Assembly (NCBI GenBank): GCA_900475325.1
Contig: LS483371.1
Location: 4,526,001-4,590,000, forward strand
Reading direction: 5' to 3'
Length of the DNA: 64,000 bases
Source: Paucimonas lemoignei
GTDB lineage: Bacteria > Pseudomonadota > Gammaproteobacteria > Pseudomonadales > Pseudomonadaceae
Of the stretch, positions 1-64,000 are shown one piece after another. The notes below the pieces were generated by a model that was not told the origin of the DNA, did no database searches, and was given only the letters and a program-made list of their open reading frames with translations. Within the stretch, counting starts at the first letter, position 1; each line of letters starts with the position of its first letter. A program made the position numbers and the translations under genes.

Positions 1-45
1 GTGATGACGCAACAGCGCCTCATCTTCAACCACCAGCAACTTCAT
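1..45 (-). CDS. phoP: PhoP response regulator, N-terminal fragment
   Basis: Only the first 15 codons lie in the window; they read MKLLVVEDEALLRHH, the start of a receiver domain (beta-1 followed by the acidic pair E-D that helps form the phosphorylation pocket). This N-terminus matches my memory of pseudomonad PhoP, the OmpR-type regulator of Mg2+ limitation and polymyxin tolerance. A ribosome site (AGGAG) precedes the ATG. The rest of the gene and any phoQ lie outside. Another OmpR-family regulator with the same start cannot be excluded from 15 residues. Confidence 0.72.
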   Translation of the reverse strand, partial: MKLLVVEDEALLRHH

Positions 46-88
46 GACGCTCTCCTGGGTGGGGCATTTATCATTGGTGATTGGCCAA

Positions 89-185
89 CCTGTGGGAGCG
101 AATTCATTCGCGAAAGGGCCAGTCCATTCGATAGAGATTTATCGTTTGTACAACCGCCTTCCCGGATGGATCCGGTCCCACAGGT
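89..185. repeat. REP pair (GGGAGCGA type)
   Basis: Two inverted REP-like units, CCTGTGGGAGCGAATTCATT on the left and a GGTCCCACAGG end on the right, separated by about 40 bases. It lies between phoP and a small exported-protein gene, a typical intergenic BIME-like position. Confidence 0.8.
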
Positions 186-218
186 TCTGTGTTTATTCCA
201 TGATCTCAGTGACAACTT

Positions 219-518
219 TTAAAGCACCTGCTGCGTCGGCTTCCACTCCTGAGAGCTACCCGCCTTGGCGCTCAACACCACTGGCACCGGCTGACGCAGA
301 TCATAATGGCCCGCCAGATTTTTCTGCGCCACCGGCAGACCGTTATAGGTGCCCTGCTGACTCAAACCCTGACCCCAGTGGCGCCGTTCGATGGCCTCGA
401 AACGCTCGCTGGTCTTGTTGGTCGGCGCGCGCGCGAGCTCGTTGGTGTCCGCCGCCTGCGCCGCTGCGCTGCCGCCAAGAAAAGCCAAAGCCAGGAAAAA
501 CTTGTTGAAGGTCTGCAT
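219..518 (-). CDS. small exported protein of unknown function
   Basis: 99 residues. A clear Sec signal peptide covers residues 1-22 (MQTFNKFF, hydrophobic LALAFLGG core, cleavage after AQA), so the mature protein of about 77 residues should be periplasmic. The mature part is polar and contains no motif I recognise. GAGAGGACTAC upstream of the ATG is a good ribosome site. It points the same way as phoP, 170 bases upstream of it, with a REP pair between. Co-regulation with phoP is possible but not shown. Confidence 0.6.
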   Translation of the reverse strand: MQTFNKFFLALAFLGGSAAAQAADTNELARAPTNKTSERFEAIERRHWGQGLSQQGTYNGLPVAQKNLAGHYDLRQPVPVVLSAKAGSSQEWKPTQQVL

Positions 519-768
519 GCTGTAGTCCTCTCGCGCCGAGCGCTGTTCAGGTACCGGGCCAGACTACTGCGCGTGCCCTGAACCGCCCCTGAACACCGAC
601 TGAACCTGCCCTGAACAACTGCACTCAATACATTCAGGCCAAAAGCACGCAATAACTATGTACCGCACTCACTACATTGCAGACGGCACAATGGGCTAGT
701 CTTCTCCAGCACGACCCCTCTGCCCTGCCTATTTGCCCTACCCCTATAAAGAAAGAAAGGAGCTGACC

Positions 769-1563
769 ATGCGATTCTGGATTGCATTCGTGATGATGAC
801 CCTGGCTGGCGTCGCCCAGGCGGCCATCAAGACCGAACAGATCAACTATCAAAGCGCCGACGGCACCAAGCTGGTGGGTTATTACGCCTACGACGACGCC
901 ATCAAGGGCCAGCGCCCTGGCATCATCGTCGTCCACGAATGGTGGGGGCTGAACGAGTACGCCAAACGCCGCGCACGTGATCTGGCCGCCCTGGGCTACA
1001 GCGCCATGGCGATCGACATGTATGGCGAAGGCAAAAACACCGAACACCCGAAAGACGCCATGGCCTTCATGCAAGCCGCGTTGAAGGACAGCGACGCCGC
1101 CAACAAGCGCTTCGATGCGGGCCTTGAACAGCTCAAGAAACAGCCACAGACCAACCCCGCGAAGATCGCCGCCATCGGTTACTGCTTCGGCGGCAAGATC
1201 GTGCTCGACGCAGCCCGTCGCGGCGAAGCACTGGCGGGCGTGGTCAGCTTCCACGGTGCACTGGTCACCAACACCCCGGCCACACCGGGCGGTGTGAAAG
1301 TGCCGATGCTGGTGGAGCATGGCGCGAAAGACAGCATGGTCACGCCAGAAAACGTCACTGCCTTCAAGAATGAAATGGACAAGGCTGGGGCCGACTACAA
1401 ATTCGTCAGCCTCGCCGACGCCAAACACGGCTTCACCAACCCCGACGCCGACCGCCTCAGCCACGGCGAACACGGCGGCCCGGATATCGGCTACAACAAA
1501 GCCGCTGATGAAAGCTCGTGGAAAGATATGCAGGCGTTTCTGAAAAAGGTGTTTGGCGCTTAG
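769..1563 (+). CDS. exported dienelactone hydrolase family protein
   Basis: 264 residues. The start at 769 follows AAAGGAG and gives a signal peptide (MRFWIAFVMMTLAGVAQA). The alpha/beta-hydrolase body has the dienelactone-hydrolase signature: HEWWGLN near residue 55, nucleophile Cys in GYCFGGK near residue 138, an Asp in HGAKD near residue 189 and the catalytic His in DAKHGF near residue 222. The family hydrolyses lactones and esters; the true substrate here is unknown, and export suggests a periplasmic ester or lactone rather than the chlorocatechol pathway. It is transcribed alone, with a REP pair downstream. Confidence 0.85.
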   Translation: MRFWIAFVMMTLAGVAQAAIKTEQINYQSADGTKLVGYYAYDDAIKGQRPGIIVVHEWWGLNEYAKRRARDLAALGYSAMAIDMYGEGKNTEHPKDAMAFMQAALKDSDAANKRFDAGLEQLKKQPQTNPAKIAAIGYCFGGKIVLDAARRGEALAGVVSFHGALVTNTPATPGGVKVPMLVEHGAKDSMVTPENVTAFKNEMDKAGADYKFVSLADAKHGFTNPDADRLSHGEHGGPDIGYNKAADESSWKDMQAFLKKVFGA

Positions 1564-1576
1564 CAGCACCGGTTCC

Positions 1577-1652
1577 CTGTAGGAGCTGCCGGAGGCTGCG
1601 AAGGCAATGGGCCTGACACAACGCCTTCGCAGCCTTCGGCAGCTCCTACAGG
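1577..1652. repeat. REP inverted pair (GGAGCTGCCGAAGG type)
   Basis: Two facing copies of the GTAGGAGCTGCC(G)GAGGCTGC unit form a long imperfect hairpin between the hydrolase gene and pcpS. Confidence 0.85.
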
Positions 1653-1715
1653 TCGGTGCCTGGCAGCAAGCACTGCAACTTCACAATCCCCCCTTCCCCC
1701 GGCAAAATGCCGCCC

Positions 1716-2441
1716 ATGACTCAAACCATCGCGCTACCAGCCTGCTGCCCCGCTCTCACCCATCACTGGCCCCTGCCTCACGCGCTGGCGAATGTGGCGT
1801 TGGTCAGCGGGAACTTCGACCCGGCCAAACTGCTGGAAGGCGACTTCCCGCGTTGCGCCATTGAGCCACCGGCCAGCATTCAGCGCTCCGTCGCCAAACG
1901 CCAGACCGAGTTTCTCGCAGGTCGACTGTGCGCACGTGCCGCCCTGATACAACTGGAGGGTCGCGACTGGGTGCCCGACATGGGCGAAGACCGCGCACCG
2001 GTCTGGCCGCAAGACATCAGCGGTTCGATCACCCACAGCACCGGCTGGGCCGCGGCCATTGTCGGCAATAAACAGCACTGGCGCGGCCTGGGGCTGGACA
2101 CCGAGAACCTGCTCAGCCAGGAGCGCGCCACTCGCCTGGCCGGGGAGATCCTTACCCCCACAGAAATGCAGCAAATGGCCGCGGGGCCTGCCGAGCAGAT
2201 CGCCCTTCGCGTGACCCTGACCTTCTCTATAAAAGAAGCGCTGTTCAAAGCGCTGTACCCCATCGTGCACAAACGCTTCTACTTCGAAGACGCGCAACTG
2301 CTGGAGTGGACAGACGATGGCCACGCCCGCCTGCGCCTGCTGACGAACCTGTCCAGCGAATGGCACAGCGGCAAAGAGCTGGACGGGCAATTCAGCGTGC
2401 AGGGTCAACATGTGTTGAGTCTGGTGGCCATTCCTGCCTAA
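1716..2441 (+). CDS. pcpS: 4'-phosphopantetheinyl transferase (PcpS/EntD type)
   Basis: 241 residues. It moves 4'-phosphopantetheine from CoA to a serine of carrier proteins (fatty-acid ACP, peptide and polyketide carrier domains). Visible family motifs are AGRLCARAAL (CoA binding), GSITHS (His near residue 107), the Mg2+-binding GLGLDTE and the FSIKEALFKAL helix with the catalytic Glu/Lys. The sequence resembles P. aeruginosa PcpS over its full length. Two in-frame ATGs, at 1707 and 1716, are possible; neither has a strong ribosome site, and 1716 was chosen. It is needed to activate pyoverdine-type NRPSs, which fits the siderophore reductase gene downstream. Confidence 0.9.
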   Translation: MTQTIALPACCPALTHHWPLPHALANVALVSGNFDPAKLLEGDFPRCAIEPPASIQRSVAKRQTEFLAGRLCARAALIQLEGRDWVPDMGEDRAPVWPQDISGSITHSTGWAAAIVGNKQHWRGLGLDTENLLSQERATRLAGEILTPTEMQQMAAGPAEQIALRVTLTFSIKEALFKALYPIVHKRFYFEDAQLLEWTDDGHARLRLLTNLSSEWHSGKELDGQFSVQGQHVLSLVAIPA

Positions 2442-2474
2442 GTCAGCCACCGATGTCCCGGCGCAAATGCACAC

Positions 2475-2572
2475 CCCTGTGGGAGCGAATTCATTCGCGA
2501 ATGCGGGTTTACACGCGACGAATCTCTATCTTATGTACCGGCCCTTTCGCGAATAAATTCGCTCCCACAGGG
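2475..2572. repeat. REP pair (GGGAGCGA type)
   Basis: Facing copies of CCTGTGGGAGCGAATTCATT and its complement lie between the convergent ends of pcpS and fhuF. Confidence 0.85.
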
Positions 2573-2576
2573 TCAG

Positions 2577-3248
2577 TCAGCCCACCGCCTCCAACGGGCA
2601 ATGCTCACACCGCCCCACCCACTCCACCTGATAACTCAAGCAACAGGTACGGCGTTTTCGGCAGGCAGGTTCGCCCACATAGGTGATGGCATTTAACAGC
2701 GGGTTGCGCCGCCCATCGGCCAGCGTCCTGTTGCGCAGCAACCCAAAGCCCGCGTCCAGCGAAACATCCGTCAAGGCGCTCAGCCGGGCAAGGCAGCTTT
2801 CCAGATAATCCCCGGCATTGCCCCACAACACAGCCCCCGGCAGGTTGCCGTAGGCGCTGAGATTTTCAATAACCGGCCGCAGGTTGTGGTCCAGCAGCCC
2901 TTCAAGCCCGCCCTCTTCGCAAGCCCCGAATTTCACCCCGGCAGGCAAACCCCGCACGTCCAGGGCCAGGCTCACGTCATCGAGTTTCAAAGACCAATGC
3001 CGATCAAACATCAGACTCGCCACCACCACCGGCGGGATCACCTGCATGAAGTAATACTTGGACCACTGCGAGACCAGCACCGCCTGCTTAGCTGGCATCA
3101 ATTGCGGGCCATAGAGGTTCAGCAGCAAGGCGTCCAGCGACTCAGGCTGCAACACCTCCAATAGAGGCCGCACGGGTTGCGGATCTTCGGCGACCAGCAG
3201 GGTTTGACCGAATTGCGCGAATGGGCCGCTGAATAAAGGCTGAGTCAT
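2577..3248 (-). CDS. fhuF: siderophore-iron reductase FhuF family
   Basis: 223 residues from the ATG at 3248 (MTQPLFSGPF). The C-terminus has the FhuF-type [2Fe-2S] ligand pattern, an adjacent Cys pair in RTCC followed by CEHC about ten residues later. FhuF proteins are cytoplasmic ferric-siderophore reductases that release iron as Fe2+. The reading frame extends further upstream, but that stretch runs through a REP pair and looks non-coding. Head-to-tail orientation towards pcpS suggests a loose siderophore neighbourhood. I did not find a convincing Fur box. Confidence 0.82.
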   Translation of the reverse strand: MTQPLFSGPFAQFGQTLLVAEDPQPVRPLLEVLQPESLDALLLNLYGPQLMPAKQAVLVSQWSKYYFMQVIPPVVVASLMFDRHWSLKLDDVSLALDVRGLPAGVKFGACEEGGLEGLLDHNLRPVIENLSAYGNLPGAVLWGNAGDYLESCLARLSALTDVSLDAGFGLLRNRTLADGRRNPLLNAITYVGEPACRKRRTCCLSYQVEWVGRCEHCPLEAVG

Positions 3249-3268
3249 CGGATTCCTGACATGATTCC

Positions 3269-3360
3269 CGTGGGAGCGAGCTTGCTCGCGAAGAGGCCAG
3301 TACAACCGCCCCATGTTTATCGGCCTCAAAATCCCATTCGCGAGCAAGCTCGCTCCCACA
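3269..3360. repeat. REP pair (GGGAGCGAGCTTGCTCGCGA type)
   Basis: Inverted copies of GTGGGAGCGAGCTTGCTCGC enclose about 40 bases, just upstream of fhuF. Confidence 0.85.
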
Positions 3361-3578
3361 AATATCAGCAAATGGCGCGAGATCGTACCAATAGGTTCCC
3401 CCAAGCACAGCACATGCCAAACCACCCTTGCCAAAGGCATTTTTTGTGATAGGGTTCGCGCCCGCAAAAAACAGTCCGCGTCGGAAAAAAACCTCGAAAG
3501 CCGGAAATTCCAGTCAGGTCCAGCAGTTATGCGGCCTACACGCGATCGGGCGTTTTCATACACGATTTACACACAGCT

Positions 3579-3587
3579 TTATCCACA
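3579..3587 (+). promoter_or_regulatory. DnaA box upstream of nrdA
   Basis: TTATCCACA, a perfect consensus DnaA box, with a weaker partner (ATTTACACA) about 12 bases upstream. E. coli nrdAB is known to be DnaA-responsive. The position just upstream of the putative nrdA promoter makes a similar role plausible. Confidence 0.55.
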
Positions 3588-3596
3588 ACCCATGCG

Positions 3597-3662
3597 TTGC
3601 AATTGGTGTCCAAAACGCTTTATCTTGTAGCCCGGCGTCATCAGCAACCCTACATATAGGGT
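3597..3662 (+). promoter_or_regulatory. nrdA promoter with NrdR-like boxes
   Basis: TTGCAA (3597-3602), an 18-base spacer and TATCTT (3621-3626) form a plausible sigma-70 promoter. A good NrdR-like palindrome, ACCCTACATATAGGGT, occupies 3647-3662 (13 of 16 matches to ACACTATATATAGTGT, the consensus as I recall it). A weaker half-matching box overlaps the -10 at 3613-3628. The centre-to-centre distance is 34 bases, slightly off the usual 31-32, so the upstream box is the less certain one. NrdR represses nrd genes when dATP/ATP is high. Confidence 0.5.
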
Positions 3663-3854
3663 TTTGAGATAAAACCCCACCACAAGTAGAACGGGAATTT
3701 CAAGCATTTTTCTTCAGCGTTCAGGGTTGAACCAACGGTTGAATTAACAGCCAAACGCCTCCCGCCATGACGCTGAGCACGCAGTCCCGGAAACCAGCGC
3801 CACTCAGTACATTTGTTGCAATGTTTAACACGCACCATCGAACAGATTCCTCAG

Positions 3855-3883
3855 GGCAGCGAGCAACGATTCGCTGCCTTTTT
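3855..3883 (+). terminator. intrinsic terminator in the nrdA leader
   Basis: GGCAGCGA, an 8-base loop, TCGCTGCC, then TTTTT: a perfect 8-bp stem with a U-run on the plus strand. It lies between the putative promoter and the nrdA ATG, 145 bases before the start codon, with no open reading frame of note between. It may be an attenuator for nrdA or may end a short leader or small RNA. Confidence 0.6.
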
Positions 3884-4028
3884 GACTTCAAGGCCAGGGA
3901 CGGCGACATCCGTCGTCCCCATTCTGTTTTGAGGTCGTTACAGCCGACGTTTGTCGACTGAATGCCTTAGACGGAACGGTGGGTAACTAGACCCTACCCA
4001 AACAAACATAGAGAACGTGGAGACACCC

Positions 4029-6941
4029 ATGCAAACAGACACAACTCGCGAGAACTCGCCGACTCCGGCGCCGCAGACAGGCCAATCCCAACAGGACCTG
4101 TCCGCGACCGCTCCCGGCCAGCTGCGCGTGATCAAGCGTAACGGCACTGTCGTCCCGTACACCGATGACAAAATCACCGTCGCCATCACCAAAGCGTTTC
4201 TCGCAGTTGAAGGCGGCACCGCCGCTGCGTCTTCGCGCATCCACGACACCGTGGCCCGCCTGACCGAACAAGTCACCGCGACCTTCAAGCGTCGCATGCC
4301 TTCGGGCGGCACCATCCACATCGAAGAAATCCAGGATCAGGTCGAACTGGCCCTGATGCGCGCTGGCGAGCAGAAAGTGGCTCGCGACTACGTGATCTAT
4401 CGCAACGAGCGCTCCAAGGAGCGTGCCGTGCGTGGCACCGATGCGCCGGTCCAGGCTCACCCTTCTATCCGCATCACTCGCGCCGACGGCAGCGTTGCGC
4501 CGCTGGACATGGGTCGCCTGAACACCATCGTGACTGAAGCCTGTGAAGGGCTGGAAGAAGTCGATGCCGACCTGATCCAGAGCGAAACCCTGAAGAACCT
4601 GTACGACGGCGTGGCGATGAAAGACGTCAACACCGCCCTGGTGATGACCGCCCGTACCCTGGTTGAGCGTGAGCCGAACTACTCGTTCGTCACCGCCCGC
4701 CTGCTGATGGACACCCTGCGCGCCGAAGGCCTGAATTTCCTGGAAGTCGCTGAAAGCGCCACTCACCACGAAATGGCCGACCTGTACGCCAAGGCCCTGC
4801 CTTCGTACATCGCCAAAGGCATTCAGTTCGAATTGCTGAACCCGATCCTGGCCACCTTTGACCTGGAAAAACTCGGCAAGGCGATCAACCACGAACGCGA
4901 TCAGCAGTTCACCTACCTGGGCCTGCAAACCCTGTACGACCGTTACTTCATCCACAAGGATGGCGTACGTTTCGAACTGCCGCAGATCTTCTTCATGCGT
5001 GTGGCCATGGGCCTGGCGATCGAAGAGAAAGCCAAAGAAGATCGCGCCATCGAGTTCTACAACCTGTTGTCGTCCTTCGACTACATGTCGTCGACCCCAA
5101 CCCTGTTCAACGCCGGTACCTTGCGTCCGCAGCTGTCCAGCTGCTACCTGACCACCGTGCCGGATGACCTGTCGGGCATTTACCACGCCATCCACGACAA
5201 CGCCATGCTGTCCAAATTCGCAGGCGGCCTGGGCAACGACTGGACTCCGGTTCGTGCGCTGGGTTCTTACATCAAGGGCACCAACGGCAAATCCCAGGGC
5301 GTTGTACCGTTCCTGAAAGTCGTGAACGACACCGCAGTCGCAGTCAACCAGGGCGGCAAGCGCAAAGGCGCGGTCTGTGCGTACCTGGAAACCTGGCACA
5401 TGGACATCGAAGAGTTCATCGAGCTGCGCAAGAACACCGGTGATGATCGTCGTCGTACCCACGACATGAACACCGCCAACTGGATCCCTGACCTGTTCAT
5501 GAAGCGCGTCTTCGATGACGGCAAATGGACCCTGTTCTCGCCGTCCGAAGTACCGGATCTGCACGACCTGACCGGTAAAGCCTTCGAAGAGCGTTACGAG
5601 TACTACGAAGCACTGAGCGAATACCCAGGCAAGATCAAACTGTTCAAGACCATCCAGGCCAAGGATCTGTGGCGCAAGATGCTCTCGATGCTGTTCGAAA
5701 CCGGCCACCCATGGCTGACCTTCAAAGACCCGTGCAACCTGCGTAGCCCGCAGCAGCACGTGGGCGTGGTTCACAGCTCGAACCTGTGCACCGAGATCAC
5801 CCTGAACACCAACAAGGACGAAATCGCGGTCTGCAACCTGGGCTCGATCAACCTGCCGAACCACATCGTGGGCGGCAAGCTGGACACCGACAAGCTCAAG
5901 CGCACCATCGACGTAGCCGTTCGCATGCTCGATAACGTGATCGACATCAACTACTACTCGGTGCCGCAAGCCAAGAACTCGAACTTCAAGCACCGTCCAG
6001 TCGGCCTGGGCATCATGGGCTTCCAGGATGCGCTGTATCTGCAGCACATTCCTTACGGTTCCGATGCTGCCGTCGAGTTCGCCGACAAGTCCATGGAAGC
6101 GGTCAGCTACTACGCGATCCAGGCGTCCTGCGACCTGGCCGACGAGCGCGGTGCCTACGAGACGTTCCAGGGTTCGCTGTGGTCCAAAGGCATCCTGCCG
6201 CTGGATTCGCAACAGATCCTGATCGAACAGCGTGGCCAGAAGTACATCGACGTTGACCTGAACGAATCCCTGGACTGGGCGCCAGTGCGTGCCCGTGTAC
6301 AGAAAGGCATTCGTAACTCCAACATCATGGCCATCGCACCGACCGCGACCATCGCCAACATCACTGGCGTATCGCAGTCGATCGAACCGACGTATCAAAA
6401 CCTGTACGTGAAGTCGAACCTCTCCGGCGAATTCACCGTGATCAACCCGTACCTGGTTCGCGACCTCAAAGCCCGCGACCTGTGGGACTCGGTCATGATC
6501 AACGACCTGAAGTACTACGACGGTTCCGTACAGCAGATCGAACGCATCCCGCAGGAACTCAAAGACCTGTACGCCACCGCGTTCGAAGTGGATACCAAGT
6601 GGATCGTTGACGCCGCCAGCCGTCGCCAGAAGTGGATCGACCAGGCTCAGTCCCTGAACCTGTACATCGCCGGCGCATCGGGCAAGAAGCTGGACGTGAC
6701 CTACCGCATGGCCTGGTACCGTGGTCTGAAAACCACTTACTACCTCCGTGCCCTGGCCGCGACCAGCACCGAGAAATCCACCGTCAACACCGGCAAGCTC
6801 AACGCAGTATCGAGCGGCGGCCACGGCCCGGACGACTCGGCGATCACCGCCCCGCGTCCAACCGAAGCTGCACCCGCCGGTCCAGCGCCAGTGCCTAAAG
6901 CCTGCGCCATCGACGAGCCGGATTGCGAGGCTTGCCAATAA
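4029..6941 (+). CDS. nrdA: class Ia ribonucleoside-diphosphate reductase, alpha subunit
   Basis: 970 residues, starting at MQTDTTRENSP after GGAG. It reduces ribonucleoside diphosphates to deoxy forms together with NrdB. Two consecutive ATP-cone domains (about residues 33-122 and 148-235) precede the catalytic barrel; the duplicated cone is a known pseudomonad trait. Active-site equivalents of E. coli C225, C439/E441 and C462 are seen in LSSCYLTT, SNLCTEI and AVCNLGSIN. The C-terminal thioredoxin-interacting cysteines are in the CAIDEPDCEACQ tail. Unlike E. coli, nrdB does not follow directly: it lies almost 3 kb downstream with its own control region. Confidence 0.97.
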   Translation: MQTDTTRENSPTPAPQTGQSQQDLSATAPGQLRVIKRNGTVVPYTDDKITVAITKAFLAVEGGTAAASSRIHDTVARLTEQVTATFKRRMPSGGTIHIEEIQDQVELALMRAGEQKVARDYVIYRNERSKERAVRGTDAPVQAHPSIRITRADGSVAPLDMGRLNTIVTEACEGLEEVDADLIQSETLKNLYDGVAMKDVNTALVMTARTLVEREPNYSFVTARLLMDTLRAEGLNFLEVAESATHHEMADLYAKALPSYIAKGIQFELLNPILATFDLEKLGKAINHERDQQFTYLGLQTLYDRYFIHKDGVRFELPQIFFMRVAMGLAIEEKAKEDRAIEFYNLLSSFDYMSSTPTLFNAGTLRPQLSSCYLTTVPDDLSGIYHAIHDNAMLSKFAGGLGNDWTPVRALGSYIKGTNGKSQGVVPFLKVVNDTAVAVNQGGKRKGAVCAYLETWHMDIEEFIELRKNTGDDRRRTHDMNTANWIPDLFMKRVFDDGKWTLFSPSEVPDLHDLTGKAFEERYEYYEALSEYPGKIKLFKTIQAKDLWRKMLSMLFETGHPWLTFKDPCNLRSPQQHVGVVHSSNLCTEITLNTNKDEIAVCNLGSINLPNHIVGGKLDTDKLKRTIDVAVRMLDNVIDINYYSVPQAKNSNFKHRPVGLGIMGFQDALYLQHIPYGSDAAVEFADKSMEAVSYYAIQASCDLADERGAYETFQGSLWSKGILPLDSQQILIEQRGQKYIDVDLNESLDWAPVRARVQKGIRNSNIMAIAPTATIANITGVSQSIEPTYQNLYVKSNLSGEFTVINPYLVRDLKARDLWDSVMINDLKYYDGSVQQIERIPQELKDLYATAFEVDTKWIVDAASRRQKWIDQAQSLNLYIAGASGKKLDVTYRMAWYRGLKTTYYLRALAATSTEKSTVNTGKLNAVSSGGHGPDDSAITAPRPTEAAPAGPAPVPKACAIDEPDCEACQ

Positions 6942-6969
6942 GGCATAGCTGAAAGCCCGCTCCCACTTT

Positions 6970-7000
6970 CCTGTGGGAGCGAGCTTGCTCGCGAAAAAGC
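6970..7000 (+). repeat. single REP unit
   Basis: One CTGTGGGAGCGAGCTTGCTC unit after nrdA without an obvious partner. Confidence 0.7.
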
Positions 7001-7130
7001 CAACACCGCTGTCATGACCGAATACAAACCGGGAGCTTTCAAACCTCCCGGCCTCCCCCGCTCCAACCTCCCCTTCCACAGATCCCAAAACCTGCAGCAG
7101 CGCACTCGGTGTACCTGAACAAACCAGCTC

Positions 7131-7227
7131 CCTGTGGGAGCGAATTCATTCGCGAAGGCAATCTCACAGCCGATAGAAATCCATCGGATATACCGGCCTC
7201 CTCGCGAATAAATTCGCTCCTACAGGG
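7131..7227. repeat. REP pair (GGGAGCGA type)
   Basis: Facing units CCTGTGGGAGCGAATTCATT and AATTCGCTCCTACAGG, between nrdA and the chemoreceptor gene. Confidence 0.8.
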
Positions 7228-7446
7228 ATTAGGTGAAACCTGTGGGACCGACTTTCACCCGGAAAAAGGCCCAGCGATCTTTCAGCCAAAATCAGCGACC
7301 AAAACATTTCCATAGCATCCCCCTATGAATGCCGTAGTCTCCATTGATTGGGCAGCGATGTGACATCACGGTACCTTCGACTCACCCAAAGATGGCGTAT
7401 TGATATCGGTACGTTTTAGCGCTTCGCTTTCCCACGAGTCCACCCC

Positions 7447-9087
7447 ATGAAAACCCCGATTTCCCTCGCGTCGCGCATCGGCCTGGGCTTTGCGGCCATC
7501 GTATCGCTGCTTGTATTGATCACCGCCGTGGGCATTCAACGGGTGGGTTTCATTGACTCCACCCTGGAAGACGTCAACGATAACGCCGCAAAAGTGCAGC
7601 GCTATGCCATCAACTTCCGGGGCAGCGTGCATAACCGGGCCATCGCGATCCGCGACGCGGTATTGGTGAGTAACTCCCAGGACCTTGAAAACCACTTGCG
7701 CGAAGTCGCCCAGCTGGAAAAGGACTACGTCGATTCAGCCACACCACTGGACCAGCTCTATGCCAGCTCCCAGGTGAGCCCGCAAGAACAGACCCTGCTG
7801 CGCGCCATTAAAGAGATCGAGCAGCAGACCCTTGCGTCGACCAAAACCCTGATCGACCTGCGACGCACCGGCGACATCCCGGGTTCACAGGCGTTATTGC
7901 TCAATCAGGTATCGGCTAACTACAGTGAGTGGCTCAAGCGCATCAACGCCTTGATCGACTTTGAAGAAGCGTCGATCAAAGCCCAGCTCAACGACGTGCA
8001 AGCCACCGCCAGCCAGTTCCGGGGCCTGATGTTGCTGGCGACCGCCGTGGCCATGCTGCTGAGCATCATCCTGGCCGCGGTCATCATCCGCTTCGTCAAA
8101 TCCACCCTGGGCGCCGAGCCGACCGAAGTGGCGCAGGCGATTCAGCGACTGGCCGCCGGTGATCTGCAGCAACGCATCGACACCCCCTACCCGGACAGCG
8201 TGATGGGCGTGCTGAAAACTGCACTTGCTCGCCTGGCAGACACCATTACCCAGGTACGCATGGCGGCTCAAGAGGTCAACCACTCCTCCTCGTTGCTCTC
8301 CGCCACGTCCATCACCAATAACGACCAGATCAACCTGCAAACCCGCGAAGCCGAGCAAGTGGCGACCGCCATCACCCAGATGGCCGCCACCGTCAATGAG
8401 GTCACCGGCTACGCTTCACAGGCGGCAGACGCGACCCGTCTGGCCGACAGCGAAGTGGAAAGCGGCAACCAACTGGTCGCGGACACCACCCTGGCCATCG
8501 AACAACTGGCCACCTCCCTGGCTGAAACCACCCTCACCGTGGAGCACGTGTCCAAACAGAGCGAAGAGATCGAGACCGTCATCGACGTGATCAACTCCAT
8601 CGCCGCGCAAACCAACCTGCTGGCCCTCAACGCCGCCATCGAGGCTGCACGTGCGGGCGAACATGGGCGTGGTTTTGCGGTGGTGGCCGACGAAGTTCGC
8701 TCATTGGCCAACCGCACCCAGCGCTCGACCCAAGACATTCGCGACATGATCAGCACCCTGCAAAACGGCACGCAAACCGCCGCGCAAACCATGCGCAACA
8801 ACTGCGAGCTGGCCGGCCGCACAGTGGAGCAAACCCGCAATGCCCAGGGCGCGCTGAGCAAAATCAGCCAGGAAGTGGGCGCCATCAATCGCATGAACGC
8901 GCAGATCGCCAGCGCCTCCCTTCAACAAAGCGCCGTGGCCGAAGAAGTGGCGGTCAACATCAACCGCATTCACGGCTCAACGGTGCAGTCCGCCACGGGG
9001 TCCAGACAAGTCTCTACCGCCAGCCAGGAACTGGCCCAACTGGCCGACCGCCTGACGCAGAAAGTGGCGTTCTTTAAAGTCAGCTAA
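7447..9087 (+). CDS. methyl-accepting chemotaxis protein
   Basis: 546 residues. TM1 is at about residues 10-31, followed by a periplasmic four-helix-bundle-like sensor (about 32-190; repeated helices, conserved [14 protein letters not shown] stretch), TM2 (about 191-213), HAMP (about 214-268) and a cytoplasmic signalling hairpin. The hairpin tip carries the family signature [20 protein letters not shown] near residue 398, where CheA and CheW bind. There is no C-terminal CheR/CheB-tethering pentapeptide. The ligand cannot be read from sequence. It sits between nrdA and nrdB on the same strand but has no evident functional link to them; readthrough from nrdA is possible. Confidence 0.93.
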
Positions 9088-9143
9088 CGTCAGCGCTTAT
9101 GCAGGCCACAAGATTCTATGTTGGCCTGCAATGCCTATCTGTT

Positions 9144-9233
9144 GTGGGACCGGCTTTAGCCGGGAAGGCGGCATTTCTGGCGGCGCATATGCAGCGCATG
9201 TCCTGGCCTCTTCCCGGCTAAAGCCGGTCCCAC
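9144..9233. repeat. REP pair (GGGACCGGCTTTAGCC type)
   Basis: Two facing units, GTGGGACCGGCTTTAGCCGG and its complement, downstream of the chemoreceptor gene. Confidence 0.85.
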
Positions 9234-9431
9234 GTTGTCGCGCCAGATAGTGAGATCGGCTTATATGGCCCATGCCCGTCACACCAACCGTTGGTCACCT
9301 AAAACCCCGCACCAAAAAGCCTCTCCCCGCCACAACCCCCGATATCCAAGGCATGTGAAACATTGACCCCCATCAAGCGAAAAACCCTTGACCGAAATGC
9401 GACGTCACGACACGTTGCCCGAGGGCCTCAT

Positions 9432-9478
9432 CACCTATATGCTGTGTTTCGAAATGTGAAAAACACTAGATAAAGGGT
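9432..9478 (+). promoter_or_regulatory. paired NrdR boxes upstream of nrdB
   Basis: Two boxes are spaced 31 bases centre to centre, as in described NrdR operators: CACCTATATGCTGTGT (9432-9447, 10 of 16 matches) and ACACTAGATAAAGGGT (9463-9478, 13 of 16 matches to ACACTATATATAGTGT as recalled). The pair lies about 360 bases upstream of nrdB, so nrdB should have its own NrdR-controlled promoter. The 750 bases between the chemoreceptor gene and nrdB otherwise hold a REP pair and the promoter candidate below. Confidence 0.68.
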
Positions 9479-9573
9479 TTTCACTGTATTTGCGTTGTTT
9501 TCTCCCCGACTGAGAATGCACCCGCAAAGGCAAAAGAAAAAAGTGAAAATCACACCCCAAACACCATCAGGGA

Positions 9574-9603
9574 TGAACAAGTGCCGGGCAAAATCTGTAT
9601 AAT
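9574..9603 (+). promoter_or_regulatory. candidate second promoter upstream of nrdB
   Basis: TGAACA, an 18-base spacer and a perfect TATAAT -10. Start of transcription would be near 9610, giving a leader of about 230 bases. A 45-codon open frame (ATG at 9629) follows, but its codon content gives no support, so it is not called as a gene. Confidence 0.4.
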
Positions 9604-9839
9604 CCCGCGCTCGCTCCAGGGTACCCAAATGACCATTTGCACCAGCAATGCCGTCTTGCCTGAAAGCAATCTCCGCTACCCGTTTTGTGCGCCTGTGAGG
9701 CCAACCGCCGCGGCGGCAAATCCGCTGATCGACTTGCAGCAACACCGGCCAGTCGATCCCGAGTAAATCCAGAAATCCGTTGCCAACGTCAGCGACATGA
9801 CGCGGGCACTACATCCTTTGAAATTCAGGAGCTTGAACC

Positions 9840-11087
9840 ATGCTGAGCTGGGACGAATTCGATAAAGAAGACGGCGAAGTAGCCGCCAAAGCGACCAACG
9901 CCGGTCACGCCAACGAAGCCAACATGGACCGCCTCGACAGCGCCGGTGGCGCCGCCGCAACCGAAGCTCGCAACATCACCGACAAAGACTCCCCTGCCCT
10001 GGTCCGCGCCAAAAAAGCGCTGGACGCACTGGACGTCGCTGAAGGCCTGGCTGAACTCGAAGGCGCCAGCGCCCGCGTGGCCGTTGACGAAAAAATGATG
10101 ATCAACTGCCGCGCCGACCTCAACCAGCTCGTGCCTTTCAAGTACGACTGGGCCTGGCAGAAGTACCTGGACGGTTGCGCAAACCACTGGATGCCGCAAG
10201 AGGTCAACATGACCGCCGACATCGCCCTGTGGAAAGACCCACAAGGCCTGACCGACGACGAGCGCCGCATCGTCATGCGCAACCTGGGCTTCTTCTCCAC
10301 CGCCGACTCCCTGGTTGCCAACAACCTGGTCCTGGCCGTGTACCGCCTGATCACCAACCCGGAGTGCCGCCAGTACATCCTGCGCCAGGCCTTCGAAGAA
10401 GCGATCCACACCCACGCTTACCAGTACTGCATCGAATCGCTGGCCATGGATGAAGGCGAGATCTTCAACATGTACCACGAGATCCCATCGGTCGCGAAAA
10501 AAGCCGCCTGGGGCCTGAAATACACCCGTTCGATCTCCGATCCGAAGTTCGAAACCGGCACCGAAGAAACCGACAAAGAACTGCTTCGCAACCTGATCGC
10601 CTACTACTGCGTACTGGAAGGCATCTTCTTCTATTGCGGCTTCACCCAGATCCTGTCCATGGGCCGCCGCAACAAAATGACCGGCGTCGCCGAGCAGTTC
10701 CAGTACATCCTGCGCGACGAATCCATGCACCTGAACTTCGGCATCGACGTGATCAACCAGATCAAAATCGAAAACCCACACCTGTGGGACGCCGAAATGA
10801 AGGAAGAAGCCAGCCAGATGATCCTGCAAGGCACTCAACTGGAAATCGAATACGCCCGCGACACCATGCCCCGCGGCGTCCTCGGCATGAACGCCGCGAT
10901 GATGGAGGACTACCTCAAATTCATCGCCAACCGTCGCCTGTCGCAGATCGGCTTGAAAGAAGAGTACCCAGGTACCACCAACCCATTCCCATGGATGAGC
11001 GAAATCATGGACTTGAAGAAAGAGAAAAACTTCTTCGAGACGCGGGTTATTGAATACCAAACCGGCGGCGCGCTTAGCTGGGATTGA
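9840..11087 (+). CDS. nrdB: class Ia ribonucleoside-diphosphate reductase, beta subunit
   Basis: 415 residues; ATG after AGGAG. Ferritin-like di-iron protein that supplies the tyrosyl radical to NrdA. The segment [12 protein letters not shown] has the E-x2-H-x3-Y pattern of E. coli E115, H118 and Y122 (radical tyrosine). Further iron ligands fit [11 protein letters not shown] and [10 protein letters not shown]. The N-terminal extension of about 70 residues before DEKMMINCR is longer than in E. coli, and pseudomonad NrdB shares it. The last codons and the terminator are duplicated 2 kb downstream beyond hipA. Confidence 0.97.
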
Positions 11088-11160
11088 TATCAGGGCTGCA
11101 TAGCCTTGAAGCGGTCACCAAAAAGCCAGAAGCGTGATGCTTCTGGCTTTTTTGTTGGCC
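11072..11160 (+). repeat. direct repeat, left copy (nrdB 3' end plus terminator)
   Basis: Begins GCTTAGCTGGGATTGATATC inside the last codons of nrdB and runs through the terminator to GGCC. It is nearly identical to 13065-13154 (one extra base and about three substitutions). The two copies bracket hipBA, consistent with insertion by duplication of the nrdB 3' end. Confidence 0.9.
11121..11153 (+). terminator. nrdB terminator
   Basis: AAAAGCCAGAAGC, loop GTGAT, GCTTCTGGCTTTTTT: a perfect GC-rich hairpin with A-run and U-run, so it may work in both directions. Confidence 0.9.
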
Positions 11161-11178
11161 GGCAAATGATACGCGGAC

Positions 11179-11209
11179 CTGCAGGAGCTGCCGAAGGCTG
11201 CGAAAACGG
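11179..11209 (+). repeat. single REP unit
   Basis: CCTGCAGGAGCTGCCGAAGG unit just after the left direct repeat. Sequence after it (11220-11390) turns strongly AT-rich up to hipB. Confidence 0.6.
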
Positions 11210-11394
11210 TGCTAAATCACATGATTACTACGCCTAAATATCCATACATAAACTGCTTATACATAGGTTAAAGACTAGATTTATAGACATTATTGCCACC
11301 ACAGCTATGATACACATCAGATAAGGCAGACAACGCCTGGATATAAAGACACAAAATAGATAAATACCACATTCTGCTAAGGAATCTAGACACT

Positions 11395-11763
11395 ATGCGC
11401 CTCCAAACCATGACCGACGATGCTATCGCCAGCGCCATTGGTACACGGCTTCAGGAACTGCGCCTAAAAAGAAACCTGAGCCAGGACCAAGTGGCCAAGG
11501 AAGCTGGTATCAGCCGACAAACCTTGATCAATCTCCTGCACGGCAAAGGCACCCTGGTCAATTTGATCGCCGTCCTACGTGCGATCGGTGAGTTGGAAAG
11601 AGTGAGCTCTCTGGTCCAGGTCGTTTTGCCGAGCCCACTGCAAGTGATCAAGATGGCTGGCAGCCCGCGCCTACGCGCCTCCGGAACACGAGTGGTGAAT
11701 AAGGACGCAAGCGGTTTAGCTTCAACGCCCAAGGGCAAAATCAATAAGGATGTTCAGTGGTGA
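11395..11763 (+). CDS. hipB: HipB-like antitoxin, XRE-family
   Basis: 122 residues. A helix-turn-helix at about residues 18-70 (LQELRLKRNLSQDQVAKEAG, then SRQTLINLLHGKG) is of the Cro/C1 type. The C-terminal 40 residues are basic and unstructured. HipB proteins bind and neutralise the HipA kinase and repress their own operon. AAGGAATCTAG precedes the ATG. The stop overlaps the hipA start by 7 bases, so translation is coupled. AT-rich sequence upstream contrasts with the host and fits acquisition. Confidence 0.88.
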   Translation: MRLQTMTDDAIASAIGTRLQELRLKRNLSQDQVAKEAGISRQTLINLLHGKGTLVNLIAVLRAIGELERVSSLVQVVLPSPLQVIKMAGSPRLRASGTRVVNKDASGLASTPKGKINKDVQW

Positions 11764-13070
11764 TTACGGCAAAGGTCTATCTGTTTGATCTATTTGTTGG
11801 GGGGCTGCTGTGGGACGAAATGATTCAGCTGGGCCTGTTCGAATATGACCCCGAGTTTGTCAAGACAGGCATCGAGATCTCGCCAATCCATATGCCACTG
11901 GCAGCGAATCAGACCTATGCCTTTCCCAGCCTGAATCGAGAGACCTATAGAGGCCTGCCCGCAATCCTCGCCGACTCCCTGCCTGACGACTTCGGCAACG
12001 CGCTGATAGATGCCTGGCTTGCTAAAGAAGGCCGCGACAAGTCCACCTTCACGCCTGTTGAACGAGTGCTCTACCAAGGTATGCGCGGTATGGGCGCGCT
12101 GGAATATAGGCCCGCCCTCGGTGGCTCTGCAAAATCCAGTGAAAACGTCCATATAGAAGCCCTCGTCCAGCTTGCCAGTGAAGTGCTCTCCCAAAGGGAA
12201 ACCCTGGCAGAGCGCCTCGAAAAACATGATCCCAGTGTCGATGATGCAGCGCTTCAACGCTTGATTCAGGTCGGAACCAGCGCGGGTGGTGCCCGGGCAA
12301 AAGCCGTCATTGCAATGAATGCCGCAGGGGAGATTCGTTCAGGGCAAGTCAAGGCACCCAAGGGCTTTACCTATTGGCTGCTGAAATTCGATGTCGCCAA
12401 ACACACCGACGTCCTGGCTGACTCACAAGGCTTCGGCCGGGTGGAGTACGCCTATTCACTCATGGCAAAAGCTGCGGGCATCACCATGAGCCCATGCCAA
12501 TTGCTGCAAGAAGGTGGGCGGGCGCACTTCCTGACAAAACGCTTTGACCGGACCGATGACGGCGAAAAAATCCATATGGCCACCCTCTGCGCATTGGACC
12601 ATGCCGACTACAAGCAACCGGGCGGGTATGCGTACGAAGAAGCCTTTGGAGTGATGCGCGCCCTCGGGCTCTCACGGGACGATGCCATCGAATACTACCG
12701 CCGCATGGTGTTCAACCTGGTTGGGCGCAATCAGGACGATCACACCAAGAACACCAGCTTCCTGATGGATCACCAAGGCAACTGGTCACTCTCCCCCGCC
12801 TATGACGTATCCTGGTCATACCAACCCGGCAGCTTCTGGGTCGAAACTCACCAAATGACCGTCAACGGCAAGCGCGACAACTTCGAACTCGCCGACTTGG
12901 AAGCCATCGCCAAACAAGTGCGAGGCATCGATGCCAGAGTCATCATCAGAGAGGTTTGCGCAGCGGTTAAACGCTGGCGCGAGATTGCGGAATCGGTGGG
13001 TGTGGCGCCGCGTTTGATTGATGAAATTGAGAAGACGCACCGGCTTTATCTTGGGGAAATGCTTGCTTAG
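11757..13070 (+). CDS. hipA: HipA-family serine/threonine kinase toxin
   Basis: 437 residues from GTG 11757 (or the adjacent GTG at 11760), with AAGGA upstream. HipA kinases phosphorylate targets such as GltX and cause growth arrest or persistence. An N-terminal subdomain (about 1-110) is followed by the kinase core: VGTSAGGARAKAV near residue 173 (P-loop-like), LLKFD near 205, the catalytic GRNQDDHTKN near 321 and SPAYDVSW near 344 (metal-binding Asp). All key residues appear intact. The last codon and TAG lie inside the right-hand copy of the direct repeat, so the gene end was supplied by, or fixed at, the insertion joint. Confidence 0.92.
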   Translation: MVITAKVYLFDLFVGGLLWDEMIQLGLFEYDPEFVKTGIEISPIHMPLAANQTYAFPSLNRETYRGLPAILADSLPDDFGNALIDAWLAKEGRDKSTFTPVERVLYQGMRGMGALEYRPALGGSAKSSENVHIEALVQLASEVLSQRETLAERLEKHDPSVDDAALQRLIQVGTSAGGARAKAVIAMNAAGEIRSGQVKAPKGFTYWLLKFDVAKHTDVLADSQGFGRVEYAYSLMAKAAGITMSPCQLLQEGGRAHFLTKRFDRTDDGEKIHMATLCALDHADYKQPGGYAYEEAFGVMRALGLSRDDAIEYYRRMVFNLVGRNQDDHTKNTSFLMDHQGNWSLSPAYDVSWSYQPGSFWVETHQMTVNGKRDNFELADLEAIAKQVRGIDARVIIREVCAAVKRWREIAESVGVAPRLIDEIEKTHRLYLGEMLA

Positions 13071-13154
13071 CTGGGATTGATATCAGGGCTGCATAAGCCT
13101 TGAAGCAGTAACCAAAAAGCCAGAAGCGTGATGCTTCTGGCTTTTTTATTGGCC
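13065..13154 (+). repeat. direct repeat, right copy
   Basis: GCTTAGCTGGGATTGATATC followed by a terminator copy, matching 11072-11160 with one inserted A and about three changes. It overlaps the hipA stop codon. Confidence 0.9.
13114..13147 (+). terminator. duplicated terminator after hipA
   Basis: Same hairpin as after nrdB (AAAAAGCCAGAAGC, GTGAT, GCTTCTGGCTTTTTT). It presumably ends the hipBA transcript. Confidence 0.88.
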
Positions 13155-13165
13155 TGAAATCCCCC

Positions 13166-13196
13166 CCTGTGGGAGCGAACGTGTTCGCGAGGCGAT
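13166..13196 (+). repeat. single REP unit
   Basis: CCTGTGGGAGCGAACGTGTT followed by CGCGAGGCGATC. A similar single unit follows the next gene at 15979, so the glucosidase gene is flanked by two direct REP copies. Confidence 0.65.
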
Positions 13197-13319
13197 CGAC
13201 GCCACAAAACCGATCTTCTAGCAGTTCCTGCCCGCCGTTTGACAAACCCCACCCACCGATAGCCTCATGACAAGCCACGAGGTCTGGATTTTCCAACATC
13301 AACGTGCCGGGAAGTGATG

Positions 13320-15968
13320 ATGTCTGCCGATCCAAAGCAGTACGCGTTGTTGAAGACGACCGAAGGTCTGCGCCTTGCCAGCGAGGATGTGGAGCGGTGG
13401 CGTGAGTGGGGGCCGTATCTGAGTGATCGGCAGTGGGGCACCGTTCGGGAGGACTACAGCGCCGATGGAAATTCATGGGACTACTTCCCCCATGATCATG
13501 CCCGCAGTCGTGTTTACCGTTGGGGAGAAGATGGGCTGGCCGGGTTTTCCGACAAGTCTCAGCACTGGTGCATTGGCCTGGGTCTGTGGAATGAACACGA
13601 CCCCATCCTCAAAGAGCGTTTGTTTGGCCTGAACAATGCTGAAGGCAATCATGGCGAAGACGTGAAGGAGTTGTACTTTCACCTCGACGGCGTCCCCAGC
13701 CATGCGTACATGCGCATGCTCTACAAGTACCCGCATGGGATGTTTCCCTACGATGATCTGGTGGCAGAGAACGCCAGGCGTGGGTTGAATGATCCGGAGT
13801 ATGAAATCCTCGACACCGGCGTATTCAACGACAACCATTATTTCGACGTCATTGTGGAGTACGCCAAGCACACGCCGGATGATGTCTTGATGCGGGTGAC
13901 CGTCACCAATCGCTCCGATCAGGCCGCACGGGTGCATGTACTGCCGCAGTTATGGGCCCGTGATATCTGGAGCTGGGCACCGGGTACCGAGCGCCCTGCC
14001 CTGTCACTGCTCGATGACACCATCAGTGCCCGGCATCCGTCAGAAGCCGATAGACACGCCACGGCCTGGGGACCGCACGCCTGCGACTGGCTGTTCTGCG
14101 AGAACCGCACTAATACCCCAAAACTGTTTGGCGAGCCCGCGCCCGGACCCTTCAAGGACGGGATCGGTGAATACCTCGTGAACGCTAACCCCTCCGCAAT
14201 TGGCCGAGACAACGGAACCAAAGTCGCCGCGCATTTCGTCCTGCAACTGGAGGGTGGCGGTTCTGAGGTGGTGTACTTGCGTTTCGCCCCCGCCGGAGCG
14301 GCGCCGATAAATGCGCGCAAGTTGTTTGAGACGCGCCGTGCCGAGGCCGATGAGTTTTATGACGCGCTGCAGCATGCATTGCCCGATGCCGATGCTCGCA
14401 ATGTCCAGCGCCAGGCACTGGCTGGCTTGCTGTGGTCAAAACAGTTTTATTACTTCGACGTCAAAACCTGGCTCGCTGGCGATCCCGGCCAGACACCGCC
14501 GCCTGAACGCGCGCATATACGAAACAACCAGTGGCGTCACCTGTACAACTTCGACATCGTCTCGATGCCGGACAAGTGGGAGTATCCCTGGTACGCGTCA
14601 TGGGACACGGCCTTCCAGGCGGTCGCGTTTGCGTTGATTGACCTGGACTTCGCCAAAGACCAGTTGCTGCTATTGGTCAAAGACCGCTTCATGCACCCCA
14701 GCGGCCAGATACCGGCGTATGAATGGTGCTTCGACGACGCCAACCCGCCGGTGCATGCCTGGGCCTCCTGGCGGGTGTACCAGATGGAAAAGGCCCAGAC
14801 AGGCCAAGGCGATGCCGCGTTTCTTGAGCGGGTTTTCCACAAGCTGCTGCTGAATTTTTCCTGGTGGGTGAATCGCAAAGACAGCGAAGGCCACAACATT
14901 TTCCAGGGTGGGTTTCTCGGTCTTGATAACATCGGCCTGTTTGACCGTTCTGCCGCCTTTGCGCCCGGCTATCAACTGGATCAGGCCGACGGAACGGCCT
15001 GGGTGGCCGGCTATGCCCTGGACCTGATGCGCATGGCGCTGGAACTGGCACAGCGCAATGACGTTTACATCGACATCTCGGTGAAATTCTTCGAACACTT
15101 TCTGTACATCGCTGGTGCGATCAACCAAGTGGACAGCGTGGACGTCGAAGGGCTCTGGAATGAGCAGGACGGCTTCTTCTACGACGTATTGCACCGCCCC
15201 GACGGCAGCCGTGAGTCGGTGCGGCTGCGATCATTCGTGGGCTTGATTTCGCTGTTTGCCGTGCGTGTGCTGGAGCAGCGCGAACATGAAGGGCTCAAAG
15301 GGCTGCGCGAACGTCTGCTGGGTTTCCTCCATCATCGTCCAGACCTGGCAGCGCTCATCTCGCGCTGGACCGAACCCGGAAAAGGCAATCGTCTGTTGCT
15401 GGCGCTATTGCGGGGGCAACGGACCAAGGACCTCATCAAACAAATGCTGGATGAAAACGAGTTTCTCTCGCCATTTGGTGTGCGCTCGTTGTCACGCTTC
15501 TACGCAGAGAATCCGTTCAGCATGCACATCAACGGCAACACGCTGTCGGCGGATTACCAGCCTGCCGAGTCCAACTCCCGGCTGTTTGGCGGCAACTCAA
15601 ACTGGCGCGGCCCGATATGGATGCCGTTGAACTACATGTTGATCGAATCACTGCGCGAGTTTCATCGCTATTACGGCGAGAACTTTTCCGTGGAATACCC
15701 CAGCGGCTCGGGCTATCTGGCTTCGCTGGACGAAGTGGCTGACGGCTTAAGTCAGCGCATCTGCGGATTATTCCTGCGTAACAGTGAAGGCAACCGACCT
15801 TCCATGGCCAGCTATCCACTGCTGGAAATCGATCCACAGAGCCGGGACTTGGTGTTGTTCCACGAGTATTTTCATGGCGAGAATGGACGTGGTCTGGGGG
15901 CGTCACATCAGACAGGCTGGAGTGCGCTGGTTGCGCTGTTGTTGCAGCCGAGGGCCAGGCCTGAATGA
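13320..15968 (+). CDS. GH63-like glucosidase (MGH1-like)
   Basis: About 882 residues. An (alpha/alpha)6 glycosidase of the GH63/mannosyl-oligosaccharide-glucosidase-like type. Recognisable parts are the N-terminal SDRQWGTVREDYSADGNSWD, a central WEYPWYASWDTAFQA, FVGLISLFAV, and the C-terminal NSNWRGPIWMPLNY and HQTGWSALVA. Acidic residues in SWDTA and near LEIDPQSRDL are likely functional. There is no signal peptide, so it is cytoplasmic. Bacterial members act on alpha-glucosyl compounds such as glucosylglycerate or trehalose-like solutes; the substrate here is not determinable. GTG 13314, ATG 13317 and ATG 13320 are all possible; 13320 has the best spacing from GGGA. Confidence 0.85.
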   Translation: MSADPKQYALLKTTEGLRLASEDVERWREWGPYLSDRQWGTVREDYSADGNSWDYFPHDHARSRVYRWGEDGLAGFSDKSQHWCIGLGLWNEHDPILKERLFGLNNAEGNHGEDVKELYFHLDGVPSHAYMRMLYKYPHGMFPYDDLVAENARRGLNDPEYEILDTGVFNDNHYFDVIVEYAKHTPDDVLMRVTVTNRSDQAARVHVLPQLWARDIWSWAPGTERPALSLLDDTISARHPSEADRHATAWGPHACDWLFCENRTNTPKLFGEPAPGPFKDGIGEYLVNANPSAIGRDNGTKVAAHFVLQLEGGGSEVVYLRFAPAGAAPINARKLFETRRAEADEFYDALQHALPDADARNVQRQALAGLLWSKQFYYFDVKTWLAGDPGQTPPPERAHIRNNQWRHLYNFDIVSMPDKWEYPWYASWDTAFQAVAFALIDLDFAKDQLLLLVKDRFMHPSGQIPAYEWCFDDANPPVHAWASWRVYQMEKAQTGQGDAAFLERVFHKLLLNFSWWVNRKDSEGHNIFQGGFLGLDNIGLFDRSAAFAPGYQLDQADGTAWVAGYALDLMRMALELAQRNDVYIDISVKFFEHFLYIAGAINQVDSVDVEGLWNEQDGFFYDVLHRPDGSRESVRLRSFVGLISLFAVRVLEQREHEGLKGLRERLLGFLHHRPDLAALISRWTEPGKGNRLLLALLRGQRTKDLIKQMLDENEFLSPFGVRSLSRFYAENPFSMHINGNTLSADYQPAESNSRLFGGNSNWRGPIWMPLNYMLIESLREFHRYYGENFSVEYPSGSGYLASLDEVADGLSQRICGLFLRNSEGNRPSMASYPLLEIDPQSRDLVLFHEYFHGENGRGLGASHQTGWSALVALLLQPRARPE

Positions 15969-15978
15969 AATACGCCCC

Positions 15979-16010
15979 CCTGTAGGAGCGAACTTGTTCG
16001 CGAGGCGATC
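15979..16010 (+). repeat. single REP unit
   Basis: CTGTAGGAGCGAACTTGTTC followed by GCGAGGCGATCT. Direct copy of the unit at 13166. Confidence 0.65.
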
Positions 16011-16090
16011 TACCTCACACAACCGACCTTCCAGGCCAGCCCAAACACGCCTTATGATCATCAATCGTTAACCCCACGGTTGCTCCCGCA

Positions 16091-16543
16091 ATGATCAAAC
16101 GCTGCACCTTACTCGACCACAACGGCTGGCTCCCCCTGCGCACAGCACTCTGGCCCGATTCCGCCGCTGACGCCTCCCATGAAACACAGACCATCCTCAT
16201 TACACCCGAGCGCTACTTGGTGCTCGTCTTCACCGATGAGAGTGGCCAGGCCCTAGGTTTCGCCGAAGCATCAATCCGAACCGACTACGTCAACGGCACC
16301 CACTCCTCGCCGGTGGCATTTCTTGAAGGTCTATACGTTCAGCCTGACAGTCGCGGCCAAGGCATTGCGCGGCAGCTTGTGGCTGGCGTTGAAGACTGGG
16401 CTGGGGAAATGGGGTGTACGGAGTTGGCTTCGGATGCGTTGGTGGAAAATCAGGTGAGTCATGCGATGCATGATGCGCTGGGGTTTGAGGAGACTGAGCG
16501 GGTGGTTTATTTTTTGAAGAGGTTGGGAAGCGATGACCGATAA
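16091..16543 (+). CDS. AAC(6')-like GNAT acetyltransferase
   Basis: 150 residues, single GNAT domain. EGLYVQPDSRGQGIARQL is the acetyl-CoA binding loop (motif A, R/Q-x-x-G-x-G/A). The C-terminal segment LASDALVENQVSHAMHDALG and GFEETERVVYFLK are the hallmarks of aminoglycoside 6'-N-acetyltransferases of the AAC(6')-I group. It may therefore acetylate aminoglycosides, though chromosomal relatives may have other amines as natural substrates. A terminator follows at 16583. Confidence 0.8.
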   Translation: MIKRCTLLDHNGWLPLRTALWPDSAADASHETQTILITPERYLVLVFTDESGQALGFAEASIRTDYVNGTHSSPVAFLEGLYVQPDSRGQGIARQLVAGVEDWAGEMGCTELASDALVENQVSHAMHDALGFEETERVVYFLKRLGSDDR

Positions 16544-16582
16544 TTTTGTAGCGGCAATCGAACATGCGTCTCGCTAAATAAA

Positions 16583-16606
16583 GGTCGCCGAAAGGCGGCC
16601 TTTTTT
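16583..16606 (+). terminator. intrinsic terminator
   Basis: GGTCGCC, GAAA tetraloop, GGCGGCC, then TTTTTT; ends the acetyltransferase transcript and marks the left edge of the AT-richer island. Confidence 0.88.
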
Positions 16607-16696
16607 ATTGATTCCAGCGAAAGCGCTGGTTGTAGTAGCCACAAGCCTCATCCATTTCGTACAGTTGCAGGAGATTTTTCCTACAAGGACGACGCA

Positions 16697-17809
16697 GTGG
16701 CGATCCCAGCAGTTGAGAAAAAAGCGGTTGAACAGGCGCTGCGCCGGTTCGATGAATTCAGGGACCAACCTGAATGGGCTGGATGGGAGTCGAACAACGC
16801 GCACCAATTCGCGATACGCGTGGGTGGCGAGCTGTACCCTGCGAAAAAAATAATTTCACTTGCAACAGACATTGCTGCACGTGACTTCACCAATAAAAAA
16901 TCAACAAATGGCTATTTTCGAGCCTGTAAATACGAAGTCGTTGATCTCCGAGAGACGCCAAAACTCGACTTTGTAAGAGGCGAAATATATGACCGTAAGA
17001 CTGAAATCCATGGTCCTTTTGGTGGAAGCTCGCAAAACGGGATAGCGCCGTCCAGAAAAGCACCGGCTATATTTCTATTTTCGGGAGCGTCAGGTGAGCA
17101 GTATGGATACACAGATAAGGTAGATGAAGTGAACGGCGTCTACTCGTACGCAGGCGAGGGACAGGTCGGTCACATGACGCTGACCAGCGGAAACTTAGCA
17201 GTTCAGCAGCATGCGGCTAAAGGTCGGGCATTACACCTCTTTAAAACACTAGGCAAGGGTAAGGGGCAGCTATATGTAGGAGAGTACGTGTGTGCGGATA
17301 TCTCTTGGCAAGATGGATCTGATCGAAACGGAGACATTCGAAAGGTCGTCATCTTCCACCTAGTGCCTGTAGCTGACCTAGCAACATATGAACTGGGACC
17401 AGATGACAACGTAGCGGCTGATATCGCTGAGCTAAAGATCGATGCCCTAAGAAAACGAGCCTACCAAGCAGCATTCGCTCCCGTCAGCAAAGGGACATTG
17501 ACATCAACGCGCACGATTTACGCTCGAAGCCAAGCCGTCAAGGATTATGTGCTAAGCAGAGCTGGAGGAGTCTGTGAAAGCTGCGATCAACCGGCGCCCT
17601 TCACTACCAAGGCAGGCTCACCTTATCTAGAACCCCACCATATCAATCGTTTATCTGATGGCGGGCTGGATCACCCCAAGTACATCGGGGCAATCTGCCC
17701 TACGTGTCACAAAGAGATCCACTATGGTTCTCAAGGCGACGCGAAAAATAATCTGCTGCGTGAATCCGTAAATCTAAAAGAGCTAGCAGATTTAGCTAAA
17801 AGCTTTTAG
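16697..17809 (+). CDS. ScoMcrA-like SRA-HNH endonuclease (predicted type IV restriction)
   Basis: 370 residues from a GTG preceded by AAGGACGA. Three parts can be read. The N-terminal head (about 1-75, WAGWESNNAHQFAIRVGGEL and YPAKKIISLA) resembles ScoMcrA-type N-domains. An SRA-like domain (about 100-235) contains FLFSGASGEQYGY, YSYAGEGQVGHM and GRALHLFK. A C-terminal HNH nuclease (about 285-350) has CESC, EPHHINRLSDGG and CPTCHKEIH with the zinc and catalytic His residues. Such proteins cut modified DNA (5-methylcytosine, phosphorothioate). Its GC content is below the flanks, and it opens a run of defence-like genes. Confidence 0.85.
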   Translation: MAIPAVEKKAVEQALRRFDEFRDQPEWAGWESNNAHQFAIRVGGELYPAKKIISLATDIAARDFTNKKSTNGYFRACKYEVVDLRETPKLDFVRGEIYDRKTEIHGPFGGSSQNGIAPSRKAPAIFLFSGASGEQYGYTDKVDEVNGVYSYAGEGQVGHMTLTSGNLAVQQHAAKGRALHLFKTLGKGKGQLYVGEYVCADISWQDGSDRNGDIRKVVIFHLVPVADLATYELGPDDNVAADIAELKIDALRKRAYQAAFAPVSKGTLTSTRTIYARSQAVKDYVLSRAGGVCESCDQPAPFTTKAGSPYLEPHHINRLSDGGLDHPKYIGAICPTCHKEIHYGSQGDAKNNLLRESVNLKELADLAKSF

Positions 17810-17966
17810 ATCGTGCACGGCGTAATTGCTCCCGATTTGACCATTTTCATTGCCCCTTACCAGTAAATCGCATCCTGGTCGACCAATTGCGGGCTAAACG
17901 ACTTATCGAAAACAGGCGATGTGAAAATATGTCCAGTTCTACTGCCTAGTACGATCGCTATGTTTT

Positions 17967-17996
17967 GTCGCCGGCAGCAACCGGCCAAAAGCGGTC
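17967..17996. repeat. island inter-module element, copy A
   Basis: GCCGGCAGCAACCGGCCAAA followed by AGCGGTC: a divergent copy of the GGCCGATTTCTGCC family seen at 20128, 21784, 25172 and 27116. It lies downstream of the HNH gene. Confidence 0.6.
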
Positions 17997-18072
17997 CTTC
18001 CACAGGGCTTCTCCAATGCCGGCAACGTACTTCATTCAGTCGCTGACTATGGGCATTACCTCAATGGGCTAG

Positions 18073-18741
18073 CTAGATATCCCGCCGCTTATGTTCAGGG
18101 GTTAACGCACGTATCGCCTCTAGCTCCTTCTCTTCTGTAATGCAGTGACGAACTGCTATGTTCAGCAGGGTAAAAAGCGCTAGCGCGACCTCTGGGCTGT
18201 CATTGAGATTGACAGTTCCTGGATGTACCGACTCGTTTCCGAAGATACGGATGGTATCGAACGCCTTCAACAGTCGGCTGGGCAATCCCAACTCTACAAG
18301 CTCACCAATTTGATTGTGTATTTTGCCCGGTTTGCCTAAAAGCTCCTCACAAAGCTTTTGCACACACAGTCGGAGCAGAGCAGCCGCAGCTCGAGGAGAG
18401 TGGCTGAAAACTAATCTAGCTTCTTCATAATCCGCTCTGATCCCCTCAGGCATATCCTCTTCAGCCTTGGGTGCGATGCACTCCGAAGGGAAAATCATCT
18501 TTATCCTGCTCCCTAGGTGTCCTTCCATCGGCATTCCAGGCGTGAGGCCATGCCTGCCGCCACCCTCATCAGTGATCCAAATACTGGGATCTTTGCAAGC
18601 CGAACAGAACGAAAAGGATACAGAGGCGTACTCATTGCTATTCAAGAGCAAGTCATTCCATTTCATACCGGCGAATGCACCACAGCGCGGGCAATTGAAG
18701 CTTTCCTTTCTGTAGCTTGGCGTACCATCGACATTGCTCAT
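18073..18741 (-). CDS. DUF4145-like protein with N-terminal zinc ribbon
   Basis: 222 residues from ATG 18741 (a TTG nine bases upstream is also possible). The N-terminus has a zinc-ribbon pattern, CPRC near residue 17 and CSAC near residue 46. The C-terminal half (about 110-210) has ARLVFSHSPRAAAALLRLCV, LCEELL, IRIFGNESVHPG and a helical tail, the usual DUF4145 layout with the conserved GN/H. DUF4145 proteins are common in restriction and other defence islands but their activity is unknown. It is convergent with the HNH gene. Confidence 0.72.
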   Translation of the reverse strand: MSNVDGTPSYRKESFNCPRCGAFAGMKWNDLLLNSNEYASVSFSFCSACKDPSIWITDEGGGRHGLTPGMPMEGHLGSRIKMIFPSECIAPKAEEDMPEGIRADYEEARLVFSHSPRAAAALLRLCVQKLCEELLGKPGKIHNQIGELVELGLPSRLLKAFDTIRIFGNESVHPGTVNLNDSPEVALALFTLLNIAVRHCITEEKELEAIRALTPEHKRRDI

Positions 18742-19387
18742 TGATACCAATCCATCATCCAGTTGTTTGCGCTAATCTAATCCGAACCTGGTGCGCGAAG
18801 CCATCGACGCCATTCTTCACTGGGGAACCCGTGCTTCAGTCGGCCGGGCGAAAGCCAGCATCGGTGTCTAAATGCTGCTGAATCGCCACAAATTTCCTTG
18901 AAATATGCGCAAGTCCGCTTATGGCCGTCGCACGCCGCCGTTTTTTGGCCTTCCTTTGAATGATTTGTAGTGGACTCGGCGTTCCTCTACAGTGAGGGCG
19001 CGTAAAGGCGATCAGGTTGATCAACGTGATAGCACCGCACCCGAATTGACCTGCTTGCCGAAATTTCATTGATCCAGTCTGATTCTGCCTAATTGCATGG
19101 ACTTGACCAGTACGCTGGGTCTCCTTGACTGGCAGGAGTCGACCCAATGCAACGGGTCAGTTCGGGCTGCAACCAACCAAGAACAGATGTTGGCACGTTG
19201 CCAAATCCCGTGGATACCATATTTATGCTTCCCAAAATATTTTTGCTTCTGGCGCGCGACTCGATCTAGTTATAAACTCATCTGGCATCCAGATTGCTCT
19301 GCCCATGAGCCGAACGTCGTGTGATAGGCCCTGGAAGTCAAACCAGTAAAGCTTACGATTTATCTATATCGGTCGAGGTGATTAAAT
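18742..19387. other. intergenic stretch without a confident gene
   Basis: About 645 bases. Open frames exist on both strands (for example 18836-19147 on the minus strand), but none has a ribosome site, recognised motif or sensible codon pattern. The sequence shifts between GC-rich and AT-rich patches as if assembled from decayed fragments. The last 15 bases hold the GAGGTGATT ribosome site of the next gene. Confidence 0.5.
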
Positions 19388-19981
19388 TTGGACTACTATG
19401 ATGAAGATGAAGAGGTAGGTATCGGCAGGGGCAACTGGATATATATTGGTTGCGATGTCGATAAGTTTAACTGGTCAAAAGTTGGCAAGACCACCGAAGG
19501 TTTACACACTCGCCACAGATCTCCTCAGAATCCAGACTACTGCATCTACACTGCCTTTAAAATCATTCGAGGCGATGTTCATGATATTGAGAAAAAACTA
19601 CTAAAACATCTTGAATTTCAGTGCGATCTTCAAAGACTCCCTCACATTAGCACTAGTAACGACAGTGAGTGCTTCAGACTAAATCCAGAAGAGATGACTT
19701 GGCTTGTCGAGCAGTTTATTGAGAGCAAATTCGGCTCGTGTGTCACGTATGAAAATGGTCTTCATGGAGACATGAGTCGGTATCGTTGTGATGATAGAAT
19801 TTATCGCCACTTTCAAAATTTTAACGCTCCTCAATCAAAGCCACTTGCATTGGAGCCTCTATCCTTAGGAAGGAACAGTTACTTTACAGGAAACCAAGAA
19901 ACCTATGAGGTGGATCTTGGAGATGGCTATTATATCGATGTAACCAGCGGTATGACTAGACACCGAAACGATGATCTTTAA
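19388..19981 (+). CDS. GIY-YIG (T5orf172-like) protein
   Basis: 197 residues. It starts with TTG, supported by a strong GAGGTGAT ribosome site seven bases upstream and by no in-frame ATG before the domain. Residues about 14-85 have the GIY-YIG-like order: WIYIGCD, SKVGKTTEGLHTRHR, PDYCIYTAFKI and IEKKLLKHL, matching the T5orf172/MUG113 variant of the fold. The C-terminal half has no recognised domain. GIY-YIG nucleases of this group are usually phage-, plasmid- or island-borne. It is AT-rich, transcribed alone and flanked by non-coding DNA on both sides. Confidence 0.7.
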   Translation: MDYYDEDEEVGIGRGNWIYIGCDVDKFNWSKVGKTTEGLHTRHRSPQNPDYCIYTAFKIIRGDVHDIEKKLLKHLEFQCDLQRLPHISTSNDSECFRLNPEEMTWLVEQFIESKFGSCVTYENGLHGDMSRYRCDDRIYRHFQNFNAPQSKPLALEPLSLGRNSYFTGNQETYEVDLGDGYYIDVTSGMTRHRNDDL

Positions 19982-20457
19982 AGCCTACCGTGAGGTGGTG
20001 GCAGAGCTATTGATAGCACAGTCACCACTGCACTGGTATTGATCTTTAACTTAGAGGCCCCGCGAACACGGAGCCGACCAAATCTGTTCAATTACTTAAA
20101 GTTGCGGTCTTACGCGAAAGGCTGGTAGTGGCCGATTTCTGCCTGAAAGACGGACATCTAGTCTGTCGCGCCCTAGGACCAGACCCGTTCGATCATACTA
20201 TTTGAAGCCTTTGAATTTGTGACAAGCGGACCTCCAAGAAAAGGATGCTTTTCTGGCGTGGGTAGGCCAGCTGGTTCCAGATGCTCTGAACTGCCAGAAA
20301 GTGACGGCGGGAGGGTAGTGGTCAGGGTTTTAGGTCCTAAAAAAGCTTCGGAGGCTCTCACAGCCCCTCACTAGCTATTCAAAAAAATGCATTTCTGCTT
20401 TAATTTGAATTTACCAATAACACGTACTCCCTTTTAAGGCTTTGCTGGAGATAATAA
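19982..20457. other. intergenic stretch with decayed sequence
   Basis: About 475 bases. It holds element copy B (20128-20152) and, at 20215-20372, a short plus-strand open frame lacking any ribosome site that could be a gene remnant. The last 50 bases are AT-rich and carry GGAG before the TTG start of the PIN gene. Confidence 0.45.
20128..20152. repeat. island inter-module element, copy B
   Basis: GTGGCCGATTTCTGCCTGAA followed by AGACGG; one arm of the inverted element only. Confidence 0.6.
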
Positions 20458-21609
20458 TTGAGAGTATCAATAGATACAAATATCTTGCACCAAGAAGGAT
20501 ATATGTCGCAGTCTATGCGGCTTCTCCAAAGGGTTATTAATGCGAGTTCTTTGGAATTGATCTTGAGTGAAATTGTTCTCCGAGAATACGAGACTAAAAC
20601 AACTTCTGATCTTTCTGCAAAGGCCCAAAGTGTAAAAGATAACCTTCGAGAAATTTCTAAAATTTTTGCTAGGTCTGGTGATGATATTGAAAGCGTAACT
20701 GATTTCAATAATGGGTTTACAAATTATCTTCCGGAGCTTCACAGCCGACTAAATGAAATGACGAAAACGTGGCTAAAAGACTTCAAGGTCACTATTTTAA
20801 ATCCGCACCCAGGAATTTATGAGCAGGTGTGGAACGATTATTTTTCGGGTAAGGGTGCATTTAAAAAGCTTAAGAATCGTGACGATATACCTGACGCAGT
20901 AATAGCGAGGTCCCTTGAAGAGCTGATTAGTGACGGCATGCCACTGATATTTATATGCAAAGATGGCCAGCTCAAAGAATATATGAGCAATTTTCCACAA
21001 GTCCGCGTATTTGCCGAGCTGGCTGAACTGATTCGGAGTAAGGAGTTTGTGGATATTCTCGGTGATTTGGATGCCCGCGACATGGTTATCGAGGAGTTTA
21101 AACAAGTTATAGGATCTGAAACGTTTCTTAACAACGTAATGAAGTATTTTTCGGCGAAAGAATCTGATTTCCATTATTCTTACTGGGAAGATGGAATGAT
21201 CGAAAATCAAAGCGAGTTACCTTTGCCCGCTTGGCGTGGAGTTAGTGCAGGCGGACCTATAGTTTCTAGTATCCAAGGTGTTGAGTTTGGACAGGTTTCT
21301 TGTATCAATCCGCGTCACTACGTTGTTACCGTGACCTTTAATGCTTCTTTGCCAATAAGCTTCGTGGGCGATTATGCAGATTGGATTCATGCTCCAGATG
21401 ACGTAAAGAGATCGATTGAAATTACGTCCGCTAATGGTGATGGCGCGTGCGAGTTCATGACTGTAAAGCGAGCTAAGATACTGGGTGAGATTGTAGTGCA
21501 TTTACTCGAAAGTGAAGATCCGAAAAGCTTGTTAATCCATTCGCAATATATTGGTACTGATGATTCCCCTTTAGATGTGGAGTTTGTTCCTAATAAAGTA
21601 ATTCTTTGA
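20458..21609 (+). CDS. PIN-domain protein (predicted ribonuclease)
   Basis: 383 residues. Start TTG at 20458, seven bases after GGAG. The frame begins directly with MRVSIDTNILHQEG, in which Asp6 and Asn8 are the first PIN motif. Further acidic residues fit the PIN site: ILSEIVLREYE (Glu), RDDIPDAVIARSLEE (Asp) and ICKDGQLKEYM (Asp). The domain spans about 1-185. The C-terminal 190 residues are unassigned and end in a beta-rich part. Long PIN proteins of this DUF4935-like type occur in defence islands; the target RNA is unknown. No antitoxin gene lies next to it. Confidence 0.75.
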   Translation: MRVSIDTNILHQEGYMSQSMRLLQRVINASSLELILSEIVLREYETKTTSDLSAKAQSVKDNLREISKIFARSGDDIESVTDFNNGFTNYLPELHSRLNEMTKTWLKDFKVTILNPHPGIYEQVWNDYFSGKGAFKKLKNRDDIPDAVIARSLEELISDGMPLIFICKDGQLKEYMSNFPQVRVFAELAELIRSKEFVDILGDLDARDMVIEEFKQVIGSETFLNNVMKYFSAKESDFHYSYWEDGMIENQSELPLPAWRGVSAGGPIVSSIQGVEFGQVSCINPRHYVVTVTFNASLPISFVGDYADWIHAPDDVKRSIEITSANGDGACEFMTVKRAKILGEIVVHLLESEDPKSLLIHSQYIGTDDSPLDVEFVPNKVIL

Positions 21610-21783
21610 GAAATTAGAATATGTAAGCGATACCAAAGATAGTAATGTTCACTACCAGTAAACCAAAGCAGGTCTCGAACTATTCAGGATCTTGTTTCCG
21701 CACTCGGTGTAGCTGGCAGAGTCTATTCACCCAGCATGCTATAGGTGTATCTATTTGATTAAACTGGTCAAGCATCCGTCTTT

Positions 21784-21830
21784 GGGCCGATTTCTGCCCT
21801 TCGCAACAGACAGAAATCGGCCAAGAGCAG
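21784..21830. repeat. island inter-module element, copy C (complete)
   Basis: Perfect 12-bp inverted repeat: GGCCGATTTCTG at 21785-21796 and CAGAAATCGGCC at 21811-21822, with a 14-base loop CCCTTCGCAACAGA, then AAGAGCAGTC. It abuts the stop codon of the 97-aa gene and may also act as its terminator. Confidence 0.8.
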
Positions 21831-22124
21831 TCATACAATATCTACGATCCTAGCGATTCGCTGAGTCAATTCGAGAACTTCTACCGATAGAAGGCGATAC
21901 TCATCCGTAACTTGTTCCTGACTCTTATTGGCTAGGAAAAAAAGTTTATCGGCAGACTCGCAGATTGCACGGGGCAAATCGGCGGCGGGATCAATTCCAT
22001 TGACACGAACCCAACGGTCGATTGCGCCACTAGAGAGACCATAAAGCTCCTCCTTCCAGATCCCGCGATTAACAAGATTAAGAATTACGCGCTGAGCGTC
22101 AATTCGATTGTTGAATTCAATCAT
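21831..22124 (-). CDS. 97-aa helical protein, last gene of the NTase operon
   Basis: 97 residues, predicted almost entirely helical (heptad-like leucine and isoleucine spacing in the last 35 residues). Its ATG overlaps the stop of the nucleotidyltransferase gene as ATGA, so the two are translationally coupled and probably act together. I recognise no family. Position, size and coupling suit an antitoxin or regulatory partner of the upstream enzyme, but that is inference. An inverted element follows immediately. Confidence 0.65.
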   Translation of the reverse strand: MIEFNNRIDAQRVILNLVNRGIWKEELYGLSSGAIDRWVRVNGIDPAADLPRAICESADKLFFLANKSQEQVTDEYRLLSVEVLELTQRIARIVDIV

Positions 22125-22744
22125 GGCGAATGCTGGCTCCGTAACGCTTCCATCCAGCGTGGAACGATGGCGACTGCTTTGATAGCGGCGACGACTTCTT
22201 CATGCGTGATGTTTTCTCCATAACCTCGTGTCGATAGTAATCGCGCGCGTGTCAGAATGGAGAATGCTTGGGGATCGATATCGAGGCTTGGCAGCACCAT
22301 CAGAGGAGACTTCCTCGAGAAGATGGGTTGTCCGAGCGAAAGCGAATGACAGGTTGCGAAATTTCGGATGGCCAAGAATATGCAGGATAGGTGAAAGGTC
22401 GCACTGTTCGTAGACTGCCTCAATTCTTGGTAAGAGCGGTCGAAAAGTCTTTGGAATTTGGTGCAGTCTCGGGCATCCGCGATGTAAGGCGCTGGCTTCC
22501 CTAGGTCGTCCAGAAAGTCCGTGCCATCTGGGGAGAAAAGTAACCTCGACTCTAGATGCAGGTGCCAGGCGAACGGATTGCCCTCTTTCCACAAAGCCTG
22601 AATTCGCTCATATCGATACACGGAGTATTTTTCGTGATCAATCTGCTGTGCTGGGCCGCCGACGCAGGCCAGTAGATCGACATCTGATCCTAGGTCAATC
22701 TCCCCCCGGCAGATGGAGCCGAAGGCGTAAATGTGCATATTCAT
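22121..22744 (-). CDS. nucleotidyltransferase with HEPN-like C-terminus
   Basis: 207 residues. The N-terminus has the minimal nucleotidyltransferase signature GSICRGEIDLGSDVDLL (G-S-x10-S-D-x-D, metal-binding Asp pair). The C-terminal helical half contains RNFATCH, fitting the RNx4H motif of HEPN ribonucleases, inside a predicted helix. So the protein may be an MNT-HEPN fusion, or a KNT-like transferase whose C-domain is only HEPN-shaped. Start and stop both overlap neighbouring genes as ATGA (22741-22744 and 22121-22124), making one coupled operon with a pentapeptide-repeat membrane protein upstream. MNT and HEPN normally form a toxin-antitoxin pair. Confidence 0.75.
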   Translation of the reverse strand: MNMHIYAFGSICRGEIDLGSDVDLLACVGGPAQQIDHEKYSVYRYERIQALWKEGNPFAWHLHLESRLLFSPDGTDFLDDLGKPAPYIADARDCTKFQRLFDRSYQELRQSTNSATFHLSCIFLAIRNFATCHSLSLGQPIFSRKSPLMVLPSLDIDPQAFSILTRARLLSTRGYGENITHEEVVAAIKAVAIVPRWMEALRSQHSP

Positions 22745-23691
22745 CGCCGACCAAACCGTTTTACAAGAATAGCCGTGAGAAAGGCGAATCCAACCAGACG
22801 CGTAGCAGCAATAATCGATGAGAACCAAATTGGGTAGGGGTGCGGGGTGGCTATGCCGAAGAACACTCCAGGAGAGGCCGCGAGGCTAGTAAGATAGGCA
22901 GTCAGATCCCAGGGATTGCCGAAGTGATAAGTATCATAGAAAGCTATTAGGATATGAACTACTACGATCGCCCGCAGCAGCTTAAGCGTATTCTCGCCAT
23001 TGCCCCAGATCGCATCTAGCACTCTGAACTCAAGCCATTTGATGAACTGTGGCACCTTCTTCCAACCCGGATACTTATCCCGGTAATATGTCTCTCTTGA
23101 TGACCAAGATTTTTTGAGATAGCTTGATGTAGCCTCCAACTCGTGTGAAATCGCTCTATTTACAGCTTTCGCATCGCCAATTTGCTGGAAATTCATTCGA
23201 AGCGATCTGGCAAACCGCATTTTCAGATTTTCCTCACGCGGTGCCTCCCGCTCAAGGATGTCGTCGTCGATTTGGCAACGCTCGAAGACCGCATACTCAA
23301 ACTTGCATCCGGAAAATGCGGACTGATGGAAATTACAGCCAACGAACCGACAGCCGGTGAAGTCGCAGGAATCGAAATTACAGTTATTGAAGTAGCAAGC
23401 GTCGAAAACGCTATGCTGGAAGGAGACCTTCCGAAGCGTCTGTTTCTTGGCGTTTAGCCTGACATACACCTTGAAGGCATAGTCTTTAGGCTCATTCTCG
23501 ACATTCCTGCTAACGTAAAGGTCAGTGATGACCTCCCGGTTACCTGGCAGCAGCGCCTCACGAGGCTTTCTCTGCACGACACTGGCGACCCCGTCTGTCG
23601 TTAGAGCCTCGACGCCTGCGTTCACTGAGGGCGGGTTCTCGTCCATCATGTTCAGCTTATGCTGCCTTATCGCTCCATTGTTGGAATGCAT
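22741..23691 (-). CDS. pentapeptide-repeat membrane protein
   Basis: 316 residues, first gene of a coupled operon. Residues about 88-145 are pentapeptide repeats of A(D/N)LxF type with many Cys and Phe (SVFDACYFNNCNFDSCDF, then FVGCNFHQSAF), predicted to form a short right-handed beta-helix. Then comes a charged linker and at least two membrane spans near the C-terminus (LLRAIVVVHILIAFY and IIAATRLVGFAFLTAILV). This layout, soluble beta-helix plus C-terminal membrane domain, resembles pentapeptide-ion-channel-like effectors, but a pore loop is not evident. The ribosome site is weak (AGGT). Confidence 0.72.
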   Translation of the reverse strand: MHSNNGAIRQHKLNMMDENPPSVNAGVEALTTDGVASVVQRKPREALLPGNREVITDLYVSRNVENEPKDYAFKVYVRLNAKKQTLRKVSFQHSVFDACYFNNCNFDSCDFTGCRFVGCNFHQSAFSGCKFEYAVFERCQIDDDILEREAPREENLKMRFARSLRMNFQQIGDAKAVNRAISHELEATSSYLKKSWSSRETYYRDKYPGWKKVPQFIKWLEFRVLDAIWGNGENTLKLLRAIVVVHILIAFYDTYHFGNPWDLTAYLTSLAASPGVFFGIATPHPYPIWFSSIIAATRLVGFAFLTAILVKRFGRR

Positions 23692-23741
23692 AGTGACCTA
23701 AATAGCCGGTGCTTCAAAGCTCCGTGGCAGTCCTGCAATTA

Positions 23742-24015
23742 TCAACATTCGCGGGCAGCAAAATTCCGGATGACGCGACTTTCAGGAGCAACAGCCCTGT
23801 TGCATGCTCGTGACCTTCGATAGGTTGCTTTGGGTCGAATGTGGTCCGCCGTGTAATCCAAGCTGTTGCGAATCAAGTGCACGACGCAGGTTTGCGGTGT
23901 CGTAGCAGGAAACACCGCCCCCAAGGCCTCCGGTACTCCTTTGGCAAATGTATTTATCCCCGAGTAGCTTTCTCCACAACCGCCATAGTCCGTACTTTTC
24001 GACCAAACCCCGCAA
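23742..24015 (-). pseudogene. IS256-family transposase remnant
   Basis: Reading the minus strand across 24000-23800 gives INTFAKGVPEAL, then FPATTPQTCVVHLIRNSLDY, the well-known core of IS256/mutator transposases (FPxTxVQTCIVHLxRxSL). Sequence on either side does not continue the protein, so only about 45-60 codons survive and the element is dead. It lies between the pentapeptide operon and the Ntn-hydrolase gene and marks past mobile-element activity in the island. Confidence 0.75.
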
Positions 24016-24035
24016 CTACCTTAGCGAGAGCATCC

Positions 24036-24971
24036 ATGACCTTAGTCATTGCCGGATACAACCACTCAAAATCCTTGGACTATTCTAGTTTCGCCTCTGA
24101 CACGACTGAGGTTTACGAACCTGTCATGGAGGTAAATGGTCTATTCGTGATGGCAGACAGCGCGATTACTAGCCATGCTGGTGGACGCACGTTGCTTAAC
24201 GGCTTCAGAAAAATTCATACGCTGGAAGCTAAGCTGTGGAAGCCATATTTCCAACCTGATGGGTCATTCAAGGACTACCAGGAGGTCTATGAAACGAACG
24301 AGCTATTCGTCGCTTTTGCAGGCAGCACCCTCACGGCTCAACACATCATCAATAGCATCCACGGACACCTAGGGCAGCTCAGAATCAGCTACGAGAGAGC
24401 AAGCCTGTCGTCGCCAGTAGAATACAAGGTAATCAGGCATTGCCAGAAAAATCTTCTGGTCTCGGATTATGGGTCTTACTGGGATGACGACACCTTCACT
24501 AACCGTGATTTCGAAGGACTGCTAACGGCGGACGTGATTGCAAACGTTATTGAGTATTCCGTGAACGATGCGTTGCGTTCCGCGAGCAGCTACAAGCTAA
24601 GCATGGAAGAGTTTCGGGATATGCACACTGAAATCGTGGCGGGAATTTGGTGTCCAGTAAGCAAGAAATATTATCTATACGTCTACCGAATGCAAAGCCG
24701 ACCGGGTGATGACGGCGTACTCACCGCGTTTACTAGTATGGAACTCATCCCGTCTGGCTCGGTAGCTGTCCTCGGAATGCGGCGAACTTTTGAATCTAGG
24801 GCACAGGAAGCGTTTGAAACGGCGATAGGAAAATTCATAACCCCTGATCGGACTCTTTGGGCTTTCTTAAACGACGCCATCGACGAAGTGCAGGCCAGCG
24901 ACTCCAAAGAGATTGATCGCCCGGCCACGCTGCGGACACTGGAACGCGGACGCGTGCGAAGAATTTACTGA
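24036..24971 (+). CDS. proteasome-like Ntn-hydrolase
   Basis: 311 residues from ATG 24036. The frame is open further upstream, but that part runs through the transposase remnant. Removing Met1 would expose Thr as residue 1, as in proteasome beta subunits (M-TLVIAG). GLFVMADSAITS matches the strand carrying proteasomal Asp17, and GFRKIHTLE matches the segment with Lys33. FVAFAGSTLTAQHIIN fits the next strand and the GS loop. Thus the catalytic Thr/Asp/Lys set of an N-terminal nucleophile peptidase seems present. It is longer than HslV or Anbu subunits, and the last 100 residues are unassigned. Nothing nearby looks like an ATPase ring partner. Confidence 0.68.
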   Translation: MTLVIAGYNHSKSLDYSSFASDTTEVYEPVMEVNGLFVMADSAITSHAGGRTLLNGFRKIHTLEAKLWKPYFQPDGSFKDYQEVYETNELFVAFAGSTLTAQHIINSIHGHLGQLRISYERASLSSPVEYKVIRHCQKNLLVSDYGSYWDDDTFTNRDFEGLLTADVIANVIEYSVNDALRSASSYKLSMEEFRDMHTEIVAGIWCPVSKKYYLYVYRMQSRPGDDGVLTAFTSMELIPSGSVAVLGMRRTFESRAQEAFETAIGKFITPDRTLWAFLNDAIDEVQASDSKEIDRPATLRTLERGRVRRIY

Positions 24972-25171
24972 GCATCCATTGATCACTTTTATCCAAATCT
25001 TGCCCATAACTGGATTCCGGACGTCGATAAAAAGCGCCTTCGAAAGCCATCAGAAATCGCCTGAAAGCGGTGCGGTTTGCGAAGCAGACCCTAGTTGTAG
25101 AGCAAATCAGCGAACTCATGAGTACCTGTAGGGAATACCCTTTCGCCGCTGGATTCTAAGAAACGTCTGAT

Positions 25172-25219
25172 GACCGCTTCTGGCCGATTCCAGCCCGTCA
25201 CTACCGCCAGCAACTGGCC
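25172..25219. repeat. island inter-module element, copy D
   Basis: GACCGCTTCTGGCCGATTCC followed by AGCCCGTCACTACCGCCAGC and AACTGGCC: both arms present but diverged. It sits in the 340-base gap (24972-25310) between the Ntn-hydrolase and the 110-aa gene; the rest of that gap shows nothing recognisable. Confidence 0.6.
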
Positions 25220-25310
25220 ATGAAACGGCCGGCCGTAGCTGATTTCCCCGCCTGACACCGCTCAGGTGATCATCGAGTTGTTACCCGTGCAATCATCACA
25301 ATCCTAAGGG

Positions 25311-25643
25311 TTAGTTTTCTGCTCCGAGAGCATTGTCTATTGCTGTATTTGCGTCCCATAGTTCTTTGGCTGCGACTTGGACAGTTTGCGTATCTACTGC
25401 TGCTTTAGTTGCTGCGATGGCTTGGATTATCTCTTTAATTGCTTCTTTTACTAGGCTGGAGGGTATTGGAGTAAAATCCCTGCTCCAAGCTTTTCCAAGA
25501 TCAGAGTTTAAATAAATTATTGCAGTCATAAAGACGCTTCGATCATCGTCAGTTAATCGGCCATCTTTTGCTTTTGCGTTGCAGGCTTGGTGGAGCTGGA
25601 AGAGGGCGTTCACGAAGTCATCTCTTTCTTTAGTAGTGGCCAT
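25311..25643 (-). CDS. 110-aa helical protein paired with lipoprotein
   Basis: 110 residues, rich in Ala and charged residues, predicted all-helical (long runs such as SSLVKEAIKEIIQAIAATKA). No signal peptide, so it is probably cytoplasmic. It starts 14 bases after the lipoprotein stop, in the same direction, so the two form an operon. No family recognised. AT-rich codon use like the rest of the island. Confidence 0.6.
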   Translation of the reverse strand: MATTKERDDFVNALFQLHQACNAKAKDGRLTDDDRSVFMTAIIYLNSDLGKAWSRDFTPIPSSLVKEAIKEIIQAIAATKAAVDTQTVQVAAKELWDANTAIDNALGAEN

Positions 25644-25657
25644 TTTTTTCTCCGTGG

Positions 25658-26689
25658 CTAGATTGCGACTGAAAGTGCGAATTGAACCAGACTGGCTAGA
25701 TTTTGAAGGCCTTCTTTTAGCTCTTTGGTATTTTCATCGACGAGAAATGCCTTCTGTTCCTCTGAATAGTTGCCGGAAATTGCGTTGCGTAATTTGGCAT
25801 GCGCAGTTGCAAATTTCCTAATGGCAGCTCCGCCAGGTGACGGCGAAGTGCTAATTTGGTTGTCCAGTTGTTCTTGTTTAAATAGAGTTGATAGGTAGAT
25901 TTGTCGTTTTTCGGCTGTGTCAAATTCTTTGCTGGCCATGTTTTTATTATAGTATTCACCTAGGGTTGTTGTTAGCGTTGAACTCATCGTGGCTACATAG
26001 GTTTTATATATGCCATCTGCCTCGGCAGCGACTGCCAGTAAATTCTCCTCTTGTCTTGCCCCATTGGTGGCAACAATTTTTTCGATTTCTTTAGCGTTAT
26101 TGCTGTTCTCGATTAATTTTTCTAAATACGCTATAAAGTCAGTGATTGCAGCGCTTTGAGCTAGTTTTGCCTTTGTGTTTGCCTCTAGGAATTCCACTTT
26201 TGTATTGATAGACTCTAGTTCAGTTTTAACTCCAACGAGAGTGCTGGCGATAGGTGTTCCAGGGGTTTCTGTATGCTTAGATAACGCTTCAAGATATACG
26301 GAGAAAGCCTCTAATATATCCATGGAGGTTTTGAGTGAGTTTTTTTCTAGCGGAGTAAGCTTTACTTCTTCACCTAAGCTTTTGTCTTTATACCAGGCAG
26401 ATATTTCGGAGCTGGATAGGCATAAGCCTTTATTTTTGTCTCCTTGATTTTTGGGGATTCTCACCACTATGAATTCGCCGTATTGGCATGATGTATTTCT
26501 AGCGATTATTGTCGCGGCAAGCTCTGCTTGCTTGTTAAATAGGAAGTCGTAGAATTTATTTATCTCAGTGATGGCGTTTTTGCCGGCAGTCACTGTGCTT
26601 GTAGCTTCTTGCTTTATGAGTACTGAAGAACCGCATCCGTTTAAAGCAACTGCTAATGCGATTAGTGAGGCTGCTATCTGCTTTTTCAT
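25658..26689 (-). CDS. lipoprotein with long helical domain, unknown function
   Basis: 343 residues from ATG 26689, with GGGAGC upstream. A lipoprotein signal (MKKQIAASLIALAVALNGC) puts the lipidated Cys at residue 19. The next residues GSS do not include Asp at +2, so outer-membrane sorting is likely. The mature part is mostly helical with coiled-coil character (about 60-260), ending in QNLASLVQFALSVAI. No enzymatic motif is visible. With the 110-aa protein it forms a two-gene unit between inverted elements. A toxin-immunity, envelope-sensing or phage-exclusion role is possible but unsupported. Confidence 0.65.
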   Translation of the reverse strand: MKKQIAASLIALAVALNGCGSSVLIKQEATSTVTAGKNAITEINKFYDFLFNKQAELAATIIARNTSCQYGEFIVVRIPKNQGDKNKGLCLSSSEISAWYKDKSLGEEVKLTPLEKNSLKTSMDILEAFSVYLEALSKHTETPGTPIASTLVGVKTELESINTKVEFLEANTKAKLAQSAAITDFIAYLEKLIENSNNAKEIEKIVATNGARQEENLLAVAAEADGIYKTYVATMSSTLTTTLGEYYNKNMASKEFDTAEKRQIYLSTLFKQEQLDNQISTSPSPGGAAIRKFATAHAKLRNAISGNYSEEQKAFLVDENTKELKEGLQNLASLVQFALSVAI

Positions 26690-27115
26690 TATCTGCTCCC
26701 TGTGAGTCACATTGCGGCAATAGCCGAACGCTCGGACGACAGACATGGAATTTGGGCAGGATGATGCTCCTTGCTCCAGATGACCAGCTACTCATACACA
26801 GCCGCAGGTTCAACTCCATACAACTCTGTGAGCGTGGCAGATTGCCACGCTGTGAGCGTAGCAGCGTGGCTAAAATTGTCGAATTTGCCTCGAAATCACT
26901 GCGCCGGATAGCTACGCAATAAGCGCAGAGGGCGTTCCGAGGTCACAGATTGAGCGGGTTTTCGCATGCTACATCGGACACCGCTTTGAAGGCTGTTCAT
27001 TGGTCCCCGAGAGCGTGTATTTTGTGGCGCCTGCTGAAATTGTAAGTGCTTATAGGTCGCGGACCGAAAGGTAAGTACATTCCAACACTGGGCTTCTAAC
27101 CCTGAGCGGCTGCAA

Positions 27116-27144
27116 CTGGCCGATTTCTGCCGGTCACGCAAGCT
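27116..27144. repeat. island inter-module element, copy E
   Basis: CTGGCCGATTTCTGCCGGTC followed by ACGCAAGC, with a distant, degraded right arm near 27168-27190 (CCGGTCACGAATTCTGGCCA). Confidence 0.6.
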
Positions 27145-27413
27145 GGCAATACGCAGATTACCGCCATTTCCGGTCACGAATTCTGGCCAAATCCGACGCA
27201 ATTGTTGATCAGAACCAATGTCCCCCGCTCAATCGCAATGCAAATAAGTGGTCGGTATTCATGCTGTCATCTGGTGAAGTGGAGTGCTTTCACACAGCAC
27301 AACGCATTTTCAGAAATGCCCTACAACCTTGCTTCTTGCTCACCTTCGCGACGTCCCTTACCCTTCACGCCGCGCCTAAGAAACGCACCGAAACCTCAAA
27401 AGCAGCGGCCAGA

Positions 27414-27440
27414 CCGCACCCGATAAAATGCGGCTTTTTT
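27414..27440 (+). terminator. weak intrinsic terminator
   Basis: CCGCA, 10-base loop, TGCGG, C, then TTTTTT. Short stem but a good U-run. It may end a transcript that begins upstream of the C4-like element. Confidence 0.35.
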
Positions 27441-27481
27441 GTACCTGCGGCCTCCGGCTGCGCGTCCTAAAATTTCTGTAT

Positions 27482-27564
27482 GTCGGGAGTGGACTAATAC
27501 AAGACCCGCAAGGGAAATACGTCCGGCCTTGTTTCTCTGCTTTTGAGGTTTCTTAACTCCCGAC
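27482..27564 (+). ncRNA. C4-antisense-RNA-like structure upstream of BRO-N
   Basis: An 83-base segment is closed by a perfect 9-bp stem, GTCGGGAGT (27482-27490) with ACTCCCGAC (27556-27564). Inside are GGAC/GTCC (27491-27494, 27521-27524) enclosing a CCC-GCAA-GGG hairpin with a GNRA loop. The segment TCTCTGC (27534-27540) is complementary to GCAGAGA (27592-27598), eight bases before the BRO-N ATG, where the ribosome would bind. Phage P1-type C4 antisense RNAs sit upstream of antirepressor genes and block them this way. Identification as C4 is by layout, not by covariance search. Confidence 0.5.
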
Positions 27565-27606
27565 GCCTATAGCCTCGCAAAGGCTGCAAATGCAGAGATC
27601 TCACAC

Positions 27607-28167
27607 ATGCTTGACCTCGACTTACCAAGGCAGCACGCCGACAAAGCCCTCCACCCCACCACCTTCCACCGCCACAACCGCCAACTCCGCACCCTCCTCC
27701 TCGAGTCCCAAGTCTGGTTCTGTGCTCGAGACTTCAGCCGTCTGATGGGCTGGCCACTGAACGAGCGGACGACGCGCAAGCTGGATGTGGATCAGCGGCG
27801 GATGGTTTTGCTTGCGACGCATTACGGGGTTGAGGAAGAGTTGATGGTCAGCGAGTCGGGGGTTTATGAGTTGTTGGTGCATCACTTTCATGCGGAGAAT
27901 CGAGGGTTGCGGCGTTGGATTACCAATGAGGTGGTGCCTTGCTTGCGGGATGATCGGTTGCCGTTGAACGACTGCGCGCCTAGCCTCAGTCAGTTGTGTT
28001 GGCCGGGGCTGTCGGTGTGTCTGTTGCATTGGCAGAGCGAGCCGTGGATTCGGTTGCGGGATATGCCGAGGATGTTGCCGCTGGGGCAGTTGCCGGGGGA
28101 TTCGGGGCGGGTTGGAGGTCGGTTGCCGTGGTGGCGGGCTATTTGGCGGGGGGTTGGGTTTGGTTAA
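27607..28167 (+). CDS. BRO-N domain protein (phage antirepressor-like)
   Basis: 186 residues. Residues about 22-120 match the BRO-N fold: QLRTLLLESQVWFCARDFSR, LMGWPLNERTTRKLD, then ESGVYELLVHHFHAENRGLR and WITNEVVPCL, a DNA-binding domain of phage antirepressors. The C-terminal 65 residues are low-complexity and not a known domain. A recognisable Shine-Dalgarno sequence is lacking; the region before the ATG (GCAGAGATC) is the presumed target of the RNA candidate upstream. It marks the right edge of the island and suggests phage ancestry. Confidence 0.8.
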   Translation: MLDLDLPRQHADKALHPTTFHRHNRQLRTLLLESQVWFCARDFSRLMGWPLNERTTRKLDVDQRRMVLLATHYGVEEELMVSESGVYELLVHHFHAENRGLRRWITNEVVPCLRDDRLPLNDCAPSLSQLCWPGLSVCLLHWQSEPWIRLRDMPRMLPLGQLPGDSGRVGGRLPWWRAIWRGVGFG

Positions 28168-28246
28168 AATCTGGCGGCTGTATTGAAAAAGCAGCAACAG
28201 AATCAGCTGGCGGGCGATCTAGCGCGCCAGCAGTGACGCCAATGGG

Positions 28247-29122
28247 CTAGACGACCCGGAGTTTCAAAAATTCGATAGAGTGGTTTGCCGATTTTTCGAT
28301 GATGAGATCTGCGTTGTCGCGGGAAGGAAAAATATTCTCTTGCAGATTCACGAGGTTGATCCGCTCCCATCTCTCCAACGCCACCTCTCGGGCCTCATGG
28401 AGCGAGAGATCGTGGAATCGACTGAAATAGGTTCCAGACTCCAGCGCTGCTTCTGCCTTCAAACGCAGAAACCTTTGCACGTACCAGCTTCTGAGGTGTT
28501 CTTCCGCCGCGTGTAGATAGATAGAGAAATCCACATAATCCAGAACGTTTTCACGGGAGTTGCTATCTACCTGACATATGTTCACCCCTTCGAGAATTAC
28601 GATATCGGAAGCCTGAACATGGTGATGCTCTCCTGGGAGGATGTCGTATGTGGCGTGAGAATAAATTGGGATGGTTTGGCTTCGACCGCGACTAATTGAA
28701 CTGAGAAAGTCGAACATCAACGGGCGATTGTATGATTCTGGAAATCCTTTTCGGCCTGCTAGACCCTCTCTCTGCAAGGTTGCAAGGGAGCACAGAAATG
28801 AATCCGTTGTAACCAGTTGAACGCTCGGTCGGCTGGACCATTTTCCAAGGGCCATCGATAAAGCTCTAGAAAAATGACTTTTACCAGCAGCAACGCTGCC
28901 AGAAACCCCGATGATGTAAGGCCGATTGGTGAATGGCCGCTTTAAAAATGTTGACTGCACCTGCTGCATCGAACGTTTGGCGGCGCGATGAATACTTAAT
29001 AGGTGGGAAAGCGGCACAAACGCATCGCCGACGCTTAAACAGTCTGGGTAAACGCTTAACCATTGATTAAGACTAAATTCTAAACGCGGCTTTATTAAAT
29101 GGACCGATGGCGTATTCAGCAT
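28247..29122 (-). CDS. coaA: type I pantothenate kinase (CoaA family)
   Basis: 291 residues. It phosphorylates pantothenate, the first step of CoA synthesis. The P-loop GVSGSVAAGKSHFSR, LVTTDSFL, GFPESYNRPLMFDFL, YSHATYDILPG and DIVILEGVN correspond in order to E. coli CoaA motifs. A few normally conserved positions differ, for example HF instead of TT after GKS. To my knowledge pseudomonads rely on type III CoaX, so this gene is probably extra and laterally acquired; it stands alone and beside the island, and its codon use is less GC-rich than the backbone. It could be a kinase for a related substrate. Confidence 0.82.
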   Translation of the reverse strand: MLNTPSVHLIKPRLEFSLNQWLSVYPDCLSVGDAFVPLSHLLSIHRAAKRSMQQVQSTFLKRPFTNRPYIIGVSGSVAAGKSHFSRALSMALGKWSSRPSVQLVTTDSFLCSLATLQREGLAGRKGFPESYNRPLMFDFLSSISRGRSQTIPIYSHATYDILPGEHHHVQASDIVILEGVNICQVDSNSRENVLDYVDFSIYLHAAEEHLRSWYVQRFLRLKAEAALESGTYFSRFHDLSLHEAREVALERWERINLVNLQENIFPSRDNADLIIEKSANHSIEFLKLRVV

Positions 29123-29300
29123 TTCAAGATATCCCTATGACTAGCGGGCCATCCTTGGCGCTGGAGGAGGATTATCGTAGCCGAAACGGTATTTGGCAAA
29201 GTCTGCAGGGAGTGAGCGAAAACGTGAGGGTTGGCGCAACTCATGAACGGCTGACGCGCATTTGCTACCCGAACGAGTCCGCGCGCTGCACCGCCCGTTA

Positions 29301-29951
29301 TCAGTAATCCAACCGCCCAAACAGATCGTCAAAAGGAATCATGACGTGTTGCCGAAAGGCGGCACTCGTTTGGAGCCTTTGATACCAGGCCTCCACGTGA
29401 GGAACATTCGGGCGGGCGATATCCAGGTTGAAGTAGCGGTAGAGATGAGTGCCCGCCGGTATGTCTGCCAGCGTCAGGTGCTGGCCAGCTAGAAAGTCTT
29501 GCTTGCTCAATATCTGGTCCAGCAATTGAAAGTATTGCGTGCACAGCGCCAGGTTTTTTTCGATCGCTTTGACGTCCCGCTGAGCTTCTGGAGTCCTGTA
29601 GAAACCCCAGAACACGCCGGTTAGAAACTCGGGTTGCAGCGTTGTCTGCGCCCAGTCCATCCAGCAGTCGATCTGGGCGCGACGCACAGGGTCGCTGCTC
29701 CAGAGTTCGGGCCCGCCGTAACGTGCTGCCAGGTACCTGAGGATGCTGTGTGATTCCCAGACAACGGTGCCGTCGCTGTCCCGGATGACGGGGATCCGAC
29801 CGTGGGGGTTCATGGCCAGGAATTCGGGAGTGTCTTTGAGGCCGTATGCGCCGCCTGCCGGGATGTGCTCGTGGGGCAGATTCAGCTCCCCGATGAGCCA
29901 CATGACTTTCTGAACATTGAACGATGAGCGTCTTCCCCACACTTCAAGCAT
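29301..29951 (-). CDS. glutathione S-transferase family protein
   Basis: 216 residues from ATG 29951, after a perfect AAGGAGG. The N-terminal thioredoxin fold has WGRRSSFNVQKVMWLI (Ser in the glutathione-activating position), NPHGRIPVI (cis-Pro) and WESHSILRYL (Glu-Ser contact to the gamma-glutamyl group). The C-terminal helical domain includes LTLADIPAGTHLYRY. It looks like a theta-like GST: cytosolic conjugation or dehalogenation of electrophiles, substrate unknown. It stands alone. Confidence 0.9.
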   Translation of the reverse strand: MLEVWGRRSSFNVQKVMWLIGELNLPHEHIPAGGAYGLKDTPEFLAMNPHGRIPVIRDSDGTVVWESHSILRYLAARYGGPELWSSDPVRRAQIDCWMDWAQTTLQPEFLTGVFWGFYRTPEAQRDVKAIEKNLALCTQYFQLLDQILSKQDFLAGQHLTLADIPAGTHLYRYFNLDIARPNVPHVEAWYQRLQTSAAFRQHVMIPFDDLFGRLDY

Positions 29952-30037
29952 GCAGCCTCCTTTGTTTTTGGTCGGTCTGAGGTCGCGCCCACCAGGTTGA
30001 GGGCCGGCAACATCGCGCAACTGCATCGTTTGTAAGG

Positions 30038-30160
30038 TCAGCCCCAACGCTTGACCCGTTGAGCGCCCCCAATGGCCATGAACACACAGCCGGGTATCCA
30101 GAAGGCTGGGTTGCTGGTGGCCAAGCCTATGGCGATGAACGCCGCGCCTGTTGCGAACAT
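30038..30160 (-). CDS. 40-aa membrane protein
   Basis: 40 residues with one or two short hydrophobic stretches (TGAAFIAIGLATSNPAFWIP, then CVFMAIGGA). A very strong ribosome site, GGGAGGACAC, precedes the ATG at 30160, which argues for a real small gene. Short proteins of this kind recur in pseudomonad genomes as hypothetical membrane peptides. It has no close operon partner. Confidence 0.65.
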   Translation of the reverse strand: MFATGAAFIAIGLATSNPAFWIPGCVFMAIGGAQRVKRWG

Positions 30161-30285
30161 GATGTGTCCTCCCTGACTGACCTATCCGTTTATGACTGAG
30201 CGGAATCTAGCATAGAGCTCTGCCCGGTGGCGGCAGGAGCGTCGTCATGTTTGTAGGGGGATGGATTGAAATGGGGGCCTCAGGT

Positions 30286-30576
30286 TTAGCCTTTCATGCG
30301 CTGCCGATAATCCTGAACCATCGCTTTGGTCACGTCTTCTTCATAGCAAATCGGCGACTGCCCACCCGGGCGGCTGTAGGCGCTGCGTTTGCCGCAGCTT
30401 CGGCCATTGCGCATTGTGTTGTAGGGGCAAGGGCAGTTGCCGGAATAGGCGGCTACTGAATTGTCGATGATGAGTTGGACGATGGCTGAATCAGGAAGCT
30501 TGGTGTCCTTTGCGGACACCGTAAATGCACTCAGCAATGCCAGGGCGGCAATAAAGCTGATTCCTACCTTTCTCAT
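30286..30576 (-). CDS. small secreted cysteine-rich protein
   Basis: 96 residues. Signal peptide at about 1-22 (MRKVGISFIAALALLSAF, cleaved after VSA). The mature part has a conserved-looking core: SGNCPCPYNTMRNGRSCG, then SAYSRPGG and ICYEEDV, four cysteines likely forming two disulfides. I have seen this CPCPYN/GRSCG/SAYSRPGG pattern in small periplasmic proteins of unknown role. Transcribed alone. Confidence 0.72.
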   Translation of the reverse strand: MRKVGISFIAALALLSAFTVSAKDTKLPDSAIVQLIIDNSVAAYSGNCPCPYNTMRNGRSCGKRSAYSRPGGQSPICYEEDVTKAMVQDYRQRMKG

Positions 30577-30663
30577 GGCTAATCCTTAGCTGATAGAACG
30601 ATGTGTCCTACCAGCTTTGTACCATGCCACTATTACGCCACTAAACTCTTTTTTGGCCTTCGA

Positions 30664-31875
30664 TCAAGCCCAACCGAACAAGCCGTCATCGTTAACGATG
30701 GTGCGCATGCCGGTCATGATGATGTTTTGGCCATGGCTGGCGTCGGCCGGGTTAGTGAAGTCCATGTAGAAGGTTTCGTTGGCTTCCCATTTTTTATCGC
30801 CGAGTACCTCAACGGCGACGACGGCCTGGGTTTCGCCTGCGTAGAAGTTCAGGGTGCCTTTGGTGGCCAGGTAGTCTTCGCCTGCTTTGGCGGTGCCGTC
30901 GCGGGTGGTGAAGTTGAGGCTGACGACTTTGTTGGGGTCGCTGCGGGTGCCGTTGAACTGGACCAGGAAGTAGGCGTTGCTGGCGCCGGTGTTGCCTTCG
31001 ACAACACTGTTTTTAACCTCGGACGGTTTGGTCGGCGCGTCGGTGTAGCTGGCGCGGATCGCCTTGTCGATGGTTTCCTGGTAGGCGCTGATGCGCGACC
31101 AGGCGCCGATTTCGCCGTAGCTGCTGTTGAGGCTGTTGTCGACGTCCGGGTGGGCGCCGTTGAGGTACATGCTGTTGATCGAGCTGGCGATACCAGCGAT
31201 TTTGCCATTGATGAACGCCGGGCCACCGCTGTCGCCAGCGCTGAGGATGCCTTCTTTCTGGCCCAGGCCGGTATGTTTGATACCGAGCAGGCCGCCGAGA
31301 GCGTCGTGGCTGGTGGTGCCATCATCGAAGTCGGCGATCAACTGAGTGCCGGCCTTGGGGTTCCAGGCGATGTAGTTACCCATCTTGGCCTTGAGCGCGG
31401 CTGCGTCGGCATCGAATGTGTTGTAGGCGATCTGCCGGATCGGCGCGGCCGAGTAGTTGCTGGAAACGCCCGATGCCCCGGTGCCTGGCACGCCGTAGCC
31501 GACCATGGTCATGGTCTGGCCGATTTCGTTGGCGTCGCGGTACAGGTCGTAGCGTTCGGCGCCGACAGGTGCGTGGCCCTTGAGCCAGACAATCGCCAGG
31601 TCGTTGTTCAGGTTGACCGAGTCGTAGTTCGACATCACGTCGACCTTGCTCGCGCCCAGCGTCTGCTTACCGGCTGAAGTTTCGAAAGTAACCGAGGTGT
31701 TGTTGGTGCCATTCTTGAACAAATGAGCCGCCGTCAGGATCGCCTGACCGCCAAACAACAACACGCCTGTACCGTAATAACCACCTCCTGTGGATACCAT
31801 AACCACGCCATCGTTACCTTGACCGGTTACAGCTTTGTTGCGCGCATCCGTGTAGGAGGTGACCGTCGAAACCAT
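30664..31875 (-). CDS. trypsin-like serine protease with Calx-beta domain
   Basis: 403 residues. The S1 peptidase domain (about 20-260) has the full triad: His in LTAAHLF, Asp in NNDLAIVWL and Ser in GDSGGPAF. A Calx-beta-like domain (about 290-395) contains NFTTRDGTAKAGEDY and YAGETQAVVAVEVLGD, a Ca2+-binding extracellular module. There is no N-terminal signal peptide. The acidic, glycine-containing C-terminal end (DDGLFGWA) resembles type I secretion signals, so export by an ABC/TolC system is likely. No T1SS genes lie next to it. Confidence 0.85.
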   Translation of the reverse strand: MVSTVTSYTDARNKAVTGQGNDGVVMVSTGGGYYGTGVLLFGGQAILTAAHLFKNGTNNTSVTFETSAGKQTLGASKVDVMSNYDSVNLNNDLAIVWLKGHAPVGAERYDLYRDANEIGQTMTMVGYGVPGTGASGVSSNYSAAPIRQIAYNTFDADAAALKAKMGNYIAWNPKAGTQLIADFDDGTTSHDALGGLLGIKHTGLGQKEGILSAGDSGGPAFINGKIAGIASSINSMYLNGAHPDVDNSLNSSYGEIGAWSRISAYQETIDKAIRASYTDAPTKPSEVKNSVVEGNTGASNAYFLVQFNGTRSDPNKVVSLNFTTRDGTAKAGEDYLATKGTLNFYAGETQAVVAVEVLGDKKWEANETFYMDFTNPADASHGQNIIMTGMRTIVNDDGLFGWA

Positions 31876-32181
31876 AGTGTTATACCCAAAGTGAGTGTCT
31901 GTTCGAGGATTGTGTCGGCAACGACACGAAGCCCGTGAGTGACGCTCGTCGGATTGCCATCATTATGGCATTACTGCTTTGGTTATCAGCTGAACGGTAT
32001 AGCGGTAGGCCACTATCGTGCCGTGGGGTGGCGGAATTGGCGTGGTAAGGGTGGGGTTTTGCATAAGCCCGATGCACCGCTTTCGCGGCCGTCGTAACCT
32101 CCGGCGGCTCCTACAGGGGTGTGTCGTTTGTCTCAGCTTTTGTTAAAGTCCGCCCCTGCCCGCCTCTGATCGACTTCGGCC
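31876..32181. other. intergenic region
   Basis: About 305 bases between two divergent genes. It contains a half REP-like unit near 32078-32117 (CCGCTTTCGCGGCCGTCGTA, then GGCGGCTCCTACAGGGG) and presumably both promoters; I see no clear boxes. Confidence 0.4.
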
Positions 32182-32535
32182 ATGACTGCAAAAAACAATC
32201 GCTTCAAGATTTGGCTCACTCGGGTAGCTGCCTGGGTTCGACAGCTGCGTGGGCACACGGCGGGGTCCCCTATAAAGGATCAGGTCGCAGACGCTCGGCC
32301 TGCCGCTCCCCAACCTGCTGCGCCGTCTGTCACTCGCAAAACCAGAAAGCCCAAACCAAAGGCAGCGCCCAAGACAGCACCACCGCCCAAAGCTCCGGTC
32401 TGCCCGCATTGTAAGAAACCCATGGTGGTCAAAGTGGCGCGTACCGGGGGGAATGCCGGTGGCAACTTCTGGGGGTGTGGGGATTACCCGAAGTGTCGGG
32501 GGATTCGGGCGATGTTGGCGCCGATAGGGGAATAG
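32182..32535 (+). CDS. topoisomerase-type zinc-finger protein
   Basis: 117 residues. The N-terminal 75 residues are basic and rich in Pro, Lys and Ala. Residues about 74-110 form one C4 zinc finger of the topoisomerase I C-terminal type: CPHCKKPM, 18 residues later FWGCGDYPKCRG. Such single-finger proteins are thought to bind single-stranded DNA or RNA. There is no topoisomerase catalytic domain. Its last codons run into a palindromic element starting at 32527. Confidence 0.78.
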   Translation: MTAKNNRFKIWLTRVAAWVRQLRGHTAGSPIKDQVADARPAAPQPAAPSVTRKTRKPKPKAAPKTAPPPKAPVCPHCKKPMVVKVARTGGNAGGNFWGCGDYPKCRGIRAMLAPIGE

Positions 32536-32606
32536 TCTCGCCACTGGTGAGACTATTCCCGACTGCATACAGAAGTGTCACCACTGGTGACACGAATTCA
32601 GTCGGG
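32527..32606. repeat. twin palindromes with shared CCACTGGTGA core
   Basis: Two palindromes with the same core lie exactly 40 bases apart: AGTCTCGCCACTGGTGAGAC (within 32527-32560, arms extend to GGGGAATAGTCTC) and GTGTCACCACTGGTGACAC (32575-32593). The second is nested in a further inverted repeat, CCCGACTG (32558-32565) and CAGTCGGG (32599-32606). It lies between the zinc-finger gene and the gene at 32691. It may be a dimeric-repressor operator pair or a bulky terminator. Confidence 0.75.
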
Positions 32607-32690
32607 TTTCCCACCGTCGTTCGACATCAATCCCTCGTTAAGGCAGGATGCCACCATTCGCTGCTGACCCAGCCCTTATGAGGAAACCCC

Positions 32691-33269
32691 ATGCGGTTTT
32701 TCAGTTGTAAAACCGTCGTGCTCACCGCTGCGCTGCTGATGAGCCTGCAGAGTGCAGACGTCATCGCCGCAACCAAACAACAAGCGTCGAACCTGCAGAA
32801 GGTCTCGCTGTTGGGCGGGCGCCTGGTGTTTCGTTTGCCAAAGGATTACGTGAAAAGCCCGATGCCCGAGATCGACGACAAGGCCAGGGCGGCGGGCGTG
32901 ACGGGTTCGCTGTATATGAATAAGGCGGCCAAGCGCGTGGTGATTGTCACCGAGACGCCGCTGGATTCAGCAGTGAAAGTGTCGAGCAACGACAAGGCCA
33001 CGCTGGATGGCATCATCGCCGCGACGGTTGAGCAGCAGAAGGCCAGTTACCAGAACTTCAAGCAACTCGGCGAGAAGAAGATGGTGCGCCGCGGCCTCGG
33101 TGTGCGTCAGCTGGATATTTCCGGCAGCGTCGACGGCGGCAAGGTGTTGAGCAGCACCGTGACGGCTGCGGCGGGCAAGCGCACGGCGATGATCAACGTG
33201 ATTTCTTTGGAGAAGGACGCCAAGGCTCACGGGGAATTGCTGAAGGCGATTACGGATAACAAGAAGTGA
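32691..33269 (+). CDS. periplasmic protein, DcrB-like size, unknown function
   Basis: 192 residues; ATG after GAGGAAACCCC. Signal peptide at about 1-27 (TVVLTAALLMSLQSADVIAA). The mature domain (about 40-190) is alpha/beta with LVFRLPKDYVKSPMPEID near the start and ISGSVDGGKVLSSTVTAAAG later; overall length and pattern are loosely like DcrB/PsbP-type proteins, but I would not assign a family. It is downstream of the twin palindromes, which may control it. Confidence 0.6.
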   Translation: MRFFSCKTVVLTAALLMSLQSADVIAATKQQASNLQKVSLLGGRLVFRLPKDYVKSPMPEIDDKARAAGVTGSLYMNKAAKRVVIVTETPLDSAVKVSSNDKATLDGIIAATVEQQKASYQNFKQLGEKKMVRRGLGVRQLDISGSVDGGKVLSSTVTAAAGKRTAMINVISLEKDAKAHGELLKAITDNKK

Positions 33270-33318
33270 TAGGTGCTGCTTTTCAGGCTGCGAATGCTGC
33301 CTAAGAAGCAGCAAAGAT

Positions 33319-33954
33319 TTACCGCCGCCCTTCCACCAGCATCTTCACCGCCAGGCCACACAACACGGTGCCCATCAGCCATTTCTGCACCATGGCCCAA
33401 GTCGGGCGTTGGGTGAGGAAGACGGCGATGGAGCCTGCGGCCAGGGCGATCATGGCATTGACGCTTAGGCTGATCAGCGTCTGGGTGGTGCCCAGGATCA
33501 GGGATTGGCTAAGGACGCTGGCGCCGCTGTCGAGGCTGATGAATTGCGGCAGCAGGGACAGGTACAGCACCGCGACTTTCGGGTTCAGCAGGTTGGTCAT
33601 CAGGCCCATCAGGAATAGCTGTTTGTTGCTGTCGCGAGGGAGTTCCTTGATCTGGAACGGTGAGCGGCCGCCGGGTTTGAGTGCTTGCCAGGCCAGGTAC
33701 AGCAGGTACATGGCGCCTGCGACGCGCAATACGTCGTAAGCGTAGGGAACGGCCATCACCAGGCCGGTGATGCCGAATGCGGCGCAGAGCATGTAGAACA
33801 GGAAGCCGACACCCACGCCGCCCAGTGAAATCAGCCCGGCTTTAGGGCCTTGGGAAATGGAACGGGAAATGAGGTAGACCATGTTCGGGCCGGGCGTGAG
33901 CACCATGCCGAGGCAGATCAGGGAGAAGGTGATGAAGCTTGCGAGTTCGGGCAT
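33319..33954 (-). CDS. LysE/RhtB family amino-acid exporter
   Basis: 211 residues from ATG 33954. Six membrane spans, with the family landmark GMVLTPGPNMVYLISRSIS in the first loop and NLLNPKVAVLYLSLLPQF in the middle. Members export homoserine, threonine, leucine or related compounds. The reading frame extends upstream by 22 codons without added hydrophobic sequence, so the shorter start is preferred. Substrate not determinable. Confidence 0.9.
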   Translation of the reverse strand: MPELASFITFSLICLGMVLTPGPNMVYLISRSISQGPKAGLISLGGVGVGFLFYMLCAAFGITGLVMAVPYAYDVLRVAGAMYLLYLAWQALKPGGRSPFQIKELPRDSNKQLFLMGLMTNLLNPKVAVLYLSLLPQFISLDSGASVLSQSLILGTTQTLISLSVNAMIALAAGSIAVFLTQRPTWAMVQKWLMGTVLCGLAVKMLVEGRR

Positions 33955-34077
33955 GACGACGTCCTGGCTGTCGAAGGGGTGTTGCTGTGGATAGATACCG
34001 TCTTGGCCCTTATCTGGCAACCGGAATTCGGCGGCTGTAGGCGTCTCTGAGTAAACGCAGAATCTGTGGAAGCAATC

Positions 34078-34156
34078 GGAGGTTACGACGGTCGCGAATG
34101 CAGTGGGTCAGACACACCGCATTCGTCGCCGTCGTAACCTCCGACAACACCTACAA
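34078..34156. repeat. REP-like inverted repeat
   Basis: GGAGGTTACGACGGTCGCGA at the left faces CGCCGTCGTAACCTCCGACA at the right, forming a long hairpin between the exporter gene and the LysR gene. Confidence 0.7.
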
Positions 34157-34185
34157 GTCCGCGGCTGCCCTGCAGAATTTCAGCC

Positions 34186-35094
34186 TCAATCCATCCGCAA
34201 CACCGCACACAGCCGCTCCACCATCTGATGCACTTTAGGCAGGGATTCGCGCTTGCGGGGCCAGGCCAGGTGCAGGTCCAGGCCTTCGGTGGCCAGGTGC
34301 GGGAGGATTTCCACCAGCTCGCCGCGCTGCAGCTGGTCTTTGATCAGCCACGTCGCCAGTTGCGCTACGCCACTGCCCGCCACCACCGCGGCCACTTGCG
34401 CTTCGCCGTTGCCGACTACGATGCGCCCTTGCACCTGTCGCAACTCGGTCTGCCCGGTCGCGTCGACGATGACCCACGGGCTGGCGCTGCCAAAGGCGTT
34501 GCCGTACAGAATGCAGGCGTGATCAGCCAGTTCGTCAAAGGTCTGCGGGGTGCCGTGGCGGTGCAGGTAAAGCGGTGCCGCGCAGAATATCAGCCGTTCG
34601 GTGCCCAGGTAGCGATGGCCGAGTGTCGCGGGCCAGACCGCCGGGCCACCGATGCGCACGGCAATGTCGATGCCCTCCTCGATCAGGTCTACAAAGCGAT
34701 CCGTGAACGACACATGCGGGCGCAGCTTGGGGTGCTGTTCGGCGAATTCCAGGATCAGCGGCAGGACGTGGATCCGCCCAAACGATGCAGGTAGATCCAC
34801 GCGCAGATGCCCGGCCGGTTCGGAGCGCTGGGCGGCCAATGCGGTTTCGGCGTCTTCCAGTTCGTTGAGGATGCGCGTGCAGACGCTGTAATAGGCCGTC
34901 CCTTCCTCGCTCAGCGCGAGGCTGCGGGTGGTGCGTTCGAACAGGCGCATGCCCAGGCGGGTTTCCAGGCGCGCGATGCTTTTGCTGACGGCCGAGTTAG
35001 TCAGGCTCAAGCGTTCGGCGGCAGCGGTAAAGCTGCCGGCGTTGGCCACGGCGACGAAGGTGGAAATGCCCTTGAGGCGATCAGCAGAGATCAT
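34186..35094 (-). CDS. LysR-family transcriptional regulator
   Basis: 302 residues from ATG 35094. Winged HTH at about 8-66 (FVAVANAGSFTAAAERLSLT, SAVSKSIARLE), then a periplasmic-binding-like sensor domain (about 95-295) with DIAVRIGG and ERLIFCAAPLYL, typical of the AaeR/DmlR-like branch. It is divergent from the MFS exporter gene at 35205 with a 110-base shared control region, the usual arrangement of a LysR protein regulating its neighbour in response to an efflux substrate. Confidence 0.9.
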   Translation of the reverse strand: MISADRLKGISTFVAVANAGSFTAAAERLSLTNSAVSKSIARLETRLGMRLFERTTRSLALSEEGTAYYSVCTRILNELEDAETALAAQRSEPAGHLRVDLPASFGRIHVLPLILEFAEQHPKLRPHVSFTDRFVDLIEEGIDIAVRIGGPAVWPATLGHRYLGTERLIFCAAPLYLHRHGTPQTFDELADHACILYGNAFGSASPWVIVDATGQTELRQVQGRIVVGNGEAQVAAVVAGSGVAQLATWLIKDQLQRGELVEILPHLATEGLDLHLAWPRKRESLPKVHQMVERLCAVLRMD

Positions 35095-35204
35095 GTGCGC
35101 ACGTCGATTTATGAAATGAATTCCATAATGCACGGAAAAAACACCAAAGATAAGAAACATGTTCTCGAATAGGCTAACGCCATCTTTTCGCTTGAGTTAT
35201 TCCC

Positions 35205-36401
35205 ATGCCTTCCCTGAACACTACCGCTGCTGGTTCTGCCAGCGGCGAAAGCGCCACTGGCGCCAATCTGGCGATCGCGATTCTGGCTCTGGCCGGTTTT
35301 GTGATCGTGACCACCGAGTTTCTGATCATCGGGCTATTGCCTGCCATGGCCCGGGATCTGGGGATTTCCATCTCTGATGCCGGCCTGCTGGTCACCCTGT
35401 TTGCCTTCACGGTGATGCTGTTCGGTCCACCGCTGACGGCCATGCTGTCGCACCTGGATCGCAAGAAAACTTTCATTGCCATCCTGATGATCTTCGCCGC
35501 GTCCAATGCGCTGGCGGCGGTGTCGAGCAACATCTGGGTACTGGCGTTTGCGCGGTTCATCCCGGCGCTGGCATTGCCAGTGTTCTGGGGCACCGCCAGC
35601 GAAACCGCCGGTTTGATGGCCGGGCCGAAACAGGCAGGCAAGGCGGTCGCCAGGGTGTATCTGGGGATTTCCGCCGCCATGCTGTTTGGCATTCCGCTGG
35701 GCACGCTGTTCGCCGATGCGGTGGGCTGGCGTGGGGCGTTCTGGGCGTTGACCGTGCTCTCGCTGCTCATGGCGTTGCTGTTGTGGATGGTCATGCCGTC
35801 GATTGCCCCTACCGAGAAAGTCGGCTTGGCCAAGCAGGCAAAAATCCTCGCTGACCCGCGCTTCATCATCAATCTGCTGCTGTCGATTCTGCTGTTCACC
35901 GCGATGTTCACGGCCTACACCTATCTGGCCGACACCCTGGAACGCATCGCCATGGTGCCGCCTGCGCAAGTGGGCTGGTGGCTGATGGGCTTTGGTGCCG
36001 TTGGCCTGATCGGCAATGGTCTGGGCGGGCGCTACGTGGACGCCAGCCCGCTGGGCTCGACCATCGTTTTTGCCTTGCTGTTAGCCGTAGGCATGAGCGC
36101 CAGCGTGCCGGCCGCCGGTTCCGTGCCGTTGCTCTGCGCCGTGTTGCTGGTGTGGGGCGTCGCGCACACGGCGCTGTTTCCGATCTGCCAGATCCGCGTC
36201 ATGCAGACGGCGCCTCAGGCTCAGGCGCTGGCAGGCACCTTGAACGTCTCGGCGGCCAATGCCGGGATCGGTTTGGGTTCAGTTATTGGCGGGCTGACGA
36301 TTGATCAGCTGGGCTTGCCGGATGTGGGCCATGTAGCCGCTGCGATTGCACTACTGGCGATCGTTACAGCGCTGATTGCTATCCAAATGAAGAGAAAGTG
36401 A
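35205..36401 (+). CDS. MFS transporter, DHA1 drug-efflux type
   Basis: 398 residues, 12 predicted membrane spans. TTEFLIIGLLPAMARDLGIS in span 1 and the loop LDRKKTF (motif A position) are typical of sugar-efflux/arabinose-efflux-like DHA1 permeases (YdhP/AraJ group). Exports small molecules by proton antiport; substrate unknown. Probably controlled by the divergent LysR gene. An inverted repeat GTGACAAA/TTTGTCAC follows at 36422. Confidence 0.88.
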   Translation: MPSLNTTAAGSASGESATGANLAIAILALAGFVIVTTEFLIIGLLPAMARDLGISISDAGLLVTLFAFTVMLFGPPLTAMLSHLDRKKTFIAILMIFAASNALAAVSSNIWVLAFARFIPALALPVFWGTASETAGLMAGPKQAGKAVARVYLGISAAMLFGIPLGTLFADAVGWRGAFWALTVLSLLMALLLWMVMPSIAPTEKVGLAKQAKILADPRFIINLLLSILLFTAMFTAYTYLADTLERIAMVPPAQVGWWLMGFGAVGLIGNGLGGRYVDASPLGSTIVFALLLAVGMSASVPAAGSVPLLCAVLLVWGVAHTALFPICQIRVMQTAPQAQALAGTLNVSAANAGIGLGSVIGGLTIDQLGLPDVGHVAAAIALLAIVTALIAIQMKRK

Positions 36402-36421
36402 CCCACTAAACTGCTCGAAGT

Positions 36422-36446
36422 GTGACAAACCGCGACAATTTGTCAC
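36422..36446. repeat. 8-bp inverted repeat
   Basis: GTGACAAA-CCGCGACAA-TTTGTCAC. No U-run, so it is an operator for the cyclase gene downstream or a weak end signal for the MFS gene. Confidence 0.4.
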
Positions 36447-36564
36447 GCTATCGTCCAATAATGGCAAATGGCTCTTCCCAGTATGAAGCGGGAGGGCCAA
36501 ACTCCGCTATTTGCGCCTGAGCCACGGTATACAGGCGGTCAGCAGCAGATATCGGTAGAGCGCC

Positions 36565-37650
36565 ATGGTCAGTCACGACGGCAAGGGAAGGTCCTTTGCC
36601 AAACGAATTTATTGGGTACGCAGCCTTGGCGTTGGCATTGGTTTTTTCAGTGTCGCGGCAACGATGTACCTTCTGCGCCCGCCTGCGTGGGTCTGGGCGG
36701 CCATGCTCTGCAACGCGATTATCTGGCCACCAATTGCCCTGTGGCTGGCAACGCGCTCGCGCCAACCGTTCCACGCAGAAAAGCGCAACATTCTGGTCGA
36801 CTCCCTCGCAGGAGGCTTCTGGGCCGGGGCCATGGGCTTCAACCCACTGCCGACCGTGACCGTGCTGGCCATGATGGGCATGCATAACCTCGCAGCGGGC
36901 GGCAAGACGCTGTTCCTGCGCGGGACGCTGGCGCAAGTGATCGGCGCCGGGATCGCGGTGGTGTTGTTCCATCAGACCTTCACGTCCTACAGCACACCGT
37001 TGCAGATCTACGCATGCTTGCCGGTATTGATCCTGTACCCGATGTTTGTGGGTTACACCAGCTACCAGGTGGCGCACAAACTCAGTGAACACAAGCACAT
37101 TCTGGGCAAACTCAGCCGCACCGACAGCCTCACAGGCCTGATCAATCACGGTTCCTGGAAGGACCTGCTGCAACTGGAGTTCAGCCGCTGCCAGGTGTTG
37201 TCGCGTGAGACCTCCATTGCGCTGATCGACATTGATCACTTCAAGGCCATCAATGACACGCAAGGCCACATCATTGGTGACAGCGTGCTCAAACGCCTGA
37301 GCACCGCATTGGGTGCCAGCCTGCGAAGCAGTGACCTCGCCGGGCGCTACGGCGGCGATGAGTTTTGCGTGATCCTGCCCAACACCAGTGCGGTGCTGGC
37401 GTGGGAGACACTTGACCAATTGAGGGTCGATGTCAGCAACCTGCGCGACCCTCGCCTGCCGCATCTGAGACTGAGCCTGAGCATCGGCATCGCCACCTAC
37501 CGGCCGGACATGCCAGACGCAGCCACTTGGCTGAATGAGGCCGACAAGGCGCTGTACATCGCCAAAACCACGGGGCGCAACCGGGTGTGCTCGGCAGAAT
37601 CGAACGTGGTCTCATTCCAAAGGCTGGGCGTTGAACACTCGGGGCAATGA
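36565..37650 (+). CDS. diguanylate cyclase, MASE2-GGDEF
   Basis: 361 residues. The N-terminal MASE2 membrane sensor (about 15-180; several spans, IYWVRSLGVGIG start) is as in E. coli AdrA/DgcC. The GGDEF domain (about 195-350) has DIDHFKAINDTQGHIIGD (metal-binding Asp) and an intact RYGGDEFCVIL active site near residue 261. The inhibitory I-site RSSD lies five residues before it, so product inhibition is expected. It makes c-di-GMP, favouring sessile growth. No phosphodiesterase domain. Transcribed alone. Confidence 0.92.
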   Translation: MVSHDGKGRSFAKRIYWVRSLGVGIGFFSVAATMYLLRPPAWVWAAMLCNAIIWPPIALWLATRSRQPFHAEKRNILVDSLAGGFWAGAMGFNPLPTVTVLAMMGMHNLAAGGKTLFLRGTLAQVIGAGIAVVLFHQTFTSYSTPLQIYACLPVLILYPMFVGYTSYQVAHKLSEHKHILGKLSRTDSLTGLINHGSWKDLLQLEFSRCQVLSRETSIALIDIDHFKAINDTQGHIIGDSVLKRLSTALGASLRSSDLAGRYGGDEFCVILPNTSAVLAWETLDQLRVDVSNLRDPRLPHLRLSLSIGIATYRPDMPDAATWLNEADKALYIAKTTGRNRVCSAESNVVSFQRLGVEHSGQ

Positions 37651-37673
37651 TCTGAACCCGCCGGGCGTCGAAC

Positions 37674-38399
37674 TCAAGTCACTTTCCCTGTATCAGCGCC
37701 CGTGCAGAGATTATCCAGCAGCCACTGCGGCGAATGTTCTTCGAATAATTGAATCAGCGGTTTATCGAGTTTGAGTGCACCGTACAGTGCCTCTTCTCTA
37801 TTGAGATGGCCTTGCTGAACCGTGCGGTAATCGCGGGGGTAAATACTTTGCTCAATGGGCATCAGTGCGTCGAAGTGCTCAAGCAGGCCTACAAACACCA
37901 ACCTGCGCTCCACGGTGTGGCGCGTTGTGGCGATGAGTTTGACAAAGTACGCGCTGTCTTGCTGACGAAGGGCCTGCATGGCGGCAAACCGCTCGGCCAG
38001 GGTATAAGGCGCCGCCTGATCGAAGATCATGCAACATAACAACGTACGCGGCATTTCGTTGAGTGGGTTGACGGTAACTTTATAGCGCCGATGCAGAGAC
38101 AGGACAAAGTAGGCGCATTTTTCGGCGAGCAGCCTGTGCCGTGAGCCGCCTGGCACCGCCAGATGATCCAGCCCCGGCGTTTTGCGCCCTTCGCGGCTGA
38201 CCTGCCGGGAGAACTTCTCCAGCGCTCCTTGCGGCCCGAGCAGCCTGGCCTGCAAATCACACAGCTGGGGTTGCGACAGCTTGCGCTGCCTGGCCACCAA
38301 TCGATTGAAACAATCAACAATATCGGTACGGGGCAACGACGACACATGCCTGAATGTCGCCTGCAACTGAGTGCCTTCCCTTTTCATCATGACGCCCAT
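37674..38399 (-). CDS. unknown cytoplasmic protein, 241 aa
   Basis: 241 residues; AAGGGAG seven bases before the ATG supports this start. Mostly helical, basic N-terminal half (VARQRKLSQPQLCDLQARLL), Arg-rich centre (RHRLLAEKCAYFVLSLHRRY) and a cysteine pair in TLLCCMIFDQ. No signal peptide or membrane span. I recognise no family. Its stop faces the end of the cyclase gene (convergent). The upstream 400 bases are AT-rich. Confidence 0.6.
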   Translation of the reverse strand: MGVMMKREGTQLQATFRHVSSLPRTDIVDCFNRLVARQRKLSQPQLCDLQARLLGPQGALEKFSRQVSREGRKTPGLDHLAVPGGSRHRLLAEKCAYFVLSLHRRYKVTVNPLNEMPRTLLCCMIFDQAAPYTLAERFAAMQALRQQDSAYFVKLIATTRHTVERRLVFVGLLEHFDALMPIEQSIYPRDYRTVQQGHLNREEALYGALKLDKPLIQLFEEHSPQWLLDNLCTGADTGKVT

Positions 38400-38795
38400 C
38401 GTTCAACTCCCTTTTATTATTAATAAGTAGCGGCCCCGCCATTAAAGTCAGGTTGTTCATCAGAAAAGGATCATCAAGGACACAACCCGATAGAACGCAG
38501 CACTGCCGGGCCTCACACGCGCTGCAGGACATTTACGATTAACGAAACATAAATAAGATTAATTAGCCGGAAGAGAAGTTTCCTACACAACTGACAGAAA
38601 TATTACCTCCTGTGCAACACCGCTAGCGCCGCTCCGCAATACTTGTTTCGGAAGAAAAGATAAACGCCTGAAATCATAAATACAATCAGCCAACCCAAAA
38701 AAATTGGATCCACCCATAACTTACTTATATAAGTCTTATTTACCTCACAACAATAGGAAACAGCCCACAACAACAATCGGTGTGGGCTGACAGAC
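38400..38795. other. AT-rich intergenic region
   Basis: About 395 bases. It holds the promoter side of the 241-aa gene and, on the minus strand, a 36-codon open frame with one hydrophobic segment (38603-38713), not called because its GTG lacks a ribosome site. A stem-loop at 38761-38789 ends the VOC gene transcript. Confidence 0.45.
38761..38789 (-). terminator. stem-loop after the VOC gene
   Basis: Perfect 9-bp stem CAGCCCACA/TGTGGGCTG with an 11-base loop, 7 bases beyond the VOC stop. The following T-run is short, so termination may be partial. Confidence 0.55.
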
Positions 38796-39260
38796 TTAGG
38801 CCTGTTTGAACATTTCCTGCGCGCGGCGGTGGATTTCTTCGGGGGACAACTCCTCTTTATGAGTGGCGATAAACCAGACATGCCCATAAGGGTCGCGCAA
38901 CGTGCCGCTGCGATCGCCGTAGAATTGATCGGTCATCGGCATGACCTGCTCTGCGCCCGCTTCAAGCGCCCGCTGAAACACCTGATCGGCGTCCTCAACG
39001 TACAAGTACAGGCCGGACGGCACTTTGCCGAGGGTTTCCGGGCTGCCCAATACGCCTTCGTCACAGGGCTCGCCGAGCATCAGCATGGAATTGCCGACAC
39101 GCAAGGCCGCGTGGGCGACTCGCCCGTCCGGGCTGTCGAGACGGAAGTCCTGCACGGCACCAAAGGCTTTTTTGTAAAACTCGATGGCCTCGGAAGCGCC
39201 TTTGACGCCCAAGTAAATCGTCAGGCTGTGATAGTCATCGGGTATGGATTGAACACTCAT
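38796..39260 (-). CDS. VOC/PhnB-like glyoxalase-fold protein
   Basis: 154 residues. Single VOC unit pair with SLTIYLGVKGASEAIEFYKK at the start, HAALRVGNSMLMLGEP in the middle and GDRSGTLRDPYGHVWFIAT near the end, the PhnB/3-demethylubiquinone-like subfamily. Metal ligands are not all evident. It is last in the ECF42-associated gene set and separated by 30 bases from the SnoaL-like gene, so it is co-transcribed. It may act on a stress-related small molecule. Confidence 0.85.
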   Translation of the reverse strand: MSVQSIPDDYHSLTIYLGVKGASEAIEFYKKAFGAVQDFRLDSPDGRVAHAALRVGNSMLMLGEPCDEGVLGSPETLGKVPSGLYLYVEDADQVFQRALEAGAEQVMPMTDQFYGDRSGTLRDPYGHVWFIATHKEELSPEEIHRRAQEMFKQA

Positions 39261-39290
39261 TTGCTGGTTCTCCTTAGGTGGTCGTCACGA

Positions 39291-39740
39291 TCAAGGCTGC
39301 AGATCGAACAACGCCTTGCCGCTCTCCATGTCGAACGGCGCCGAAAAATGCTCATGGACGGCTTTCCAGCCCTCGGCCGTGCGCCTGAAGCCTGCGCTGG
39401 CACGCATCCAGGACGATTGAGTGACGCCGTTCTCGTCGGCCGCGCCGCAACTGTTCAGCCAGTGAGCCAGGGCGAACTGCTCATCGCCATGCACCACCAG
39501 TTCGCGTTGCGCGAACACCATCGGGCCTGGGCACATGCCCAGGCAGAACTTCCAATGCGTGCGATAGGCGTCGATGCCCTTGAACTGCAGCGCGATGATC
39601 GCGTCGTAGGCGACGATTTCAGGGGCGTAATAGCTCATGATCAGGTCCAGATCCTTGTCTCGAATGGCTGCGCTCCATTGTTCAATCAGGCTCTGGATCT
39701 GCTGCTGGGTGCTGTGCTGTTCAGCTTTGATTGCGTTCAT
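39291..39740 (-). CDS. SnoaL/NTF2-like protein
   Basis: 149 residues. Cone-shaped alpha+beta fold of the NTF2/SnoaL class: IEQWSAAIRDKDLDLIMSYY, EIVAYDAI, a central sheet with ELVVHGDEQFALAHWL, and a C-terminal GWKAVHEHFSAPF. Its start overlaps the stop of the DGPF gene by 20 bases, so translation is coupled. In ECF42 clusters such proteins are usual companions; the chemical role is unknown. Confidence 0.82.
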   Translation of the reverse strand: MNAIKAEQHSTQQQIQSLIEQWSAAIRDKDLDLIMSYYAPEIVAYDAIIALQFKGIDAYRTHWKFCLGMCPGPMVFAQRELVVHGDEQFALAHWLNSCGAADENGVTQSSWMRASAGFRRTAEGWKAVHEHFSAPFDMESGKALFDLQP

Positions 39741-40119
39741 ACGTCATCTCCTGACAGGCGGGATCTGCGCTGTGCTGCAGATTGAGGGTGCGTACTGGCC
39801 GGACTTCTACGCTGCCGACCCGGGCGGCGGGCACATTGGCGGCGATCTGGATCGCTTCATTGAGGTCACGGGCGTCGATCAAGTAAAAACCGGCCAGTTG
39901 TTCTTTGGTTTCAGCAAAGGGACCGTCGGTGATCATCACTTTGCCGTTGCGCTTGCGCACGGTGGTGGCGGTCTGCACCGATTCCAAGGGTTCGGCCGCC
40001 AGCATATGGCCGCTGGCTTGCACCGATTGGGCATAGGCCAGGCATTCATCGTCCCGAGGGCTGTCAGGGTGCGAATGCAGGGTCTGTTCGTTGCTGTAAA
40101 TCAGGCAAAGGTATTTCAT
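39721..40119 (-). CDS. YCII/DGPF-domain protein
   Basis: 132 residues from ATG 40119 (MKYLCLIYSNE). Contains the DGPF signature (VMITDGPFAETKEQLAGFYL) that gives the family its name, plus RVGSVEVRPV near the end. DGPF proteins are the conserved partners and targets of ECF42 sigma factors. An ECF42-type promoter lies immediately upstream (40153-40179), and GGAG precedes the ATG. Confidence 0.92.
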   Translation of the reverse strand: MKYLCLIYSNEQTLHSHPDSPRDDECLAYAQSVQASGHMLAAEPLESVQTATTVRKRNGKVMITDGPFAETKEQLAGFYLIDARDLNEAIQIAANVPAARVGSVEVRPVRTLNLQHSADPACQEMTYERNQS

Positions 40120-40152
40120 GACGTCCTCCATTACAGGTCTCTGCAGGAGGTA

Positions 40153-40179
40153 GTCGCCTGGGCTTGCCGGAAATCGACA
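40153..40179 (-). promoter_or_regulatory. ECF42-type promoter
   Basis: On the minus strand TGTCGA (-35, 40179-40174), a 17-base spacer and CGAC (-10, 40156-40153). This is the bipartite TGTCGA/CGWC motif described for ECF42 sigma factors, placed 34 bases before the ATG of the DGPF gene. It implies control of the DGPF-SnoaL-VOC set by the neighbouring sigma factor. Confidence 0.75.
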
Positions 40180-40219
40180 GGTGTTACGCCAGAATTTTTC
40201 TGTTCAAGGCTCGGCGGGT

Positions 40220-41488
40220 TCAGGCTCGGGATTGCAGGTCATCCAGGCAGCGCTGGAGAAACTGCCGGTCGACGGTCTGCCTGGCCAGCGGTATGGCTTT
40301 TTGGTACGCGGCGCAGGCCTCGGCGATCTGCCCTGCGCGGCAGCACAGGTCGGCTTTGGCGGCCCAGGCCAGGTGGTAATCCTGTAATTGGCCGCCAAGC
40401 AATAAATCGTCAATCAGCGCGAGCCCCGCCTCGGGCCCACGCAGCATGGCCACCGCCACCGCCCGGTTGAGCGCCACGACCGGGGATTCACTAAGGCGCA
40501 CCAGCACGTCGTACAGACCGACGATTTGCGCCCAATCAGTCTCTTCGGCCCAGGCCGTCTCAGCGTGAACGGCGGCAATCGCAGCCTGCACGCTGTAGGC
40601 GTTATGCCGTCCTGAACGCAGGGCTTTTTCCACCAGCGTCTGGCCTTCGGCAATCATGGCTCGATCCCACAGGCGGCGATCCTGTTGGTCGAGCAGGATC
40701 GGCTCGCCGCTGGCTGAAACTCGCGCCTGACGACGGGCCTCGGTGAGCAGCATCAGCGCCAGCAGCCCGCACACGTGCGGCTCAGGCAACAGGTCGAGCA
40801 ACAAGCGCCCCAGGCGAATGGCCTCGGCGGACAATTCACTGCGCAGCAACTCATCGCCGGACGAGGCGAAATAACCTTCGTTGAAGACCAGATAAATGAC
40901 CTGCAACACGGCGTCCAGGCGTTCGGGCAGTTCACCAAGGCTTGGCACTTCATAGGGGATGCGGGCGTCACGGATCTTGTTCTTGGCGCGCACGATGCGT
41001 TGCGCCACGGTGGAGGGCGTCATCAGGAACGCGCGGGCAATTTCTTCGGTGGTCAGGTCGCACACTTCCCGCAGGGTCAGTGCGATCTGCGCCTCTTGCG
41101 TCAACGCCGGGTGGCAGCAGATGAAGATCAAGCGCAGACGATCATCCTCGACGCTGTCCAAATCGGGCGCTTGCCCCTGCATCTGGCTTTCAAGCTCGCG
41201 GGCCATCTGCACCAGCGAGGCATCAAAACGCGAGCGGCGGCGCAGGCTGTCGATCGCCTTGAAACGGCCAGTCGAAATCAACCAGGCGCGGGGGTTGTAC
41301 GGCAAGCCGGTGTGCGGCCATTGCTCGACGGCGGCGATGAAGGCGTCCTGCAAGGCTTCTTCGGCCAGTTCGAAATGACCCAGCAGACGGATCAGCGTCG
41401 CCAGTACACGACGCGATTCCTGCCGGTATAAGGCCTCTACCTGGGAGTGGATCGCCTGCGCATCGGTGCGCGAGAAATGGTGGTTCAT
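40220..41488 (-). CDS. ECF42-type RNA polymerase sigma factor
   Basis: 422 residues from ATG 41488. Sigma-2 region (about 20-90, LAEEALQDAFIAAVEQWP), sigma-4 region (about 115-175, TLREVCDLTTEEIARAFL and STVAQRIVRAKNKIRDARI), then a long C-terminal extension (about 180-420) with EVPSLGELPERLDAVLQVIY, VFNEGYFAS and TPR-like helices. The extension is the defining trait of the ECF42 group and is needed for activity. No anti-sigma factor gene is present, as expected. DGPF, SnoaL and VOC genes follow in the same direction. Confidence 0.93.
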   Translation of the reverse strand: MNHHFSRTDAQAIHSQVEALYRQESRRVLATLIRLLGHFELAEEALQDAFIAAVEQWPHTGLPYNPRAWLISTGRFKAIDSLRRRSRFDASLVQMARELESQMQGQAPDLDSVEDDRLRLIFICCHPALTQEAQIALTLREVCDLTTEEIARAFLMTPSTVAQRIVRAKNKIRDARIPYEVPSLGELPERLDAVLQVIYLVFNEGYFASSGDELLRSELSAEAIRLGRLLLDLLPEPHVCGLLALMLLTEARRQARVSASGEPILLDQQDRRLWDRAMIAEGQTLVEKALRSGRHNAYSVQAAIAAVHAETAWAEETDWAQIVGLYDVLVRLSESPVVALNRAVAVAMLRGPEAGLALIDDLLLGGQLQDYHLAWAAKADLCCRAGQIAEACAAYQKAIPLARQTVDRQFLQRCLDDLQSRA

Positions 41489-41551
41489 GCCCTGCCCTCG
41501 TGGGGTCTGCATGAATATTAGCTTCATCCAGACCGAACGAGAGGCAGGCGG

Positions 41552-42859
41552 TCAGCGAACCAGCAATGCGTCGACTTTCATGCCTTTATGCAGGCCGAAC
41601 ACGGCGGCGGTCAGCAGGCCAACACCGCCCATCACGGCGACGTAGGCGACACACACCCAGGGGCTCCAAGGCATCAGTGCGATCAACATCAACGGCGTGG
41701 TGCTGGCCCATAGTGCATAGGCGATGTTGTAGGTGAACGAAATGCCCGACACCCGGATGTCTGCCGGAAACAGGCCGACCATCACCGAGGGCACCACCCC
41801 GACAATGCCGCACGCCAACCCGGCAATCGCGTAGGCAATGCTCGGCGCCAGCCATTGGCCAATCAGGCTGGCATACAACAGCGCGATACCCAGCGGCAGG
41901 ATGGCGCTGTAAACCAGCACGGCGCGCCATGCACCGATGCGGTCGACCAGCATGCCAGCCAGCACGCAGCCGATATTCAGGAACACGATGCCCACGCTGC
42001 TCAGGGCGAAGGTATGGCTGGCGCTCATGCCGAAGCTTTTTTGCATGACGGTCGGGGTAATAACCACCAGCACCACCACCGCAGAGGTCAGCACGCACGT
42101 CAGCAAGGCAGCGGGCAACAGCGACTGGCGATGTTCGCGCAGCACGGCTTTCAACGGCAACTCGGTGACGGCTTGACGCTGTTCCTGCATCGCCATGAAC
42201 ACCGGGGTTTCGCTGAGCCAACGACGCAGCCACACGCCAACCACACCAAATACACCGCCCAGCAGGAACGGGATGCGCCAGGCCCAGTCGAGGATTTCCG
42301 CGGGGGTAAAGACTTTCGCCAGCCAGGTGGCGACCAGCGCCCCCAGCAGATAACCAAAGGTCAGCCCGGCCTGCAGCACGCCCAGGGCATAACCGCGATG
42401 GGCCTTGGGCGCGTGCTCGGCGACGAACACCCAGGCGCTCGGCACCTCGCCCCCCACCGCCGCGCCTTGCAGGATGCGCAACGCCAGCAGGATCAAAGGT
42501 GCCCAGTAACCAATCTGCGCGTAGGTCGGCATGATGCCGATCAGCAGGCAAGGCAAGGCCATCATCAGGATGCTCAGGCTGAACACCCGCTTGCGTCCCA
42601 GTTTGTCGGCGAAGTGCGCCATCAGGATGCCGCCCAGCGGCCGCGCCAGATAACCGGTGACGAAAATCCCGAAGCTTTGCAGCAGACGCAGCCATTCCGG
42701 CATTTCCGGCGGGAAAAACAGCTGGCTCAGCGTCAGCGCAAAGAACACGAAAATGATGAAGTCATAGATCTCAAGCGCCCCGCCCAGCGCCGCCAGGCCC
42801 AGGGTTTTGTAGTCAGCGCGAGAGAACGGCTGGGGACGTGCTCGAACAATGGCCGTCAT
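41552..42859 (-). CDS. MFS transporter, metabolite:H+ symporter family
   Basis: 435 residues, 12 spans. Landmarks of the MHS branch: ALGGALEIYDFIIFVFF in span 1 (acidic residues in the membrane), FADKLGRKRVFSLSI loop, LQGAAVGGEVPSAWVFVAEH and a second-half loop MLVDRIGAWRA. This branch imports citrate, dicarboxylates or osmolytes such as proline-betaine with protons. Specificity cannot be set here. ATG at 42859 preferred over 42877; neither ribosome site is strong. Confidence 0.88.
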   Translation of the reverse strand: MTAIVRARPQPFSRADYKTLGLAALGGALEIYDFIIFVFFALTLSQLFFPPEMPEWLRLLQSFGIFVTGYLARPLGGILMAHFADKLGRKRVFSLSILMMALPCLLIGIMPTYAQIGYWAPLILLALRILQGAAVGGEVPSAWVFVAEHAPKAHRGYALGVLQAGLTFGYLLGALVATWLAKVFTPAEILDWAWRIPFLLGGVFGVVGVWLRRWLSETPVFMAMQEQRQAVTELPLKAVLREHRQSLLPAALLTCVLTSAVVVLVVITPTVMQKSFGMSASHTFALSSVGIVFLNIGCVLAGMLVDRIGAWRAVLVYSAILPLGIALLYASLIGQWLAPSIAYAIAGLACGIVGVVPSVMVGLFPADIRVSGISFTYNIAYALWASTTPLMLIALMPWSPWVCVAYVAVMGGVGLLTAAVFGLHKGMKVDALLVR

Positions 42860-43021
42860 AGGAACCCCGGTCACCATGGATGAATTGGACGCGACAACCC
42901 GTCGCAGGGCGCGAAGAATAGCAAACTCGCAGGGGATGAGTGCGGCGGGTTGCTGACTGGTGGGTCTAGTATGTTAGGCAAACCGAGTTGTTCTTATCGC
43001 GAGCAAGCGGGTTCAGACACT

Positions 43022-43131
43022 GATCCTGTGGGAGCGAGCTTGCTCGCGAAGGGTCCGGAACTGCCAGTACATCTCTGAGGCTGAACCAATGCTTTCGCGA
43101 GCAAGCTCGCTCCCACAGGATCTGGTTTGTT
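43022..43131. repeat. REP pair (GGGAGCGAGCTTGCTCGCGA type)
   Basis: GATCCTGTGGGAGCGAGCTT and its exact complement face each other over 110 bases, between the MHS transporter and the LysR gene. Confidence 0.88.
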
Positions 43132-43195
43132 CAAATACGGCGAGTTATCGTTCTTCGGGGCCAAGCCTGCCTCCAACAGATGACCAACCACTCGA

Positions 43196-44101
43196 TCACC
43201 CCATCTGCCCCACCAGCCAGACCAGAAACTCTTTCACCGGGGTTTGCCGCTCCCGGCCCGGCGTGCAGGCGGCGATGTAATGGGGGCCGGGCAGCAAGAC
43301 GTCGGGGCGATACGGCACCAGCAATCCCTTGGCGACGCTGTCAGCCACCAGCACATTGCTGGCCAGCACCAGGCCCTGACCTGCGATGGCTGCACTCAAG
43401 GCGAAATGTTCGTCGTCATACTCACGCATCAGGGCCTGGCCAAGCCACTCCTGATGCCCAGCCGCCGTACACCAGGTTGCCCAGTCCACCTTGTAACCGC
43501 CGGGCATTTGCCAGCGCAGGTTGATCAACTCCACGCGGTCATGGGCCTGGGGACGGGCCATGGCCGGAGCGGCATAGACTGAAAAATATTCAGCCATCAG
43601 AGGTTCGCTGAACAACGCAGGGTCAGGGCGGCTGGCCGTGCGGATTGCCAGGTCGACGCTGGAGTCACGCAACAAATCCACCAGCTCGTTGCTGGTTTCC
43701 ACCCGCACATTAATGTGCGGCTGAGCCTGATAGAAATCCCCCAGTCGCGGGATCAACCAGGCTGCGGCCAAGGCTGGCGTGGTGGCCAGCACCAGGGTCT
43801 GCGCATCGGCCTCAGGCTTCAGTTGGGCAAGACTGGCGCTGATGTCCAGCAGCGCCCGGTGCGCATGCCGATAGAGTCGTTCACCCTCGACGGTCAGGCG
43901 CACCCCACTGCCGGAACGACTGAACAGCATCACGCCAACCCACGCTTCCAGCGCCTTGACCTGATAGGACACCGCTCCCGGGGTGACGAAAAGCTCGTCA
44001 GCCGCCGCCTTGAAACTGCCCGTGCGAGCCGCCACCTCGAACGTGCGATAGGCGGTGAGCGGTATTTTCGTGAACAAGGCGGACCTCGGGTCATGCATCA
44101 A
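43196..44101 (-). CDS. LysR-family regulator (GcvA-like)
   Basis: 301 residues. N-terminal HTH with TAYRTFEVAARTGSFKAAAD and TPGAVSYQVKALE, the GcvA/AmpR-type pattern. The sensor domain has SVDLAIRTASRPDP and ends with the family's GREKxTPVKEFLVWL (here GRERQTPVKEFLVWLVGQ). It is divergent from the PACE efflux gene at 44189, 87 bases away, and so is probably its regulator. Confidence 0.9.
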   Translation of the reverse strand: MMHDPRSALFTKIPLTAYRTFEVAARTGSFKAAADELFVTPGAVSYQVKALEAWVGVMLFSRSGSGVRLTVEGERLYRHAHRALLDISASLAQLKPEADAQTLVLATTPALAAAWLIPRLGDFYQAQPHINVRVETSNELVDLLRDSSVDLAIRTASRPDPALFSEPLMAEYFSVYAAPAMARPQAHDRVELINLRWQMPGGYKVDWATWCTAAGHQEWLGQALMREYDDEHFALSAAIAGQGLVLASNVLVADSVAKGLLVPYRPDVLLPGPHYIAACTPGRERQTPVKEFLVWLVGQMG

Positions 44102-44188
44102 TTGAATTGAGGGGGGCTCAATTTATCTCATTTTTGCTCGTGCGGACCCTTCATTAGCCTGATCGCATTCCAACAGAAGGACACCACC

Positions 44189-44650
44189 ATGCAAGGCCCG
44201 ACCCGCAGAATCACCCAGGCGGTGCTCTATGAGCTGATCGCCATCAGCGTGCTGTCCCCTTCGCTTGCCTGGGTATATGAAGAAAGCCTGGTCTATTCCG
44301 GCGCCCTCGCGATCATGCTGTCAGCCAGCGCACTGTTGTGGAATGTGCTCTACAACTGGGGCTTCGAGCGCTGGGAAGCACGCCAGGCGCAACGCAGCAG
44401 AACTTGGCAGCGTCGGTTGCTGCATTCCCTGGGTTTCGAAGGCGGTTTGACGCTGATGCTGGTGCCACTGGTGGCGGCCTGGTTGGGTATTTCCTGGTGG
44501 ACAGCATTGATGACCAACCTGGGGCTGTTCGTGTTTTTCTTCGTGTATTCGCTGATCTTTCAGCGGTTATTCGATCACCTGTTCGATGTTCCCGATTCGG
44601 CGAAACAACCGGTGTCGATTATTAAGGGTGAATTAAGTAAGCATGGTTAA
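44189..44650 (+). CDS. PACE family efflux pump (AceI-like)
   Basis: 153 residues, four membrane spans as two tandem bacterial transmembrane-pair domains. The first helix has the conserved Glu in AVLYELIAIS (equivalent to Glu15 of AceI, needed for proton coupling), followed by NVLYNWGFERWEA; the second pair has FEGGLTLMLVPLVAAWLG and FFFVYSLIFQRLFD. PACE pumps export biocides such as chlorhexidine and polyamines. A divergent LysR gene is the expected regulator. Confidence 0.93.
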   Translation: MQGPTRRITQAVLYELIAISVLSPSLAWVYEESLVYSGALAIMLSASALLWNVLYNWGFERWEARQAQRSRTWQRRLLHSLGFEGGLTLMLVPLVAAWLGISWWTALMTNLGLFVFFFVYSLIFQRLFDHLFDVPDSAKQPVSIIKGELSKHG

Positions 44651-44727
44651 TCTGGCTTCAACCAGACAACGGAACGAATCGGTTCCCGCTGGATCAATAA
44701 CTCCAGATCAATCAAAAGGAATGAATA

Positions 44728-45033
44728 ATGAAAACTCTTCACGCCCTGTTCGCTGCTGTTGCCCTGACGACCGTTGCCAGTGTTGCTCAAGCTGATATCG
44801 GCCCTGATGAAGTGGTACGTCTGCATAAAGCCGGCACCGTGATGGACTTCGAAAAACTCAACAAGCTGGCGCTGGACAAGCACCCAGGCTTCACCATCCA
44901 CGATACCGAGCTGGAAAAGCACGCCGAGCGTTATGTGTATCAGGTTGAACTGCGCGACGCCAAGGGCGCCGAGTGGGATGTGGACCTGGACGCCAAGACC
45001 GGTGAAGTCATCAAAGACAAACAAGACAAGTAA
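44728..45033 (+). CDS. periplasmic PepSY-domain protein
   Basis: 101 residues. Signal peptide at about 1-22 (LFAAVALTTVASVAQA). One PepSY-like domain: DEVVRLHKAGTVMDFEKLNK, HAERYVYQVELRDAKGAEWD and DLDAKTGEVIKDK. PepSY domains are found in inhibitors and chaperone-like periplasmic proteins. In pseudomonads such small proteins are often near two-component systems; none is adjacent here. AAAGGAATGAATA gives the ribosome site. Confidence 0.85.
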   Translation: MKTLHALFAAVALTTVASVAQADIGPDEVVRLHKAGTVMDFEKLNKLALDKHPGFTIHDTELEKHAERYVYQVELRDAKGAEWDVDLDAKTGEVIKDKQDK

Positions 45034-45049
45034 GTTATCCCTGTAAGCG

Positions 45050-45110
45050 CTGCCGCAGGCTGCGAATTCGATGTGTCATTCACATTGATTCGCCGCCTGC
45101 GGCAGTTTTT
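45050..45110. terminator. REP-like hairpin with U-run
   Basis: CTGCCGCAGGC (45050-45060) faces GCCTGCGGCAG (45095-45105), followed by TTTTT. It lies between the convergent PepSY and PQQ-dehydrogenase genes and likely ends the PepSY transcript. Confidence 0.7.
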
Positions 45111-45135
45111 GCCGTTAGTTAACCGGTAATAAAAA

Positions 45136-46287
45136 CTATTGCTTCAAACCAACTTTCAAGAGTTGCCCGTCACCCTCGTCGGTCAATACATAGATATAAC
45201 CATCCGGCCCTTGGCGCACATCACGGATGCGTTTTTTGAGATCCCCCAGCAAACGTTCTTCGTGAACAATCTTGTCGCCCTCGAATTCGAGCCGGATCAG
45301 CTCTTCGGTAGCCAATGCGCCAATGAACAGGTTGTGGTCCCAGGCTTTGAAGCGATCTGCGTCATAGAACGTCATGCCACTGATCCCCGGCGATTTCTGC
45401 CAGACGTGGTAGGGCTTGATGGTGCCTTCGACAAACTCGCCCTTGGCTTCGGAAATCGGCACACCGGAGTAGTCGATGCCATGGGTTGCCAGCGGCCAGC
45501 CGTAATTCTGCGCGCGCTCGATGATGTTCACTTCATCGCCGCCTTTGGGGCCGTGCTCGTTGGTCCACAAGGTGCCGGTCCACGGGTTCAGCGCCGCGCC
45601 CTGTTGATTGCGATGGCCATACGACCAGATTTCCGGACGGACATTTTTCTGGCCCACGAACGGGTTATCCGGCGGCACCTTGCCGTCGGCGAACAGGCGC
45701 ACGACTTTGCCCTGCAGCTTGTCCAGGTCTTGTGACGTCGGGCGGGCGTTGTTTTCACCCAGAGCGATGAACAGATAGCCGTCGCGATCGAAGACCATTC
45801 GCGAGCCAAAGTGGTTACCGACTGACAACTTGGGCATCTGACGGAAAATCACGTTGAAATCTTCTAGCCTGGTCAGGTCCTTAGACAGTCGCCCGCGCCC
45901 TGCTGCGGTGCCGGCTTTACCGTCTTCACCCACTTCCGAGAACGTCAGGTAAACCATACGATCTGTGGCGAAGTCAGGGGAAAGCACGACATCCAGCAAG
46001 CCGCCCTGCCCTTGCGCCCAGACCTTGGGCACGCCCGACAGCGGTTTGGACAAGGTGCCGTCCGGCGCAACAATGCGCAGGTTGCCGGGCTTTTCGGTGA
46101 TCAGCATGCCTTTGTTGTCAGGCAGAAACGCCAGGGCCCAGGGGTGATCCAGCCCCTTGGCGACTTCTTCGACACTGATGGTGCCTTGCTCGCTTTTGAA
46201 ATCTTGAACGGGACCGGCTGAGGCGTGCAGCGACAGCGTCAGAACGGCGCTGGCGCAGAGTGTGGCGATCAAGGTTTTACGATGCAT
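45136..46287 (-). CDS. PQQ-dependent aldose sugar dehydrogenase
   Basis: 383 residues. Signal peptide at about 1-24 (ending SLHASA). Six-bladed propeller of the soluble glucose-dehydrogenase/Asd (E. coli YliI) type: LDHPWALAFLPDNKGMLITE, GQGGLLDVVLSPDF, NHFGSRMVFDRDG, EIWSYGHRNQQG, TNEHGPKGGDEVN, ENYGWP-like QNYGWP and SPGISGMTFY. These contain the catalytic His (VGNHFGSR region) and PQQ-contacting Arg/Lys. It oxidises aldoses in the periplasm. The gene for a small Pro-rich exported protein lies 54 bases upstream on the same strand. Confidence 0.93.
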   Translation of the reverse strand: MHRKTLIATLCASAVLTLSLHASAGPVQDFKSEQGTISVEEVAKGLDHPWALAFLPDNKGMLITEKPGNLRIVAPDGTLSKPLSGVPKVWAQGQGGLLDVVLSPDFATDRMVYLTFSEVGEDGKAGTAAGRGRLSKDLTRLEDFNVIFRQMPKLSVGNHFGSRMVFDRDGYLFIALGENNARPTSQDLDKLQGKVVRLFADGKVPPDNPFVGQKNVRPEIWSYGHRNQQGAALNPWTGTLWTNEHGPKGGDEVNIIERAQNYGWPLATHGIDYSGVPISEAKGEFVEGTIKPYHVWQKSPGISGMTFYDADRFKAWDHNLFIGALATEELIRLEFEGDKIVHEERLLGDLKKRIRDVRQGPDGYIYVLTDEGDGQLLKVGLKQ

Positions 46288-46341
46288 GAACGATTCCTTA
46301 TGTGCATGAAAGAGCCCTCGGCGGACGGGGAATGAAAAAAC

Positions 46342-46671
46342 TCAATCGGTGGTTTTGCGCTCGCGGCCGCTACCACTGCCCGAGGGCGGGACAGGCTGCT
46401 GCTTTCGCGTGTCATAACCATTGCGGATGCCGCCGTTTTCCAGCGTCGGTGGGCGCGGGTTGGGCGCAGTACTGGGGCCACGAACCGGGGGAATGCTGGA
46501 TTCGGTACCCTGGCGGCTATTGGGGTTGGCGCGGTGGATCGGGCTGTTGTTCGGATTGCCGCTGTTGATCGTGCTGTTAGGCAGAGTCTGGGCCTGGGAC
46601 ACACCGGCCAGCCCCGCCATAAGCAGGCCGCCCAGTGTCGAAAGTGCAAGAAGTCGCGCAGAACTGTTCAT
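46342..46671 (-). CDS. small exported Asn/Pro/Ser-rich protein
   Basis: 109 residues from ATG 46671, with AAGGTAAG upstream. Signal peptide at about 1-27 (ending GVSQAQ). The mature part is disordered and rich in Asn, Pro, Ser and Gly (LPNSTINSGNPNNSPIHRAN, PPSGSGSGRERKTTD). No domain. It may share a transcript with the PQQ dehydrogenase downstream (54-base gap), but no functional link can be shown. Confidence 0.68.
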   Translation of the reverse strand: MNSSARLLALSTLGGLLMAGLAGVSQAQTLPNSTINSGNPNNSPIHRANPNSRQGTESSIPPVRGPSTAPNPRPPTLENGGIRNGYDTRKQQPVPPSGSGSGRERKTTD

Positions 46672-46862
46672 CACTTACCTTCTGTGGGAAACGGTAACGA
46701 TTCAGGCGTTTGATGGCGATTGCCCATGTAGGTTCGCTTCGGGCCGGTGCGATGAGCAAGTGAAGCGCTCTCAAGTTTGTAACAAGGATGTGCAGGCGCT
46801 CTTCAGGCAATATCCTGTAGACGCTCACAAGCACCTACCGACCTTTGCTCACCGGGATACCC

Positions 46863-47966
46863 ATGACCGACACCCCGCAAGCCGCTCCCGCGCTGAAAGA
46901 AATCTTCAACCTCGCCCGCTTGCAGCACATCGCCGAGCAGACCCAGGCGATTTATCCGGGGTTCGATACCGCTGCATTTCTGGCCCACGTCGCCCACGAC
47001 CTGCAAAGCCAATCGCTGATGCAACGCCTCAATCGCGTCAGCCGCGGCCTGCATGCGGGGCTACCGGAGGATTACCCCGAGGCGCTGGCGATCCTTTATG
47101 AACTGGCGCCGCGCCTGAACAGCAGCTTTGTCAGCCTGATCCTGCCCGAATATGTCGCGCTTTACGGGCAGCACGATTTCGAGCGCTCGATGCAGGCCTT
47201 GAAGTTCTTCACCGCCTTTGGCTCGTCAGAATTTGCCGTGCGGCATTTTCTGCGCCTGGACATGCCCCGCGCGCTGAACATCATGCAGGGCTGGTCGCAG
47301 GACGAAAACGAACACGTGCGGCGCCTGGCCAGTGAAGGCAGCCGCCCGCGCCTGCCGTGGTCGTTTCGCATCGAGCCGCTGATGAAAGACCCGGCGCCTG
47401 TGCTGCCCATCCTCGACGCTCTCAAAGCCGACAGCAGTCTGTATGTGCGCAAGTCCGTGGCCAACCACCTGAACGACATCACCAAGGACAACCCCGAGTG
47501 GGTGCTTGATTACATCGAGGGCTGGTCGCTGGAGAATCCGCACACTGCCTGGATCGCCCGCCATGCGCTGCGTTCATTGATCAAGAAAGGGGATCGCCGG
47601 GCGCTGGGCATCATGGGTGCAGGCCACAAGGCCGAAGTGCGGGTGGACCAGGTCAGCGTCACCCCGCAAACCCTTCGCCTGGGTGAAACCCTGAGCCTGG
47701 CGTTTCGGGTCACGTCCACGTCCCGGCAAAGCCAGCGGCTGATCATCGATTACGCAATTCACTACGTGAAGAAATCCGGCGGCACGTCAGCCAAGGTATT
47801 CAAGCTCAAAACCCTGGAGCTGGCCGCCGGGGAATCGGTGCTGGTGACGCGCAAGCCGCAACTGCGCAACTTCACCACCCGCGTGCATTACGCGGGCAGT
47901 CATGCGCTGGACGTGTTGATCAACGGCGAGTGCCTGGCCACCAGCCGTTTCGATCTGTTGCTCTGA
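46863..47966 (+). CDS. AlkC-like DNA alkylation repair protein
   Basis: 367 residues. Residues about 1-260 are HEAT-like repeats of the DNA-alkylation-repair type: HVAHDLQSQSLMQRLNRVSR, AILYELAPRLNSSFVSLILP, SSLYVRKSVANHLNDITKDN and HTAWIARHALRSLIKKGDRR. A C-terminal Ig-like beta-domain (about 265-365, VRVDQVSVTPQTLRLGETLS) is added, as I recall for AlkC-type glycosylases. AlkC removes small cationic lesions such as 3-methyladenine and 3-methylcytosine. It ends two bases from the convergent histidine-kinase gene. Confidence 0.88.
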   Translation: MTDTPQAAPALKEIFNLARLQHIAEQTQAIYPGFDTAAFLAHVAHDLQSQSLMQRLNRVSRGLHAGLPEDYPEALAILYELAPRLNSSFVSLILPEYVALYGQHDFERSMQALKFFTAFGSSEFAVRHFLRLDMPRALNIMQGWSQDENEHVRRLASEGSRPRLPWSFRIEPLMKDPAPVLPILDALKADSSLYVRKSVANHLNDITKDNPEWVLDYIEGWSLENPHTAWIARHALRSLIKKGDRRALGIMGAGHKAEVRVDQVSVTPQTLRLGETLSLAFRVTSTSRQSQRLIIDYAIHYVKKSGGTSAKVFKLKTLELAAGESVLVTRKPQLRNFTTRVHYAGSHALDVLINGECLATSRFDLLL

Positions 47967-47967
47967 G

Positions 47968-49152
47968 TCAGATCAGCGGCATGCTGAAGGTGAATGTCGT
48001 GCCGTCTTCGCGGGTGGAGCGCACGTCCAGTCGACCGCCGTGGGCTTCGGCAATCTGGCTGGCGATGTACAGGCCCAGTCCCAGCCCGGCCTGGGGCTCT
48101 TCGGTACCGGGCCGCGAATAAGGCTGGAACAGTTGCGGCACCACGTCTTGCGGGATCGGTTCGCCCTGATTGCTGACGCTGATGCACAGCTCGCCCACGA
48201 CGATGCCCGCCAGCACTTCAACCTCACCCTGGCTGTCGCCGTGGGCGATGGCATTGGCGACCAGGTTGGACAGCAACTGGGCAATCCGTTCACGATCACA
48301 GCGCACCCGCTCCAGCCCGCCAATACTTGAACGAATCCTGCGGGTCGGATGAACGTGCTGCACTTCGGCAATCACATGCTGGAGCGCCGCCTCAAGGTCA
48401 TCGCATTCACGCAGGCTCAACGGGATGCCATGGCCCAGTCGCCCCCTGGCGAAGTCCAGCACATCATCGACCAGGTGCGAGGCACGCCTGCCGGAGGTGA
48501 GAATGTGCTGCGCAATCCTGTGGGCCTTTTCGTCCAGCGGCTTGCGCAGCAACAATTCCGCGCTGGCGGTGATGGCGAACAACGGGTTGCGCAGGTCATG
48601 GCCCAGCACGGCAATGAACTGCTCTCGCCATTCAGAGACTTCCCGCTCGGCGCGCAGATCAGCACGGGCTTTTTCGAGGTTTTCCTCAGCCTCGATCTGG
48701 ATACCCAACAGCCGTGCAAACGAGGTCATCATCGTCTCGACCGCTGTGTTTTTAAGCTTCGCGGGCTCGGGATCGAGGGCGCAGATGGTGCCGAAGAACG
48801 AGCCGTCGGACAGAAACACCGGCACCGAAATATAGCTCTGGAATTTGTAGATCTGCGGTGTGTGGTGCAAACGGTATTTATCGTCCTCGTCCACACAGTC
48901 GATGATCACGGCCTCGTGCAGATGCGAGGCATGAATTTCATGGCAAATAGTGGTGGTCAGCTCCAGCTCGCCGCCGGGCAGCAAGCCGAAATTCAGCTTG
49001 TCGAGCACCGCGCAGGCAGTCCAGGATGAGTCTGTCACCCGCGCGACGGCCGCAAAGCCCATGCCGGTGGTTTCGCTGATGACCTGAAGAATGGCAGGTA
49101 CTGCACTTATCCGACCGATTACGGCGACATCTTCGGCGATGGATTGCCTCAT
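47968..49152 (-). CDS. GAF-domain sensor histidine kinase
   Basis: 394 residues, soluble. GAF domain at about 20-165 (FAAVARVTDSSWTACAVLD, YISVPVFLSDGSFFGTICAL). HisKA at about 180-250 with the phosphorylated His in VLGHDLRNPLFAI. HATPase at about 280-390 with LLSNLVANAIAHG (N box) and AGLGLGLYIASQIAEAHGG (G box). No membrane span, so it senses a cytoplasmic signal. There is no response-regulator gene next to it. It is divergent from the AraC gene at 49341. Confidence 0.93.
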   Translation of the reverse strand: MRQSIAEDVAVIGRISAVPAILQVISETTGMGFAAVARVTDSSWTACAVLDKLNFGLLPGGELELTTTICHEIHASHLHEAVIIDCVDEDDKYRLHHTPQIYKFQSYISVPVFLSDGSFFGTICALDPEPAKLKNTAVETMMTSFARLLGIQIEAEENLEKARADLRAEREVSEWREQFIAVLGHDLRNPLFAITASAELLLRKPLDEKAHRIAQHILTSGRRASHLVDDVLDFARGRLGHGIPLSLRECDDLEAALQHVIAEVQHVHPTRRIRSSIGGLERVRCDRERIAQLLSNLVANAIAHGDSQGEVEVLAGIVVGELCISVSNQGEPIPQDVVPQLFQPYSRPGTEEPQAGLGLGLYIASQIAEAHGGRLDVRSTREDGTTFTFSMPLI

Positions 49153-49340
49153 TTCAGTCCTGTTGTATCGAGATGATGGGGAGTGGCGATTTGAAGCCCT
49201 GCGACTTTAGCGCCACTTTGCACAAATCTTCCAGACTTTCAGTCGCGCAGAAGTGCATTCTCACCCATATGAATACCTCAAGAAAAAAATACCACTCATT
49301 TGTTCCGTCGCGTTCTCAAGGCCGTTTGCAGGAGTGACCC

Positions 49341-50177
49341 ATGACCAGCCACAACTGGATCGACTTGAAGCAGGATGCAGAGTCCGGAATTGAGACGATT
49401 CGGGCGCATTTCGAAGGCCACGCCTACGATCCGCACTGGCACGACAGCTACCTGGTGGGTTTCACCGAGCAGGGCGTGCAGCAGTTTCGGTGTCAGCGCC
49501 AGAAGTACATCAGCACCCCTGGGCGGGTGTTTCTGCTGGAGCCGGGTGACATTCATGATGGCGACGCCCCTGCGCCTGAAGGGTTTACCTACCAGACCCT
49601 GTACCTGGACCCCAAATGGCTGGACCGCGAGTTGCACTCGCTGTTCGAGCAAACCCCCAGCCATTGCCAGCTCAGCTTCGCCGCCACCCAGGCCGACGAC
49701 CTGCGGCTGGCCAACGCCACCGCCGTCGCCTTCCGCAGCCTGCATGAGCAGGAAATGCGCATCGTGCGCCAGACCGCCCTGGACCACTTGCTGACGCAAC
49801 TGACCAGCCACCTGCGCTGGCGAACCCTGATCAGCCCGGACCCACGCCTGCCCCTGGTGGCACAGACCGCCAGAGACTTTCTGCACAGCCACATGACGCA
49901 GGACATCGGCCTGGATGATCTGGCGCGGGTAACGGGTGTGGACCGGTTTCGGTTGAGCCGGGCGTTCAAGGCCGCCTTCGGACTGGCACCCCATGCTTAT
50001 CTGATTCAACTGCGCCTGGCCCGAGCGCGACGCTTGCTGGCCGGAGGCCAATCCCCCGTGGAGGTGGCCGCCACGCTGGGCTTCGCCGATCAGAGCCACT
50101 TGGGGCGCTGGTTTCAGCGGGCCTATCGCATGACACCGGCGGTTTACCGCAAGCGCTGCTCAAACCTTCCAGACTGA
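49341..50177 (+). CDS. AraC-family transcriptional regulator
   Basis: 278 residues. Cupin-like ligand domain (about 15-110: HFEGHAYDPHWHDSYLVGFT, GRVFLLEPGDIHDG) and two C-terminal HTH units (about 180-275: IGLDDLARVTGVDRFRLSRA, PVEVAATLGFADQSHLGRWF, QRAYRMTPAVYRK). It lies 52 bases upstream of a LysE-type exporter gene in the same direction, a common regulator-transporter pairing. The ligand is probably an amino acid or amine. Confidence 0.92.
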   Translation: MTSHNWIDLKQDAESGIETIRAHFEGHAYDPHWHDSYLVGFTEQGVQQFRCQRQKYISTPGRVFLLEPGDIHDGDAPAPEGFTYQTLYLDPKWLDRELHSLFEQTPSHCQLSFAATQADDLRLANATAVAFRSLHEQEMRIVRQTALDHLLTQLTSHLRWRTLISPDPRLPLVAQTARDFLHSHMTQDIGLDDLARVTGVDRFRLSRAFKAAFGLAPHAYLIQLRLARARRLLAGGQSPVEVAATLGFADQSHLGRWFQRAYRMTPAVYRKRCSNLPD

Positions 50178-50229
50178 CGCCCGCACAGCGGCGATGATCG
50201 AGATTCGATCAATCACCCAGAGTGGCGTC

Positions 50230-50832
50230 ATGGAACAGTTTTTACCCTTCATGCTGTTTGCCTTTGTTTCCTCGATCACGCCGGGGCCGACCAATATTCT
50301 GGTGCTCACCAACACGTCACGCCACGGCCTGCTGGCCGCTGTGCCTATCGTGATGGGTGCCTGCGCCGGGGCTGCGGGGTTGGTGCTGCTGGTGGGCACG
50401 GGTGTAGGAGATTTTCTCGCCCGGCATCAGACCCTGCAGACGACAATGTCCTGGATCGGCATCGCCTGGCTGAGCTGGATGGCCTGGCAGATCTTCCGTG
50501 CGCCTGCCGCCGCCATTGAGGTCGACGGCGCCAGCAAAGGGCCGCGACTGGGGCTCTGGGGCGCGGCGAGCCTGCAACTGGTCAACCCCAAGACCTGGAT
50601 GATGGCGTTGGCGGTGGTCAGTGTGTTTGCCGGAACAGAGGCCGATCGCACGCTGCGGGTGATGTACCTGGCATTGTTGTTCTTTGTCATCGCCATCCCC
50701 TGCATGTGTGCCTGGGCCGTGCTGGGCGTGAGCGCCGCCAGATTCTTCCGTTCGCCGCTGAGCATGCAACGCTTCAACCGCTGCATGGCAGGGCTATTGC
50801 TGGTGTCGACGTGGTTGACGGTGGTGGTGTGA
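50230..50832 (+). CDS. LysE family exporter
   Basis: 200 residues from ATG 50230, six spans. SSITPGPTNILVLTNTSRHG is the family N-terminal loop and LQLVNPKTWMMALAVVSVF the central one. The AraC gene precedes it and may activate it. Substrate unknown. Confidence 0.9.
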   Translation: MEQFLPFMLFAFVSSITPGPTNILVLTNTSRHGLLAAVPIVMGACAGAAGLVLLVGTGVGDFLARHQTLQTTMSWIGIAWLSWMAWQIFRAPAAAIEVDGASKGPRLGLWGAASLQLVNPKTWMMALAVVSVFAGTEADRTLRVMYLALLFFVIAIPCMCAWAVLGVSAARFFRSPLSMQRFNRCMAGLLLVSTWLTVVV

Positions 50833-50846
50833 AGTTGCCCGACTTT

Positions 50847-50919
50847 TGTAGGAGCTGCCGAAGGCTGCGAAGGCGTTGCGTCAGATAAATCGCTTTCGCA
50901 GCCTTCGGCAGCTCCTACA
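50847..50919. repeat. REP inverted pair (GGAGCTGCCGAAGG type)
   Basis: GTAGGAGCTGCCGAAGGCTG and its complement face each other between the convergent exporter and kinase genes. Confidence 0.88.
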
Positions 50920-50940
50920 AGGTCGGTCCAGGCGAAGCAC

Positions 50941-52116
50941 TCACCCCACCGGCCGCGCCAGGCTGGCCACGAAGGTGGTGCCTTCTTCTTCGCTGGACGT
51001 CAGGCTCACATCGCCCCAGTGCGCGCGGGCGATTTCGCGGACGATGAACAGGCCAAGCCCCACCGTGTGTGCGTCGTTATCGTCGGCGACGCCGAACAGC
51101 ATGGGTTCGAACAGACCGCTGAGCAGGTCCGGCGCAATGGGTGCGCCGTGGTTGTGGACCGATACCTTGATCCATTGGGCTTCAAAGGCCGAGGTCACGA
51201 CAATGTCGCTGTCGGCAGCGCCGTAGGCCACGGCGTTACTGACCAGGTTTTCCACCAGTTCGAACAGGCGGTCGGCATCGGCACTGCACGCCCCCTCGCC
51301 TACCGTTCGATGGATCAAGGTGCGCTCGGGAAACATCAGCCGCAGTTCTCCGACGCACGCGCCGATCACCTTGTGCAGATCAACGGCTTGGGCGAGCACC
51401 GTAATGCCGCGGCCAACCCGGGCCTGAGTGAAGTCCAGCAGATTGACGATCAAACGCTGCGCCCGCTCCACCGAAACCATCACATGCCCGAGGCTGCGTT
51501 GCTGGCGTTCGCTCAGGGTGTCCAGGCCAATCAGGCCGGCCGCCATCTTGATTGCCGCCAACGGGTTGCGCAGGTCATGGCTGACAAAGCCCACCATTTG
51601 TTCGGCGAACGTTGCGCGGATGTCGGCTTCGGTCTGCGCCAGACGCAAGCGGTTCTGCGCGGACGACAGTTCTTTCTGCGAAGCCAATTGTTGCAACAGT
51701 AACTCTTCGGCCATTTTCCGCGACGCGGTCAGTTCGCGCTCGTAGGAGGTGCGCTCCTGGGCGCTAAACAAGGCCAGCTCCTGAAGGTAGCCCTGCGGCG
51801 TCTGTCGGCGCACGGCGTTGAACATCATGCTGACCGTGCTGCCGTCCTGGCGCAGCAGGTCAAGCTTGACCTCGGACACCGAACCACGCATCTGCAGCAA
51901 CGGCAGGCAATGAGTCTGGTGAAAGAGCTTGCCGCCCATGCTCAGCAGGTCCTGAAAGCGGCGCCCCAACAGCGCTTCACGCGGCATCCCCAGCCACTGG
52001 CAGAAGGTCTGGTTGACGCGTTTGATCGTGCCGTTGTCCAGGGTCAGCAGCAAACCGCAGGGCGCGTTCTCGATCAGCTCATCGCTACCCGGCAGGGCGT
52101 CGACATCATTTAACAA
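50941..52116 (-). CDS. PAS-domain histidine kinase, partner of RsbQ-like hydrolase
   Basis: 391 residues, soluble. PAS domain at about 10-125 (IENAPCGLLLTLDNGTIKRV, FCQWLGMPREALLGRRFQDL). A coiled-coil linker (about 125-170) is followed by HisKA with FVSHDLRNPLAAIKMA and HATPase with LVENLVSNAVAYG and HTVGLGLFIVREIARAHWG. Its start overlaps the end of the RsbQ-like gene by 11 bases, so the two are coupled. In Bacillus, RsbQ works with a PAS phosphatase (RsbP); here the output is a kinase instead. Confidence 0.92.
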   Translation of the reverse strand: MLNDVDALPGSDELIENAPCGLLLTLDNGTIKRVNQTFCQWLGMPREALLGRRFQDLLSMGGKLFHQTHCLPLLQMRGSVSEVKLDLLRQDGSTVSMMFNAVRRQTPQGYLQELALFSAQERTSYERELTASRKMAEELLLQQLASQKELSSAQNRLRLAQTEADIRATFAEQMVGFVSHDLRNPLAAIKMAAGLIGLDTLSERQQRSLGHVMVSVERAQRLIVNLLDFTQARVGRGITVLAQAVDLHKVIGACVGELRLMFPERTLIHRTVGEGACSADADRLFELVENLVSNAVAYGAADSDIVVTSAFEAQWIKVSVHNHGAPIAPDLLSGLFEPMLFGVADDNDAHTVGLGLFIVREIARAHWGDVSLTSSEEEGTTFVASLARPVG

Positions 52117-52927
52117 GAGCGACTACTCCAGAATCGGCGAGGAATTGATCAATGGCGTCGATGCAGGTGCCAGGGGCGCTCATATGCGGGCAGTGACCGA
52201 CGTTTTCGATCTGCCGCAACGTGCTGCCCGCGATGACGCGGTGCAGAAAATCCCCGACCTGCACCGGTGCGATCAGGTCATCGCTGCATTGCAGAATCAG
52301 GGTTTTAGTGGTCAGCCGCTGGATTTCCTGACGGTGATCGGACATGAACGTGACACGGGCAAACTGCTTGGCGATCTCCGGGGCGGCGCGGCAGAAACTG
52401 TCGGTCAGCTCCTGGCCCAACTCCGGCTGCTCGGGAGCGCCCATGATGACCGGGGCCATATTGCCGGACCAGCCCAGGTAATTGCTGTCCAGCGCTTCAA
52501 GGAGGGATTCGATGTCTGGCCGGGTGAAGCCGCCGATGTAGTCGCCGTCATTGATGTAGCAAGGGGACGGGCCAATCATCACGTGGGCCGCGAAATGCCC
52601 CGGTTCCTTGAGGTCGGCCAAGGCACCGATCATGGCGCTGACCGAATGGCCGACGTGAATGACAGGTCCGGGTCCGGCAAACTCCTTGACGACCTCCAGC
52701 AGGTCATTGGCATAGCCATCCAGGGAGTCGTATTTGCGCTTGAACCAGGCGGAAGTCTCGGACTGGCCGTTGCCGACCATATCGAACAACACCACTCGAT
52801 AACGCTCGGCAAACAACGGCGCCATGAACCGCCACATGTTTTGATCACAGCCAAAACCATGGGCAAAGATCAGCGTTGCGGGGCCTTCGCCCATGACATT
52901 CACATTGTTGCGTAACTGCACTGACAT
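52106..52927 (-). CDS. RsbQ-like alpha/beta hydrolase
   Basis: 273 residues from ATG 52927. The sequence follows B. subtilis RsbQ closely from memory: FAHGFGCDQNMWRFMAPLFA, VLFDMVGNGQSE, the nucleophile elbow VGHSVSAMIG (Ser near 96), MIGPSPCYIND, LILQCSDDLIAP (Asp) and GHCPHMSAPG (His). RsbQ supplies a small hydrophobic signal to the PAS domain of its partner. The overlapping downstream gene encodes a PAS kinase, so the pair probably forms a hydrolase-gated sensor. The fold is also that of plant strigolactone/karrikin receptors. Confidence 0.92.
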   Translation of the reverse strand: MSVQLRNNVNVMGEGPATLIFAHGFGCDQNMWRFMAPLFAERYRVVLFDMVGNGQSETSAWFKRKYDSLDGYANDLLEVVKEFAGPGPVIHVGHSVSAMIGALADLKEPGHFAAHVMIGPSPCYINDGDYIGGFTRPDIESLLEALDSNYLGWSGNMAPVIMGAPEQPELGQELTDSFCRAAPEIAKQFARVTFMSDHRQEIQRLTTKTLILQCSDDLIAPVQVGDFLHRVIAGSTLRQIENVGHCPHMSAPGTCIDAIDQFLADSGVVALVK

Positions 52928-53094
52928 CCGTATCACCACGCAAGCCGTCCAAAACACCCATCAAATCAATGGAAACGAATGCGCCGAGAGTAGCAGTGGA
53001 ACCCACATGAATGCATCCGGGCCATGAAAAAACTTGTTGGCGCGCAGATATCCGGGCCTCAATAGACGCCGATCAGACTTTTTCCGGACCGACC

Positions 53095-54090
53095 ATGAGC
53101 CAGCTTTACGATGCCCGCGGCAATCTATACGCCGTCACTACACCCCAGGCCCTGCGCGAGAGGGGCATCGCGATTGCCGATAACTCCGCCGACGCGGCCG
53201 CGAGCAGGCTGCAATGGGCAAGCGCTGCGGTGCAGGCGATGTGCAGTTGGCCGCACGACCTGCCACCGGCGGGGGCCAAGGCCCATCGTTCGGATGGACT
53301 GCTGGTGGGGCCTTTCCAGGAGGCTGCGCCGTTTGATCTGCTGATCGTCAACACCGACGGGACCTTGGCCGAACGCAGCGGCAACGGGCTGACGATCTTT
53401 GCTCAACACCTGATCGACATGGGCCTGGCACGCGCCGAGGCAGGGTTTGAGCTGCGGGTCCACCACGACAAGCCAGGGTCTATCACACCCGTCACGACGC
53501 GGGCCGAGCCGATGACCGTTGAAGGCGAAGCCGGGTTTTGGCTGACCCTGGGCAAGGCAGATTTTGGACTGGACGCTGTGGGTGCGTTGGCGTCTGCGGT
53601 CAATCCTGCGCAACTCAATGGCCGCGCGGTGCATCACGTGCCCGCGCTGGCAGCACTCGACCATGCATGGGCGCAGAGCGTCTTTGTGCGCATTGGCAAT
53701 CCACATTGCGTCACGCTGGTCGATGACGAGGCGCAATTGCCTTCTTTTAAGCAGTTGCATGCCGCCGACCTCAACGCTGGATTGACGCGCATCGCCTTTG
53801 CCGAGGGCGAACAAGGCAGCGGACAACCTTGCCCGGCCGGGGTGAACCTGCAATGGGCCTGGGTGATGTCGGCGGATCAGATCATTGCCCGAGTGTTCGA
53901 ACGCGGCGAAGGGCCGACGGCTTCATCCGGCACCAGCGCCAGCGCCGTGGCCTGCGCCGCCTGGCACGCCGGGCTGGTAGAGCCGGGGCTGATCAAGGTC
54001 CAGATGCCCGGCGGCACGGCACCCGTGCGTTTGGTTGAGGCGGATGGGATGTTGCAGGTGTCGTTGTTTGGGGTGGCTCAGCCTGTGTGA
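53095..54090 (+). CDS. DapF-like protein lacking both catalytic cysteines
   Basis: 331 residues from ATG 53095. Two-lobed diaminopimelate-epimerase fold: DARGNLYAVT (cf. GLGNDF), NTDGTLAERSGNG (cf. NADGSxxxxCGNG), RIGNPHCVTLVDD (cf. MGNPHxV) and FERGEGPTASSGTSASA (cf. ERGxGETxACGTGA). Both acid-base cysteines are Ser here. A classical thiol two-base epimerisation is therefore unlikely; it may be an isomerase of the wider superfamily or a non-catalytic relative. Its length exceeds the usual 275 residues of DapF. It is transcribed alone, away from dap genes. Confidence 0.82.
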   Translation: MSQLYDARGNLYAVTTPQALRERGIAIADNSADAAASRLQWASAAVQAMCSWPHDLPPAGAKAHRSDGLLVGPFQEAAPFDLLIVNTDGTLAERSGNGLTIFAQHLIDMGLARAEAGFELRVHHDKPGSITPVTTRAEPMTVEGEAGFWLTLGKADFGLDAVGALASAVNPAQLNGRAVHHVPALAALDHAWAQSVFVRIGNPHCVTLVDDEAQLPSFKQLHAADLNAGLTRIAFAEGEQGSGQPCPAGVNLQWAWVMSADQIIARVFERGEGPTASSGTSASAVACAAWHAGLVEPGLIKVQMPGGTAPVRLVEADGMLQVSLFGVAQPV

Positions 54091-54106
54091 GCTCTGTCTA
54101 TGCGCC

Positions 54107-54272
54107 CGGAGTGGCGCTCCACCTTGGTCGCGAAAGCGGCAGTAGAGAACATAGATAAGCGTTGAATGTACCGACCCCTTCGCGAGCAAGGTGGAGCGCC
54201 ACCCCGGTCGCTCCCACGGACGGCGCCGGACCTGTGGGAGCGACCGGGGTGGCGCTCCACCTTGCTCGCGAA
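54107..54272. repeat. large perfect palindrome, REP-derived
   Basis: Two perfect 39-base arms (54179-54217 and 54234-54272) with a 16-base loop; each arm has GCGAGCAAGGTGGAGCGCCA at its outer part and CCGGTCGCTCCCAC inside. A third, partial copy lies at 54107-54136. It could form a strong cruciform or hairpin downstream of the DapF-like gene. Confidence 0.9.
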
Positions 54273-54302
54273 GAACGATAACGCGGTTCTGACTAAGCTC
54301 CG

Positions 54303-54740
54303 CTACTCACCAATATCCTCATTCCACAACTCGGGCTTGCTGGCGATGAAGCCTTTCATCATGTCCACGCAGGTCGCATTGTGGATAACTTCGACGTCCA
54401 CCCCGCGTGAGCGCAGCAGTTCTTCTTCGCCCATGAAGGTCTGGTTCTCACCCACGATGATTTTGCGAATGCCGTACAACAGGATCGCGCCGCTGCACAT
54501 CGAGCAGGGCGAAAGTGTGGTGTAGAGCACCGCGTCGCGGTAGACGCTGGCAGGCTGGCGACCGGCGTTTTCCAGGGCATCCATTTCGCCATGCTTGATG
54601 GCGCTGCCTTCCTGAACCCGACGGTTATGCCCTCGGCCAATGATCTTGCCGTCGTGCACGATCACCGAGCCGATGGGAATACCGCCCTCCTCCAGCCCCA
54701 GTTGTGCTTCGTCGATTGCAGCCTGCATGAACGGATCCAT
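54303..54740 (-). CDS. yeast-type cytosine deaminase
   Basis: 145 residues. Zinc-dependent deaminase of the CDA/TadA fold: HGEMDALENAGR gives the zinc His and catalytic Glu, SPCSMCSGAILLYG gives the two zinc Cys. GGIPIGSVIVHDGKIIGRGH, VGENQTFMGEEELLRSRG and the C-terminal WNEDIGE track Saccharomyces Fcy1 almost along its length, rather than bacterial CodA (a TIM-barrel enzyme). Expected reaction: cytosine to uracil plus ammonia, in pyrimidine salvage. Transcribed alone. Confidence 0.87.
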   Translation of the reverse strand: MDPFMQAAIDEAQLGLEEGGIPIGSVIVHDGKIIGRGHNRRVQEGSAIKHGEMDALENAGRQPASVYRDAVLYTTLSPCSMCSGAILLYGIRKIIVGENQTFMGEEELLRSRGVDVEVIHNATCVDMMKGFIASKPELWNEDIGE

Positions 54741-54770
54741 GGTAGTTACCTCAAGTGAGTCAGTTATTGA

Positions 54771-55286
54771 TCAGTGCGGCAGCGAGGCCTGCGCGTTATC
54801 CAGTGCTTGCGTGACAAAGTCCCGCAGCAGATCGGCAGAGCGCGCTTTCATGTCCATGCCGACGTCATTCTGCTTGGCCCGCAGTTTATTGGCGAGCATG
54901 GGCGGGTCGTCACCCTTGTTGAGCGCCCGCAACTCATCGGCGGTAAAAGCCTGTGCGTAGGCTGCTGCGAGGTTGCGGTCCCATTGCGCCTGGAATTGAG
55001 GCTGCAGCCGTTGCAGCTCGTCTTTGACCAGCGTCTGGGCCTGGGTTTTGCCAATGGCGTTGACGATCGTGCCAAAGGTGACGGTACGGGACGCGACCTG
55101 GTAACCGAGCCAGCCTAGGCTGTCGCCCAGGTGCCGCTCCTCGACGAATGCCAGAGCGCTGTCGTCTACTTCGGACGCTTGAGCCATTGGCGCCAGGCTG
55201 GCGGACGCGCCCAGGAGCAGCGCCGCCATTGGCGTCCTCATCATCCGTTTCAAAGCCGCAACAGCGACTTGCTTGCGCAACGTCAT
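54771..55286 (-). CDS. periplasmic protein, DUF2059-like
   Basis: 171 residues. N-terminal signal at about 1-38 (long basic start, MAALLLGASASLAPMAQA core). The mature part is helical with QAQTLVKDELQRLQPQF and FTADELRALNKGD, the latter like the F-T-x-x-E-L-x-x-L pattern of DUF2059 proteins. Function unknown. A 30-base gap separates it from the downstream deaminase gene on the same strand, so they may be co-transcribed. Confidence 0.65.
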   Translation of the reverse strand: MTLRKQVAVAALKRMMRTPMAALLLGASASLAPMAQASEVDDSALAFVEERHLGDSLGWLGYQVASRTVTFGTIVNAIGKTQAQTLVKDELQRLQPQFQAQWDRNLAAAYAQAFTADELRALNKGDDPPMLANKLRAKQNDVGMDMKARSADLLRDFVTQALDNAQASLPH

Positions 55287-55379
55287 GCTGCCTCCCGTTC
55301 AATTCATGACTGCCTAGTGAACCTAGCAGCTGCGCCCGGCTTAATCACTCCTCGGGTCGTAACCTGATATCCACTGACG

Positions 55380-55904
55380 CTAACGGGACGCTCCCGCCTT
55401 CCATTGCTCCCGTGTCATTCGATAGATGCGTACACCCAAACGATGGTATTGACTGTGCACAAAGCCGCTGAAACCGACCTTCTGAATGACGCGCACCGAC
55501 GCCACATTGGCAGGCTGGACGATGGCGATGACCGAGGCCAGGCCCAGCTCGCCGAAGCCTTGGTCCAGCGTGGCGCGCACCGCCTCGGTGGCCAGCCCGC
55601 GGCCCCAGAATGCGGGGGCCAGTCGATAGCCCAGTTCGATTTCATCGGCGCCATCCACCTGCTCGCGGTTCAACCCACAGAAACCGATCAGGCTACCGCT
55701 GGCGTTATCGACCACCGCCCGAGGACCCCATCCGGAGTCAGCGCAGGACTCGATGCACCACTGGATGAACTCCAGGGTTGCGTGGGCGCTCATCACCCCG
55801 CGAACCGAATAACGCATGACATCGGGGTGGGCCAGAATCGCGGCCAACGCCGGGCCGTCCGCGAGGGTCAGCTCGCGCAGGGTCAGGCGGTGGGTAGTTA
55901 ACAG
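55380..55904 (-). CDS. RimJ/RimL-like GNAT acetyltransferase
   Basis: About 174 residues. The domain needs the segment LTTHRLTLRELTLADGPAL at its N-terminus, which is in frame but upstream of any ATG, GTG or TTG. A stop lies just before, so the start must be a rare codon (CTG at 55904 or ATA near 55919), or the start has been altered. Acetyl-CoA loop: YRLAPAFWGRGLATEAVRA; end: SVRVIQKVGFSGF. Members acetylate protein N-termini or small amines. Confidence 0.75.
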   Translation of the reverse strand: MLTTHRLTLRELTLADGPALAAILAHPDVMRYSVRGVMSAHATLEFIQWCIESCADSGWGPRAVVDNASGSLIGFCGLNREQVDGADEIELGYRLAPAFWGRGLATEAVRATLDQGFGELGLASVIAIVQPANVASVRVIQKVGFSGFVHSQYHRLGVRIYRMTREQWKAGASR

Positions 55905-55957
55905 GGGCTTGGCCGTGTCTATGACTCACGCATTGTGGGGGGGGACTGTCGGGGTTA

Positions 55958-56020
55958 TCGCAGGCTGCGAAGCCCGATGTGTCAGGTGTATCGCTTTCGC
56001 AGCCTTCGGCAGCTCCTACA
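55958..56020. repeat. REP inverted pair, left unit partial
   Basis: GCAGGCTGCGAAGC faces CGCTTTCGCAGCCTTCGGCA with GCTCCTACA at the right end. Confidence 0.7.
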
Positions 56021-56035
56021 TTTGAAACTGGCTCA

Positions 56036-57049
56036 TTACAGACTGCCGCTGACCTTGCTGGCCACATCCGCAGGCAACCAGGCCTTCCAGACTTCCGGGT
56101 GATCCTTGAGGAATGCCTGAGCGACCACTTTCGGGTCCTGACGCTTTTCGCTCATCTGGCCCAGGGTCTGGTTGAGCAGGTCAATCGGCAGGTCGACTTT
56201 TTCAAAGAACGCCACCAGGTCCGGGTACTGCTTGTGGAACGGATCAGACACACCAATGCTCAGGTGTGGTTCCAGCGAGCGGGTGCCTTTGGGGTTCGGG
56301 TTGTTGGCGTCGGCCAGGGTTTTCCAGGCTTCGGCATCGAACGGCGGCTCTTCGAGCTTGATCAATTTAAAGCGACCCAGCAGCGGCGTTGGCGACCAGT
56401 AGTAAAACAACACCGGCTTGCCGCGATGAATCGAAGAGCTGATCTCGGCATCCAGCGCAGCGCCGGAGCCAGTGCGGAAGTTCACATAGCTGTCGGTCAG
56501 GCCGTAAGCCTTGAGCTTCTGGGTGTTGACGATTTCCGACGTCCAGCCGGTCGGGCTGTTGAGGAAGCGGCCCTGCTGTGGCGATTCAGGGTCTTTGAAC
56601 ACGTCTTTATAGCGTGGCAGATCGGCGACTGACTTGAGGTCCGGCGCCAATGGCTTGATGCCTTTGGCCGGGTCACCCTTGATCACGAATTCCGGCACCC
56701 ACCAACCTTCGGTGGCGCCTTTGACGATGTTGCCCAGCCCGTGAACTTTGCCCTCGCTCTGGGCCTTGACCCAGGCAGGGCTGCGTCCGGCCCATTCTTC
56801 ACCGATCACCTGAATGTCGTTCTTGGCCAGGGCGGCTTCCAGGCTGACGGTACTGCCCGGCAAAGTATCGGTGGGGTAGCCGTAGCCCTTCTCAACGATG
56901 GTGCGCAGGATTTCAGTGATCAGGCTACCGCTTTCCCAGGTGATGTCACCGAAATGGATCGGCGCGGTTTTGTCCGCCGCGGCCACCGGCTGGCCGAGCA
57001 AGCCCAATGCCAGAAGCGAACAGCCGAGCAGGGTTCTGATTGATGTCAT
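56036..57049 (-). CDS. glycine betaine-type ABC transporter binding protein (OpuAC family)
   Basis: 337 residues from ATG 57049 after GAGGTG. Signal peptide at about 1-24 (LLALGLLGQPVAA). OpuAC/ProX-type substrate-binding fold: FGDITWESGSLITEILRTIV, DIQVIGEEWAGRSPAW, GWWVPEFVIKG, GWTSEIVNTQ and KPVLFYYWSPTPLL, rich in Trp and Tyr as needed for a quaternary-ammonium cage. Ligand likely betaine, choline or carnitine. No permease or ATPase gene is adjacent, so it is an orphan binding protein, as is common in pseudomonads. Confidence 0.9.
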   Translation of the reverse strand: MTSIRTLLGCSLLALGLLGQPVAAADKTAPIHFGDITWESGSLITEILRTIVEKGYGYPTDTLPGSTVSLEAALAKNDIQVIGEEWAGRSPAWVKAQSEGKVHGLGNIVKGATEGWWVPEFVIKGDPAKGIKPLAPDLKSVADLPRYKDVFKDPESPQQGRFLNSPTGWTSEIVNTQKLKAYGLTDSYVNFRTGSGAALDAEISSSIHRGKPVLFYYWSPTPLLGRFKLIKLEEPPFDAEAWKTLADANNPNPKGTRSLEPHLSIGVSDPFHKQYPDLVAFFEKVDLPIDLLNQTLGQMSEKRQDPKVVAQAFLKDHPEVWKAWLPADVASKVSGSL

Positions 57050-57083
57050 GGTCACCTCTGGTTTTTTGTAAACGGATGGCGCC

Positions 57084-57159
57084 CTGCAGGAGCTGCCGCA
57101 GGCTGCGAATTGCGCTTTGTCAGTCAAACCGTTTTCGCAGCCTGCGGCAGCTCCTACAG
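57084..57159. repeat. REP inverted pair (GGAGCTGCCGCAGG type)
   Basis: GCAGGAGCTGCCGCAGGCTG faces CAGCCTGCGGCAGCTCCTAC upstream of the OpuAC gene. Confidence 0.85.
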
Positions 57160-57236
57160 AAAAAACCGCGCATTGGTTTTCACAGTCGAAGTTATCGACA
57201 TCGCGAAAGGCAGATTAGTTGTGCTGGCGAAGAATG

Positions 57237-58025
57237 TCAGGCAAACAGCGTCGGCAACCCCAGATCGATGGCCTGCTGGCGGTAGTCGAGCAACACCTGG
57301 TAGTCCCTCTCGCTGGCGGGCATTACCTGGGAGATGGCCAACACCTCGGCGACTTCGGGCAGCTCCAGCAGCGCCTGATTCATTGCCTGCCGAATGTCTT
57401 CGGCCTGTGCTGTGTCGCGACTGGCCGACGTGATAAACGGCAGACACGGGCTGGCAGCGCTGCGCGCCAGAATGCGCAGACCTGCCACTTCTTCGCTGGC
57501 ATCTCGGGCCAGGTAGTCGTACGTCACGCTGTCGATGGCCGCCAGATCACCGCGCAGTTCCTTTAGCGCGCGCAGGCTCAGGCGATGGCCGCCGGTCAAG
57601 GACACGTCGGCAAAAAAACGCCCGTCACGCTGCATCGGCGCGAGGGCATGGCGCAACAGGTTCATGCCGGAGTTGGAGTCTTCGCTGTTGATCAGGCCGT
57701 GACTGCCGAAGAAATCTTTCAGCTCGGTCCGTGGGTCGTCAGCGCGAACCATCAACAGGCTGCAATGGTTACCGGCGGCGCTGTGGGGCAATTCATACAC
57801 AGGGCGGCCCACCAGTCGCACTTTGCCCTGCAACAGGGTCATCAGCGGATAACCGCAGGTTTGCGCCAACAGCAACTCTTTCGATAACCACAGCTCGGGC
57901 AGTTCCAGGCCCTGCGCAGTGTCGCGGTGTGTACCCAGCAACTGGCAGATGCGCGTCAACCAGGCCTCGCTGGCCTGATGCACGCGATCGGGGGCGGTGT
58001 ACATGGGGAGTTGGGTGAGGGTCAT
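57237..58025 (-). CDS. PhnD-like substrate-binding domain protein
   Basis: 262 residues. Periplasmic-binding-protein fold of the phosphate/phosphonate (PhnD/PLUXD) type: LPMYTAPDRVHQASEAWLTR, CGYPLMTLL, NHCSLLMVRADDP, FFGSHGLINSEDSNSGMNLL, SLTGGHRLSLRALKE and AAIDSVTYDYLAR. Unusually there is no signal peptide; the frame has no upstream room for one. It may stay in the cytoplasm as a sensor or be exported otherwise. No ABC genes are adjacent. Confidence 0.78.
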   Translation of the reverse strand: MTLTQLPMYTAPDRVHQASEAWLTRICQLLGTHRDTAQGLELPELWLSKELLLAQTCGYPLMTLLQGKVRLVGRPVYELPHSAAGNHCSLLMVRADDPRTELKDFFGSHGLINSEDSNSGMNLLRHALAPMQRDGRFFADVSLTGGHRLSLRALKELRGDLAAIDSVTYDYLARDASEEVAGLRILARSAASPCLPFITSASRDTAQAEDIRQAMNQALLELPEVAEVLAISQVMPASERDYQVLLDYRQQAIDLGLPTLFA

Positions 58026-58078
58026 TCGCTAAACCTGATCGTTACTTCAACGCATTTCCTGCGGCCGCTACCAATACC

Positions 58079-58154
58079 TGTAGGAGCTGCCGAAGGCTGC
58101 GAAAGCCTTCTCAATGACACGCCGCCATTCGCAGCCTTCGGCAGCACCTACAGG
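58079..58154. repeat. REP inverted pair (GGAGCTGCCGAAGG type)
   Basis: TGTAGGAGCTGCCGAAGGCT faces GCAGCCTTCGGCAGCACCTA, between the PhnD-like gene and a 38-aa gene. Confidence 0.85.
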
Positions 58155-58175
58155 AACAGCATCAGACGACTCGTC

Positions 58176-58292
58176 TCAATGCCCAAAAAGCCCGGTGTCG
58201 GACTTCTTGGCTTTTTTGTCTGCGCGTTTTTCGTCGAGGGTCTTGGCCGGTTTTTTCTTGGCGGCTTTCTTTGAATCCATACCTTTGCTCAT
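58176..58292 (-). CDS. 38-aa Lys-rich protein
   Basis: 38 residues, MSKGMDSKKAAKKKPAKTLD then a second Lys/Ala half ending in SDTGLFGH. Fourteen lysines; GGAG lies nine bases before the ATG. Short basic proteins of this type recur in pseudomonads and may bind nucleic acid, though nothing is shown. Too short for most gene finders. Transcribed divergently from the acetyltransferase gene at 58394. Confidence 0.7.
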   Translation of the reverse strand: MSKGMDSKKAAKKKPAKTLDEKRADKKAKKSDTGLFGH

Positions 58293-58393
58293 GCTGCGTG
58301 CTCCACGTTGAGGGATCCGACCTTTGTTATACACCCATTGAGCGATCCACCCGCGTTATCATGCGCGGCTCTCCTCCCCCTGCTGCCTTGCCC

Positions 58394-58801
58394 ATGCCTG
58401 ACATCGAATTCTGCCTGTTGCCCGAAGTGTGCCAGCCATTGCTGGACAAGTTCTATCGGGCCCATCGCTCGCCCATGCGATCATCCAGCGGCTCACAGAT
58501 GTGGGTGGCCCGGCAGCCGGACATCATCGGCGCACTGTGCCTGAGGCCTGTCGCTGGCGGGTATTGGCTGACCGGGTTGTTCGTCGATCCAGACTGGCGC
58601 AGCCAAGGGATCGCCGGGCGGCTGATCGCTCAGGCGTTGAAGGATTCGGCAGGCGCTGTGTGGTTGTTCTGCGATCCGGATCTGGCCGGATTCTACGAGC
58701 GCTATGGTTTTGTACTGGCCGATGACTTGCCTCAATCCCTGGCAGAAAAACTGATGCGCTACAGCCGCGCCAAGGCGTTGGTGGCGATGGTCACGGGCTG
58801 A
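58394..58801 (+). CDS. GNAT acetyltransferase
   Basis: 135 residues from ATG 58394 (MPDIEFCLLPE). Short GNAT domain with MWVARQPDIIGALCLRP, LTGLFVDPDWRSQGIAGRLI (acetyl-CoA loop) and LAGFYERYGFVLAD (last motif). An upstream in-frame ATG at 58361 would add 11 residues. Substrate unknown. Transcribed alone. Confidence 0.82.
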   Translation: MPDIEFCLLPEVCQPLLDKFYRAHRSPMRSSSGSQMWVARQPDIIGALCLRPVAGGYWLTGLFVDPDWRSQGIAGRLIAQALKDSAGAVWLFCDPDLAGFYERYGFVLADDLPQSLAEKLMRYSRAKALVAMVTG

Positions 58802-58807
58802 TTTCAC

Positions 58808-58898
58808 TGTGGGACCGGCTTTGGCCGGGAAGGCTGCATACCTGTCAAAACAGATGCAGCGAATATACGGACCTCTTCCCGGCTAAAGCCGGTCCCAC
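58808..58898. repeat. REP pair (GGGACCGGCTTTGGCC type)
   Basis: GTGGGACCGGCTTTGGCCGG faces CCGGCTAAAGCCGGTCCCAC between convergent genes. Confidence 0.88.
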
Positions 58899-58923
58899 GG
58901 ATTGAGACTACGCAGCCGACAGC

Positions 58924-59463
58924 TCACTCATCCGCATTCGGGTCCATGTCGGGGAACATCACGTCCATGAAGCCGAACTTGCTGAAGTCGGTGATGCGCG
59001 AAGGGTACAGGCGGCCGATCAGGTGGTCGCATTCGTGCTGCACCACCCGGGCGTGGAAACCATGGGCGATGCGCTGGATCGGCTGGCCGTCAGGATCGAA
59101 GCCTTCGTAACGGATGCTCTGGAACCGGTCCACCGCGCCGCGCAGGCCGGGTACGGAAAGGCAGCCTTCCCAACCCTCTTCCATCTGCGGGCCCAAAGGC
59201 GTGATCAGCGGGTTGAGCAAAATGGTCTGCGGCACGGCTTCAGCATCAGGGTAACGCTCGCTGCGCTCGAAGCCGAAAATCACCAGTTGCAGATCAACAC
59301 CAATCTGCGGCGCGGCCAAGCCTACGCCGCCGACGCTTTCCATGGTCTGGAACATGTCGGCGATCAGGGTCTTGAGTTCTGGGGTGCCAAACATCGATTC
59401 GGGTACAGCGGGGGCGATGCGCAGCAAGCGTGGATCGCCCATTTTGAGAATGTCGCGGATCAT
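58924..59463 (-). CDS. def: peptide deformylase
   Basis: 179 residues. Removes the formyl group from nascent N-terminal Met. All three motifs are intact: [10 protein letters not shown] (motif 1), EGCLSVPG with the metal Cys (motif 2) and [13 protein letters not shown] with HExDH (motif 3). The usual fmt partner is absent, so this is probably the second, unlinked Def paralogue found in many pseudomonads. Transcribed alone. Confidence 0.95.
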
Positions 59464-59535
59464 GACAGCGCGTATCCATCGAAGAAAAACGTCATCCTGC
59501 CATAACTCCCACAGGTTTCACCAAGGTCCTGGCGA

Positions 59536-60498
59536 TCAGGATTCGCCGGTCTTCTCCGGCAACGGTACGGAGTGATCCCGACCCAGACCGGACACGTGCT
59601 GCTTTTCAGTCGACTCCAGCGCACCGTCGCCCTCTTCTTTTTCGCCCTTGTCCTTGCCTTCGGCAGACATGTGCTCGACCACGGCATTCATTTCCGCGCC
59701 GAGTAGCAACACCGCAGCAGAAATATAGAAGTACAGCAACAGCACGATGATCGCGCCGATGCTGCCGTACATGGCGTTGTAGTCGGCGAAGGTCTTGACG
59801 TAATAGCCAAACCCCAGGGACGCCATGATCCATACCACCACTGCCAGCACCGAACCTGGGGTAATGAAGCGGAATTCCTGTTTTACATCCGGCATCACGT
59901 AGTAGATCAAGGCCACGGCGACCATCAGCAGAATCACGATCAATGGCCAGCGCAAGACGGTCCACAAGGTGACGATGAATTCTTCCATGCCGATCTGCGA
60001 TGCCAGCCAGTTCATGACCTGCGGCCCAGTCACCATCAAGGCCGCCACAGCCAGCATCATCATCGCGATGCCGATGGTGTACAGCACCGAGAGCGGGAAA
60101 CGCTTCCAGATCGGCCGACCTTCCACCACGTCATAGGCGGCGTTCATGGCGCTCATCATCAGGCGTACACCGGCAGAAGCGGTCCACAACGCGATGAAGA
60201 TACCAATGGACAGCAATCCGCCCTTGGACTGTTGCAGCTGATCAATCACCGGATTGACCTGCTCCAGAGCTTGCGGCGGCAACACCAGTTCCGACTGCAG
60301 GCGCAGCCAGGAGAAAAAGTCCGGCAGGTGCAGGAAGCCGATGAGCGCGATCAGGAACAGCAGAAACGGAAAGAGGGAAAACAGCATCTGGTAAGCCAGA
60401 GCCGAAGCGTAAGTCGACATTTCGTCATCGAGGAACTCGTTGACCGTACGTACCATCACCTTGCCCAGAGGCAGTTGGCGCAATTCCGGGAAAATCAT
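59536..60498 (-). CDS. YihY/BrkB family membrane protein
   Basis: 320 residues. About six spans, family motifs ASALAYQMLFSLFPFLLFLI near the start, ALWTASAGVRLMMSAMNAAY in the middle and ADYNAMYGSIGAIIVLLLYF with SAAVLLLGAEMNAV near the end. The C-terminal 50 residues are a charged cytoplasmic tail (EGKDKGEKEEGDG). These proteins were once annotated as RNase BN by mistake; their real role is unknown, possibly transport. Transcribed alone. Confidence 0.92.
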   Translation of the reverse strand: MIFPELRQLPLGKVMVRTVNEFLDDEMSTYASALAYQMLFSLFPFLLFLIALIGFLHLPDFFSWLRLQSELVLPPQALEQVNPVIDQLQQSKGGLLSIGIFIALWTASAGVRLMMSAMNAAYDVVEGRPIWKRFPLSVLYTIGIAMMMLAVAALMVTGPQVMNWLASQIGMEEFIVTLWTVLRWPLIVILLMVAVALIYYVMPDVKQEFRFITPGSVLAVVVWIMASLGFGYYVKTFADYNAMYGSIGAIIVLLLYFYISAAVLLLGAEMNAVVEHMSAEGKDKGEKEEGDGALESTEKQHVSGLGRDHSVPLPEKTGES

Positions 60499-60655
60499 GG
60501 CGTCTCCTTCGCATCATAGACGGGCGCAGCTTACACATTCAGATGAGCGGTTACTGTGCCTGTCACCTGATCTACGCGTAAAACGCCGCTTTTTAACGTA
60601 ATCAGTGGACTGGGTCAGCCATAAAAAGGTTTCAAAATCAGTACACCACACATGA

Positions 60656-60681
60656 TAACGGCCATCCGAAGATGGCCGTTA
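60656..60681 (-). terminator. stem-loop with UUCG loop after the CsbD gene
   Basis: Perfect 11-bp stem TAACGGCCATC/GATGGCCGTTA; on the minus strand the loop is TTCG, a very stable tetraloop. The following U-run is poor, so it may be a processing or stability element rather than a strong terminator. Confidence 0.55.
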
Positions 60682-60723
60682 TGTTGAATCATGCCCGGTG
60701 GATGAGTCCGGGCGGTGATTCGA

Positions 60724-60915
60724 TTACGCCTTGTCGACGCCTTTCTTAATCGCATCTTTGGCATTGCCTTTAGCTTGCTGAGCTTCACCCTTCAATTCCT
60801 GGGCTTTGCCTTCGCCTTGCAGCTTGGTGTTATCGGTTGCCTTGCCAACACCTTGCTTGACGTTACCAACAGCTTCGTTAGCCATGCCTTTAACTTTATC
60901 GCCAGTGCTGCTCAT
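60724..60915 (-). CDS. CsbD family stress protein
   Basis: 63 residues from ATG 60915, with GGAG upstream. MSSTGDKVKGMANEAVGNVK then repeats of the GKATDNTKLQGEGKAQELKG type: the CsbD fold, hydrophilic, Lys/Gly/Ala-rich, no aromatic residues. CsbD proteins accumulate in stress and stationary phase; molecular role unknown. A stable hairpin follows. Confidence 0.92.
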   Translation of the reverse strand: MSSTGDKVKGMANEAVGNVKQGVGKATDNTKLQGEGKAQELKGEAQQAKGNAKDAIKKGVDKA

Positions 60916-61162
60916 GGGATTACTCCGCAATCAATGAGAGGTCATTGCCTCGACGTAATGATTGACCGGTCCTTTTTGCCAAGAGTTTCAAATATTTTTG
61001 ACCGGTTTCTCGCCGTTCGTCTGCTGGCATCGGGAGACAAAAGCATGACGTTTATGAAAGTTTGCCTTCCAGTTTGCCTGCCAACCCCCGAGAATGCGCA
61101 ACGCAATCAGGCGAGGCCGGGCAAGACTCGGCGCGCTGAATACATTGATCCGCAGGAACATT

Positions 61163-61543
61163 ATGAAACTCGATAAAAAGCAGGCCATCGCTCGCAGAAA
61201 CCAGCAACTGGGCGGTGCCGTGCTGGGCAGTAACAACACGCATTTCGCCGTGCTGAACACCAACCGCAATATCTGGTGGTTCGATTTGCCGGTGCCGCGC
61301 CTGGCGGTCGGCCAATACGAGTGGGTGCATCTGCTGCTGCACACACCGGCCACCGATGAACTGTTGCACCTGAAAGTGACCACCGTGTTCCTGCGCGATC
61401 ACATGGAAGGCCTGACCATCCGCAACAAAGGCCAGCGCAAATCCACGGTCAGCCTGGAGTTGAGTGCGGACAAGGATTCGTTTTTGAAGGACGTGCGGCC
61501 GACGGGTGCGGGGTTGGCGTTTACGCAGTTCCTGCAGGCCTGA
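61163..61543 (+). CDS. conserved small protein of unknown function
   Basis: 126 residues from ATG 61163, with GCAGGAAC upstream. Mixed alpha/beta, with WWFDLPVPRLAVGQYEWVHL and HLLLHTPATDELLHLKVTTV as the most structured part; cytoplasmic. I have seen similar proteins only in pseudomonads and cannot assign a family; a restriction-like or PilZ-like fold is not evident. Transcribed alone. Confidence 0.65.
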   Translation: MKLDKKQAIARRNQQLGGAVLGSNNTHFAVLNTNRNIWWFDLPVPRLAVGQYEWVHLLLHTPATDELLHLKVTTVFLRDHMEGLTIRNKGQRKSTVSLELSADKDSFLKDVRPTGAGLAFTQFLQA

Positions 61544-61554
61544 CGCGTCGAATG

Positions 61555-61627
61555 GTAGGAGCTGCCGAAGGCTGCGAACGTGGCCTGTCAGTCAATTCGC
61601 TTTCGCAGCCTTCGGCAGCTCCTACAG
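61555..61627. repeat. REP inverted pair (GGAGCTGCCGAAGG type)
   Basis: GTAGGAGCTGCCGAAGGCTG and its complement, between convergent genes. Confidence 0.88.
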
Positions 61628-61640
61628 GATCTTCTTCGTT

Positions 61641-62045
61641 TCAGGCAGCCACCCGCCGCGCTGCCAGATAACCCATCGTCCCGGCAGCCGCCGTGAGGAA
61701 GGTCCCCCATGCCAGGTCGATCACAGCCAATTGCGCAGGCCAGCCCTGCAGCGTGGCCCAGTTGGTCAGGTCGTACGTGCCATAGGCCACCAGCCCGAGT
61801 AATGCGCTGCGCTGAAGGGCATGCCGCAGGCTGTCGCGACGCAGGGCTGACTTGACCGCCAGCATCACCACCCCGAATGCATACAGCAGATAGAACGCCA
61901 CGGCCGGGAAAACCACTGGTTTTTCCAGCATCAGCGGCCCCAGCCATTCTCGATAGGTAGGCCCCATGAGCCAGCCGAGCCAGAGGCCGTCCAGCACCAG
62001 AAAGGTAAACAGGACAGTGAAGTAGGCGCAGAGGGTTCTTTTCAT
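61641..62045 (-). CDS. DUF2177 family membrane protein
   Basis: 134 residues from ATG 62045, with AAGGATG upstream. Four predicted spans; landmarks FLVLDGLWLGWLMGPTYREW and the second-half YGTYDLTNWATLQGWP are the DUF2177 pattern. Inner-membrane protein of unknown function. A longer in-frame extension upstream lacks membrane or domain features and was rejected. Confidence 0.87.
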   Translation of the reverse strand: MKRTLCAYFTVLFTFLVLDGLWLGWLMGPTYREWLGPLMLEKPVVFPAVAFYLLYAFGVVMLAVKSALRRDSLRHALQRSALLGLVAYGTYDLTNWATLQGWPAQLAVIDLAWGTFLTAAAGTMGYLAARRVAA

Positions 62046-62151
62046 CGGGGCATCCTTGTCTGGGTCACAGCGGCTCTGATGAACACGCTGACGCTTTGGA
62101 CTGCGGCGGGCCCGGAAACGATCCCTGCACCGGGCGTTTAACGATGAAGCG

Positions 62152-62988
62152 TCAGACCAGCTCGATGCGATCGGCGTGGATGACGATCTGGCCCTGCTTG
62201 TAGAGCGCACCAATGGCCTTCTTGAAATTGCCTTTGCTGACGCCGAACAGGTTGCTGATCACCTGCGGGTCGCTCTTGTCGCTGACCGGCAGCACGCCGT
62301 TGTTTTCCCGCAGCTTGCTCAGGATCTTGGAGTTCAGGCTGCTGGCGGCCTCTTCGCCCACTGGCTGCAGGCTCAGGCTGATGTTCCCGTCGGTGCGAAT
62401 TTCCTTGATGAAGCCTTTTTCCTGCTTGCCCGCACGCATGAACTTGAAGACTTCATTCTTGTGGATCAGGCCCCAGTGCTTGTTGTTGATGATCGCCTTG
62501 AAGCCCATATCCGTGGCTTCAGCGACCAGCAGGTCAACTTCCTGGCCGACGCTGTAACTGGCAGGCGTCTTGTCCAGGTAGCGGTCCAGACGGGCCGTCG
62601 CGGTGATGCGGCGGGTGTGCTTGTCCAGGTAGACATGCACGACGCAGTAGTCGCCAGCCTGCAAGGTGCGCTTCTCTTCCGAGTAAGGCAGCAGCAGGTC
62701 CTTGGGCAAGCCCCAGTCCAGGAACACGCCGATGCTGTTGACCTCAAGCACTTTCAGGCTGGCGAACTCACCGACCTGAACCTTGGGTTTTTCTGTGGTG
62801 GCCAGCAGCTTGTCTTCGCTGTCCAGATAAACGAAGACGTTGAGCCAGTCTTCATCTTCGCTGGGAATATCCTTGGGGATATAACGGTTGGGCAGCAATA
62901 TTTCGCCGTCCGCGCCGCCATCCAGATACAGACCAAAGTTAGTGTGTTTAACCACTTGCAAGCTGTTGTAACGCCCGATTAAAGCCAT
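62152..62988 (-). CDS. CvfB/YitL-like S1 RNA-binding protein
   Basis: 278 residues from ATG 62988. Tandem S1-like OB domains: HTNFGLYLDGGADGEILLPN (about 14-60), VNSIGVFLDWGLPKDLLLPY (about 80-130) and TDMGFKAIINNKHWGLIHKN (about 155-200). A C-terminal winged helix follows (about 215-278, LPVSDKSDPQVISNLFGVSK). This is the CvfB architecture; CvfB binds RNA and affects virulence gene expression in Staphylococcus. Transcribed alone. Confidence 0.92.
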   Translation of the reverse strand: MALIGRYNSLQVVKHTNFGLYLDGGADGEILLPNRYIPKDIPSEDEDWLNVFVYLDSEDKLLATTEKPKVQVGEFASLKVLEVNSIGVFLDWGLPKDLLLPYSEEKRTLQAGDYCVVHVYLDKHTRRITATARLDRYLDKTPASYSVGQEVDLLVAEATDMGFKAIINNKHWGLIHKNEVFKFMRAGKQEKGFIKEIRTDGNISLSLQPVGEEAASSLNSKILSKLRENNGVLPVSDKSDPQVISNLFGVSKGNFKKAIGALYKQGQIVIHADRIELV

Positions 62989-63358
62989 GTGCACATACCC
63001 TCATTACGTGGGCGGCATTCTACCCGAGTTTGCGGGGGATGTTGCCGCTGCGCGCCAGGTTCGCGGCGCCCAGGCAAAAGCCGCGGAAAATCAGATGGTT
63101 GCCCGTCTGAGCTCAGGACGTCATCGGTCATCCACTCGTCAGATGCCGGACGCCAGATTTGCCCGGGTATTATTAACGGCTGAACCGGACGCTGAATTAT
63201 CTTTCAATTAAAACAACCGCTTAGCGGGCGAAAATAATTATTTCGCGAGGCCTGACGTTGATATGCACGTGTTTTTAGAAGGATATTGGACAAGCAATTG
63301 TCAAGTGATTCGTGTACCATTGCTGGCCGTATCAAGTTTATATAGGTTAATGGCAGCC

Positions 63359-63538
63359 ATGCGCGTAAAAGCATCCAACTCGAAAGCAAAGCCAGCTCCA
63401 GCCGTTGAAACGAGCGACTCTATCAACGCCCAGATTGCTGCTTTCCTCAAGTCCGGTGGCGAAATTCAGCAGATTGCCAAAGGCGTCAGCGGCCAGACCT
63501 TCGGCCCGTCCAAGCAAATCACCCTCGGCAAGAAGTAA
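63359..63538 (+). CDS. small SutA-like protein
   Basis: 59 residues (start 63359; ATG 63350 would add three). The N-terminal third is basic and disordered. The rest, INAQIAAFLKSGGEIQQIAK and GVSGQTFGPSKQ, has the short FLxxGGxIQxI pattern also seen in the RNA-polymerase-binding regulator SutA and related small pseudomonad proteins. Role unknown; transcription or nucleic-acid binding is a guess. Neither start has an ideally placed ribosome site. Confidence 0.6.
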   Translation: MRVKASNSKAKPAPAVETSDSINAQIAAFLKSGGEIQQIAKGVSGQTFGPSKQITLGKK

Positions 63539-63751
63539 TTCTTCCCCGCTCCAAAGAATCGTCATGCGCTTTGACGGCTTGTAAATTCGAGCGCCAAAGC
63601 GCCAGATTCTGATCGGTGCACCCTCCTCGCACTTCACTCTGACTCTACTTCTGCTGGCCCGCCTCTGCCCTTGCGGTACTACAGCCGTTGATAAGTCTCG
63701 CGCCGACGGGCAGGATGATGTCTTGAAGCCAGCCCCCTGCGGAATGCACGA

Positions 63752-64000
63752 ATGAAGAACTGGATGCTGTTCGGCGCACTGATTTGTCTGACCGGTTGTG
63801 CCTCGCACACTTGCAACAACGTTCCTGATGATGGCTTTGAGCAAGGCAGTCAATGCCGTGCCGAGCAGTTGCTGTATCAGAACGACATGCTGCAGGCCAA
63901 GCTGTTGATCAGCGAAGCCGACCGGGAAAACTACGAATTGGCCGAAGCGATGCTGCGCCGCGCAGGGGTGAATGACGCGTCCGGTGAAGCCGAGTTTTAC
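63752..64000 (+). CDS. lipoprotein, N-terminal part (runs off window)
   Basis: First 83 codons of an open frame that reaches the window end without a stop. Lipoprotein signal MKNWMLFGALICLTGC puts the lipidated Cys at residue 16, followed by ASHTCNNVPDDG with extra cysteines. Then a helical segment (EQLLYQNDMLQAKLLISEAD, ENYELAEAMLRRAG). Family not recognised from this fragment. Confidence 0.7.
   Translation, partial: MKNWMLFGALICLTGCASHTCNNVPDDGFEQGSQCRAEQLLYQNDMLQAKLLISEADRENYELAEAMLRRAGVNDASGEAEFY

Follow-up and report, generated by a model that had tools for sequence, protein, structure and literature searches.

Canonical Hailong is a two-gene system comprising the channel HalA and the oligo-dA synthase HalB, and Tan et al. 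reportedly found that the C-terminal tyrosine of HalB starts DNA synthesis. How a HalB-type enzyme might start DNA without a tyrosine of its own is the question posed by a locus of Paucimonas lemoignei, in which genes for a putative channel, a HalB-like enzyme and a short third protein are coupled within the stretch of 64,000 nucleotides analysed here (the window). An answer would indicate whether bacterial immunity makes use of a primer in the form of a separate protein, and whether DNA that serves as an inhibitory signal can be attached to protein. ORF calls and the window sequence, which belongs to a one-contig genome of 5.92 Mb whose nearest named relatives are Pseudomonas, place three ORFs on the minus strand with the following features.

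22741..23691, minus strand: gene 1, HalA-like protein of 316 aa (ORF; Pentapeptide_3, HalA profile, hydropathy)
22121..22744, minus strand: gene 2, HalB-like nucleotidyltransferase of 207 aa with an NTase and a HEPN-like helical domain (ORF from the ATG at 22744)
21831..22124, minus strand: gene 3, third protein of 97 aa with four predicted helices (ORF)
22741..22744, minus strand: ATGA overlap of the gene 1 stop and the gene 2 start (sequence read)
22121..22124, minus strand: ATGA overlap of the gene 2 stop and the gene 3 start (sequence read)
22676..22720, minus strand: GS-x10-SDVD nucleotidyltransferase signature, gene 2 residues 9-23 (G9, S10, D21 and D23 invariant in 27/27 aligned relatives)
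22346..22366, minus strand: RNFATCH, gene 2 residues 127-133 (R127 invariant, histidine not)
21921..21923, minus strand: third-protein Ser68, located in the helix 3-helix 4 loop (alignments, predicted model)
21897..21899, minus strand: Tyr76 of the third protein (alignments)

Both junctions (22744-22741 and 22124-22121) read ATGA, as had been stated in an earlier reading made from the sequence alone (the sequence-only reading). For gene 2, the ATG at 22744 was taken as the start; the TTG start at 22828 given by the ORF tool, which yields 235 aa, falls inside gene 1. An enzyme 98% identical to that of the window is encoded in Pseudomonas syringae GR12-2 (L002), and similar short ORFs, which we take to be transposase-like, are located just upstream of the operon in both genomes (window 23742-24015; L002 4712-5003).

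Judged by its signature and predicted model, gene 2 encodes a HalB-type nucleotidyltransferase, which retains the GS-DxD motif and the HalB fold but not the HalB tail. HalB was the best match both in NCBIfam (3.7e-10, 39.8 bits against a cut-off of 190) and among PDB sequences (1e-4, or 1.6e-8 with a profile), all 13 Foldseek matches of the predicted model at E <= 0.001 were HalB, and profile-profile comparison of the gene 2 relatives with HalB-type proteins gave a probability of 98.7 over 136 columns; the NCBIfam MntA model was matched weakly (E 0.035). The fold alignment, at approximately 20% identity, covers HalB residues 1-186 only of a deposited chain of 229 residues (217 resolved), so that the final 40 or so residues of HalB are left unmatched in this alignment; the gene 2 product ends in RSQHSP, without a terminal tyrosine. 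The MNT signature that had been claimed for the middle protein is borne out by the translation, its key residues being invariant as listed above. The sequence-only reading had also placed MNT and HEPN, usually a separate antitoxin and toxin, in this one chain and had taken RNFATCH for the HEPN RNase motif. Both folds are indeed predicted within the 207 aa, fold comparison of the model agrees that the C-terminal half is HEPN-like, and the letters are present, with R127, N128, A130 and C132 invariant across the 27 aligned relatives; however, position 133 holds histidine in only 11 of them (tyrosine in 12, phenylalanine in 4), which makes an active RNase unlikely. In fold comparison, the combination of an NTase with a HEPN-like domain is also found in HalB and in aminoglycoside nucleotidyltransferases.

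Gene 1, described earlier as a pentapeptide-repeat membrane protein, agrees with that description and is, on its sequence features, a pentapeptide-repeat protein with a putative two-helix, channel-like end. Pfam and hydropathy place the pentapeptide repeats at approximately residues 86-144 (Pentapeptide_3, 2.9e-11), followed by a linker, two hydrophobic segments (234-252 and 292-310) and a basic end, and the short stretch between the two segments may be re-entrant. The NCBIfam HalA model was matched at 4.6e-5 (22.8 bits, cut-off 250), with three Qnr models slightly higher, and in a PDB sequence search the structure of HalA with oligodeoxyadenylate (9nyi) came third at 3.7e-5, a McbG-like pentapeptide protein standing ahead of it. 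Since HalA fell to 0.0015, with other pentapeptide proteins ahead, when the PDB was searched with the gene 1 profile, the sequence link to HalA resides mostly in the pentapeptide part; profile-profile comparison of gene 1 relatives with canonical HalA spanned 241 columns, the membrane part among them (probability 98.4, E 5.7e-15, 17% identity). The distant gene 1 relative on a Bacillota plasmid of Priestia (L052, 4081-4968) has an Ion_trans_2 domain (1.4e-7) and a potassium-channel-like TVGYG stretch.

The three-gene unit is real and conserved, and it is Hailong-like. In every one of the 32 loci counted, the window among them, gene 2 is followed by gene 3, and gene 1 is located ahead of gene 2, at least partly, in 31, the exception being L074, which is cut at a contig end and in which gene 1 is not visible. 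Gene 1 is broken, cut or only partly covered in L020, L047, L049, L050 and L068; in L049 and L050, it is interrupted by, or truncated at, insertion elements. Because the order is kept despite diverged sequence, the arrangement reflects more than chance. A search for the same order in other genomes had been suggested as a check by the sequence-only reading and supports it; L018, an enzyme-like, distant HalB-like match, lacks genes 1 and 3 and was dropped from the counts. A genome scan gave seven loci, all with the three genes, in two Pseudomonas, an Acetobacteraceae bacterium, a cyanobacterium, Polaribacter, Dyadobacter and Mixta. Further three-gene loci were found in Pseudomonas (L009, L012) and in other genomes of its class or order (L017, L019, L020, L047), in all seven matches of one plasmid search (L048-L054) and in eleven viral contigs (L064-L074), which were returned identically by scans with the enzyme and, separately, with the third protein. 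Outside its training rows, the third-protein profile A5 gave 7.8e-18 (L054), 7e-27 (L020) and 2.4e-27 to 3.1e-35 (the eleven viral contigs). The loci cover three phyla, or four if the third gene of L052 is accepted, whose protein is the least certain of all (part of A5 by construction, missed by profile A7); in L047, the third gene is not independent evidence, as it was located with the third-protein profile.

At E <= 1e-3, the enzyme has 1437 relatives and the third protein 1923. The three-gene system is sporadic: the third protein was matched in 2 of 398 phylum genomes and the enzyme in 5 of 249 genus genomes, the window's own genome being included in both. Scans with the NCBIfam HalB model at E <= 0.001 gave matches in 8 of the 149 genomes from the genus and in 66 of the 369 from the class, many of them spanning only 20-50 residues and none exceeding the cut-off. 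Three of the 8 genus-scan loci were examined (L009, L010, L012), as were 10 of the 29 new class-scan loci (L017-L022, L024, L027, L029, L037), of which L017, L019 and L020 were counted, and 9 of the 33 matches of a second plasmid search (H8, H9, H11-H14, H16, H31, H32). Six class-scan loci (L021, L022, L024, L027, L029, L037) hold, by eye, other nucleotidyltransferases or none visible. A Rhodococcus nucleotidyltransferase with a phosphoesterase (L059) and a haloarchaeal nucleotidyltransferase (L062) belong to neither group and were dropped from the counts; in L059 (2348-3807), the HalB-like nucleotidyltransferase gene is followed by that of the metallophosphoesterase. The counts also omit L010, which repeats L002, L087-L097, which are the contigs L064-L074, as well as L083-L086 and L013-L016, while L001, L011, L046 and L082 are the window itself; near copies among the rows are L008 with L067-L069, L065 with L070, and L079 with L081. 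The PLSDB gene table is incomplete, and the third gene of two Rhizobium loci (L053 5644-6039, L054 5635-6000) and the enzyme gene of Janthinobacterium (L048 5001-5624) are missing from it yet present in the DNA.

Fourteen HalB-type loci served for comparison, namely a canonical pair on a Sulfitobacter plasmid (L055), in which HalA scores 266.6 bits, over the NCBIfam equivalog cut-off of 250, and HalB 185.1, just under that of 190; the canonical loci of viral contigs (L075-L081; HalA not visible in L080); and six beside WYL or DUF1883 genes (L056-L058, L060, L061, L063). HalA is visible in 7 of the 14. A relative of the third protein is absent from all 14 in the profile search (best E 0.074, elsewhere in the locus), and no similar coupled ORF appears in their ORF lists. 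A tyrosine is present within the last four enzyme residues in 14 of 14 HalB-type loci, whereas only 7 of the 32 three-gene enzymes have one (L008 and its near copies L067-L069, L009, L017, L071), as do 6 of 116 database relatives of at least 200 aa among 120 listed; the Fisher value of 4.8e-7 for the three-gene against the HalB-type loci is no probability for independent events, since several rows are near copies. In a tree built from 21 rows of three-gene loci and 13 of HalB-type loci, to which L018 and L059 were added without being assigned to a group, the three-gene rows stand on one side of a branch with a support of 99/98; the places of L018, L052 and L059 are unsure, given the long branches on which L052 groups with L018.

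In L057, L058, L060 and L063 (approximately 1500-3170), a WYL-domain gene is directly followed by a HalB-type gene whose product has a terminal tyrosine; no HalA was found within the 5 kb retrieved around them, and the HalB of L057 (220.8 bits) is over the NCBIfam cut-off. On small plasmids of Yersinia ruckeri (L056, 2189-3151) and Klebsiella pneumoniae (L061, 1855-2799), a HalB-type gene is located behind DUF1883, and in L061 a WYL gene is near it as well. HalB-type synthases may thus serve other partners.

The sequence-only reading had seen in gene 3 a small, helical, coupled partner of 97 aa, and this character holds: helices are predicted at 7-18, 32-41, 49-66 and 74-96 (pLDDT 88.9), and the gene accompanies that of the enzyme throughout. 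The third protein has no Pfam or PADLOC match and no significant match in NCBIfam or the PDB, an E of 0.014 against an NCBIfam beta-lactamase model (cut-off 840 bits) being judged noise; the fold search gave no significant match, with the phi29 terminal protein absent among the matches listed. Ser68 is kept in 120/120 near relatives, in 86/86 rows of alignment A7 and in 18/18 of the diverse set A5, where its placement in the distant rows depends on the alignment. Tyr76 is likewise present in 120/120 near relatives and is absent from its column in the 8 distant A5 rows, L051 having a tyrosine one column away. The most conserved stretch, LFFLANKSQEQ, lies partly in a loop, and the block that holds Ser68 (61-70) has a mean pLDDT of 75, the lowest except for the first block; Ser68 could be structural. 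Fusions of the enzyme with the third protein were found in none of the best 120 of 155 matches.

We propose that the three genes form a Hailong-like guard system against phage, in which gene 2 would act as a template-independent polymerase that makes short single-stranded DNA, probably oligo-dA. From HalA, we infer that this DNA would bind the membrane channel encoded by gene 1 and keep it shut, and that its destruction by a phage nuclease would release the channel, whereby the cell would be stopped. The single-stranded DNA made by Hailong keeps its effector suppressed until phage exonuclease activity releases it (PMC12657230), and oligodeoxyadenylate acts as an inhibitory signal (PMC12265719); the mechanism is also treated in PMC13275509. 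That genes 1 and 2 share a Hailong-like mechanism is likely; that there is a Hailong-like core in which the enzyme gene has an obligate partner in gene 3 is somewhat more probable than its contrary. Gene 3 would work together with gene 2, and since the latter is without the C-terminal tail that bears the starting tyrosine of canonical HalB, the third protein would most likely supply the hydroxyl that starts the DNA, in the manner of the phi29 terminal protein, the putative site of attachment being Ser68 (or Tyr76). This primer role, drawn by analogy, is offered tentatively and is on balance doubtful. In DRT9, tyrosines of the C-terminal tail also start poly-dA (PMC12483538). In its full form, which we hold with equal reserve, the proposal would make the third protein a dedicated, terminal-protein-like primer acting in trans in place of the self-priming tail of the synthase, and the channel-gating DNA would be carried on it, the protein-DNA conjugate being the guard signal.

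The same Hailong-like core could instead contain a third protein that is no primer: it might be a structural subunit, serve as a sensor, or be a DNA-binding partner that keeps the oligonucleotide attached to the channel or couples the enzyme to the channel, and we give this reading not quite an even chance. The strict co-occurrence with the enzyme fits it, the stretch LFFLANKSQEQ would also suit a protein-contact site, and GLSSGAIDRW (helix 32-41) is reminiscent of a helix-turn-helix fragment, repressor C2 appearing in the third-protein profile search at a non-significant E of 1.1; however, it leaves the missing tail and terminal tyrosine in the clade with the third gene unexplained. MntA adenylylates HepT as a reversible switch, and the enzyme might similarly adenylylate the third protein or the channel, with no DNA polymer being made. 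The minimal nucleotidyltransferase domain, a small partner in which Ser68 and Tyr76 are conserved, and the weak match to the MntA model are consistent with such a switch, but it is unlikely in view of HalB as the clearly better match in sequence and fold and of the resemblance of gene 1 to HalA, a DNA-bound channel. In CBASS, a nucleotidyltransferase is combined with a membrane effector and the signal activates the effector; a second-messenger system of this logic, in which infection would lead to a cyclic or linear ribonucleotide that opens the channel, is less probable still, as HalA and HalB, whose logic is inhibitory, are the closest relatives by sequence as well as by fold. A one-chain HEPN-MNT toxin-antitoxin with the C-terminal half as RNase, suggested by the HEPN-like fold and the letters RNFATCH, is highly improbable given the inconstant histidine, the same architecture in HalB and aminoglycoside nucleotidyltransferases, and the typical lack of RNase residues in fused HEPN domains reported in PMC3710099.

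For the Hailong-like guard system preferred here, the neighbourhood supports a defence role, although it does not prove it. Next to the three-gene operon, a cluster at window 16697-21609 contains HNH, DUF4145, T5orf172 and PIN_12 genes, and its HNH protein matches type IV restriction models at 5.9e-19; a Bro-N domain gene lies at 27607-28167. Among the relatives, neighbours picked by hand, with no chance-frequency baseline, include an HNH restriction-type protein (L008), candidates for PDC-S41 (L006) and PDC-S02 (L007), an ABC-three-component gene (L054) and an AAA ATPase (L005). A phrog_68 portal gene, which we take to be P2-type, is located within approximately 1 kb of the three-gene loci L066 and L070 and of the canonical locus L078; phage replication or NinB genes adjoin L069, L071 and L072, and an endolysin is encoded near L064.

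Among known systems, the phi29 terminal protein provides a lead for the third protein, not a homology. Its priming domain consists of four bundled helices, and Ser232 is located in a disordered loop (PMC4974454); the likeness of the predicted third protein consists of a four-helix bundle, a key serine in a flexible loop and a polymerase partner, which is a weak criterion; no sequence or fold relation between the two was found. Aminoglycoside nucleotidyltransferases (ANT/KNT) share with gene 2 the NTase and HEPN-like helical architecture. MntA-HepT likewise brings nucleotidyltransferase and HEPN-like folds together, but as two separate adjacent genes, whereas the window enzyme has both in a single chain of 207 aa, belongs to a family without a conserved RNase histidine (H133) and has a channel-like and a helical protein as partners.

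The sequence-only reading knew of no described defence system with this gene order. The three-gene form was indeed not found in the literature searched, although loci of this kind may already be listed by Tan et al. (2025; doi 10.1038/s41586-025-09058-z), in the paper or in its supplement; the order of genes 1 and 2, on the other hand, is shared with Hailong, in which a pentapeptide and membrane effector also lies just upstream of a nucleotidyltransferase with the HalB fold and DxD. Unlike Hailong, the window unit has a third coupled gene, of the kind found in none of the HalB-type loci; its enzyme is without a counterpart of the HalB tail, as three-gene enzymes in general are without a conserved terminal tyrosine, and stands on the other side of the tree; and both of its proteins score far under the NCBIfam cut-offs. 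These scores, the absent terminal tyrosine and a make-up other than two genes set the unit apart from canonical Hailong. The three-gene loci point to a broad clade that stands beside canonical Hailong, scores under the present HalA/HalB cut-offs and has no description in the literature searched. Hailong is the closest known system, and the window unit is best read, short of proof, as a variant of it rather than as canonical Hailong.
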